From an uncultured Roseburia sp. (lineage in GTDB: Bacteria > Bacillota > Clostridia > Lachnospirales > Lachnospiraceae): a stretch of DNA of 37,144 nt. Positions 1 through 37,144 of the stretch are shown one piece after another. The stretch's first letter is position 1. The number at the start of each line of letters is the position of its first letter. The DNA lies in the NCBI GenBank assembly GCA_947088675.1, contig CAMUHN010000030.1:1-37144 (forward strand). Direction: 5' to 3'. The notes beneath the pieces were generated by a model. The model did no database searches and was not told the origin of the DNA. It saw only the letters and a program-made list of their open reading frames with translations. A program made the translations under genes and the position numbers.

Positions 1-480
1 GGGAGCTGCGGGATAAGCGGCTGTACGATAGTCGGCGATCACACGCACAGTACCTGCGATGTGAGCGGCTGCACGATTACAGGCAAGCATACGCACGGGA
101 GCTGCGGGATAAGCGGCTGTACGATAGTCGGCGATCATACGCACAGTACCTGCGGGATTGACGGATGCAGCATAACGGGTGATCACACGCATGGAAGCTG
201 TGGAATCGGCGGCTGCACGATAGTCGGCGATCACACACACAGTACCTGCGGGATCGACGGATGCAGTATAACAGGCGATCACACGCATGGAAGCTGTGGA
301 GTCGGCGGGTGTACGATAGTCGGCGATCACACACACAGTACCTGCGGGATCGACGGATGCAACATAACAGGCGATCACACACATGGAAGCTGTGGAGTCG
401 GCGGCTGTACAATTGCAGGCGATCATACGCACAATAATTGCGGTGTAGACGGCTGCACGATCAGCGGATCGCACCATCAT
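1..480 (+). repeat. Ten in-frame 48-bp tandem repeats (96-bp higher-order unit)
   Basis: Units start at 1, 49, 97, 145, 193, 241, 289, 337, 385 and 433, with no spacer. Each codes for 16 residues with conserved C3, C8, H14 and H16. Alternate units resemble each other more than neighbours, giving a 96-bp period. The units at 1 and 97 are almost identical at base level, which points to recent expansion by slippage or unequal recombination. The array extends off the left edge. Confidence 0.9.
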
Positions 481-516
481 GGCGGTGGTGGCCACCATGG
501 CGGCAGACATCATTAA
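1..516 (+). CDS. Cys/His-rich tandem-repeat protein, 3' end only
   Basis: The frame is open from the first base of the window, so this is the C-terminal 171 residues of a longer protein; the GTG at 61 is not a convincing start because the repeat pattern continues upstream of it. The visible part is ten 16-residue units with the pattern CxxxGCxIxGxHxH (CX4C, five residues, then HXH), followed by a His/Gly tail (residues after base 480) ending in HH. Two unit types alternate: one starting GSCG and one starting STCG. Four potential metal ligands per unit suggest zinc or another transition metal, but this is inference. There is no membrane segment in the visible part. I do not recognise a named family; short motifs of this kind occur at the ends of some Clostridia proteins. 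A hairpin terminator follows directly. Confidence 0.8.
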   Translation, partial: GSCGISGCTIVGDHTHSTCDVSGCTITGKHTHGSCGISGCTIVGDHTHSTCGIDGCSITGDHTHGSCGIGGCTIVGDHTHSTCGIDGCSITGDHTHGSCGVGGCTIVGDHTHSTCGIDGCNITGDHTHGSCGVGGCTIAGDHTHNNCGVDGCTISGSHHHGGGGHHGGRHH

Positions 517-518
517 TT

Positions 519-558
519 AAAAAATATAACGCCTGTATCCCAGGCGTTATATTTTTTT
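519..558 (+). terminator. Intrinsic terminator of the Cys/His-repeat gene
   Basis: A perfect 15-bp stem (521-535 with 541-555, GC core gcctg/caggc) has a 5-base loop (536-540) and runs into a T tract to 558. It begins 2 bases after the stop codon. The ribosome binding site of mutT (AGGAGG, 559-564) directly abuts it, so the hairpin is also the immediate leader of mutT. The A/T-rich outer stem could work in both directions. Confidence 0.85.
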
Positions 559-570
559 AGGAGGAAAAAA

Positions 571-981
571 ATGAAAACAGTCAGGGTTGTGGCAGCTATC
601 TTGCGAAAGGACGATCGGATTTTCGCCGCACGGCGGGCAGCGGGCAAATGGAGCGGTTTCTGGGAGTTCCCGGGCGGGAAAACGGAGCCCGGGGAAACAG
701 ACCGCGAAGCGCTGGTACGCGAGATACGAGAGGAGCTTAACATAGAAATCGGGATCGACGCACTCTATGAGACCGTGGAATATGATTATCCGTCTTTTCA
801 TTTGTCCATGCAGTGCTTTCTCGGCCGCATCGTATCCGGCAGTCCTGCGTTAAACGTACACAGCGATGCGAAATGGATGAGCCTGGATGAAATTGACAGC
901 GCCGCATGGCTTCCGGCCAACAGGACGCTGCTGGAAAAAATCAAAAGAGAGTTTCCGAAAACGGTATTTGGAACCGGATAA
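571..981 (+). CDS. mutT: MutT-type Nudix hydrolase (8-oxo-dGTP diphosphatase-like)
   Basis: The 136-residue product has the length of MutT. The Nudix box runs from G36 to I58: G36, then E42 after five residues, R50-E51, and E54-E55, which hold the catalytic magnesium. The final Gly of the consensus is Asn57, a common change. WEFPGGK at 31-37 is typical of the MutT/CTP-pyrophosphohydrolase branch, which hydrolyses oxidised dGTP to the monophosphate and so prevents A:C mispairing. Exact substrate cannot be told from sequence. The start is ATG with AGGAGG six bases upstream. No separate promoter is evident between the upstream terminator and the start, so expression may depend on read-through or on a promoter inside the upstream gene. 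Confidence 0.88.
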   Translation: MKTVRVVAAILRKDDRIFAARRAAGKWSGFWEFPGGKTEPGETDREALVREIREELNIEIGIDALYETVEYDYPSFHLSMQCFLGRIVSGSPALNVHSDAKWMSLDEIDSAAWLPANRTLLEKIKREFPKTVFGTG

Positions 982-1186
982 ACTGTTTTTTCTCTTATAG
1001 GAAAGAACTTGATACAGAGAAGTGTTAAAGTCTGCAACGTTACTAAGAGAAAAAGTTCGACCGGAACAGTTTGGAAAAATTTTAACCGACCGATGTATCC
1101 GATTTTCTGTTAAAAAAACAGGCTATATGGAGAGACGCAGAAAAATATCGATAAACTACTATTTTAGAAATATTTTATTTGTAAAT

Positions 1187-1216
1187 TTGACCGGTCTATG
1201 CAATAATCAGTAATAT
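1187..1216 (+). promoter_or_regulatory. Candidate sigma-A promoter for the Rpn gene
   Basis: TTGACC (1187-1192), an 18-base spacer and TAATAT (1211-1216) form a good -35/-10 pair. Transcription would start near 1223-1226, which argues against translation from the ATG at 1222 and for the ATG at 1246. The rest of 982-1186 is A/T-rich and shows no convincing gene. Confidence 0.55.
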
Positions 1217-1245
1217 ATAATATGATCGGAGCGTGGTTATTATTT

Positions 1246-2337
1246 ATGGGGAAACCCGACAAAGCGATGAAAGCGTTTATTAAGATTCCGGAAATTTTTT
1301 CACAGTTATTTAATGTAGCCGTTTTTGAGGGAAAAAAGGAGATCAGGCCGGAGAAATTGAATGACGTCGACACGGTATTGGATACTCCTGTGGAATTGTT
1401 TTCAGGGGCGGTGGAGTATGTGGAACGGTTAAGAGATACGGCAAAAATATCCGATTCGGGATTATCGTTTCGCATTATATTGGGTGTGGAGGAACAAACG
1501 TCTGTCCATTATTATATGCCGGTACGCGATATGCTGCTGGATGCTTTGCAGTATGATTATCAGTGCAGGCAGAGGGCAGCGGCGGCAAAGGAAAAGAACT
1601 GCCGTTTCAGGTATGGGGAGGGAAGCCCCAAAGGCACGAAAATTATGCCGGTAATATCCCTGATTTTATATGTTGGTTCCAGAAAATGGGACGGGCCGAC
1701 CCAGCTGTATGATTTGTTTGATATACCCGATCACCGGAGAAAATGGGCAGGACAGTATATCAGAAATTATCAGATCAACCTGATTGATGCGCGTCATATG
1801 ACGGAGGAACAGATTGACAGATTTGAGGGTGATTTAAAAGCATTTTTTACTATGCTCTCCGAACACTACAACGAGAAGAAGTTAAAGAATATCGTTGCGC
1901 ACCACAGGGAGACATGGTATGCTATCAGCAGTGTGAAACAGGACGACCGGTATGCAGCATATATTAACAGGCGAACAGATGAAGAAGTGAAAGGAGGGAT
2001 CGCAATGCCAGATATGTTAGACAGGATGATGGCTGAGAGAGATGCACAGCTGGCAGAGAAAGCAGCGGAATTAAAACGAAGACAGTCCGAATATGACAGA
2101 TCAAAAACCAGATTGGATAAGATGCAGATTGAAGTAGCCAGAGCACAGAGACAATTGGATGAAGACCAGAAGGAGCTGGCAGAAAGCCGGAAAGAGATGA
2201 AAAGAAGATGGGCAGAGTTGGAAAAGAAACAGGCAGAGCTGGAAGAACGGCAAGCTGCTTTTGAGAGAATGTCGGTCAGGAGAAGACGGCGCACCGGCGC
2301 ACGACGTTTCGAAAAAAATTCAAAAGAACTTAGATAA
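1246..2337 (+). CDS. Rpn-family recombination-promoting nuclease / putative transposase, with C-terminal coiled coil
   Basis: The first ~230 residues match the Rpn / PF04754-type family, a PD-(D/E)XK-fold nuclease group linked in E. coli to RecA-independent recombination and often annotated as transposase. Visible family features are an early LFN block after an IPEIFSQ start, ILGVEEQ with E82, E83 and Q84 where the family has its conserved E-x-Q, the MPVRDMLLDALQYDYQ segment, and ISLILYVGSRKWDGP with the LYDLFD that follows. Residues about 255-345 are charged heptads (long alpha-helical coiled coil), an extension not in every member. The ATG at 1222 opens the frame but has no ribosome binding site and sits at the promoter; the ATG at 1246 has GGAG 14 bases upstream and gives 363 residues. 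No terminal inverted repeats mark it as a mobile unit. It may be co-transcribed with the next gene 24 bases on. Confidence 0.8.
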   Translation: MGKPDKAMKAFIKIPEIFSQLFNVAVFEGKKEIRPEKLNDVDTVLDTPVELFSGAVEYVERLRDTAKISDSGLSFRIILGVEEQTSVHYYMPVRDMLLDALQYDYQCRQRAAAAKEKNCRFRYGEGSPKGTKIMPVISLILYVGSRKWDGPTQLYDLFDIPDHRRKWAGQYIRNYQINLIDARHMTEEQIDRFEGDLKAFFTMLSEHYNEKKLKNIVAHHRETWYAISSVKQDDRYAAYINRRTDEEVKGGIAMPDMLDRMMAERDAQLAEKAAELKRRQSEYDRSKTRLDKMQIEVARAQRQLDEDQKELAESRKEMKRRWAELEKKQAELEERQAAFERMSVRRRRRTGARRFEKNSKELR

Positions 2338-2361
2338 ACAAAACAAAAGGAAACAAAAAGC

Positions 2362-3051
2362 ATGAACACAGCATTGATTTTGTCCGGCGGCACAGGCAGC
2401 CGTCTGGGGGCGGCTGTCCCAAAACAGTATCTGGAAGTAAGTAACAGACCGATAATAACCTGGTGTATGGAACGACTCTTTTCCCATGAAAAAATAGATG
2501 CGGTACAGATAGTAGCAGATGAATTATGGCAGAGCAGGATACGGGAGTGGCTGTCATCTTATGATAAAAAAGGAAAATTTCGCGGATTTTCCCGGCCGGG
2601 AGACAACAGGCAGCTTTCCATTCTCAATGGGCTGACCGATATTAGGAAGTATGCATCCGATGCGGATTATGTATTGATCCATGATGCCGCGCGGCCCTGC
2701 CTCTCGGAGAAACAGGTTTCGGACTGCCTTTTGGCGGCGGAGGGAAACGACGGCGTCGTGCCGGTTCTGCCGATGAAAGACACGGTATATTTGAGTGTGG
2801 ACGGAAAAAAGATTTCGTCGCTTTTGACGCGTAGCGAGGTGTTTGCCGGTCAGGCGCCGGAGGTGTTTGTGCTGGGGAAATATTTAAAGGCGAACATGGC
2901 TCTTTTGCCGGACCGTATTCGCTCAATCCAGGGTTCCACCGAACCCGCTGTTCTTGCGGGGATGGATGTGGTGATGACGGCCGGGGATGAGCAGAATTTT
3001 AAGATTACAACACAGGCAGATCTGGAACGATTTAGGAAAAGAATACCATAA
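2362..3051 (+). CDS. IspD/TarI-family cytidylyltransferase (MEP or polyol-phosphate cytidylyltransferase)
   Basis: At 229 residues this has the IspD length. SGGTGSRLG (8-16) with PKQ (20-22) is the CTP-binding loop, HDAARP (107-112) is the family signature, PMKDT follows, STEPAVL occupies the place of the substrate-binding TDEAS stretch, and NFKITT with a D and L just after closes the active site. IspD turns 2-C-methyl-erythritol 4-phosphate into the CDP derivative in isoprenoid synthesis; its paralogue TarI makes CDP-ribitol for wall teichoic acid. HDAARP rather than the HDSVRP usual in TarI favours IspD ancestry, but the next gene is a polyol-type dehydrogenase, as in tarI-tarJ pairs. Substrate is therefore open. 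It starts with ATG 24 bases after the Rpn gene, behind an A-rich AAAGGAAA site. Confidence 0.8.
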   Translation: MNTALILSGGTGSRLGAAVPKQYLEVSNRPIITWCMERLFSHEKIDAVQIVADELWQSRIREWLSSYDKKGKFRGFSRPGDNRQLSILNGLTDIRKYASDADYVLIHDAARPCLSEKQVSDCLLAAEGNDGVVPVLPMKDTVYLSVDGKKISSLLTRSEVFAGQAPEVFVLGKYLKANMALLPDRIRSIQGSTEPAVLAGMDVVMTAGDEQNFKITTQADLERFRKRIP

Positions 3052-3115
3052 ATGGCGTCCGGATTTTCCGTAAAGATTTGAATCACCGTGAAGCCGCGAT
3101 AAAGGGGGAACAGGC

Positions 3116-4210
3116 ATGAAAGCACTTATCTTACATCAATTGGGAGACATACGGATTGAAGATACGGCAGTTCCGGATCCGGGAGAAAATGAGGTATTGG
3201 TTGCCGTCAGGGCGGCCGGGATCTGCGGTTCGGATATTCCGAGAGCATACAAAACAGGCGCATATTTTTATCCGCTGATTTTGGGGCATGAATTTTCCGG
3301 AATTGTGGAAAGCATCGGGGCAGGCGCAGACAGCAGGTGGAGAGGAAAGCGCGTCGGCGTGTTTCCGCTGATTCCGTGCCGGACCTGTATGCCGTGTCAG
3401 AAAAAGCTCTACGAGATGTGCCGCCGCTACAGCTATCTTGGTTCGCGCGCAAACGGGGGATTTGCAGAATATGTGGCTGTTCCGGCAGAGAACCTGATTG
3501 AGCTGGCGGAAGATATTTCCTACGAGCAGGCGGCTATGATGGAACCGATGGCTGTCGCCGTACATGCAATCCGAAAGGCGGGAATCGACACATATGCCGA
3601 CAGCGCGGGGAAAACGGATGCAGCGGCTCGCATTGCCGTTTGCGGGCTTGGTACAATTGGGCTGCTTCTTGTTCAGTTTTTACTTGACATCAGAACGCAG
3701 CAGGGGATCGGGACGGATCATATTTTTGTCATCGGCAACAAAGAATTTCAAAAACAGTCTGTGCTCAGTATGGGAATACGCGAATCGTGCTATATTGACA
3801 GTACGAAAAGCGATGTTGGATTTCGCCTGTCAGAACTGACGGAGGACGCCGGCGTGGACGTGTTTTTTGAGTGTGTCGGAAAAAACGAGACGATTTGTAT
3901 GGCGGTGGACAATACGGCTCCGGCGGGGCGTATTGTGCTGACCGGCAATCCTGCTTCCGATATCAGGCTTTCCCAGTCGGTTTACTGGAAAATTCTGAGA
4001 AATCAGCTGACGATAGCGGGAACCTGGAATTCTTCCTTTACGGGAAGCCGTGAGGATGACTGGCATTATGTATGCGACCGTCTTCTGCAAAAAGCGGTGA
4101 TGCCGGAGAGGCTGATCACACACAGATATACGCTGGAAAATATTGGACAGGGATTTGAAATCATGCGTGATAAGACGCAGGATTATGTAAAAATTATGGG
4201 AATTATGTAA
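3116..4210 (+). CDS. Zinc-dependent medium-chain dehydrogenase, galactitol-1-phosphate 5-dehydrogenase (GatD)-like
   Basis: The 364-residue product is a full MDR alcohol dehydrogenase. Catalytic zinc ligands are C37 (in GICGSD), H58 and E59 (GHEF) and a later MEPMAV glutamate; the structural zinc site is C88, C91, C94 and C102. A GLGTIG Rossmann motif follows near residue 176. Segments such as ICGSD, YPLILGHEFSG and the SRANGGFAEY region resemble E. coli GatD closely. Such enzymes oxidise or reduce polyol or polyol-phosphate hydroxyls with NAD(P). Next to a cytidylyltransferase it may supply a polyol phosphate, as TarJ (also an MDR enzyme) does for TarI; that is inference from context. GGGGGAA precedes the ATG and a terminator follows, so these two genes (perhaps with the Rpn gene) end one transcript. 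Confidence 0.82.
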   Translation: MKALILHQLGDIRIEDTAVPDPGENEVLVAVRAAGICGSDIPRAYKTGAYFYPLILGHEFSGIVESIGAGADSRWRGKRVGVFPLIPCRTCMPCQKKLYEMCRRYSYLGSRANGGFAEYVAVPAENLIELAEDISYEQAAMMEPMAVAVHAIRKAGIDTYADSAGKTDAAARIAVCGLGTIGLLLVQFLLDIRTQQGIGTDHIFVIGNKEFQKQSVLSMGIRESCYIDSTKSDVGFRLSELTEDAGVDVFFECVGKNETICMAVDNTAPAGRIVLTGNPASDIRLSQSVYWKILRNQLTIAGTWNSSFTGSREDDWHYVCDRLLQKAVMPERLITHRYTLENIGQGFEIMRDKTQDYVKIMGIM

Positions 4211-4214
4211 AGAG

Positions 4215-4260
4215 CGGAGGAACCGGAATAAGATGATCTCACCCGGTTCCTCCGTTTTTT
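4215..4260 (+). terminator. Intrinsic terminator after the GatD-like gene
   Basis: A perfect 12-bp GC-rich stem (4215-4226 with 4243-4254) encloses a 16-base loop and is followed by six T (4255-4260). It lies 4 bases after the stop codon at 4210. Confidence 0.9.
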
Positions 4261-4279
4261 CTGTATCTTTATCAAATCT

Positions 4280-4323
4280 TAATCATTTCCCCTCTGTTAA
4301 CTTCATAATCATTCCTTTAAAAT
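4280..4323 (+). promoter_or_regulatory. Candidate promoter / response-regulator site of the first two-component system
   Basis: Two copies of TAATCATT (4280-4287 and 4306-4313) lie 26 bases apart around GTTAAC, followed by TAAAAT (4318-4323) as a possible -10. There is no clear -35 at proper spacing, which is common for promoters activated by OmpR/PhoB-type regulators. Autoregulation is inference. Confidence 0.35.
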
Positions 4324-4352
4324 AGAAGACAGCAATGCAAAGGAGAAAAAAT

Positions 4353-5042
4353 ATGTACAATATACTGATTTGCGATGATGAAAAGGATATCGTATCCGCA
4401 CTGGAGATTTATCTGATCTCGGATGGGTATGGCGTAAAGAAAGCATATAACGGAAAAGAAGCTGTTCGTATTTTGCAGCAGGAGGAAATTCATCTGATTC
4501 TGATGGATATTATGATGCCGGAGATGGACGGTATCTCTGCGATGGTAAAAATACGAGAAAACAGTAACGTTCCGGTTATACTGCTGACTGCCAAAAGTGA
4601 GGATACCGATAAAATCCTGGGGCTGAATGTAGGCGCCGACGATTATATTACAAAACCGTTTAACCCTGTGGAACTGTTAGCGCGCGTCCGTTCCCAGTTA
4701 AGGCGGTATATGCAGTTAGGAGGCGGCGCTCCTCAAAAGGATATCCTGGCGATTGGCGGGATCGAGCTCAACGACCGGGAAAAAGAAGTGACCCGGGATG
4801 GGGAGCTGATTGCACTTACGCCGACCGAATACGATATCTTAAAATTGCTGATGGAAAATCCAGGCAAAGTGTTTTCTCCGAAACAAATTTACGAAAAAGT
4901 CTGGAATGATTATCCGATCGGCTCGGAAAATACGGTTGCCGTACACATCAGGCATCTGCGGGAGAAAGTGGAGTATAATCCGGCGGAACCGCGCCATTTA
5001 AAGGCAGTGTGGGGCAGAGGCTACAAAATAGAAAGAGGTTGA
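4353..5042 (+). CDS. OmpR/PhoB-family (VanR-like) response regulator
   Basis: The 229-residue protein has an N-terminal receiver: D8 and D9 acidic pocket, D52 as the phospho-acceptor (DIMMPEMDG), T79 and K101 as switch residues. The C-terminal ~100 residues form the winged-helix DNA-binding domain, with LTPTEYDILKLL, AVHIRHLREKVE and the final RGYKI hairpin. The longer frame from 4335 is unlikely, because AAAGGAG at 4339-4345 fits the ATG at 4353. The kinase gene starts 2 bases after its stop, so they are co-translated. It resembles the VanR-type regulators common in Clostridia; that does not show vancomycin resistance, since no vanHAX genes are here. Confidence 0.92.
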   Translation: MYNILICDDEKDIVSALEIYLISDGYGVKKAYNGKEAVRILQQEEIHLILMDIMMPEMDGISAMVKIRENSNVPVILLTAKSEDTDKILGLNVGADDYITKPFNPVELLARVRSQLRRYMQLGGGAPQKDILAIGGIELNDREKEVTRDGELIALTPTEYDILKLLMENPGKVFSPKQIYEKVWNDYPIGSENTVAVHIRHLREKVEYNPAEPRHLKAVWGRGYKIERG

Positions 5043-5043
5043 A

Positions 5044-7026
5044 ATGAAACAAAAATTATTTGTGAAAAAGATGATCGCATGGGCTGCTTTTATGATCTGT
5101 GCAGCGTTTTGTCTGTTTTCTCTGATCGGCATTATTTTTCTCTACGAGGAGGATTTCTATGACCGGACCGAGACGGAATACCGCAGGGAATTTTATGAAT
5201 TTGCGGCCTATAACTATTCGGTGCGTGCGCTTCATGGCTACTTAAGCGGAAATTCCCAAAAGAAAGAACTTTCTGAACTGAATTTCCAATATGGAATTAT
5301 TGAAGCGGAAATAATAGACGGATATAACCTGAATCGCGACAACGTATATCTGGAACGCAACTTTACAGAACAGATCAGTCTGGAATCGCCGCAGCTGTAT
5401 GTCTGTTCTTTTACGGTAAACGATGATACGGAGTTTCTGTATTCCAATTCACTGTTTGATCCAAATTCATATGGAACGGCAGTGGTGACACATGAGACAG
5501 AGGAGTCGGCGGCAGGAAACTATTTTGTAGTCAGTATACTGCCCAAAGAGGGGATTGGATACGGGATTTCCGGGGATCTGTTCACGCAGGCGAATACGGT
5601 TGTGTCGATTGCGTGCGCGATGCGGTACAACATATATGTGGTTTTTGTAGTTTCCTTTGTGGCAGGACTGCTGCTGTTCTGGCGGATGGCTGTTCTTGCC
5701 GGAATAAACGGGGAAAAGGGAGAAATCAGGATAAAAGGATTAAACAGACTTCCGCTTGAACTGTATTTGGTAGCTTCATTTGTTATGGAATATTTTCTGA
5801 TGTTGTTTACGGTATCGGTGATGCGGGAATTATATCGCGAGTACAGAATTTTATGTATCGTTTTGGCTTTTTTGCTGATGCTTCTGATTATTATGATTGG
5901 AGCGGCCGTACTGCTTGGTATTGTGGTTCGTATCAAAAAAGACGTATTATGCAAAAATACAATTGTATACAGAATATGCAGCATGTTGCGGAGAGCAGCG
6001 GAACTTTGCGCTAAAAATTTGTCGTTATTAAAGAAATTGCTGCTCTTTTCAGGACTTTATGCACTTTTTCAGATGCTGGCGCTTCTGTGGATACGCAGTC
6101 ACAGGTATATCCCGTTTTTCATCTTTGTGCTCTGTCTGTTGCAGACCACAGTTTTTGTGGGCTTTCTCATTGTCATGGCAATTCAGATGGAGCAGCTGCA
6201 AAAGGGTGCAGAGCGTCTGGCGGCAGGGGATTTAAAGTACCAGACAGATACATCCAGAATGTTCTGGGAGTTTAAGCGTCACGGAGAAAATTTGAACAGT
6301 ATAAGAGACGGGATGAGCCGTGCTGTGGAAGAGCGCATGAAAAGTGAACATTTTAAGACAGAATTAATTACGAATGTATCGCATGATATCAAAACGCCGC
6401 TTACCTCCATCATCAACTATGTGGATCTGCTGGAAAAGGAGGAGCTGCACAATGAAGCTGCAGAGGAATATCTGGAGGTATTGAAGCGGCAGTCTGCCCG
6501 TCTGAAAAAGTTGATTGAAGATTTAATCGAAGCGTCAAAAGCGTCAACCGGAAATTTAAGCGTTACAATGGAAAAACTGGATGCGGGCGTATTCCTGACA
6601 CAGACAGTCGGTGAGTTTGAAGAAAAACTTGCGTCGGCAGATTTGGAACTGAAAATACAAAAGCCCGATCGGCCGGTTTATATTATGGCGGACAGCAGGC
6701 ACTTCTGGCGCGTGATCGACAATCTGATGAATAATATCTGTAAATATGCACAGCCACGGACCCGTGTATATATTAATATAGAAGAAAAAGAACGGAAAAT
6801 CATGTTGATTTTCCGCAATACATCATCACGCGAATTAAACGTCAAAAGCGACGAATTGATGGAGCGGTTTGTGCGCGGCGACAGTGCAAGAAACACGGAG
6901 GGAAACGGGCTTGGATTATCCATTGCCGCCAGCCTTATGGATCTGATGCACGGAGATTTTACATTGAAAATAGACGGCGACTTATTTAAAGTGATTTTAA
7001 CATTTGAGGATTTGCAAAACCAATGA
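5044..7026 (+). CDS. Membrane sensor histidine kinase with six predicted membrane segments
   Basis: The product is 660 residues. The first membrane segment (about 10-34) is followed by a ~155-residue extracellular region, then five more hydrophobic segments (about 196-219, 238-260, 269-297, 331-351, 355-382). A short HAMP-like linker leads into the HisKA domain with phospho-acceptor H447 in VSHDIKTPL, and a HATPase_c domain with the N box in NLMNNI and a G box GNGLGLSIA. It phosphorylates the regulator encoded just upstream. The signal cannot be deduced; the multi-pass region plus a large outer loop fits an envelope signal. The arrangement is frequent for VanS-like kinases of Lachnospiraceae. 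Confidence 0.9.
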   Translation: MKQKLFVKKMIAWAAFMICAAFCLFSLIGIIFLYEEDFYDRTETEYRREFYEFAAYNYSVRALHGYLSGNSQKKELSELNFQYGIIEAEIIDGYNLNRDNVYLERNFTEQISLESPQLYVCSFTVNDDTEFLYSNSLFDPNSYGTAVVTHETEESAAGNYFVVSILPKEGIGYGISGDLFTQANTVVSIACAMRYNIYVVFVVSFVAGLLLFWRMAVLAGINGEKGEIRIKGLNRLPLELYLVASFVMEYFLMLFTVSVMRELYREYRILCIVLAFLLMLLIIMIGAAVLLGIVVRIKKDVLCKNTIVYRICSMLRRAAELCAKNLSLLKKLLLFSGLYALFQMLALLWIRSHRYIPFFIFVLCLLQTTVFVGFLIVMAIQMEQLQKGAERLAAGDLKYQTDTSRMFWEFKRHGENLNSIRDGMSRAVEERMKSEHFKTELITNVSHDIKTPLTSIINYVDLLEKEELHNEAAEEYLEVLKRQSARLKKLIEDLIEASKASTGNLSVTMEKLDAGVFLTQTVGEFEEKLASADLELKIQKPDRPVYIMADSRHFWRVIDNLMNNICKYAQPRTRVYINIEEKERKIMLIFRNTSSRELNVKSDELMERFVRGDSARNTEGNGLGLSIAASLMDLMHGDFTLKIDGDLFKVILTFEDLQNQ

Positions 7027-7117
7027 ATAGATGCGGCTTATCTCTTGCCTTAACATGTGCAAAGCCGTTTGACATATGAAAAGCGCATGAGATTTCGCGC
7101 CAAAAGCGGTAATAGAA

Positions 7118-7146
7118 TTGATTTTTTCTGTGTTTCCTGTTAATAT
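7118..7146 (+). promoter_or_regulatory. Sigma-A promoter of the VanW-GH127-mtnN operon
   Basis: TTGATT (7118-7123), a 17-base spacer and TAATAT (7141-7146) precede GGAGG (7174-7178) and the ATG at 7185. A TTTCGCGCCAAAAG stretch (7093-7106) lies just upstream and matches 13 of 15 positions with the palindrome region upstream of the FN3 gene near 30946. Confidence 0.65.
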
Positions 7147-7184
7147 AACATTGTGAAGTATTAATATGAAAACGGAGGATTTCT

Positions 7185-8078
7185 ATGAGAAAAAACAGAA
7201 TATTGGCCGGAATTTTATCGCTTTTTACCTGTGCGGCCCTTTTGACTGCACATCCTGTCGACATGTCGGCTGCATCCCAGAGCGCGTATCGTACCATTTT
7301 TGACGCCTCTTATTATTACGCAACATATCCGGATCTTGCCAAAGCATACGGCAAAAACGATGCGGCGCTCTTTTCCCATTTTTTAAATTATGGGATTGCC
7401 GAGGGCAGAAGCGGAAGCGCGGAATTTAACGTCAATGCTTACCGCGAACGCTATGAAGATTTAAATGCGGCGTATGGCGACCGTTTACGTTCGTACTATG
7501 ACCATTATCTCTCCTGCGGAAGAGCCGAGGGCAGGATCGCAACCGCAAACGGAGAGCGTTATACGAAAACCTCTGCGGGCACGACGGCAGCTGCCGGCAC
7601 ACAGACGAATGCGGGTACAGGTGTTTCGACGGCCGCGCTCAGCGGGACATATACGACACATTACAAAGAGAACGAATCGCGCGCTACAAATATCAAGGTG
7701 GCAGCGGAACGGATTCATAATGTGACTGTAAATCCGGGAGAGACATTTTCTTTCAGCAATACCATTCTTCCTCGTACGGCTGCAAACGGTTATGTCAGTG
7801 CACCTGTCATCGTGGCGCGCAAGATGACGATGGGAACGGGCGGGGGGATCTGTCAGGTTTCCTCCACATTGTATGCGGCGATGGTGACGGCCGGCATCCC
7901 GGCTACCGAGCGTCATCCGCATTCTTTGAGTATGAGTTATATTCCGCAGGGAATGGATGCAACAATATCCGGAACCGCACTGGATTTGAAATTTAAAAAT
8001 ATCTATTCCGCTCCGATTGTAATTCAATCATCCGCACAAAACGGAACATTGACAATTTCGATCAGCGTCCAGTCCTGA
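7185..8078 (+). CDS. Secreted VanW-domain protein with two N-terminal YPDL-type repeats
   Basis: The 297 residues begin with a signal peptide (about 1-28). Residues about 40-115 hold two copies of a ~40-residue repeat, recognisable by YYYATYPDLAKAYG and the later YRERYEDLNAAYG, each ending in G-x-A-E-G-R; this repeat type is common in extracellular proteins of Clostridia. A low-complexity Thr/Ala/Gly linker leads to the VanW domain (about 165-297), with NPGETFSFSN, the GTGGGICQVSSTLY core and ERHPHS. VanW proteins are named for their place in vanB clusters, but their biochemical role is unknown. The product is probably exported and acts at the cell wall. It is the first gene after a good promoter and just downstream of a two-component system, which could regulate it. 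Confidence 0.85.
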   Translation: MRKNRILAGILSLFTCAALLTAHPVDMSAASQSAYRTIFDASYYYATYPDLAKAYGKNDAALFSHFLNYGIAEGRSGSAEFNVNAYRERYEDLNAAYGDRLRSYYDHYLSCGRAEGRIATANGERYTKTSAGTTAAAGTQTNAGTGVSTAALSGTYTTHYKENESRATNIKVAAERIHNVTVNPGETFSFSNTILPRTAANGYVSAPVIVARKMTMGTGGGICQVSSTLYAAMVTAGIPATERHPHSLSMSYIPQGMDATISGTALDLKFKNIYSAPIVIQSSAQNGTLTISISVQS

Positions 8079-8093
8079 TTGGGGGAAATTAAA

Positions 8094-10112
8094 GTGAAAA
8101 AATTAAAGCCTGAATTAATATCACTGAACCATATCAGGATAAACGATGCGTTTTGGAACCGCTATACTAAGCTTGTGACAGAAGAGATTCTCCCGTACCA
8201 GTGGCGCGCGTTAAACGACGAGGTGGAAGGCGCCGAACCAAGTCATTGTATTTCCAACTTCCGTATTGCAGCCGGGTTAGAGCAGGGCGATTTTTCGGGA
8301 TGGGTGTTTCAGGATACGGATCTGGCAAAATGGCTGGAGGCTGTCGCATATTCCCTGTCCTATGAACAGAATCCCAAACTGGAACAGCTTGCGGACGAGG
8401 CAATTGAGCTGGTGGGCAGCGCCCAGGAAGAGAACGGATATCTCAACACTTATTTTACAATAAGATATCCGGGCAGACAGTTTAAGAATTTAAAAGAGGG
8501 GCACGAACTGTACACGGCCGGACATTTTATCGAAGCGGCCGTCGCCTGGTATAAAGTGACCGGCAAAGACCGGTTTTTAAATATTATGAGAAAGACGGCT
8601 GATCTGATCTGCGATGTTTTTCACACAGAGCGCTATGAGAATGCGGTTTGCGGCCATGAGGAGATTGAGCTTGCGCTGGTAAAACTTGCCGACGTCACAG
8701 GAGAAGAGAAATACTTAAATATGGCATATGATTTCGTCAACCGCAGAGGCTGTGAACCAAATTACCTGTTTACGGAGAGCGGCAGGAACGACTATATTGA
8801 CGTCTGGCATGACAATAATCCTTATCTCAATCTGTATGGGCAGAATCATCTGCCGGTGCGGGAACAAAAAACCGCGGAAGGCCATGCCGTTCGTGCCGTC
8901 TATCTCTACTGCGCCATGGCGGATCTGGCATATGCCTGCCAGGATTTCGCCCTGTGGCAGGCCTGTGAAAATCTGTACCGCAATATTGTGGAAAAAAGAA
9001 TGTACCTTACCGGCGGGATTGGCAGTTCCGGCACATTAGAGCGTTTTACTGTTGATTACGATTTGCCGAACGATACCAATTATTCCGAGAGCTGTGCCTC
9101 GATAGGATTTGCGCTTTTTTGCCGGCGAATGGCACAGATCAGCGGAGACGCCTGTTATATTGATACAATGGAACTTGCGCTTATGAATACGGTGCTGTCC
9201 GGTATTGCGATGGACGGGAAAAGTTTCTTCTATGTAAATCCGCTGGAGGTCTGGCCCGAAAACTGTATTCCGATGACAGATAAAAACCATGTTAAGCCGG
9301 TTCGGCAGAAATGGTTTGGCTGTGCCTGCTGTCCGCCAAATATTACAAGAACGCTTGCGTCTCTTGGCGAGTATGTCTGCTTTGTCGAAAAAAATGCGCT
9401 CTGGCTGAATTTGTTTGCCGGATGTTCCATTGAGACAGAACAGAACGGAGCGCCGCTGACAGTAAAAGTTGACAGCCGGTTTCCTTATGAGGGAAGAGTA
9501 CAGCTGCAGGTCGATTCCGGCAGAGAAACAAATCATACCGCAGACGGAATCCGGCTGCATATGGAGGGATCGGATGCGGCGGCTGGCGAATCAGAATTTT
9601 CTCTTTTCGAACTGCGGATTCGCATCCCCGCCTACGCAAAAAATCCCCGTTTCACGATAGACGGGACATCTGTTGCGCCGCAGGTGGAGCATGGTTATGC
9701 TGTTTTTCGCGAAATGTGGGACCATCAGCGTATTGTATTTACATTTGATATGACGGCGCAGTTTATTTATGCAAACCCGGCCGTTCATGCGGATACCGGA
9801 AAAACGGCCCTGATGCGCGGGCCGCTTGTCTATTGTCTCGAAGAGGAAGACAACGGAGAAAACTTAGCGGCGCTCTATGCGGACACCGGGGCGCCGGTTC
9901 GGGAGACGTTCGAACCGGATCTGATGGGCGGGACAGTAGTGCTTCATGCGTCGGGCAGGCGTGTCAGAAGCAGAAAAGGCGAAAGTCTTTATTCCGCTCA
10001 AAAGCCGGCATTCGATGAGGCGTCACTTACGTTTGTGCCGTATCACAGCTGGGGCAATCGAAAACCGGGCGAGATGGCAGTCTGGGTGAAATATTTGACA
10101 ACGGATCAGTAG
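8094..10112 (+). CDS. GH127-family beta-L-arabinofuranosidase
   Basis: The 672-residue protein belongs to GH127 (PF07944), whose type member is HypBA1 of Bifidobacterium longum. It releases L-arabinose from beta-L-arabinofuranosides of plant hydroxyproline-rich glycoproteins by a cysteine-nucleophile, zinc-assisted mechanism. All active-site positions can be seen: E316 (GTLERF, acid/base), E332 and C334 (ESCAS), and C412-C413 (CACCPPN; C412 as nucleophile, with E332, C334 and C413 binding zinc). There is no signal peptide, so it is cytoplasmic and acts on imported oligosaccharides. The frame opens at TTG 8079, but GGGGGAA at 8081-8087 fits the GTG at 8094. No arabinose transporter or catabolic gene adjoins it. 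Confidence 0.92.
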   Translation: MKKLKPELISLNHIRINDAFWNRYTKLVTEEILPYQWRALNDEVEGAEPSHCISNFRIAAGLEQGDFSGWVFQDTDLAKWLEAVAYSLSYEQNPKLEQLADEAIELVGSAQEENGYLNTYFTIRYPGRQFKNLKEGHELYTAGHFIEAAVAWYKVTGKDRFLNIMRKTADLICDVFHTERYENAVCGHEEIELALVKLADVTGEEKYLNMAYDFVNRRGCEPNYLFTESGRNDYIDVWHDNNPYLNLYGQNHLPVREQKTAEGHAVRAVYLYCAMADLAYACQDFALWQACENLYRNIVEKRMYLTGGIGSSGTLERFTVDYDLPNDTNYSESCASIGFALFCRRMAQISGDACYIDTMELALMNTVLSGIAMDGKSFFYVNPLEVWPENCIPMTDKNHVKPVRQKWFGCACCPPNITRTLASLGEYVCFVEKNALWLNLFAGCSIETEQNGAPLTVKVDSRFPYEGRVQLQVDSGRETNHTADGIRLHMEGSDAAAGESEFSLFELRIRIPAYAKNPRFTIDGTSVAPQVEHGYAVFREMWDHQRIVFTFDMTAQFIYANPAVHADTGKTALMRGPLVYCLEEEDNGENLAALYADTGAPVRETFEPDLMGGTVVLHASGRRVRSRKGESLYSAQKPAFDEASLTFVPYHSWGNRKPGEMAVWVKYLTTDQ

Positions 10113-10129
10113 AAAGGAATACAAAATTT

Positions 10130-10828
10130 ATGGAAAAATTCGGAATTATCGGGGCAATGGAGCTGGAAATCGAGACGTTAAAGAAGCAGATGCTTTTGAG
10201 AAATACGGTACAAAAAGCCGGCATGGATTTTTATGAGGGCAGCTTAAACGGCACGGAAGTCGTGATTGTGCGGTGCGGCATCGGGAAAGTCAATGCAGCT
10301 CTTTGCGTACAGATTCTGGCGGATCTGTTTCGTGTCACGCACATTATTAATACCGGTGTGGCAGGTTCGCTGAATGCAAGTCTTGATATCGGTGATATTC
10401 TGATCTCGAAAGATGCGCTCCACCATGATGTGGACGTGACGATTTTCGGGTATGCGCCCGGAGAAGTGCCGCAGCTGCATACACTGTCATTTACGGCTGA
10501 CGAGAGGATGGCAGCACAGGCCGTTTCTTCCTGTGAAAAAGTAAATCCGGGCATACATGCGATCACCGGACGTGTGGTCAGCGGCGATCAGTTTATCTCA
10601 AAAAAAGAGGTCAAAGAACGTCTGATTTCAGAGTTTCATGGCGACTGCGCTGAAATGGAGGGCGCTTCCATTGCTCATGCGGCATATTTAAATAAGATTC
10701 CGTTTGTGATTATTCGCGCAATATCGGATAAAGCGGACGAGAGCGCAGAGATGGATTATCCGACTTTTGAGCGGGAGGCGGCGAAACATTCGGCAAACCT
10801 GGTGGCTGATATGCTCAGATATCTTTAA
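10130..10828 (+). CDS. mtnN: 5'-methylthioadenosine/S-adenosylhomocysteine nucleosidase
   Basis: The 232-residue product matches the MTAN/Pfs family in length and along its whole sequence: GIIGAME at the start, NTGVAGSLN, HHDVDVTIFGYAPGEVP, and the signature CAEMEGASIAH with RAISDKAD. Catalytic positions equivalent to E. coli E12, E174 and D197 are E13, E177 and D200. It cleaves adenine from MTA, SAH and 5'-deoxyadenosine, in methionine salvage and in release of the autoinducer-2 precursor. It starts 17 bases after the GH127 gene behind GAAAGGA and is likely in that operon, although the two activities are not related. Confidence 0.93.
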   Translation: MEKFGIIGAMELEIETLKKQMLLRNTVQKAGMDFYEGSLNGTEVVIVRCGIGKVNAALCVQILADLFRVTHIINTGVAGSLNASLDIGDILISKDALHHDVDVTIFGYAPGEVPQLHTLSFTADERMAAQAVSSCEKVNPGIHAITGRVVSGDQFISKKEVKERLISEFHGDCAEMEGASIAHAAYLNKIPFVIIRAISDKADESAEMDYPTFEREAAKHSANLVADMLRYL

Positions 10829-10832
10829 CAGA

Positions 10833-10856
10833 AACGCAGCGTGGAAATGCTGCGTT
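10833..10856 (+). terminator. Hairpin after mtnN, possible weak terminator
   Basis: AACGCAGC (10833-10840) and GCTGCGTT (10849-10856) form an 8-bp stem with an 8-base loop, 4 bases after the mtnN stop. The following CCATTTGTT is a poor U tract, so termination would be inefficient. Confidence 0.45.
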
Positions 10857-10952
10857 CCATTTGTTACATACAGATTGATATTATCTCTGAAATCGCCGAT
10901 ATGAAGATCAGAAGCAGCAAAGAGAATGCAGAATCAGACAGGAGGAGCAGAT

Positions 10953-11549
10953 ATGAACATAGGCATGCAGAATAATCCGGTGTTTGGTCTGGGCAGCGTT
11001 TCCGGTTTTAGCAATCGGGGGATGAAGAGTACGCAGCAAAGGCAGCAGCGAGAGTCGGAGAGAGACAGCCAGATCGCGTTTTTTCAAAATCAGAAAGAAA
11101 ATTTAAAGAATATGGAGTGCGGCAGCCTTCCGGAGATTGCCAGAAAGCTTAATATGCTGCATTCCTACGAAGACCAGATTGCCGAGGCAAAGGCGCAGTT
11201 TAACCGGGAACAGATGAGCCATGTCCTGGACGAGGCGAAAGAGCGCGGAGAAAAGATTGCCGAGGCAGCGGAGAAATATGCGCCGAAGACGCCGGAAGAA
11301 TACAGAGAGGATCTTGCGGACGAAGCGACAGAGACGCAGGAGAACGAGGGCGAGATGACCGAACTGTTGGAGGAGATGGTTCCGGAGGAGCTTGAGGAGA
11401 TGACGGAGGAACTGACCGAGGAGCAGTTAGAAGAGCTTCAGGAGGCAAGAGAAGCCGCAGAGCAGCAGGAACAGGAGCTGGCGGCACAGCAGCAGAACAG
11501 AGAGGAAGAACTTTTGTATTCTTACAGAAAGATAGATTTGTATGCTTAG
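10953..11549 (+). CDS. Acidic Gln/Glu-rich coiled-coil protein of unknown function
   Basis: The 198-residue product has no signal peptide or membrane segment. Residues 1-30 are Asn/Gly/Ser-rich, 30-110 are mixed-charge helical, and the C-terminal half is very acidic (clusters such as ELLEEMVPEELEEM) and ends in a Gln-rich helix. I do not recognise a family. GGAGG (10941-10945) seven bases before the ATG at 10953 supports this start rather than the ATG at 10926. It stands between mtnN and a convergent kinase gene and is closed by a long hairpin. The strongly biased composition means that homology searches may be misleading; a structural or scaffolding role is possible but unproven. Confidence 0.7.
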   Translation: MNIGMQNNPVFGLGSVSGFSNRGMKSTQQRQQRESERDSQIAFFQNQKENLKNMECGSLPEIARKLNMLHSYEDQIAEAKAQFNREQMSHVLDEAKERGEKIAEAAEKYAPKTPEEYREDLADEATETQENEGEMTELLEEMVPEELEEMTEELTEEQLEELQEAREAAEQQEQELAAQQQNREEELLYSYRKIDLYA

Positions 11550-11560
11550 TACTGGTACGG

Positions 11561-11604
11561 AGACGCGGGGCTGTTGGGAAATTTTTCCCAACAGCCCCGC
11601 GTCT
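11561..11604. terminator. Long bidirectional hairpin between convergent genes
   Basis: A perfect inverted repeat pairs 11561-11581 with 11584-11604 (21 bp, GC-rich outer part, GGGAAA/TTTCCC at the tip). It lies 12 bases after the acidic-protein stop and 11 bases beyond the stop of the minus-strand kinase. No U tract follows on either side, so termination may be factor-assisted or the hairpin may protect both transcript ends. Confidence 0.7.
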
Positions 11605-11614
11605 GTGTCATATC

Positions 11615-12961
11615 CTAACTGGAATCCTGATTTTGTATCAGCTGAAAACAAAAACAGGCGCCCCCGCCGGGAGTATCCTCCACCCAGATTTTTCCATGAT
11701 GCGCATTTACAATCTCCCTGGCAATGCAAAGCCCCAAACCGAAGTGTTTTTTGTCTGTATGGGAGTTTTGTGCGCGATAAAATCGATCAAATATGAATTC
11801 TTTCTGGCTGTCGGGAATGGAAACGCCGTTATCTGCAACGCGATACTCATAACAATGCAGTGCTGAGAACTTTTTTGCGGCCAGCACAGTATAGTTGAGA
11901 GAGAGCCGGATGGCGCCGCCGTTTGGCGTATAGGAGAGCGCATTGTCAAGCAGGATGGAGAGGAGCTGCTGGATGCGCTCTGCATCCGCCCGGCAGGCGG
12001 GAAGATCCTCTTCGGGCAGTCGTATGGAAAAAGCGATTTGTTTGTCGGCTGCGGCAAGTTCATACTTTTCATAGGCGTCTATCAGCAGAAGATCCGGCTG
12101 GCAGTCAGCGATGTGCATGGGAAGTTTACCGGAATCAGAGTGTGTCAGCAGCAGAAGGTCGGCAATCAGCCGCTGCATCCGCACTCCTTCGGAACGGATC
12201 AGACGCAGAAAATGCAGTTGTTCCTGCTGTGTATCGGCTTTTCTTACAGCCTCCGCGCTGGATAAAATCACGGCAAGCGGCGCGCGTAGTTCATGGGAAG
12301 CAGATGCGGTAAAATGAATCTGATTTTTTCGGTTTTCTTCCAGCGGACGAAGCATTCTCTGAATAAATATCCGGGAGAACAAAAACAACAGGAAAACAGC
12401 GATTACGTCAATTCCGGCAAATAAAATGCGCTGAGACAGGATCTGGCGCGACTGTCTGTCCAGCGGATAAAGCAGCACATAGCCAAGCGCGTTCGCTTCT
12501 TTTGATACGACGCCGGCGGAAACAAAATAGGCGCTTTTATCCGTATCCGTAATGGTAAAATCATGATAAACCGGAAGTATGGAAAAGTACGATTTTGTAA
12601 TATCAAGCTGATGTTTTGATTTCGCATATGCGAGTACATTCGATACAAGTTCATCCCGTTTTTGCGTGGAATAGAGTCTGGCGCTTAAGATCGGCATCCC
12701 ATTGTCATAGAGGTAGAGATAGAACCGGTTATTTTCCTGCACCTGATTGATCCACTGGAGAGAAAAGGAGGTTTGCGTCTGCAGATGCGTGATAACAGAG
12801 TCCCGTTCGTTGCGGAAAGAATAGAGCGTATTTTTTCGTATTCCGCTTTCTGAAATAAACAGGCAAAACAGGGTTAGTATGATTAAGATCGTACCGGTAA
12901 CAGCTGTCAGGAAAAAAGAAAGCTGTACATGCAGTTTTTTGATAATTGTCTGATCTTTCAT
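11615..12961 (-). CDS. Sensor histidine kinase of the second two-component system
   Basis: The 448-residue protein has a classical layout: a membrane segment (about 14-38), a ~130-residue extracellular sensor region, a second membrane segment (about 176-196), the HisKA domain with H223 in SASHELRAPL, and HATPase_c with N box (LDNALSYTPNGG), VADNG, FDRFYRA and the HFGLGLCIAREI loop. It partners the regulator upstream, whose stop overlaps its ATG by four bases (ATGA). The pair is transcribed away from the lipoprotein/permease operon at 13789, which it probably controls; this is inferred from position only. Confidence 0.92.
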   Translation of the reverse strand: MKDQTIIKKLHVQLSFFLTAVTGTILIILTLFCLFISESGIRKNTLYSFRNERDSVITHLQTQTSFSLQWINQVQENNRFYLYLYDNGMPILSARLYSTQKRDELVSNVLAYAKSKHQLDITKSYFSILPVYHDFTITDTDKSAYFVSAGVVSKEANALGYVLLYPLDRQSRQILSQRILFAGIDVIAVFLLFLFSRIFIQRMLRPLEENRKNQIHFTASASHELRAPLAVILSSAEAVRKADTQQEQLHFLRLIRSEGVRMQRLIADLLLLTHSDSGKLPMHIADCQPDLLLIDAYEKYELAAADKQIAFSIRLPEEDLPACRADAERIQQLLSILLDNALSYTPNGGAIRLSLNYTVLAAKKFSALHCYEYRVADNGVSIPDSQKEFIFDRFYRAQNSHTDKKHFGLGLCIAREIVNAHHGKIWVEDTPGGGACFCFQLIQNQDSS

Positions 12962-13635
12962 TTTGGCACTTCCATACGGTATCCGACTCCGCGCACTGTT
13001 TCAAGAGTTGCGCTGCTTCCGACAGAGGCAAGACGTTTGCGCAGAAAGTGAATATAGGTATCCAGATTGCTCTCCTCAACCGGAGCGTCAGCGCCCCAGA
13101 CACGTGAAAGTATGGTCATACGCCGCAGCGTCGTATTTGTTTCCGAAAGGAACACTTCCAAAAGCCTCCCCTCGCGGCCAGACAATCGAATCTGTCCAGT
13201 CGGTCCTTTTAATTCCCGAAGCGCAGAGTCATAGGAGAGGTTGCCGAGTGAACGGATATCCTGTTCCAGGAATTTTCCGGTGCGGCGGGAGATAGACCGG
13301 ATACGGGCCAGAAGTTCCTCAAAGGCAAATGGTTTTACAATATAATCATCGGCGCCGCCGTCAAGTCCTTCAATTCTGTCATACAGTTCTCCGAGTGCGG
13401 TAATCATAATGACAGGAGTTTTCATCCCAGCATCTCTTGCTTTTTTCAGAACAAAAAGGCCGTTCATAGTGGGGAGCATCCGGTCAAGCAGGATGAGATC
13501 AAATGCGTCCTGTAAAAATAATTCCAGCCCGTCCCTGCCGTCGTGGCAGACTGTAACGGCAAAATGTTCTTTTTTTAACTGAAATTGCAGGGTATCACAG
13601 AGAGCCTCGTCATCTTCGATCAATAATAAATTCAT
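12958..13635 (-). CDS. OmpR/PhoB-family response regulator of the second system
   Basis: The 225-residue protein has a receiver domain with D8/D9, phospho-acceptor D51 (LLDRMLP), T79 and K101, and a winged-helix effector with LSGREGRLLEVFLSE, TYIHFLRKRL and RGVGYRMEV. The ribosome binding site GGAGGTGAT lies eight bases before the ATG on the minus strand and is near-perfect, so the pair should be well translated. A 153-base region separates it from the divergent operon and contains direct repeats that may be its sites. Confidence 0.93.
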   Translation of the reverse strand: MNLLLIEDDEALCDTLQFQLKKEHFAVTVCHDGRDGLELFLQDAFDLILLDRMLPTMNGLFVLKKARDAGMKTPVIMITALGELYDRIEGLDGGADDYIVKPFAFEELLARIRSISRRTGKFLEQDIRSLGNLSYDSALRELKGPTGQIRLSGREGRLLEVFLSETNTTLRRMTILSRVWGADAPVEESNLDTYIHFLRKRLASVGSSATLETVRGVGYRMEVPK

Positions 13636-13788
13636 AATGTTTTATCACCTCCAGAATATCATAGCATATCTGTCTTAAAATAATCTTTAAAAATTTTGTG
13701 AAATTAAAGACGTTTTTTCAGAAAAATTAAAGGGAAATTTGTTACTATGTCAGTGAAAAGCAAAGGAAAACAGCTATGGAGGAATGAT
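13636..13788. promoter_or_regulatory. Divergent control region with AAATTAAAG direct repeats
   Basis: This A/T-rich interval holds two exact AAATTAAAG copies (13701-13709 and 13724-13732) 23 bases apart, about two helical turns, as OmpR-type dimers prefer. TACTAT (13743-13748) is a possible -10 for the plus-strand operon with no good -35. On the minus strand a TATGAT-like -10 occurs just upstream of the regulator's GGAGGTGAT site. Control of both directions by the adjacent regulator is inference. Confidence 0.45.
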
Positions 13789-16071
13789 ATGAAAAAGAAA
13801 ATTTTAAGCGCAGTTTTGGCATTTACTGCGATGACAGGACTGCTGGCCGGGTGTGGAGGCGCTGATATGACAGCAGACAGCGAGGCTTTTGGCGCCGCAA
13901 TTGATGAGCTGGATGACGGCAGCGGAGAAGCGGACAGGAAAGAAAACGGGAGCGAAAAGATGGGACGTTTTCTCGAATCACAGGTGGAACTTCCGGTTGA
14001 GGCAATGGATCGTATCCTGTGTCTTGGAAAAAGCGCGGACGGAACGATCGTTGTGATGGCTGCGGATGAGGGCGGATCCAGTTATCTTCTTACATCATCC
14101 GATCTGGGAGAAAGCTGGAACAGTACAAAGACACAGATCAAAGATGCCTATGTCACCAGCAGCGGCGTGACGGCGGACGGCGGCGTCATTTTGGAAGGAT
14201 ATTTCGAGGGAGATGCCGCGGGAATAAAAAAAGTAGCGCCGGACGGAACGGCTGTTGATCTGAATCCGCAGCTGCCGGGTACCGGGGACGATGCATCCGT
14301 TCTGCAGTGCGGAACGGATGCCGCGGGAAATCTTTATGTGATGACTCTGGAGCAAAACGTCTATCAGATAGATACGGACAGCGGGTCTGCAGTAAAGCTG
14401 GACTGCTCTGATCCGTCAGCCGGTTTCTTTGGCATTGCCGGAAATCGTTTTCTCACAGTGACACAGCATGGGATCCTGATTTATAATTTATCGGAAAGCC
14501 GTGCGGAGGATGCCAACACGGCATTGGATGAGGCGATCAGGCAGAATAAGGCTCTTGCGGCAAAGGATACCGACAGAGGGTATCCGATGATTTTTACCGA
14601 AGGCATAGAGGAGGACGGTGTTGTCTATGCGACACATCAGGGTGTTTTTTACTGTAAGGCGGGAGCCGGGATGGCGGAGCAGCTGATCAATGGCGAATTG
14701 TGCTCGCTCGGTGATACGATGGGTTCCCTGTTTGAAATTATCATGCTGGATGAGGAACACTTTTTCGCGCATATTTCCGATTCCTCCGGCAAAGAGAAAC
14801 TGTTAAAATTCAGTTATAACAAAACAGTATCCGCAGTCCCTGAGAAGCAGCTGACCATATATGCGCTGGAGGAATCTTCGCTGCTTCGAAAAGCGGCTTC
14901 TGTTTATCAAAACGGGAATCAGGACGTCTATGTCAAAATTGAGATTGGCTTAAACGGTGTGGAGGGAATTACGGCGGAAGATGCAATCTCGGCGTTAAAT
15001 ACGAGAATACTGGCAGGGGATGCGCCGGATCTGTTTGTGCTGGACGGGCTGCCGGTGGAAAGTTATATCGAAAAAGGAGTCCTTTCGGATATCAGCGGTT
15101 TTGTACAGCAGTTGGAACAGGACGGAGGCTTTTTTACAAATGTATCTGACAATTATAAACGGGACGGGGCATTTTATGAACTTCCGGTCTGCTTTTACCC
15201 GCTCCTGGTACAGGCGCCTGCCGGGATCCTGAGTCAGACCAGCGATCTTATGTCGTTTGCAGATTATGTGCAGAAAGCTTCGGACGAGGGAGACGCAAAA
15301 GTCCTGAGCCTGAAAAACGCGCATATGCTGTTAAAAATGTTGTTTCTGGCAGACGCAAATAACTGGATCAGGGACGGCAAAGCGGACAGCGCGCAATTAG
15401 AGACATGGCTTACGGCGGTAAAAAAACTGTATGATGCAAACGGAGAAAAAAATGAGGAGAGAGGAACCTGGGATAATTTGGATGGATATCTGCTCAGTTC
15501 CTTTAATGAAGGAGATTTGATGCTCGGCGATGCGAAAGCGGAATTTGGTACTGTCGTAGATATTGTGGGCTTTGTCAATGTGCTGGCGGGGCAGGAGGAA
15601 CTCGGATATGACTACGATGTATTCAATAAAAACAGAGGGAACTGCTTTATACCGTACCTGTCGATGGGGATCGGCAGTTCGACGGATGCAAGGGAGGAAG
15701 CGGAAGCGTTTCTTGCACTGCTCTTTGGCGACGAATGTGCAGGCGCGGGCACAGGTTTTCCGGTGACACGCAAAGGCTGGGAGAAAGTACGTGCGGACGG
15801 ACTGGCAACATACGGACCGGACAGTCAGCTCAGTATCGGGGCAGGTACACCCGACGGCAGACATTACGGCTTTACGATGAATCAGTTTAACGAGGCGGCG
15901 GCAGACCGTCTGGAATCCATTCTTTTGGGGCTTGATGTGCCTGCGGTGGCGGACGTTTCCGTACAAAACATTGTGCTGGATGCAGCAGAAGATTATTTAA
16001 AAGGAAATGCAACGCTTTCGGATGCACTGTCATCCATTGATCAGAAACTTACGCTCTATTTAAATGAATAA
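13789..16071 (+). CDS. Lipoprotein with propeller-like N-terminal half and family-1 solute-binding C-terminal half
   Basis: The 760-residue product starts at the ATG at 13789, with GGAGGA (13778-13783) upstream; the frame itself opens earlier. A lipoprotein signal ends in LLAGC, so the protein is anchored outside the membrane by its cysteine. Residues about 50-340 look like a beta-propeller: repeated strands with SADGTIVVM, an Asp box SSDLGESW (103-110), ADGGVIL and DAAGNLYVM. Residues about 353-760 resemble sugar-binding proteins of the SBP_bac_1 type: QLTIYAL start, NTRILAGDAPDLFVLD, and a late lobe with FLALLFGDE. Typical binding proteins are about 400-450 residues, so the N-terminal half is an extra module. 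It overlaps the first permease gene by 8 bases. The ligand is unknown. Confidence 0.8.
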   Translation: MKKKILSAVLAFTAMTGLLAGCGGADMTADSEAFGAAIDELDDGSGEADRKENGSEKMGRFLESQVELPVEAMDRILCLGKSADGTIVVMAADEGGSSYLLTSSDLGESWNSTKTQIKDAYVTSSGVTADGGVILEGYFEGDAAGIKKVAPDGTAVDLNPQLPGTGDDASVLQCGTDAAGNLYVMTLEQNVYQIDTDSGSAVKLDCSDPSAGFFGIAGNRFLTVTQHGILIYNLSESRAEDANTALDEAIRQNKALAAKDTDRGYPMIFTEGIEEDGVVYATHQGVFYCKAGAGMAEQLINGELCSLGDTMGSLFEIIMLDEEHFFAHISDSSGKEKLLKFSYNKTVSAVPEKQLTIYALEESSLLRKAASVYQNGNQDVYVKIEIGLNGVEGITAEDAISALNTRILAGDAPDLFVLDGLPVESYIEKGVLSDISGFVQQLEQDGGFFTNVSDNYKRDGAFYELPVCFYPLLVQAPAGILSQTSDLMSFADYVQKASDEGDAKVLSLKNAHMLLKMLFLADANNWIRDGKADSAQLETWLTAVKKLYDANGEKNEERGTWDNLDGYLLSSFNEGDLMLGDAKAEFGTVVDIVGFVNVLAGQEELGYDYDVFNKNRGNCFIPYLSMGIGSSTDAREEAEAFLALLFGDECAGAGTGFPVTRKGWEKVRADGLATYGPDSQLSIGAGTPDGRHYGFTMNQFNEAAADRLESILLGLDVPAVADVSVQNIVLDAAEDYLKGNATLSDALSSIDQKLTLYLNE

Positions 16072-16915
16072 GATGAAAAAAAAATATACGGGTTATTTTT
16101 TTATACTGCCCGCTTTCACAGGGGTTATGATCTTTTATATCCTGCCGTTTTTTGATGTGATCAGACGTTCCTTTACTTCTGTTTATGGCGGTGGGTTTGC
16201 GGGGATCGGCAACTATACTGCCGTTCTCACGAACGGTGCGTTTTTAAAGGCGGCGGCCAATACCGTAAGGTTTACGCTGCTTGGCATTCCGCTTTTGATG
16301 GCGCTCTCTCTGCTGCTCGCACTTGGACTGACCGGAATTTTCGGAAAGTACAGACAGGCGGCAGCGCTGCTGAAAAGTACGTTTCTTGTACCGATGGCGC
16401 TGCCGGCGGCCAGCGTTGTACTGTTTTTTCGACTGCTTTTTCACGGAAAAGGGTTTTTCAATGCAGTTTTGTCCTGGTTTGGGTTTTCCGGTGCAGACTG
16501 GATGAGCGGGATGCGCGCGCTGTTTGTTCTGATATTTTGCTATATCTGGAAAAATGCAGGGTATACGACCGTATTGTGGATGGCCGGGTTCGCCGGTGTT
16601 CCGGAAAGCGTCTACGAGGCGGCAAAAGTCGATGGCGCCGGGGCATGGAATACATTCTGGCATATCACAATTCCGATGATACGGCCGGTGATTTTTATGA
16701 TCGCTATGATATCGCTGTTAAATTCATTTCAGATTTACCGTGAAGTCTGGCTTTTGGCCGGAAATTATCCGGCTGAACCAATCTATCTGGTACAGCATGT
16801 ATTTCACAACTGGTTTTTAAGTCTGTCGATGGATAAAATAGCGGCGGGCGCAGTGCTGTTGTGTATCTTTGTAGCGATATTAATTGAATTTTTGCAGAGA
16901 ATCTGGGAGAAGTAG
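16064..16915 (+). CDS. ABC transporter permease, MalF/UgpA type
   Basis: The 283-residue integral membrane protein has about six hydrophobic segments. The EAA loop that contacts the ATPase is visible as YEAAKVDGAGAWNTFWHI with IPMI after it. It belongs to the binding-protein-dependent sugar importer permeases (CUT1 class). The ATG at 16064 overlaps the lipoprotein stop; an ATG at 16073 is an equally possible start three codons later, and neither has a clear ribosome binding site, so translation is probably coupled. It should pair with the next gene to form the channel. No ATPase gene is in the window, so a shared MsmX/UgpC-type ATPase elsewhere must be assumed if this is an importer. Confidence 0.9.
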   Translation: MNKMKKKYTGYFFILPAFTGVMIFYILPFFDVIRRSFTSVYGGGFAGIGNYTAVLTNGAFLKAAANTVRFTLLGIPLLMALSLLLALGLTGIFGKYRQAAALLKSTFLVPMALPAASVVLFFRLLFHGKGFFNAVLSWFGFSGADWMSGMRALFVLIFCYIWKNAGYTTVLWMAGFAGVPESVYEAAKVDGAGAWNTFWHITIPMIRPVIFMIAMISLLNSFQIYREVWLLAGNYPAEPIYLVQHVFHNWFLSLSMDKIAAGAVLLCIFVAILIEFLQRIWEK

Positions 16916-16916
16916 T

Positions 16917-17753
16917 GTGAAGAGAAAATTATTATTGTGCAGTCTTTGTATTCCGGCAGCCGCAGCCGTGCTGCCTCTTATCTTTTTAATTACCGGTTCT
17001 GTGACCGGAAATCTTGAGATCAAAGAGTATCTGTCGCCGATTATCTTCGGCGGGGACGGTTATGCAGTCTGGCGTTTTCCTGTGTACCCGACATTTCGCA
17101 ATTTTGTAGAACTCTTACTCGATTCACCCGAATTTTTTCAGATGTTTTGGAATACGCAAAAGATTACGATTGGAATACTGGCCGGACAGATTCTGTTTGG
17201 CGTTCCTGCCGCATGGGGGCTTGCCAGCTATGAATTTCCGGGAAAAAAGATGATCTACCGCATCTATATTTTGCTTATGATGATGCCGTTTCAGGTGACA
17301 ATGCTTTCGGAATATCTGCAGCTAAAGAGTCTTTCTCTTTTGGATACGCACTGGGCTGTGATTCTGCCGGGGATGTTTGCAACATTCACGCCTTTCCTTA
17401 TTTACCGGTTTTTCTGTGATATACCGAAAGAACTGTTGGAAGCGGCGCGAATGGATGGCGCCGGAGAGCTTCGAATTTTTTTTTCAATAGGCCTCCCGAT
17501 CGGTTCCTCCGGTGTGATCGCCGCCCTGTTGCTTGCGTTTTTAACCTGTCAGAGTATGCTGGAGGAACCGTTAACGTTTATAGAGACAAAATCCAGATTT
17601 CCGCTCTCTTTGTATCTTCCGCAGATTGATCTGACACAGGCAGGATTTGCAATCTGCGCTTCTTTTGTAGCGGCTCTGCCGGCAGTGATCTTGTTCCTGA
17701 TGGGGCAGGACTATCTGGAACAGGGCATTGTGGCTGCAGGAGTAAAATCATAG
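16917..17753 (+). CDS. ABC transporter permease, MalG/UgpE type
   Basis: The 278-residue membrane protein carries the second-permease EAA loop (LLEAARMDGAGELRIFF with LPI). GGGAG at 16905-16909 sits seven bases before the GTG at 16917, one base after the first permease stop; the longer TTG-initiated frame is less likely. It pairs with the preceding MalF-type subunit. It is slightly divergent from typical MalG proteins, for instance CQSMLEEPLTFIETKS after the EAA region, where importers usually have a WN-x-F segment. Confidence 0.87.
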   Translation: MKRKLLLCSLCIPAAAAVLPLIFLITGSVTGNLEIKEYLSPIIFGGDGYAVWRFPVYPTFRNFVELLLDSPEFFQMFWNTQKITIGILAGQILFGVPAAWGLASYEFPGKKMIYRIYILLMMMPFQVTMLSEYLQLKSLSLLDTHWAVILPGMFATFTPFLIYRFFCDIPKELLEAARMDGAGELRIFFSIGLPIGSSGVIAALLLAFLTCQSMLEEPLTFIETKSRFPLSLYLPQIDLTQAGFAICASFVAALPAVILFLMGQDYLEQGIVAAGVKS

Positions 17754-17778
17754 AAAGTTATTGTAGGAAAGGTGAAGT

Positions 17779-19101
17779 ATGAAAGAAAATCACAAAAAGA
17801 TCCGGCGTATGGCGGCAAAGGCGCTGGCCTGGTTTTTTGCGGCCATGGTCGGCCTTACCATAGTCTCGCGTGCTGCGGCTTCCTTTACCGTTCCGCGCGT
17901 CATTACGAAAATACCGGAGTATCAGTCAGTCAGTCATACGGTGTATTGTGACGGCACGCTTCTGGCAAAGCGTGAGATGGCCATTGTGGCGGAGGCGGAT
18001 CTGCTGATTGATACTGTTTTTGTTTCGGTTGGGCAGCGGATTGAAGAGGGACAGACCGTTGCGTCTTTAAACCTGGAGGATCTCTCGGAAAAGACAGAAC
18101 TGCTGAGAGAAGAAATCCGGGCGGCAGAACAGGAAAGAGAGGCGCAGCAGACAAACAGCAGCGTTGCGCTGAAACGGGCAAAAGAAGATTTGGAAACGGC
18201 GTCCTCCTGTGCACAAAGAGCGGTTGACAGAGCAAAAGAAGAAGCCGAAAGCGCGGCTGCTGCATACCAGAGTTACCAGAATATGCTGGGCAGCCGGGAT
18301 GTGACAGAGGAGGAGTATCGGCAGTCGGTTGCGCTGCTGGAAGAAAAAAAAGCGAAACAGGAGGCTTATGAACAGGCGCAAAGAGACAAAGAGACTGCTT
18401 TGCGCGATGCGAACCGGGCAATGGAAGATGCAACGCAAAGTGCAAAGCAAAGCGATGTAAAACAGCCGGGAGCAGGACAGAGACAAAAACAGCTGGAACG
18501 ATTTGAGGCGCTTTTGGCGGCAAAAGGAAATATAACGGCTCCGACAGCGGGAATGATCACCGAGGTGATCGGCCGCGCTGGGCAGAAGACAACAGATACC
18601 GCATTTTGTATGATAGCAGACCCCGGCAGCGGTCTTTTATTTTCGGCACAGGTGAGCAGGGAGGATGCGGATTTGATCGAAATCGGAGATACCATGACGC
18701 TAACGCATAATAATCAGAAAGTGGAGGACGTTACCGTTGGCGCGCTCAAAACAGAGAGCGACGGGAGCGTGACGATACTTGCGGATGTTGTCGGGACAGA
18801 TTGGACCCCGGGCAGCAGTGCAAAGATGGAACTGTCCGGGAAACCATCGGAGCGCGGGTTTACAGTTCCGCTTAGCGCTTTGCGCTCGCAGGACGGCAGT
18901 TATTATCTTCTTGTTTTACAGGAGACACAGACAGTTCTGGGCACACAGAAAATGGCGGTTCGTGTCGACGTCACGGTGCAGGAGAAAAACGACAATCTGG
19001 CGCTTGTGGAGGGCGGGGGGCTTTCCGGTGAGTCGGAAGTGATTATCGACAGTGACCGGGCAGTCTCAAATGGAAGTCAGGTGCGGTTATGGGAAAAATA
19101 A
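17779..19101 (+). CDS. HlyD/MacA-type membrane fusion (periplasmic adaptor) protein
   Basis: The 440-residue protein has one N-terminal membrane anchor (about 14-36). It continues with a split biotinyl-lipoyl domain (first half near DTVFVSVGQRIEEGQTVASL, second half near NITAPTAGMITEVIG), divided by a ~150-residue alpha-helical hairpin rich in Ala/Glu/Gln, and then beta-barrel and membrane-proximal domains up to EVIIDSDRAVSNGSQV. This is the layout of adaptors of MacB-type ABC exporters and other efflux systems; in Gram-positives they work with MacB-like permeases. Finding it 25 bases after import-type permeases is unusual. It overlaps the next gene by 13 bases. Confidence 0.85.
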   Translation: MKENHKKIRRMAAKALAWFFAAMVGLTIVSRAAASFTVPRVITKIPEYQSVSHTVYCDGTLLAKREMAIVAEADLLIDTVFVSVGQRIEEGQTVASLNLEDLSEKTELLREEIRAAEQEREAQQTNSSVALKRAKEDLETASSCAQRAVDRAKEEAESAAAAYQSYQNMLGSRDVTEEEYRQSVALLEEKKAKQEAYEQAQRDKETALRDANRAMEDATQSAKQSDVKQPGAGQRQKQLERFEALLAAKGNITAPTAGMITEVIGRAGQKTTDTAFCMIADPGSGLLFSAQVSREDADLIEIGDTMTLTHNNQKVEDVTVGALKTESDGSVTILADVVGTDWTPGSSAKMELSGKPSERGFTVPLSALRSQDGSYYLLVLQETQTVLGTQKMAVRVDVTVQEKNDNLALVEGGGLSGESEVIIDSDRAVSNGSQVRLWEK

Positions 19102-19973
19102 AGAGAGAGGCATGTAAACTTGTGATCTTTTTGTCCGCAGCGTTTGCGTGTTTTGTCTGCGCGGATGATTTCTGTCAAAAAGCCTTTATTCTGCGGCAGA
19201 ATGTGAACCTGCTTGTTCTGGGCGATAAAATAACAGCAGAGCGGGTGGCCGAGATACGAAAGATGGAGTCTGACAACGGTGATGTTACCGAATTTACCGT
19301 GTGGACAATGGCCGGACAGGCAGAAATTGAAGACAGGGACCAATTGCATCGTACCACAGCCGATGTGATCGAAATCAACGGGTCAAGCGAGCTGCTTTTG
19401 TTTTCGGGCGCCGTACTTCACGAGCAGGATCAGGAGGGCTGTCTGCTTGGCAAAGAAACGGCGCAGCAGTTATTTGGCAGTGCAGATGCAGCGGGTGGTC
19501 AGATTCTCTGTAAAGGGCGTCTTTTCACAGTCAGGGGGATTCTGTGGGAGACAGATAATTGCGTGATTGTTCAGGCACAGAACGATACGTTTTTTGAGCG
19601 CATCACATTAGCAGGGAGGGCTGGCGTCACAAAATCCATGCAGGCGGATCGTTTTTGTCAAAGTTATGGGATTCAGGCCAGTCTGCTTCGAACGGAATGT
19701 TTATCCGAAGATCTGCTTTATGAGCTTGCGCCGGCGAAATGGTCTGATTTTGAGGGACTTTCTGCGAAGCTGGAAAGTTTTAAGGCAGGGATCGCAGCGT
19801 TTGCGGGCTGTGAGAAAAGCTGCCTGGAACAGCGCTTTCTGCAGTGGAAAAAAACAGGGGGAATGTTAATCGTTGGAGGGCTTATATTCTGCCTGGCCGG
19901 GATTTTGGCGGGGAAAAATTTTTTCACACAAATCCTCTTGATTCGCGTCGGAGAAAGTTGTAATATGAAATAA
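19089..19973 (+). CDS. Stand-alone MacB periplasmic-core-domain-like protein with a membrane segment at each end
   Basis: The 294-residue protein has a hydrophobic N-terminus (about 10-30), a ~220-residue outer region and a C-terminal membrane segment (about 256-280). In the outer region, GCLLGKETAQQLFGSADA followed by G, a few residues and GRLFTVRGILWE fits the core of MacB_PCD domains (usual pattern: VLG-x-x-x-A-x-x-LFG, GK-x-I, pF-V-GvL). A normal MacB/FtsX permease has four membrane helices and often a fused or separate ATPase; here three helices and the ATPase are missing. It is translationally coupled to the adaptor, its natural partner type. Membership in the MacB fold is inferred from motif only. 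The end of the operon lacks a visible terminator. Confidence 0.6.
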   Translation: MGKIKREACKLVIFLSAAFACFVCADDFCQKAFILRQNVNLLVLGDKITAERVAEIRKMESDNGDVTEFTVWTMAGQAEIEDRDQLHRTTADVIEINGSSELLLFSGAVLHEQDQEGCLLGKETAQQLFGSADAAGGQILCKGRLFTVRGILWETDNCVIVQAQNDTFFERITLAGRAGVTKSMQADRFCQSYGIQASLLRTECLSEDLLYELAPAKWSDFEGLSAKLESFKAGIAAFAGCEKSCLEQRFLQWKKTGGMLIVGGLIFCLAGILAGKNFFTQILLIRVGESCNMK

Positions 19974-20001
19974 AATACTTCGATAAAGGGGGATGTTTTT
20001 C

Positions 20002-20403
20002 ATGTATGAGATGAAACCGGAATACTATACCGGAATCGAAATGATTGACAAAGAACATGCGAGGTTGTTTGAACTGGTACAGCAGACATCGGATTTACTG
20101 AACAATGAATACCTGTTGGACAAAGCAAATGAGATTGTGGGTCTTGTCTCCGAATTGATCAACTACACAAGGACTCATTTTTCCCACGAGGAGGAATATA
20201 TGGAAAAGATCGGCTATGCCGGTATAAAGGATCATATTCCGCTGCACCGCAAATTTGAAGACAAACTGATGGAAATTGATCTCGAAGCAATTGAGTCTGA
20301 TTTTGAGCATCAGAATGAAACGGTCGAGGATCTGCTTGGATTTTTGCTGAACTGGCTTGTAGATCATATTTTGTATACGGATATGAAATATGTAAATAAA
20401 TAA
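20002..20403 (+). CDS. Bacteriohemerythrin
   Basis: The 133-residue protein has the complete diiron signature of the hemerythrin family: H19, H59-x3-E63, H78-x3-H82 and H122-x4-D127. Four helices carry these ligands. Such proteins bind O2 reversibly (or NO) and in anaerobes are thought to buffer or sense oxygen. GGGGG at 19988-19992 fits the ATG at 20002; the ATG at 19993 touches that site and is too close. It starts 28 bases after the preceding operon and may be read from it or from its own promoter, which I cannot identify. Confidence 0.93.
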   Translation: MYEMKPEYYTGIEMIDKEHARLFELVQQTSDLLNNEYLLDKANEIVGLVSELINYTRTHFSHEEEYMEKIGYAGIKDHIPLHRKFEDKLMEIDLEAIESDFEHQNETVEDLLGFLLNWLVDHILYTDMKYVNK

Positions 20404-20417
20404 AACGGATTACATAT

Positions 20418-20480
20418 ACTACCATGCATATTTTTTCGAAGAGAGTGGAAAACTCAAAGAAAAAAGAAAGGCATGGTAGT
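20418..20480 (+). promoter_or_regulatory. Long leader hairpin upstream of the lactate dehydrogenase start
   Basis: ACTACCATGC (20418-20427) pairs perfectly with GCATGGTAGT (20471-20480); inside, TTTTTTC (20431-20437) pairs with GAAAAAA (20459-20465), and a small GAGT/ACTC stem caps it. The ldh ribosome binding site AAAGG (20467-20471) lies in the internal loop next to the closing stem, and the ATG follows at 20484. The fold could hide the ribosome binding site. It has no typical terminator U tract. Confidence 0.5.
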
Positions 20481-20483
20481 TTT

Positions 20484-21443
20484 ATGTTGGAAAAAGAAGA
20501 AATAAATATCAGAAAAGTGGTGATGATCGGGTGCGGTTTTGTGGGATCGGCATCGGCGTTTGCGCTGATGTTAAGCGGTCTGTTTTCGGAGATGGTTTTA
20601 ATAGATGCGGATGCTGATCGCGCCGAAGGCGAGGCAATGGATATAGTGCACGGCGTGCCGTTTGCAAGGCCTATGAAGATCTATGCCGGCGCCTATGACG
20701 ATATTACGGATGCAGGGATTGTGATTGTAACTGCCGGAGTGGCTCAAAAACCGGACGAAACACGCCTTGATCTGGTTCACAGAAATATAGATGTGTTTCG
20801 GCAGATTATACCTGAAATTGCAAAACGGGATTTTGGGGGAATTTTGCTGATTGTTTCCAATCCGGTTGATATACTCACTTATACGGCTATTCAATTATCG
20901 GGTTTTCCGGAGCATCGCGTCATTGGTTCCGGGACAGTGCTTGATACGGCAAGGCTGAAATATCAGCTTGGACGGCATTTGTCTGTGGACAGCCGCAGTA
21001 TTCATGCGTTTATTATTGGCGAGCATGGGGACAGTGAGATTGCGGCATTTTCCAGCGCAAATGTTTCCGGAATTGCATTAAGCGAGTTTTGCGAGCTGCG
21101 CGGCCATTACAGACATGAGGAAGAGGAGGCCCGGATTGCAGACCTTGTGAAGAACAGCGCATATGAGATTATTGCGAAAAAGCGGGCGACGTATTACGGG
21201 ATAGCAATGGCTGTAAAGCGGATCTGCGAGGCAGTTACGCGGGATGAAAAGTCCATCCTGCCGGTTTCCTCTATGATGCACGGGGAATACGGGATTACTG
21301 ACATTGTCTTAAGTATGCCTGCGATTGTCGGAAAAAACGGGGTGGAACATAAAGTTCCGATTTTGTTGGATAAATCCGAGTCTGACCGGCTGCGTGAGTC
21401 GGCGGACACATTGAAAAAGATACTGTCGGAGTGCAGCATATAG
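20484..21443 (+). CDS. ldh: L-lactate dehydrogenase
   Basis: The 319-residue enzyme belongs to the LDH/MDH superfamily. The NAD-binding fingerprint is IGCGFVGSA; VAQKPDETRLDLV carries the Gln typical of lactate (not malate, Arg) specificity; SNPVDI follows; and IIGEHGDSE contains the catalytic His181. It reduces pyruvate to L-lactate with NADH in fermentation. The longer frame from 20424 would begin inside a leader hairpin without a ribosome binding site, so ATG 20484 with AAAGG 12 bases upstream is chosen. Beyond its stop there is another ribosome-binding-site-like AAGGAG (21451-21456), and then GC-rich DNA. Confidence 0.93.
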   Translation: MLEKEEINIRKVVMIGCGFVGSASAFALMLSGLFSEMVLIDADADRAEGEAMDIVHGVPFARPMKIYAGAYDDITDAGIVIVTAGVAQKPDETRLDLVHRNIDVFRQIIPEIAKRDFGGILLIVSNPVDILTYTAIQLSGFPEHRVIGSGTVLDTARLKYQLGRHLSVDSRSIHAFIIGEHGDSEIAAFSSANVSGIALSEFCELRGHYRHEEEEARIADLVKNSAYEIIAKKRATYYGIAMAVKRICEAVTRDEKSILPVSSMMHGEYGITDIVLSMPAIVGKNGVEHKVPILLDKSESDRLRESADTLKKILSECSI

Positions 21444-21638
21444 AAATCTAAGGAGATAAAAGAATGCGCTCCGCGCATTCTTCGCGCCCGAGCGGGGCCG
21501 TTCACGGCTAATTTCGACTCCGCGAGGTGCGCATCCTGCCCTGCGCTGACTTTTGTCTGGTGGCATCGCCGCCTGAAGCCAGCGTGGCGGATAGAAATAC
21601 AGATAAGTCATCTGGCGAAACAGGAACAGGTCACTACA
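21444..21638. other. GC-rich intergenic element with hairpins and a possible 15-residue micro-ORF
   Basis: This stretch is clearly richer in G+C than its surroundings. It starts with a 9-bp perfect hairpin (21462-21470 with 21474-21482, 3-base loop) and contains further short GC stems around 21550-21600. An AAGGAG site (21451-21456) stands eight bases before an ATG (21465) that opens only 15 codons (MRSAHSSRPSGAVHG, stop ends at 21512). An 8-bp inverted repeat (21620-21627 with 21661-21668) spans the end of the next, minus-strand gene. It may be a dispersed repeat (REP/MITE-like remnant) or a structured RNA; I cannot decide. Confidence 0.4.
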
Positions 21639-22724
21639 CTAGTCTTCGTAAGCGATAAAGGTTCCTGTCAGCGTCGAATAACTGTTTGTTCCAATCGGTT
21701 TTATGTCTGTAATTTTATAGTGGTACGTATTGCCCTCCGTCAGTCCGGAAGAAAGATGCACTTCACATTCGTCGTCATCCCATTCTACATAGGAAGATTT
21801 GGAAGAATATTCGTTTCCGGCTGAATCCGTGATAATCACACAGCTGTTCTGACCGTGCGAGATCTTTTTGTTGAAATCAAAACTGACCGTCCATTCTGTT
21901 CTGCCATATTCGTAGTCAACGTCATACTCCGTCTTTTTTACGGTGAGGCTGCTGTTTTGCGCGGGGACTTTTGCCGTCACGGTGATTGTCTCATAGGAGG
22001 AAGCGCCGGCTGCTTTGATGCCGGAAATCTTAATTTTGTAGGTACGTCCGGGCATAACGTTGTGAATATAAATTTCACAGTCATCGTCGTCCCTGTCTGT
22101 GATATGGCCCTGATAGGATTTGCCTTTATTGTCCCTGATAGATGTGATTTTGGCATTTCCTTTCCAGATTACTTTTCCCGCGAATTTTACATCAATTTCT
22201 GTGATTCCGTCGTCATCGTCTACCGTGACTTTTCTGACTTTTACCTTTTTGGAGGAAGAGCCCGCTGCAGGGATTTTCACTTTTAATGTCAGTTTGCGGT
22301 ATTTCGCAGTTCCGAACTCTTTGATGCCGCTGATTGTAATGGTGTAAGTGCGGCCGGTTTTTAATTTGCTGATATAGATCTCACAGTCGTCATCGTCTCT
22401 CTCGCCAAGATAACCTTTGTATGTTTTGCCTTTGTTATCTTTTACAGAGGTTACTTTTGCGCTGCCTTTCCACATCACGCGAGAGATGAAATCCACCTCA
22501 AGTTCATGGAGCGAGCCGGGAGTCTGCGGAAGATCATAAACGATATAATCCGGCGTCGTCTCACCGTCGTATGTGACGCGCCGTACCTGTATGTCGTCTC
22601 CGCTGCCGGAGGTCTTTGATGTAAAGCTTAACTTTACCGAAGAGGCAAGCGCCGGCTGTGGGATCAGACCTGTCAGCAGGCAGGCTGTCAGCAGTCCGAT
22701 TACTATTTTTTTACAGAAATTCAT
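21639..22724 (-). CDS. Secreted protein with three Asp-rich (DDDDCE) beta-repeat domains, family unknown
   Basis: The 361-residue protein has a signal peptide (about 1-28, ending PALAS) and then three tandem ~95-residue domains. Each has a WKGSAK-VTS-x-x-DNKGK-like stretch (clear in the first two), an acidic motif (RDDDDCEIYI twice, WDDDECEVHL in the third) and a closing YxIxIxxIKxxG-xxxY segment, looking like Ig-like beta-sandwich repeats with a possible calcium-binding loop. I do not recognise the family. No sortase motif or membrane anchor ends the protein, so it is probably released or bound non-covalently. GGGAGGT seven bases upstream selects the ATG at 22724 over the TTG at 22730. Confidence 0.8.
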   Translation of the reverse strand: MNFCKKIVIGLLTACLLTGLIPQPALASSVKLSFTSKTSGSGDDIQVRRVTYDGETTPDYIVYDLPQTPGSLHELEVDFISRVMWKGSAKVTSVKDNKGKTYKGYLGERDDDDCEIYISKLKTGRTYTITISGIKEFGTAKYRKLTLKVKIPAAGSSSKKVKVRKVTVDDDDGITEIDVKFAGKVIWKGNAKITSIRDNKGKSYQGHITDRDDDDCEIYIHNVMPGRTYKIKISGIKAAGASSYETITVTAKVPAQNSSLTVKKTEYDVDYEYGRTEWTVSFDFNKKISHGQNSCVIITDSAGNEYSSKSSYVEWDDDECEVHLSSGLTEGNTYHYKITDIKPIGTNSYSTLTGTFIAYED

Positions 22725-22772
22725 AGACAAACCTCCCTTTATTTTCTTTACATTTTTCTCATTCTATTATAT

Positions 22773-22803
22773 ATTATATAAGTTAAAATTGTTAAATTGT
22801 CAA
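22773..22803 (-). promoter_or_regulatory. Promoter of the DDDDCE-repeat gene
   Basis: On the minus strand a consensus TTGACA (22798-22803) is followed by TATATA at 17 bases (22775-22780) overlapping TATAAT at 19 bases (22773-22778). The surroundings are very A/T-rich. The transcript would have a leader of about 40 bases before the ATG at 22724. Confidence 0.7.
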
Positions 22804-22887
22804 GATGGCAAAAATCGGAAAATATCGTAACAGTGAAGCCGAAAGCTGAACCGTTACAAAATATCGGAAAGAACGGAGGTATTACAA

Positions 22888-23511
22888 ATGAATATTGTGT
22901 GTTTGGATTTAGAGGGCGTTCTGGTGCCCGAGATTTGGATTGCATTTGCCAAAGCCAGCGGGATCCCGGAATTAAAGAGAACGACGAGAGACGAGCCGGA
23001 TTATGATAAGCTGATGAACTGGAGGCTTGGCATTTTAAAGGAGCACGGGCTCGGATTAAAGGAAATACAGGAAACGATTGCAGCAATCGACCCGCTGCCG
23101 GGCGCAAAGGAATTTCTGGACGAGCTGCGCTCCATCACGCAGGTGATTATTATCAGTGATACATTTGAGCAGTTTGCCAGGCCGTTAATGAAAAAACTGG
23201 GATGGCCGACAATTTTCTGCAATTCTCTGGAGGTGGCGGACAGCGGGGAGATCACAGGGTATCGCATGCGTGTGGAAAAGTCGAAATATGCGACGGTCAA
23301 AGCGCTGCAGTCCATCGGGTTTGATACAATTGCAAGCGGCGACAGTTTCAATGATCTTGGAATGATCTTAGAGAGCAGGGCAGGGTTCTTATTTAAAAGC
23401 ACCGAACAGATCAAAGCAGACTATCCGCAGCTTCCCGCCTATGAGACTTATGAGGAACTGCTTTCCGCGATCAGAAAGGCGCTGGCAGACGCGCAGACGG
23501 CTTGTCTGTAA
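22888..23511 (+). CDS. thrH: ThrH-type phosphoserine phosphatase / homoserine phosphotransferase
   Basis: The 207-residue HAD-fold protein matches ThrH of Pseudomonas along its length, starting with CLDLEGVLVPEIWIAFA (HAD motif I, nucleophile D7, with E9 instead of the usual second Asp, as in ThrH). It continues with a TTRDEPDYD-like block, VIIISDTFEQFA (motif II Ser/Thr), GYRMR, and ASGDSFNDLGM (motif IV). ThrH can dephosphorylate phosphoserine and pass the phosphate to homoserine, linking serine and threonine synthesis. GGAGG eight bases upstream fits the ATG. It stands alone, with a terminator behind it, and is divergent from the DDDDCE-repeat gene. Confidence 0.9.
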   Translation: MNIVCLDLEGVLVPEIWIAFAKASGIPELKRTTRDEPDYDKLMNWRLGILKEHGLGLKEIQETIAAIDPLPGAKEFLDELRSITQVIIISDTFEQFARPLMKKLGWPTIFCNSLEVADSGEITGYRMRVEKSKYATVKALQSIGFDTIASGDSFNDLGMILESRAGFLFKSTEQIKADYPQLPAYETYEELLSAIRKALADAQTACL

Positions 23512-23521
23512 AACATAAGAC

Positions 23522-23554
23522 AGACGGGGAAAGCAGCGTTTCTTCCGTCTTTTA
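23522..23554 (+). terminator. Terminator after thrH
   Basis: AGACGG (23522-23527) pairs with CCGTCT (23545-23550), with an inner GAAA/TTTC stem and small bulges, followed by TTTTATTT. It lies 10 bases after the thrH stop and in front of the convergent azlD, whose end it could also serve. Confidence 0.65.
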
Positions 23555-23560
23555 TTTGTG

Positions 23561-23875
23561 TCAGAGCCTGAGTAAAATCAGTTCCGACAGGAACACGACA
23601 AGGCAGGCAGATGCGGATACGACAAGAAGGCTTTTCCCGCGCCATGCCAGTGCAATTCCTGTGAGCAGCGCCGCCCATGCCGACCAGATACTGCCTGTTT
23701 CAGACAGTATGGCGGGAAATGTCATGACGGAGAGCGTCACATAGGGCACATAATATAAAAAAGAACGTATCGTTTTGTTTTTGATCTCTTTTCGGATGAA
23801 AGTAAGCGGCAGCATACGGATCAGATAGGTGACGCCTGCCATCACCAGAATATAAAGATATATTTTAGGATTCAT
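23561..23875 (-). CDS. azlD: AzlD-family branched-chain amino acid exporter small subunit
   Basis: The 104-residue protein has about four hydrophobic segments and the AzlD hallmarks: an early VTYLIRMLPL, FLYYVPYVTLSVMTFPAIL in the middle, and WAALLTGIALAW. AzlD works with AzlC (as BrnE with BrnF) to export valine, leucine, isoleucine and analogues. Its start overlaps the azlC stop by 11 bases, so the two are translationally coupled. Confidence 0.92.
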   Translation of the reverse strand: MNPKIYLYILVMAGVTYLIRMLPLTFIRKEIKNKTIRSFLYYVPYVTLSVMTFPAILSETGSIWSAWAALLTGIALAWRGKSLLVVSASACLVVFLSELILLRL

Positions 23876-24584
23876 CGTCTGGTTCCTCCCTGGGGAATAA
23901 CACGGCAGCTCCTCCGGCGATCAGCACGGTCAGCACAATTGTGCGCGTTCCGGTTGACAGCGAGGATACAAGCGGCAGTTTTGTAAAAAGATAGCTCAGG
24001 CCCATGGAAAGCAGTACAACGCCTGCCAGAATGCGGCTTTTTTTGGCCGGCGGAATAATAATGGCGAGAAACATGCCGTAAAGTCCGACGCTCAACGCCC
24101 GCACAACGGAAGCCGGCAGCAGGCTGCCCATCATTGTGCCAAAGAATGTGCCGACAGACCAGCCCGGAATGGCGACGGCCATTGCGCCGTAGACATACCA
24201 CGGATTTAATTTGCCCGGGACGGAAACGGATATGCCGAAGATCTCATCGGTTACGTCATAACTGATCAGAAAACGGTGGATGAGCGGTGTGTCCGGCGAA
24301 AGTTTCTGGCTGAGCGCACAGGACATCAGCAGGTAGCGGGCGTTTGTGATCAGCTCCATCACGGCGACCTGAAAAAAAGAAGCGCCGGACGCAATCAGCG
24401 TAAATCCCGCAAATTCCCCTGCGGACGCGTTATTTGTAAAACTGGCCAGCATTGCCGCAAACGGAGTGAATCCGGCATTTTTTGCAGCGATGCCGAGCGT
24501 AAACGATACGGCCAGGTAACCGAGCGCGATAGGAATACCATGCTGCATCCCTTTATAAAACCAGGTTTTATTTTCTGACACCAT
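23865..24584 (-). CDS. azlC: AzlC-family branched-chain amino acid exporter large subunit
   Basis: The 239-residue membrane protein shows AzlC features: GMQHGIPIALGYLAVSFTLG near the start, FTNNASAGEFAG, an N-A-R-Y-L-L-M-S segment, DVTDEIFG and a row of C-terminal hydrophobic helices. It is the large subunit of the AzlCD exporter. The minus-strand AAAGG lies 14 bases before the ATG, so the start is less certain than elsewhere; the next codon, GTG, is an alternative. Confidence 0.92.
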   Translation of the reverse strand: MVSENKTWFYKGMQHGIPIALGYLAVSFTLGIAAKNAGFTPFAAMLASFTNNASAGEFAGFTLIASGASFFQVAVMELITNARYLLMSCALSQKLSPDTPLIHRFLISYDVTDEIFGISVSVPGKLNPWYVYGAMAVAIPGWSVGTFFGTMMGSLLPASVVRALSVGLYGMFLAIIIPPAKKSRILAGVVLLSMGLSYLFTKLPLVSSLSTGTRTIVLTVLIAGGAAVLFPREEPDDES

Positions 24585-24625
24585 ATAAGATCATCATGCC
24601 TTTCTTGTGTTTTCCATATTTCCCA

Positions 24626-24654
24626 ACTATACAACAAATTTTTTGATTCGTCCA
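24626..24654 (-). promoter_or_regulatory. Candidate promoter of azlCD
   Basis: On the minus strand TGGACG (24649-24654), a 17-base spacer and TATAGT (24626-24631) precede azlC by about 42 bases. It lies in the 89-base gap between the AraC-type regulator gene and azlC, so azlCD may be transcribed separately. Confidence 0.4.
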
Positions 24655-24673
24655 GCATAAAATGTGCCGCCTT

Positions 24674-25534
24674 TTACCAGGAACGCCTGTATTCTCCCGG
24701 CGTCATCCGTTCAATTTTTTTAAATGCTCTGGAAAAATAATTTGCGTCGGTCATACCGCATTCGTGGCTGATCTCTTCCATAGAAAGATCGGAGAAACGA
24801 AGCAGCTGTTTGGCATGCGTGATGCGTACGGACAACAGGTAGCTGTGAATCGGCATGCCGAACTGATCCTTAAAAATTCTGGCGAGATAAAATTTATTGA
24901 GATAAAAAAGTTCGGACAGGTCGTCCAGTGAAATTTTTTCAGCGTAGTGCAGGTCAAGATACTCTTTGACGGCAGAGAGGCTGCGTTTGCCTGGAGAACC
25001 GTGTGCGTGAAGTTTTGGATTCCAGCTCTCTTCCATTAAGAGTGTTAAAAGTTCCGTCAGTTTTTCACAGATTTTCATATCGCGGATGTATGCGTCGGAG
25101 GAGGCTGTCTCATAGATCTGTGAAAGATTTTTGTCGAAAGCCGTAAAATTTTTTGCATGGAAGCAGGGCGTGCCGCCGCGTTCCGTATATTTTTGATAAA
25201 TTCCGCTCATATTAGAACCATAAAAGTGAACCCATTTTAAACTCCATAATTGCTCGGATGTGCGGTGTGCGTAAGGTTTTTGACAGTCGAGAAAAACGCA
25301 GTCGCCGGCGGTCAGTTTGTGGGAAGTATTTTCATATTCCAGAATACCGCAGCCTCTACAAACAATAAAACAAAGATAGGAGCAAAGGTGTTCCCGTTTA
25401 CTGGTGTGAGGTTTTTGGGCGGTCAGACTTCCGATTTCCTGCAGGTGAATCAGGTTTGTGCGGGCAAAGACAGACGGCGTATACAGAATGCGGTCTGATT
25501 TTACAAGATTTCCGTGAAACAGAGAAGCTTCCAT
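24674..25534 (-). CDS. AraC-family transcriptional regulator with cupin-like sensor domain
   Basis: The 286-residue protein has an N-terminal AraC-type sensing domain (about 1-150, with GILEYENTSHKLTAGDCVFL and a cupin-like strand pattern) and a C-terminal double helix-turn-helix (about 190-286). In the latter, KISLDDLSELFYLNKFYLAR and MEEISHECGMTDANYFSRAF lead to the closing PGEYRR. The longest frame starts at 25609, but AAAGGAG (minus strand, 25543-25549) eight bases upstream fits the ATG at 25534. It lies upstream of azlCD on the same strand and divergent from gmd (158-base gap), so it could control either; the ligand is unknown. Confidence 0.9.
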   Translation of the reverse strand: MEASLFHGNLVKSDRILYTPSVFARTNLIHLQEIGSLTAQKPHTSKREHLCSYLCFIVCRGCGILEYENTSHKLTAGDCVFLDCQKPYAHRTSEQLWSLKWVHFYGSNMSGIYQKYTERGGTPCFHAKNFTAFDKNLSQIYETASSDAYIRDMKICEKLTELLTLLMEESWNPKLHAHGSPGKRSLSAVKEYLDLHYAEKISLDDLSELFYLNKFYLARIFKDQFGMPIHSYLLSVRITHAKQLLRFSDLSMEEISHECGMTDANYFSRAFKKIERMTPGEYRRSW

Positions 25535-25692
25535 AGGCGATACTCCTTTTGCAGATAATTGGAATCTTATTTTACCATAAAAAGTCAATTTTGTGCTATT
25601 ATTTTCCAATTAAAACACTTTATTACAAAATGATACAGGATAAAATAGGAATAGTATTTTGAACAGGCAAACAGGAAAGGGATGGTAAAAAA

Positions 25693-26745
25693 ATGAAAAA
25701 AGCATTGATTACAGGAATTACAGGACAGGACGGTTCTTATCTGGCGGAGTTTTTGCTGGAAAAGGGTTATGAGGTACATGGAATTATACGTCGCGCATCT
25801 ATTTCAAATACGGCAAGAATCGATCATTTAATTGCGGCGGAATCAATTACGCTGCATGAGGGAGATCTCTCGGATTCGTCTTCGCTGATCCGTATAATCT
25901 CGCTGATTCAGCCGGATGAAATCTACAATCTTGCAGCGCAGTCCCATGTGCAGATTTCGTTTGATGTTCCAGAGTATTCCGGTGATGTGGATGCAATCGG
26001 AGTGCTGCGTATCTTAGAGGCGATCCATATGCTCGGGCTTACAAAAAAGACAAGATTCTATCAGGCTTCTACTTCTGAGCTGTTCGGCAAAGTGGAGGAA
26101 GTGCCGCAGAGAGAGACGACGCCTTTTCACCCATACAGCCCATATGCCGTTGCAAAACAGTACGGTTTCTGGATAACCAAAGAATACCGTGATGCGTACG
26201 ATATGTTCGCGGTAAACGGTATTTTATTTAATCATGAGTCGGAGCGGCGCGGAGAGAATTTTGTCACAAGGAAGATTACGCTTGCAGCAGGCAGAATTGC
26301 AGAAGGGCTGCAGGATCATCTGGAGCTTGGAAATATGGACTCACTGCGGGACTGGGGTTATGCAAAAGATTATGTGGAATGTATGTGGCTTATTTTGCAG
26401 CATGATAAACCGGAAGACTTTGTGATCGCAACCGGACAGCAGCATACGGTCAGGGATTTTACGGATAAGGCATTTCGTGCAAACGGGATAGAACTGCGCT
26501 GGGAAGGCGTCGGAATTGACGAAAAAGGCTATGACTGCAAAACGGGTAAAATGCTCGTCTGTGTGAATCCCGATTTCTTCCGCCCGACTGATGTCGACAA
26601 CCTCTGGGGCGACCCGACAAAGGCAAAGACGGTGCTCGGATGGAATCCCCAGAAGACAAGTTATGAGGAACTGGTATGCATAATGGCGGAGCATGACCGT
26701 GCGATTGCCAAAAACGAAGCGAAAATAAAAGCCGCATTGTCTTAA
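25693..26745 (+). CDS. gmd: GDP-mannose 4,6-dehydratase
   Basis: The 350-residue short-chain dehydrogenase/reductase starts with [12 protein letters not shown] (NADP-binding GxxGxxG) and carries STSELFG with the catalytic Ser/Thr-Glu, and [10 protein letters not shown] with the Tyr-Lys pair. [16 protein letters not shown] follows, all specific for GMD. It converts GDP-mannose to GDP-4-keto-6-deoxymannose, the first committed step to GDP-L-fucose. GAAAGGGATGG precedes the ATG. Its stop overlaps an upstream ATG of the next frame (TAATG), and fcl follows with 35 bases between. Confidence 0.95.
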
Positions 26746-26780
26746 TGGAAAGCGGTTGTAGAAAGGATAAGGAAGCAGCA

Positions 26781-27722
26781 ATGGAAAAAAATTCAAAAAT
26801 CTATGTGGCAGGACATCGCGGCATGGTTGGTTCCGCTATCATAAGAGAACTGGAACGTCAGGGCTATCACAATATTATTACACGCACGCACAAGGAGTTA
26901 AATCTATGCCGACAGGAGGAAGTGGAGCGCTTCTTTGCAAAGGAGAAACCGGAATATGTATTTCTCTGTGCGGCGAAAGTAGGGGGAATCGTGGCCAATG
27001 AGAGCGCGCTTGCCGACTTTATGTATGACAATATGACGCTTGAGATGAACGTGATTCATTCGGCATGGCAAAACGGATGCAAAAAGCTGCAGTTTCTGGG
27101 GTCTTCCTGCATTTATCCGCGTATGGCGCCGCAGCCGATGAAAGAGAGCTGCCTGCTCACAAGCGAACTGGAGAAAACAAACGAGGCGTATGCCCTGGCA
27201 AAGATATCCGGTTTAAAATATTGCGAATATTTAAATAAACAGTACGGAACGGATTATATTTCGGTGATGCCGACAAATCTGTATGGGCCTAACGATAATT
27301 ATCACCCGGAGCACAGCCATGTACTGCCGGCGCTCATCCGGCGTTTTCATGAGGCGAAAGTGCAGAATCTTCCCTATGTGACCTGCTGGGGGGACGGAAG
27401 CCCGCTGCGTGAATTTATGTATGTCGATGATATGGCCAATTTATGCGTATTTCTGATGAATCATTACAGCGGGGACGAAACAGTAAACGCGGGTACCGGA
27501 AAAGAGCTGACCATAAAAGAGCTGGCAGAGCTTACGGCGGAGATTATCGGATATACCGGCGAGATTCGCTGGGATACATCGAAACCGAACGGAACGCCAA
27601 GAAAGCTTTTGGACGTATCCAAAGCAAAGGCGCTTGGATGGGAGTATAAAACCGAGCTGCGGGAAGGCATTGCGCTCGCCTATGAGGATTTTTTAAATAA
27701 TCCGATGCGAACAGAACGGTGA
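26781..27722 (+). CDS. fcl: GDP-L-fucose synthase
   Basis: The 313-residue epimerase/reductase has VAGHRGMVGSAI (NADPH site), the SSCIYPRMAPQPM segment containing the active-site Ser and Cys, and YALAKISG with the Tyr/Lys pair. It ends with the ALGWEYKTELREGI region typical of Fcl/WcaG. It turns the GMD product into GDP-L-fucose by 3,5-epimerisation and 4-reduction. A longer frame starts at 26745, overlapping the gmd stop, but AAGGA (26769-26773) seven bases before the ATG at 26781 and homology favour the shorter form. Confidence 0.95.
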   Translation: MEKNSKIYVAGHRGMVGSAIIRELERQGYHNIITRTHKELNLCRQEEVERFFAKEKPEYVFLCAAKVGGIVANESALADFMYDNMTLEMNVIHSAWQNGCKKLQFLGSSCIYPRMAPQPMKESCLLTSELEKTNEAYALAKISGLKYCEYLNKQYGTDYISVMPTNLYGPNDNYHPEHSHVLPALIRRFHEAKVQNLPYVTCWGDGSPLREFMYVDDMANLCVFLMNHYSGDETVNAGTGKELTIKELAELTAEIIGYTGEIRWDTSKPNGTPRKLLDVSKAKALGWEYKTELREGIALAYEDFLNNPMRTER

Positions 27723-27778
27723 TAGTGAAAGATACATTTGATGATTAACGCGGACATAGGAAAGGTAAGGGGATCAAA

Positions 27779-29095
27779 TTGAATATAGTACTGCTGTCAG
27801 GCGGCTCGGGAAAAAGGCTCTGGCCGCTGTCAAACGATATACGTTCCAAGCAGTTTATTAAAATTTTTAAGACAGGCGAAAACGAATACGAATCCATGGT
27901 ACAGCGTGTCTATCGGCAGATCAGAAAAATTGACAGTGACGCGACAGTGACCATAGCGACTTCAAAATCACAGGTGTCGGCAATACACAATCAGCTTGGC
28001 GGCGACGTCGGTATTTCCGTAGAGCCGTGCAGAAGAGATACGTTTCCGGCGATTGCGCTGGCTACGGCATATCTGCATGATGTCAAAGGAGTCTCTTTGG
28101 ATGAGGCTGTTGTGGTCTGTCCGGTAGATCCGTATGTGGAGGACGCATACTTTGAGGCTTTAAAACAGCTCGGAGATCTTGCGGCGAAAGGGGATGCAAA
28201 TCTTGTGCTGATGGGGATCGAGCCGACTTATCCAAGCGAGAAGTACGGTTATATTATCCCGTGCGGCAAAGAGAATATCAGCATGGTCGAATCCTTTAAA
28301 GAAAAACCGGATGCAAAGACGGCGCAGGAATATATCGACCGGGGCGCGCTCTGGAACGGCGGCGTATTTGCCTATCAGTTAAAATATGTTTTAAATAAAG
28401 CGCATGAGCTGATTGCGTTTGAAGATTACTACGATCTGTTTGATAAGTATGCGTCGCTTGAGAAAATAAGTTTTGACTATGCCGTCGCAGAAAAAGAGGA
28501 CAACATACAGGTGATGCGCTACGGCGGGGAGTGGAAAGATATCGGTACCTGGATTACGCTGACCGGGGCGATGGAAGAAACAAGCATCGGGGAGGCCATT
28601 TTAAACAGTGAATGCGATAATGTGCATGTGATCAATGAGCTGAATGTTCCGATTCTTTGTATGGGGTTAAAAGATACGGTTGTATCGGCGAGTCCGGAGG
28701 GGATTCTTGTCTCCAATAAAGATCAGTCCAGTTATATCAAACCGTTTGTGGAGCAGATCAACCAGCAGATTATGTTTGCCGAAAAGTCATGGGGGAGTTT
28801 TCGCGTCCTTGACGTGGAAGAAAACAGCATGACGATTCGGGTTACATTAAATGCAGGCCATCGGATGAATTATCACAGCCATCAGCAAAGAGACGAGGTC
28901 TGGACGATTATTTCCGGCAAAGGAAGAACGATTGTCGACGGCATGGAACAGCCGGTATCGGCCGGGGATGTTGTGACAATGCAGGCGGGATGCCGTCACA
29001 CGATTATTGCGGAAACGGAGTTAAAAGTCATTGAAGTGCAGTTGGGGGAGGAGATCAGCGTTCATGACAAACAGAAATTCAACCTCGAAGAATAA
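27779..29095 (+). CDS. manC: Mannose-1-phosphate guanylyltransferase with C-terminal cupin (type II, ManC-like)
   Basis: The 438-residue protein has an N-terminal nucleotidyltransferase domain (1 to about 270): SGGSGKRLWPLS is the GTP-binding signature, with EPCRRDTFPAIALA and MGIEPTYPSEKYGYI. A C-terminal cupin of the mannose-6-phosphate isomerase type (about 330-430) has NYHSHQQRDEVW. It makes GDP-mannose from mannose-1-phosphate and GTP, and in bifunctional members also isomerises fructose-6-phosphate. The start is TTG, with AAGGGGA (27767-27773) five bases upstream and no ATG in a better position. A dedicated type I isomerase follows, so the cupin half may be redundant. Confidence 0.9.
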   Translation: MNIVLLSGGSGKRLWPLSNDIRSKQFIKIFKTGENEYESMVQRVYRQIRKIDSDATVTIATSKSQVSAIHNQLGGDVGISVEPCRRDTFPAIALATAYLHDVKGVSLDEAVVVCPVDPYVEDAYFEALKQLGDLAAKGDANLVLMGIEPTYPSEKYGYIIPCGKENISMVESFKEKPDAKTAQEYIDRGALWNGGVFAYQLKYVLNKAHELIAFEDYYDLFDKYASLEKISFDYAVAEKEDNIQVMRYGGEWKDIGTWITLTGAMEETSIGEAILNSECDNVHVINELNVPILCMGLKDTVVSASPEGILVSNKDQSSYIKPFVEQINQQIMFAEKSWGSFRVLDVEENSMTIRVTLNAGHRMNYHSHQQRDEVWTIISGKGRTIVDGMEQPVSAGDVVTMQAGCRHTIIAETELKVIEVQLGEEISVHDKQKFNLEE

Positions 29096-30071
29096 GCCGT
29101 TTCTTCTGTCGCCTGCCGGGAAAGATTATATCTGGGGCGGGACGCGCCTAAACGATGATTTTGGAAAACAGATCGATCTGATGCCGCTTGCAGAGACATG
29201 GGAGTGCTCGACACATCCGGACGGGCCGAGCGTCGTTGCAGGCGGGGAACACAAAGGACGTACCTTAACAGAAGTGATCAGAGAACATCCGGAGTACCTG
29301 GGAACCCATCCCAGATCAAAAGGAGAACTGCCGATTCTGATAAAACTGATCGACGCTAAGAGCGACCTGTCCGTTCAGGTGCATCCGGATGACTGCTATG
29401 CCAGGGAGCATGAGAATGGATCTCTCGGCAAGACGGAAATGTGGTATGTGTTGGATGCCGAAAAAAATGCGCGTCTGACTTATGGATTTAAACAGGATTT
29501 AACAAAAGAAACGCTGCGGGAGAGCCTTGCCAGGGGGGATGTGGAGCGATATCTGCAGCGCGTTTTTATCAAAAAGGGCGATGTGTTTTATATCGAGGCG
29601 GGCAGAGTGCATGCGATCGGTGCGGGCGCCCTGATTGCCGAGATTCAGGAAAACTCGAATCTTACTTACCGGTTGTATGATTACGGCCGCGTCGACGGCA
29701 GTGGAAATCCGAGAGAGCTTCACATTGAAAAAGCGCTTGCCGTTGCGGACTTAAAAAGCAGCGACAGGCCGCGCCAGCCGATGCGCGTATTAAGATATCA
29801 GAACGGATGCGCGTCCGAGCTGTTGTGCCGCTGTAAATATTTTCAGGTGGAGCGCCTGCTTCTCCATACCGAGCGCTGCCGCAGTATGGCGGATTTTTGT
29901 ACAGGCCAAAATTCGTTTCATGTATTGCTTTGTGTCAGCGGGTGTGGTATTCTGTTTTCAGAAACAGCGATATCCTTAAATTTTTTTCAGGGAGACTGTA
30001 TCTTTGTGCCGGCGGACTCTGTTCCGCTGAAACTGCATGGCAGGGCGCAGATACTGAATATAAGCTGTTGA
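29064..30071 (+). CDS. manA: Class I mannose-6-phosphate isomerase
   Basis: The 335-residue cupin enzyme has the four zinc ligands of type I phosphomannose isomerases: Q105 and H107 (QVHPDD), E125 (KTEMWY) and H183 (GRVHAIG). It begins with the usual PFLLSPAGKDYIWGGTRL. It interconverts fructose-6-phosphate and mannose-6-phosphate, the entry point to GDP-mannose. The gene overlaps manC by 32 bases; GGAGGAG (29047-29053) lies ten bases before the ATG at 29064, better than the ATG at 29031. With gmd, fcl and manC it completes the GDP-fucose route except phosphomannomutase. Confidence 0.92.
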   Translation: MTNRNSTSKNKPFLLSPAGKDYIWGGTRLNDDFGKQIDLMPLAETWECSTHPDGPSVVAGGEHKGRTLTEVIREHPEYLGTHPRSKGELPILIKLIDAKSDLSVQVHPDDCYAREHENGSLGKTEMWYVLDAEKNARLTYGFKQDLTKETLRESLARGDVERYLQRVFIKKGDVFYIEAGRVHAIGAGALIAEIQENSNLTYRLYDYGRVDGSGNPRELHIEKALAVADLKSSDRPRQPMRVLRYQNGCASELLCRCKYFQVERLLLHTERCRSMADFCTGQNSFHVLLCVSGCGILFSETAISLNFFQGDCIFVPADSVPLKLHGRAQILNISC

Positions 30072-30087
30072 AAAGGAGAAGACCAGG

Positions 30088-30429
30088 ATGATTGAACAGA
30101 AAAACATTGCCGTATGTATTCTTTTATCTATTGTGACATGCGGGATCTACGGGATTTACTGGTTTATTTGCGTTACAAACGATATCAATCAGCTTTCGAA
30201 TGACGTAAATGGGACATCGGGCGGGGTGGCATTTCTGCTGACGCTTGTTACCTGCAATATTTACGGCATTTACTGGGCATACAAGCAGGGAGACAAGATT
30301 GATTTCTGCAAGCGCAACAGAGGAATCCCCTCAGGCAACACAGGCGTGTTATACTTGATACTGACTGTATTTGGGTTATCTATTGTTGCGATGGCGCTGA
30401 TGCAGGATGAAGTGAATAAGCTTGCGTAA
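30088..30429 (+). CDS. DUF4234-type small membrane protein
   Basis: The 113-residue protein has three hydrophobic segments (about 8-28, 46-66 and 86-106). The first two share a near-identical TCGIYGIYW / TCNIYGIYW motif, typical of DUF4234, where the paired helices look like an internal duplication. Function is unknown. AAAAGGAG precedes the ATG. It follows manA by 16 bases and may be in the same transcript, without an evident link to GDP-fucose. Confidence 0.8.
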   Translation: MIEQKNIAVCILLSIVTCGIYGIYWFICVTNDINQLSNDVNGTSGGVAFLLTLVTCNIYGIYWAYKQGDKIDFCKRNRGIPSGNTGVLYLILTVFGLSIVAMALMQDEVNKLA

Positions 30430-30444
30430 GCGCCTGTTTTGAAT

Positions 30445-30816
30445 ATGAAAAGACGGCGTTTGATACGTGTGGCCGTTTATGCCGCCGCCCTGTTGGCGGC
30501 GGGAACGGCATATTATTTCTTTTACCGGTATACCGGTATCGGAATCCCCTGTATTTTTCGTACAGTAACCGGGTTAAAATGTCCGGGCTGCGGCGTGACG
30601 CATATGTTTCGCGCGCTTTTTGAGTTTGATCCGGAAACTGCCTGTGAAGCGAATCCGGTCATTTTTTTGCAGCTGCCGCTTTTTGCCGTACTGCTTGTAA
30701 AAAATACGGTGCAGTATATCCAATGCGGCCGGTATCGGCTCGGAAAGATCGAGCATATGCTGTTGTTTTGCAGTATCGCGGCGCTTCTTGTATTTGGCGT
30801 TGTGCGCAATCTGTAA
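30445..30816 (+). CDS. DUF2752-type small membrane protein
   Basis: The 123-residue protein has an N-terminal hydrophobic segment followed by GIPCIFRTVTGLKCPGCG, THMFRALFEFDPETA and EANPVIF, the DUF2752 signature (CPGCG-x-T and a conserved NP), and two more hydrophobic segments. The CxxC pair could bind metal or form a disulfide. Function is unknown. The frame opens with a TTG at 30439; the ATG at 30445 is preferred, although the ribosome binding site is weak. DUF2752 and DUF4234 proteins are often neighbours in Clostridia, as here. Confidence 0.8.
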   Translation: MKRRRLIRVAVYAAALLAAGTAYYFFYRYTGIGIPCIFRTVTGLKCPGCGVTHMFRALFEFDPETACEANPVIFLQLPLFAVLLVKNTVQYIQCGRYRLGKIEHMLLFCSIAALLVFGVVRNL

Positions 30817-30867
30817 GAAAGTATATTCTGTAAGCGCTCCGCTCTATTTAAGCGTTGCATTTTTGTG

Positions 30868-30900
30868 CAGCTTTCTCTCAAAGAAAGCTGTATTTTTTTT
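30868..30900 (+). terminator. Intrinsic terminator after the DUF2752 gene
   Basis: CAGCTTTCT (30868-30876) pairs with AGAAAGCTG (30882-30890) around a 5-base loop, followed by TA and eight T (30893-30900). It ends the manA-DUF4234-DUF2752 region and isolates the FN3-protein operon. Confidence 0.88.
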
Positions 30901-30945
30901 CTCCTTTTCCGTCTGAAATATTAAAATTTTTTTAAATCTGCGGGA

Positions 30946-30978
30946 TTTTGGCGCCAAAAGAAAAATTTGTGTTACAAT
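30946..30978 (+). promoter_or_regulatory. Palindrome TTTTGGCGCCAAAA and promoter of the FN3-protein operon
   Basis: A perfect 14-base palindrome (30946-30959) overlaps the -35 region; TTGGCG (30948-30953) with a 19-base spacer leads to TACAAT (30973-30978). The leader to the GTG at 31021 is about 36 bases. The palindrome could be an operator that blocks RNA polymerase. A similar stretch lies at 7092-7106 upstream of the VanW operon. Confidence 0.55.
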
Positions 30979-31020
30979 GAAATTATTCTTATGGACTTTT
31001 TCAGACGGGAGGTAGAGAGG

Positions 31021-34000
31021 GTGAAACGTTTGGTCAACTGGAAGCGAGGACTTAGCGCCTTATTGGTGGGCGTTATGCTGATCAGTCAGGGAGACGCTGT
31101 GTCGGCAGCGTATATGGAGCAAAATACGGCGGCATCGACGGAGCACAGTGACAATACAAAGGAAATCGAGATAGACGAGATTACGACAGCAGAGGGAACC
31201 GGTGTTGTAAGGCCGGCGGAGCCGGATACCTTACGCGCAGAAAAAGTGACATGGCAGACGGTGACGCTGAAATGGTCACAGGTTGATAATGCGGCCGGTT
31301 ATATGATCTACCGCAGAGCGGCCGGTGAGAGTGATTATACAAAGCTGGTGCAGCTGGACGGTGCGCAGGGAACGATTTATACGGATAACGCAAACCTTGT
31401 GGCCGGCGTTGCCTATACATATCAGGTGTCTTCGTACCAGACTTATCTGGATGCGAACGGTGCAACGCAGTATGTTGAATCAGAAAAAAGAGCGACGATT
31501 ACCGCCACACCGTCTCTGGGAACGACAAATCTGTATGCCGAGTGTACCGGCAGCCGGAATGCGGTTCTTACCTGGGAGGCAGTTGAGGGAGCTACCGGTT
31601 ATTTTATCCTGCGCGCGCAGGGCAATGGATCGTTTGAAAGAATTGCAGATGTGTCTGGAGCCGTGACTTATACCGACAACGGATTGTCAACCGGCAGCAG
31701 TTACCGATATAAAGTGCAGCCGTACCGTGCGGACGGCACGTTAAAGCTGTACGGCGACGAGTCGGCGGAGGCTGTTGTAACGCCTGTTCCGGAAGCGCCG
31801 ACGCTTACAGCGGAAGTTGCAGGGACAGGTTCGGTCCGATTGAGCTGGAAGACCGTCGGCGGTGCGGCCGGTTATACGATTGAGCGAAAAGTGGCGGGAA
31901 GCGGCGATTTTGCTTTGCTTACAACAATCTCTTCCGGTACATTGGATTCTTATGTGGATGCGGGCGTGCATACGGGAGGCGAGTATGTATACCGGATCCG
32001 TGCGTATTGTCTGGTGAACGGCGGAGTCGTTGAGGGAAAGAACTCCAGGGAAGTCAGCATACTTGCGACGCTCGGGGCTCCGCAGCTGACATTTGAGGAT
32101 CTCTCCCTGAACAGTATTACAGTCAGATGGACACAGGTGCCGGGGGCACAGGGATATGAGATTTCGCGCGCCCTTTCGCCGGACGGCGAATTTCGGCTGC
32201 TGGCTGTCGTTACGAAAGAAGGGATCTTTACCTATAAAGATTCCGGTCTTGCACTTGGGACAACCTATTATTATAAAGTGCGAAGTTATGCGACGATAGA
32301 CGGGAAAAAAGTATACGGCGCATATTCCGCCGCCGCGCAGCAGCAGTGCGTGCCGGCAGCGCCCAAACTGACAGCGGAGGCTTCCGGGACAACATCGGTA
32401 AAACTGGTCTGGGAAAAAGTCGAGATGCCGGCAGGAGAAAGCGGGTACTATATTTATCAGGTCACGGAAACAGGGGAAAAAAAGATTAAAACGTGTAAAA
32501 ATACGGCAGTTTCTTACACGGTTAAAAAACTTGTCTATGGAGCTTCTTATACATACCGTGTCTGCGCCTGGTTTAAAGATGCAAACGGAACCGTGATCAG
32601 GGGGGCGCTCTCCGATGCGCTGACCACAACGCCGGCTCTTGCGGCCGTGACGGTGAAGCGCGTGGCTCCGTCAAAAAACGGAGGCCTGGAGATTTCATGG
32701 AAATATACGAAAGGTCAGGAGGAGGACGAGTATCTGATCTATCGTTCTACAAAGAAAAAATCGGGTTTTAAGAAGATCAAGACGGTAAAGCGAAAAGCAG
32801 GAGCAAAATCCGGTTCCTATACCGACAAAAAGATCAGTGTCGGAAAGAAGTATTATTACAAAGTAATCTGCAGGAAGAAGATGGGGGACGGCAGCACAGT
32901 CAAATCGGCGTATTCCGAAGTTGTTGGAGCAAAGGCAACGCCGGCAGCGCCGACGCTTAAAGTACAGCCGGACGGCGTATCAAGCGTAAAGCTGACCTGG
33001 AACAAGATAAAGGGTTCGACTTCGAGCGGCTATGTAAACGGCTACCACATTTACCGCAGTACTTCGGAAAAAGGAAAATACAAAAAAGCAGCGTCGATTG
33101 GAAGCGGCATGACGTCATCGTATGTGGATGATAAATTAACAACCGGAGTTGTGTATTATTATAAAATCAGAGCCTACAGAAAAATAAATAACAAATATGT
33201 GTACGGCTCGTTTTCAAAAACAGTATCCATCAAAGTAGTGCCGGGCCAGACTACATTGAAGTCGGAAGGGGTTGATTACGGTTCGGCGTCCATGTCGTGG
33301 AGTCCGGTGGCCGGCGTTACCGGTTACAGGGTTTACCGCGCGGAGTCGGCGGACGGGAAGTACGCAAAAGTGGCGTCGATCGCAGCGTCTAAGACAACGT
33401 ATACCGACACAAAGCTTGTGACAGGAAAGACCTACTATTATAAAGTCAGGGCATATGCAAAGAGGAAAGGGAAAAACGTTTACGGCAAATATTCCAATGT
33501 GATAAGCGCCGTGCCGACGCTTGGCAAACCGACCGGACTGCAGGCGATCATGATTGACCAGTCGCAGATCAAACTGATCTGGAATGCGGTGCCGGGAGCC
33601 GAGACATATACGATTTTAAGGGCAACGTCGCCAAACGGAAAATATAAGATTGCAAGTGAGATCTGCACAACCAACTCTTTTACAGATACGAATGTGGCGC
33701 CGGGAAATATCTATTATTATAAGGTATTTGCAGTCAGAGGCGAATTTAAGAGCGAGACGACGGATTATGTGACAGCGGTGTCAGGCGCGCTTGAGCTAAG
33801 CGCATCCAGTGTCACCGTAAGGCTCAATGGGAGCGTAAAGGTAACAGCGACTGCGAAACCGGAGGCAGTTATTTCCTGGACTTCCGATGATCCGAGTGTT
33901 GCGACCGTGACAACGGACGGAACGATTTACGGAATGAAGATCGGCACTACGACAGTCAGAGCGTCGGCCAACGGTGTGACAAAGACGGTTGCCGTGTCTG

Positions 34001-34608
34001 TACAGGAAAAAGTAAACGCAAAAGGCGTAGTAATTTCAAAGGACAGTGGAAATGTCAATTTTGCTTCGATTAAGACGGCAGGATACGAGTATGTCATGCT
34101 GCGTATCACAAGCGGCCAGATCGGGGATACGACATTTGAATCCAACTATACAAAAGCAAAGGCTGCCGGCTTAAAGGTGGGCGTATACTGCTATGCAGCG
34201 GCAAGAAGCAGGCAGGATGCGGAGAAAGAGGCATACAAAGTGCTTGAAACATTAAACGGCCGTCAGCTGGATTACCCGATTGTTTATCAGATGGAAGAGC
34301 AGACGCTGCTTTACGGACTGACAAACGCGCAGCGAAATGATATAATAGACTCGTTTAAAACATATGTAAACCGATATGGAAGCCAGTACAGGTTTGCACT
34401 GCGCACTTCGCTGGAGTGGCTGACTAAATATCTGGATCAGACGCGCTTAAACGGCATGGATATCTGGGTGACAAATTACAGAGCGGAGACGGCGGGCCAT
34501 GGTTACACAGGAACCGGAAATGTTGTAATGTGGTGTTACACAAAAGACGGAATTGTTAACGGCGTGAGCGGAAAGGCAAGTGTGAGCATCAGCTATTATG
34601 GATTTTAA
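31021..34608 (+). CDS. Secreted protein: nine FN3 domains, one Big2 domain and a degenerate GH25-like domain
   Basis: GGGAGG at 31007-31012, seven bases before GTG 31021, sets the start and gives 1195 residues with a signal peptide (about 1-29, cleaved after VSA). Residues about 62-920 hold nine fibronectin type III-like repeats of ~95 residues, each with a xLxW-x-x-V stretch, GYxIYR and TYYYKVRAY. A Big2 domain (about 921-997; ISWTSDDPSVATV) follows. Residues 999-1195 resemble GH25 lysozymes: AKGVVISKDSGNVNF, AKAAGLKVGVYCYAAA, DIWVTNY, and GIVNGVSGKASVSISYYGF. The usual catalytic Asp of GIDVS is V1004 and the Asp of the DxE motif is Q1090; only E1092 remains. The domain is thus probably a wall-binding or non-catalytic module. 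The operon partner follows 20 bases on. Confidence 0.85.
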   Translation: MKRLVNWKRGLSALLVGVMLISQGDAVSAAYMEQNTAASTEHSDNTKEIEIDEITTAEGTGVVRPAEPDTLRAEKVTWQTVTLKWSQVDNAAGYMIYRRAAGESDYTKLVQLDGAQGTIYTDNANLVAGVAYTYQVSSYQTYLDANGATQYVESEKRATITATPSLGTTNLYAECTGSRNAVLTWEAVEGATGYFILRAQGNGSFERIADVSGAVTYTDNGLSTGSSYRYKVQPYRADGTLKLYGDESAEAVVTPVPEAPTLTAEVAGTGSVRLSWKTVGGAAGYTIERKVAGSGDFALLTTISSGTLDSYVDAGVHTGGEYVYRIRAYCLVNGGVVEGKNSREVSILATLGAPQLTFEDLSLNSITVRWTQVPGAQGYEISRALSPDGEFRLLAVVTKEGIFTYKDSGLALGTTYYYKVRSYATIDGKKVYGAYSAAAQQQCVPAAPKLTAEASGTTSVKLVWEKVEMPAGESGYYIYQVTETGEKKIKTCKNTAVSYTVKKLVYGASYTYRVCAWFKDANGTVIRGALSDALTTTPALAAVTVKRVAPSKNGGLEISWKYTKGQEEDEYLIYRSTKKKSGFKKIKTVKRKAGAKSGSYTDKKISVGKKYYYKVICRKKMGDGSTVKSAYSEVVGAKATPAAPTLKVQPDGVSSVKLTWNKIKGSTSSGYVNGYHIYRSTSEKGKYKKAASIGSGMTSSYVDDKLTTGVVYYYKIRAYRKINNKYVYGSFSKTVSIKVVPGQTTLKSEGVDYGSASMSWSPVAGVTGYRVYRAESADGKYAKVASIAASKTTYTDTKLVTGKTYYYKVRAYAKRKGKNVYGKYSNVISAVPTLGKPTGLQAIMIDQSQIKLIWNAVPGAETYTILRATSPNGKYKIASEICTTNSFTDTNVAPGNIYYYKVFAVRGEFKSETTDYVTAVSGALELSASSVTVRLNGSVKVTATAKPEAVISWTSDDPSVATVTTDGTIYGMKIGTTTVRASANGVTKTVAVSVQEKVNAKGVVISKDSGNVNFASIKTAGYEYVMLRITSGQIGDTTFESNYTKAKAAGLKVGVYCYAAARSRQDAEKEAYKVLETLNGRQLDYPIVYQMEEQTLLYGLTNAQRNDIIDSFKTYVNRYGSQYRFALRTSLEWLTKYLDQTRLNGMDIWVTNYRAETAGHGYTGTGNVVMWCYTKDGIVNGVSGKASVSISYYGF

Positions 34609-34628
34609 GGGAAAGGTATGGGTTTAAA

Positions 34629-37019
34629 GTGAAACACTGGAAGAGAATATTGACCGGATTTTTGGCGGTTGCGGTAGCGACGGCAGGAAGCCCCTGCGCG
34701 CTGCTGGCACAGGAAAGCATGCAGCAGAAAGCAGAGCGCATTATCTCCGGCGTGATTGAAGACGAAGCGGAAGCGTTTTATCAGGACCTGTGGGAGCATG
34801 GAGGGGATATCTCCGGATTCGTGCGGGAAGAACTTACGGACGGTGATTCCAGTGATAAAAAGAAGCCGCGGAAAATTTTGGGGTTTGCAGAGATTGAGGA
34901 GTCAGAGCAGCGGATTTTAATCCGGAAGAAGAAACCGTTAAAAAAACTGACAGAGCAGATGCCGGCGTATATCCTGGCATATGTGGCGGGTCAGGATGAT
35001 CCTGTGGAAGTTCCGGTGGAGTGGGACTGTGTCGGCGATTATGAAGCGAGTCATTTTTATTACTATCAATTTAATCCGGTCTGGGATAAAGAGTTATACC
35101 GTGTGTCCAAAAAAACGGAACTTCCGTATATCAGCGTATTTATCGGAGCGGATGCAAATATGAAGTTTGCGACGGCTCAGGAGAACAGGGAAACCATCTA
35201 TGATTTTATGAAAAAAGAGATGGGTTTTAATACGGCGGCAGCCTGCGGTGTGCTTGCAAATATTCAGGCGGAATCCTCGTTCCGCCCGGAGGCAAGCATG
35301 ATCGATACGAACGGTCTGCTCAGTTACGGGCTCTGTCAGTGGAACGGTCCCCGTTTCACTGCGCTGCAGGAATACTGCGCCAGAAATAATCTCGATTATG
35401 AGACAGTTGAGGGACAGCTTGCCTATCTGAAATATGAGCTGGAGCACAGCGAGGCGTCTGCCTGCGCAAAAGTCAAAAACGTGCCGAATACGGCGGAGGG
35501 CGCTTATACGGCGGGGTATAACTGGGCGAGGTATTTTGAGCGCTGTTCCAGCGTCTACTTTGAGACGCGCGCAAAGCTGGCGAGGGATACCTACTGGCCG
35601 ACCTATTCCAACGGTTCCGAGCGCACAAAATATAAAATTACATACGAGCTGGACGGCGGGACCAACCACGACGGCAATCCGGGAAGCTACTACGATACGA
35701 CAGGCGATATTGTTTTTAAAAATCCGGTTCGCGAGGGTTATATATTTAAGGGGTGGTTTTCCGACAGTAAGAGAAAGACGCCGATCAAGGCGATTTCTGG
35801 CAAACACATGCAGAATATAACGATTTATGCAAAATGGGAACCAATTCATTTCACAATACGTTTTCAGGGGAACGGAGCGGAGAGCGGTACCATGGCGGAG
35901 ATGCCAAAGCTGGAATATGACTGCCTGTATACATTAAAGGCAAATAAGTATAAAAAGACAGGCTATCAGTTTGATGGGTGGAATACAAAAAAGAACGGGA
36001 AAGGGGACTCCTACGACAATAAAGAAGACGTCCAGAATCTGACTGTTAAAGACGGCGGTATCGTAACGCTGTATGCGCAGTGGAAACGGCAGGGCTATAA
36101 GATTACCTATGTCCTTGGCGGAGGGGAGAATCATGACGACAATCCCGACAGTTATACGTACGGTTCCAAAGCGATCAAGCTGAAAAAACCAAAGCGCACC
36201 GGCTATACGTTTTCCGGCTGGTACCGGGACAAAAAATATAAGCAGCCGGTAAACAGTATTCCGCAGGGTTCTACCGGGAAAGTCACGTTTTATGCAAAGT
36301 GGACGGTTCACAATTACCGTATCGTATTTAACGGGAACGGGGCAACATCGGGCAAGATGACCGAAAAAATTGCATGTCGGTACGGAAAATCATACAAGCT
36401 GAAAAATAACAAATTTAAAAAAACCGGCTATGTTTTCGCCGGATGGAACACGCAGAAAGACGGCAGCGGAAGAAAACTGAAAAACAAAGCAAGTGTAAAG
36501 AATCTGACGACAAAGGATGATAAAACAGTCACCTTATATGCGCAGTGGGAAAAAATCAGTTATTCCATACAGTATGTGCTCAACGGCGGGGAACAGAATG
36601 CGGAAAATCCGACTTCGTATTATCAGGATTCTGATACATTTGCGCTGCGGGATCCCGTACGTACCGGCTATACGTTTGCAGGCTGGTATACGGACAGCGC
36701 GTTTCAAAATCCGATCAGCAGCATAAAGAAAGGTTCCAAAACAAATTATACATTATATGCAAGATGGGCGGTAAACCATTATACCATACGGTTTGACGGA
36801 AACGGCGCCAATCTTGGCCAGATGGCGCCAATGACAGGACTGGAGTATGACAGTCAGTATACGCTGACACCGTCCGCGTTCCAAAAGACAGGCCGGCAGT
36901 TTTTGGGCTGGAATACAAAACAGGACGGAAGCGGTACGTTCTATAAGGATCAGGCTTCGGTTTACAATTTGTTATCCCAGGATGGTGCGGAGCTTGTTCT
37001 TTATGCTCAGTGGGGTTAA
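34629..37019 (+). CDS. Secreted phage-tail-type lysozyme with six InlB-type B-repeats
   Basis: The start is GTG 34629 with AAGGGAAAGG 12 bases upstream; the ATG at 34618 stops after four codons. The 796 residues have a signal peptide (about 1-27), an uncharacterised region to about 175, and a phage tail lysozyme domain (PF18013-like, about 180-325). The last is recognised by ACGVLANIQAESSFRPEA, with E215 as the expected catalytic Glu, and SYGLCQWNGPRF. From about 336 to the end come six InlB B / Listeria-Bacteroides repeats in three A-B pairs, each ending in YA-x-W (boundaries near 336, 406, 490, 561, 643 and 716). These repeats mediate surface or protein contacts. No LPXTG or membrane anchor is present. 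It probably cuts peptidoglycan outside the cell and is co-expressed with the FN3 protein. Confidence 0.88.
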   Translation: MKHWKRILTGFLAVAVATAGSPCALLAQESMQQKAERIISGVIEDEAEAFYQDLWEHGGDISGFVREELTDGDSSDKKKPRKILGFAEIEESEQRILIRKKKPLKKLTEQMPAYILAYVAGQDDPVEVPVEWDCVGDYEASHFYYYQFNPVWDKELYRVSKKTELPYISVFIGADANMKFATAQENRETIYDFMKKEMGFNTAAACGVLANIQAESSFRPEASMIDTNGLLSYGLCQWNGPRFTALQEYCARNNLDYETVEGQLAYLKYELEHSEASACAKVKNVPNTAEGAYTAGYNWARYFERCSSVYFETRAKLARDTYWPTYSNGSERTKYKITYELDGGTNHDGNPGSYYDTTGDIVFKNPVREGYIFKGWFSDSKRKTPIKAISGKHMQNITIYAKWEPIHFTIRFQGNGAESGTMAEMPKLEYDCLYTLKANKYKKTGYQFDGWNTKKNGKGDSYDNKEDVQNLTVKDGGIVTLYAQWKRQGYKITYVLGGGENHDDNPDSYTYGSKAIKLKKPKRTGYTFSGWYRDKKYKQPVNSIPQGSTGKVTFYAKWTVHNYRIVFNGNGATSGKMTEKIACRYGKSYKLKNNKFKKTGYVFAGWNTQKDGSGRKLKNKASVKNLTTKDDKTVTLYAQWEKISYSIQYVLNGGEQNAENPTSYYQDSDTFALRDPVRTGYTFAGWYTDSAFQNPISSIKKGSKTNYTLYARWAVNHYTIRFDGNGANLGQMAPMTGLEYDSQYTLTPSAFQKTGRQFLGWNTKQDGSGTFYKDQASVYNLLSQDGAELVLYAQWG

Positions 37020-37051
37020 TGCACCGGTGCCTGTCTTTCCTGTCTGAAAAT

Positions 37052-37096
37052 AAAAACGCTGTAATGTACAGAAAAGGTACATTACAGCGTTTTTTT
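37052..37096 (+). terminator. Intrinsic terminator of the FN3/lysozyme operon
   Basis: An 18-bp perfect stem (37052-37069 with 37077-37094, core acgctgtaatgtac) surrounds a 7-base loop and runs into a T tract to 37096. It lies 33 bases after the last stop codon. Beyond it the final 48 bases show no gene. Confidence 0.9.
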
Positions 37097-37144
37097 GAAA
37101 TGATTGCAGTCTCTTTCTGAAGCGTTCAATAAACAAAAAAAAGA

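Follow-up and report, generated by a model that had tools for sequence, protein, structure and literature searches.

What do an efflux-type adaptor and a MacB-like core domain do in the operon of a sugar importer? Adaptors and MacB core domains are usually regarded as exporter parts, and the original prediction had placed both in one tightly packed operon with importer permeases on a contig from an uncultured Roseburia sp. (the window; 37,144 nucleotides). Indeed, all five genes are present on the + strand with the spacing claimed, and none of them encodes an ATPase: a solute-binding lipoprotein (SBP; 13789..16071), a MalF-type CUT1 permease (16064..16915; 8-base overlap with the SBP gene), a MalG-type CUT1 permease (16917..17753; GTG start, 1-base gap after the MalF-type gene), a MacA/HlyD-type adaptor (17779..19101; 25-base gap after the MalG-type gene) and a MacB-core-like membrane protein (19089..19973; 13-base overlap with the adaptor gene). 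The two-component system said to diverge from them at 11615-13635 was likewise confirmed, with a sensor histidine kinase (11615..12961; HisKA and HATPase_c) and an OmpR/PhoB-type response regulator (12958..13635; Response_reg and Trans_reg_C) on the − strand, all domains scoring above Pfam cut-offs. A promoter scan returned 16 promoter-like sites against 12.1 expected, with nothing usable.

The names proposed for the importer genes stood, with the SBP (SBP_bac_1, 31.2 bits for a cut-off of 26) and both permeases (BPD_transp_1) passing Pfam cut-offs. The longest SBP ORF begins at 13747; the start at 13789 was chosen, which is preceded by GGAGG and yields a signal peptide and a lipobox (LAGC; 13840-13860). 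The protein combines an N-terminal β-propeller-like part with a C-terminal SBP_bac_1 domain, a domain detected at E ≤ 0.01 in 56 of 61 aligned relatives. Among solved structures, the C-terminal part of the family profile matches the sugar-binding protein CbpC (7x0o) at 2e-30, the nearest structure to this domain, and the N-terminal part matches WD40/NHL propellers (e.g. TRIM2, 1.4e-7; WDR5, about 1e-6). Both permeases carry an EAA loop (EAAKVDGAG at 16616-16642 in the MalF-type and EAARMDGAG at 17439-17465 in the MalG-type protein); across 29 aligned relatives of the former, A186, A187 and G191 are invariant and E185 is kept in at least 90%. An extracellular SBP of the SBP_bac_1 class and two BPD_transp_1 permeases with EAA loops are among the defining parts of a CUT1 importer.

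If permease pairs of this type normally occurred without the adaptor and MacB-like genes, the operon could be a chance neighbourhood or the product of an occasional insertion. We assembled 118 distinct loci that carry a permease of this type (distinct meaning non-identical in the last 150 residues, with near-copies such as L079/L197 and L121/window remaining), 94 of which were flanked by 4.5 kb of sequence to either side; the 24 with shorter flanks were dropped. Loci were chosen by their first permease, except for L066 and L120 (chosen by a MacB-like match and left out of the permease loci) and L231-L234 (MacB-like matches). Relatives' genes came from our own ORF caller, by which some were missed or merged (e.g. 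MalG at L061, L134, L150 and L161), and the genome scan kept the best 80 of at least 571 relatives (at least 593 pattern matches). Among the 94 loci, which include L232 (one of those chosen by MacB-like match) and the window itself, an adaptor was found at every one, a MacB-like gene at 86, an SBP at 85 and two-component genes at 62. Profiles had been trained on L061-L107, and the 56 untrained loci, found by permease alone, were counted apart: here the adaptor occurred at 56/56, the MacB-like gene at 51/56, the SBP at 50/56 and the two-component genes at 43/56. Seen from the other side, the MacB-like family (at least 80 bits) occurred 28 times in 150 genera, in 27 cases on the same contig as a permease of this type and no more than about 4 kb away from it; for the 28th (G147:C108), the contig starts at the adaptor and another contig of the same genome ends inside MalG.

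Gene order varies with content preserved, running SBP-adaptor-MacB-like-MalF-MalG at four loci and adaptor-MacB-like-MalF-MalG at one, and in two distant Clostridia (G258, G394) two permease genes are followed by adaptor and MacB-like gene, the SBPs there being ordinary ones. Median intergenic gaps across loci are 3, −4, 18 and −4 bases. Over 50 loci, the distances of the seven genes show correlations of 0.62-0.89; the comparison, made without an unlinked control gene, therefore speaks for joint inheritance, not contact. A permease tree, built by a quick method with midpoint rooting and without bootstrap, and carrying long-branch warnings, gathers the permeases that adjoin a full or reduced adaptor into a single group and places ten adaptor-less ordinary CUT1 permeases on a different branch outside it; in the labels, "mini" was set by hand for five rows, and L076_2 was overridden, its apparent adaptor belonging to a neighbouring system. 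The sole locus labelled "none" inside the group, L113, carries a 370-aa gene. By eye, the C-terminal half of that gene's product resembles the TM2-TM3-loop-TM4 part of MacB-like proteins, and no profile matches it. Downstream genes, also read by eye, are mixed across loci. The gene set is carried by many Lachnospiraceae and by a small number of other Clostridia, cultured carriers among the matches listed being, for example, Coprococcus catus, Faecalicatena orotica and Diplocloster agilis.

The invariable adaptor, the nearly invariable MacB-like gene and the single permease group thus support one system, as had been proposed. The only point we found in favour of a chance association is the eight loci at which no MacB-like gene was detected, where the gene is either not indispensable or has diverged past detection; set against an adaptor at all 94 loci, including all the independent ones, and one tree group, chance or occasional insertion is ruled out for practical purposes.

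The adaptor consists of an N-terminal helix, two lipoyl halves flanking a coiled-coil hairpin, a β-barrel and a membrane-proximal part. Here the earlier gene names fared less well within the window, whose copies of the adaptor (RND_mfp, 71.9 of 94.9 bits; HlyD_D23, 23.4 of 30 bits; below both Pfam and NCBIfam cut-offs) and of the MacB-like protein (MacB_PCD, 22.3 of 27 bits) each fall short when taken alone, whereas support at the family level is stronger. HlyD_3 is matched at E ≤ 0.1 by 27 of 36 adaptor relatives, and the family profile matches many solved adaptors, including MexJ, Spr0693 (5xu0), MacA and EmrA. Some relatives have only short adaptor-like proteins without the lipoyl and hairpin parts, so an adaptor tube cannot be general. 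Our first, iteratively built adaptor profile had also absorbed proteins of 200-250 aa that follow MalG at L108, L109, L110, L111 and L114; suspecting contamination, we rebuilt the adaptor profiles from the main group alone. The clean profile gave 107 bits at L108, 72 at L111, 46 at L110 and 30 at L109 and no match at L114, the second locus of the window's genome, and an NCBIfam search with the short proteins of L111 and L114 returned no match. A "mini adaptor" identity is thus moderately supported for the putative adaptors of L108, L111 and L110 and weakly for that of L109; for L114 it comes from inspection by eye and the first profile only.

In the window's MacB-like protein, a hydropathy scan finds strong hydrophobicity at aa 11-29 and 257-275 and nowhere else, and the layout is a helix, a partial MacB core domain (MacB_PCD match at 19338-19550), an outside loop with the motif P-x-x-W-S-D-F (19731-19751) and a last helix. 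MacB_PCD is matched at E ≤ 0.1 by 28 of 33 relatives, and the family profiles match solved MacB/YknZ core domains (best 8.5e-8; 1.5e-7 in another search). FtsX is absent from all 25 families matched by the 33 relatives, inspection by eye revealed no coupling helix, and the TM2-TM3 hairpin is missing from the window copy, in which the helices that would bear a coupling helix are not even kept. Without a coupling helix, the protein cannot itself transmit the force of an ATPase. Judged by its sequence, it retains part of the MacB core and is not a MacB permease; the label "MacB-like core domain" was right, and the idea of an exporter subunit wrong.

These features also decide against an efflux pump made of adaptor and MacB-like protein, with its ATPase encoded elsewhere and the permeases as mere neighbours. 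Such a pump would draw on the homology of its proteins with MacA and the MacB core, the two parts shared with MacAB-type (type VII) exporters, and weak adaptor and MacB matches resembling an ordinary MacAB pump do lie a few genes away at four relatives (L096, L136, L152 and L198). Yet no FtsX-type four-helix permease with its coupling helix was detected, and none of the 94 loci has an exporter-type ATPase, fused or adjacent, inside the operon or immediately next to it. We reject this reading as very improbable; the nearby MacAB-like genes leave room for a functional link to export. The Gram-positive MacAB-like pumps Spr0693-0694-0695 and YknWXYZ likewise join a MacA-type adaptor to a MacB-type core domain protein; the operon differs from them on these same three counts and in being coupled to importer genes.

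FtsX-type proteins position or hold wall hydrolases. A device for remodelling or recycling the wall, whose adaptor and MacB-like protein would put wall enzymes in place or grip peptidoglycan while its importer imports the wall fragments set free, would suit the MacB-like protein being best conserved in its P-x-x-W-S-D-F loop (five positions at 90% or more among 66 aligned sequences), as well as a D,D-carboxypeptidase-like gene lying between adaptor and MacB-like gene at L062 (VanY-B/G model, 269.9 bits for a cut-off of 400). The adaptor YknX is also reported to bind peptidoglycan in a portion of PMC5985334. However, this is the single carboxypeptidase seen among few typed flanking genes, and the closest solved relative of the SBP domain binds sugar, which makes such a device quite unlikely.

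What, then, could power import? A motif search found no ATPase inside the operon span at any of the 94 loci. At four, an ATPase of 366-387 aa lies directly beside the operon on the same strand; these four and a fifth (L193) were typed, all being UgpC-like, four of the five over the cut-off and L179 just under it (430.7 of 432 bits). Further ATPases, outside the five typed, occur elsewhere in the fetched regions (e.g. L089 and L129). The window's genome (87.6% complete) has one stand-alone UgpC-type ATPase above the cut-off, near gyrase-like genes (named by eye) and away from permeases. A CUT1-type channel with a shared MsmX-type ATPase, as originally suggested, fits this stand-alone copy, the UgpC/MsmX-type ATPases beside relatives and the EAA loops of both permeases. 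According to sections of PMC11466899, MsmX is shared between importers in B. subtilis. These systems likewise combine an SBP with EAA-loop MalF/MalG permeases, and their UgpC/MsmX-type ATPase, encoded elsewhere, has a putative counterpart in the stand-alone copy; here, in contrast, the SBP bears a β-propeller, an adaptor and a MacB-core-like gene are (nearly) always alongside, and OmpR-type two-component genes adjoin at many loci.

These two-component genes invite another reading, also put forward originally, in which permeases, SBP, adaptor and MacB-like protein act mainly as a receptor controlling the divergent system, with uptake secondary. Such a complex might be likened to transporters that gate some kinases, and it agrees with the two-component genes at 62 of the 94 loci and with distances of kinase and regulator that correlate with those of SBP and adaptor (0.84-0.88). 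The regulator is divergent at 53 loci; at 7 it shares the strand of the operon. At 32 of the 94, however, no two-component match of this kind was found, even beside some full adaptors and MacB-like genes, and the kept EAA loops and the UgpC-type ATPases of some relatives speak for transport. Bce-type kinases are intramembrane-sensing and have no outside sensor domain; the kinase here, unlike them, has helices at aa 18-36 and 182-200 (hydropathy scan) that enclose about 145 outside residues. We consider a primarily sensory role rather unlikely. Bce-type sensing and resistance modules share with the operon transporter genes adjoining an OmpR-type two-component system, and differ, beyond the kinase, in having a ten-helix exporter-type permease (as given in parts of PMC11466899) instead of importer permeases.

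Our best explanation, to which we give an even chance of being right, is a single conserved machine, in which a CUT1-class ABC importer bears a motorless, MacAB-derived accessory complex outside the membrane, whose job would lie in the wall zone. The substrate, probably some glycan or other solute of the wall zone, would be captured by the propeller-SBP lipoprotein and delivered to MalF/MalG, while the genome's single UgpC/MsmX-type ATPase would be shared with other CUT1 permeases, dock on the EAA loops and power import. The adaptor may oligomerise as MacA-type adaptors do, a Gram-positive adaptor tube being described as hexameric in part of PMC5768738, and sit on the MacB-like core as MacA does on MacB. 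Together the two could form a passive tube or scaffold across the wall zone that keeps SBP and permease in register or leads substrate inward, and the two-component pair, where present, may set expression according to substrate or wall state. More tentatively, and with well under an even chance, an ancestral MacAB adaptor tube and MacB-like core may have lost their motor and been recruited by a CUT1 importer to guide molecules inward. Parts that once guided molecules outward would then lead them to the permease, with the two-component system tuning expression, and the whole would amount to an importer of tripartite-like build in bacteria that have no outer membrane.

By conservation across the loci compared, adaptor and MacB core belong to the importer operon in the Lachnospiraceae and other Clostridia that carry it, and literature searches directed at such a hybrid of importer, adaptor and MacB-like protein turned up no paper describing it. 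The role of adaptors in cells without an outer membrane is left open in the pertinent part of a review (PMC5985334), and importer-linked adaptors bear on this question. At these loci, an automatically assigned name such as "efflux adaptor subunit" would be misleading. The system is small, testable and found in cultured species.

Within the window, the five genes at 13789-19973 on the + strand are packed exactly as the original prediction had it: two neighbouring pairs overlap, by 8 and 13 bases, and the other two are separated by 1 and 25 bases. They encode one SBP_bac_1 solute-binding protein (SBP) and two BPD_transp_1 permeases, each scoring over the Pfam cut-off, an adaptor and a MacB-like protein, whose respective matches to HlyD_D23 and MacB_PCD fall below it; against the NCBIfam model RND_mfp, the adaptor reached 71.9 bits (cut-off 94.9). 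The divergent two-component genes proposed at the same time were recovered by Pfam as a kinase and an OmpR-type regulator in opposite orientation to the operon, in which they have a putative role. By eye, the operon has a GH127-like glycosidase gene upstream (8079-10112) and is followed after 19 bases by a hemerythrin-like gene (19993-20403), which is also present in the nearest relative locus, L121. The window's genome comprises 3.17 Mb in 122 contigs (87.6% complete), and the closest named relative among the best 80 of 571, an uncultured Roseburia, is 91% identical in its first permease.

A family survey of 150 genera was queried with the window's MacB-like protein, which matched in 22 of the 150 genomes, and with its first permease, which matched in 143, ordinary CUT1 permeases included. 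Sixty regions fetched from this survey and a subsequent permease-alignment scan of named GTDB genomes, from which the best 80 of 571 relatives were taken, yielded 118 loci of this permease type after removal of copies with identical last 150 residues. The 94 loci with at least 4.5 kb of DNA on each side, drawn partly from those best 80, were counted. The adaptor was present at all 94, the MacB-like gene at 86, the SBP at 85 and a kinase or regulator at 62; the gene order, whose conservation had been proposed as a mark of one system, matched that of the window exactly at 38. The order SBP-MalF-MalG-adaptor-MacB-like occurred without two-component genes at 14 loci, and permuted orders were seen at four (SBP-adaptor-MacB-like-MalF-MalG) and one (adaptor-MacB-like-MalF-MalG). 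At the 56 loci outside the profile training set, the corresponding figures were 56, 51, 50 and 43. A reverse test with the MacB-like family profile agreed with these permease-based counts: of 28 matches of at least 80 bits in the 150 genera, 27 had this permease type within ~4 kb on the same contig, and at the 28th the contig breaks where its partner contig ends. Matches of ~18-55 bits, where sorted, were second pieces of the same genes, members of a remoter subgroup or what appear to be genuine MacB proteins. Class-wide, 17 of 291 genomes had a MacB-like match at E <= 1e-8, two of them outside the family (~228 bits), and genomes G394 (62 bits) and G258 (49 bits) showed permease-permease-adaptor-MacB-like sets beside ordinary SBPs. 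In one subgroup (L094, L102, L103, L106, L107), which lacks these two-component genes, a single permease-adaptor-MacB-like set is flanked by one to three genes for propeller-type SBPs.

A quickly built tree of 65 permease rows placed every row with a full or reduced adaptor in one group of 55 (SH-aLRT 100); all ten rows outside it were without an adaptor. Neither adaptor nor MacB-like gene was found at three other CUT1-type pairs of the window's genome (contigs C31, C3 and C40); downstream of a fourth pair (C13) lies the gene for a short adaptor-like protein of weak assignment. This locus, L114, reads regulator, kinase, SBP, two permeases and a 219-aa protein (L114:6753-7412) whose likeness, weak as evidence, is limited to the adaptor anchor and C-terminal part. 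Across 50 loci, pairwise distances of seven genes showed correlations of 0.62-0.89, with the MacB-like protein at the low end, and for each of seven gene pairs tested the observed correlation was reached in 0 of 500 permutations. Compared among linked genes only, these correlated distances show joint inheritance of the seven.

The adaptor family profile matched the solved structures of MexJ, Spr0693, MacA and EmrA. For the SBP family, the C-terminal part of the profile matched CbpC and the N-terminal part matched propellers of the WD40 and NHL types; SBP_bac_1 was found at E <= 0.01 in 56 of 61 members. MacB_PCD was matched at E <= 0.1 by 28 of 33 MacB-like relatives, and the MacB-like family profiles found the MacB and YknZ core structures; taken as a family, these proteins are thus linked by sequence to MacB. 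In a hydropathy scan, most relatives have a first helix before the core and, after it, two further helices (2 and 3), an outside loop and helix 4, sometimes with more; the scan called neither helix 2 nor helix 3 in the copies of the window, G056 and G147, where they are absent or too weakly hydrophobic. Conservation is highest in a loop with the motif P-x-x-W-S-D-F, where five positions are at least 90% conserved in 66 sequences. Helices 2 and 3 are joined by a short, basic segment in which, in the relatives examined, no MacB-type coupling motif was seen by eye, unlike in the true MacB encoded beside locus L096. FtsX was absent from all 25 families listed for the 33 relatives, and no ATPase lay inside the operon span at any of the 94 loci. 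These missing hallmarks make a MacB-type exporter subunit very unlikely. By eye, a 370-aa protein after MalG at another locus (L113:10673-11782) resembles, in its C-terminal half, the MacB-like helix-helix-loop-helix part without the core.

ATPase genes (366-387 aa) directly adjoin the operon at four of the 94 loci; of five ATPases typed (those four and one more), four scored over the UgpC cut-off and the fifth, at L179, 1.3 bits under. A single UgpC-type ATPase of the window's genome scored over the cut-off; it is encoded away from permeases and would presumably pair with those of this operon. For B. subtilis, one MsmX has been described as powering several permease pairs (PMC11466899).

In our reading, the locus encodes a CUT1 importer to which a passive complex derived from MacAB is added outside the membrane; the complex, its tube and its substrate are putative. 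Seated on the MacB-like core beside MalF/MalG, the adaptor could serve to hold the propeller-SBP, to bridge the wall zone, or to do both. MacA-type adaptors have been described as forming hexameric tubes, and a pneumococcal adaptor as spanning approximately the wall-zone depth (PMC5768738); peptidoglycan binding has been reported for YknX (PMC5985334). Locus L062 hints at a link to the cell wall: its adaptor and MacB-like genes are separated by a D,D-carboxypeptidase-like gene (5611-6318, - strand; 269.9 bits against a VanY-B/G cut-off of 400). Against our reading count the MacB-like gene being undetected at 8 of 94 loci, the existence of reduced adaptors among relatives, four relatives with ordinary-looking MacAB genes a few genes away, and varied downstream genes, with a close co-directional next gene at 42 of 89 (by eye including SBPs, ATPases and regulators). 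Contig C2 of the window's own genome (L230:6082-11363) carries an ordinary-looking MacAB-type set, in which a 225-aa gene separates two adaptor-like genes and the MacB-like gene codes for 416 aa. No paper describing the combination of importer, adaptor and MacB-like protein was found in the open-licence literature, preprints being outside its scope. The importer core, with its EAA loops, is an already known CUT1 system; the MacAB-derived accessory complex would, to us, be new in this setting.
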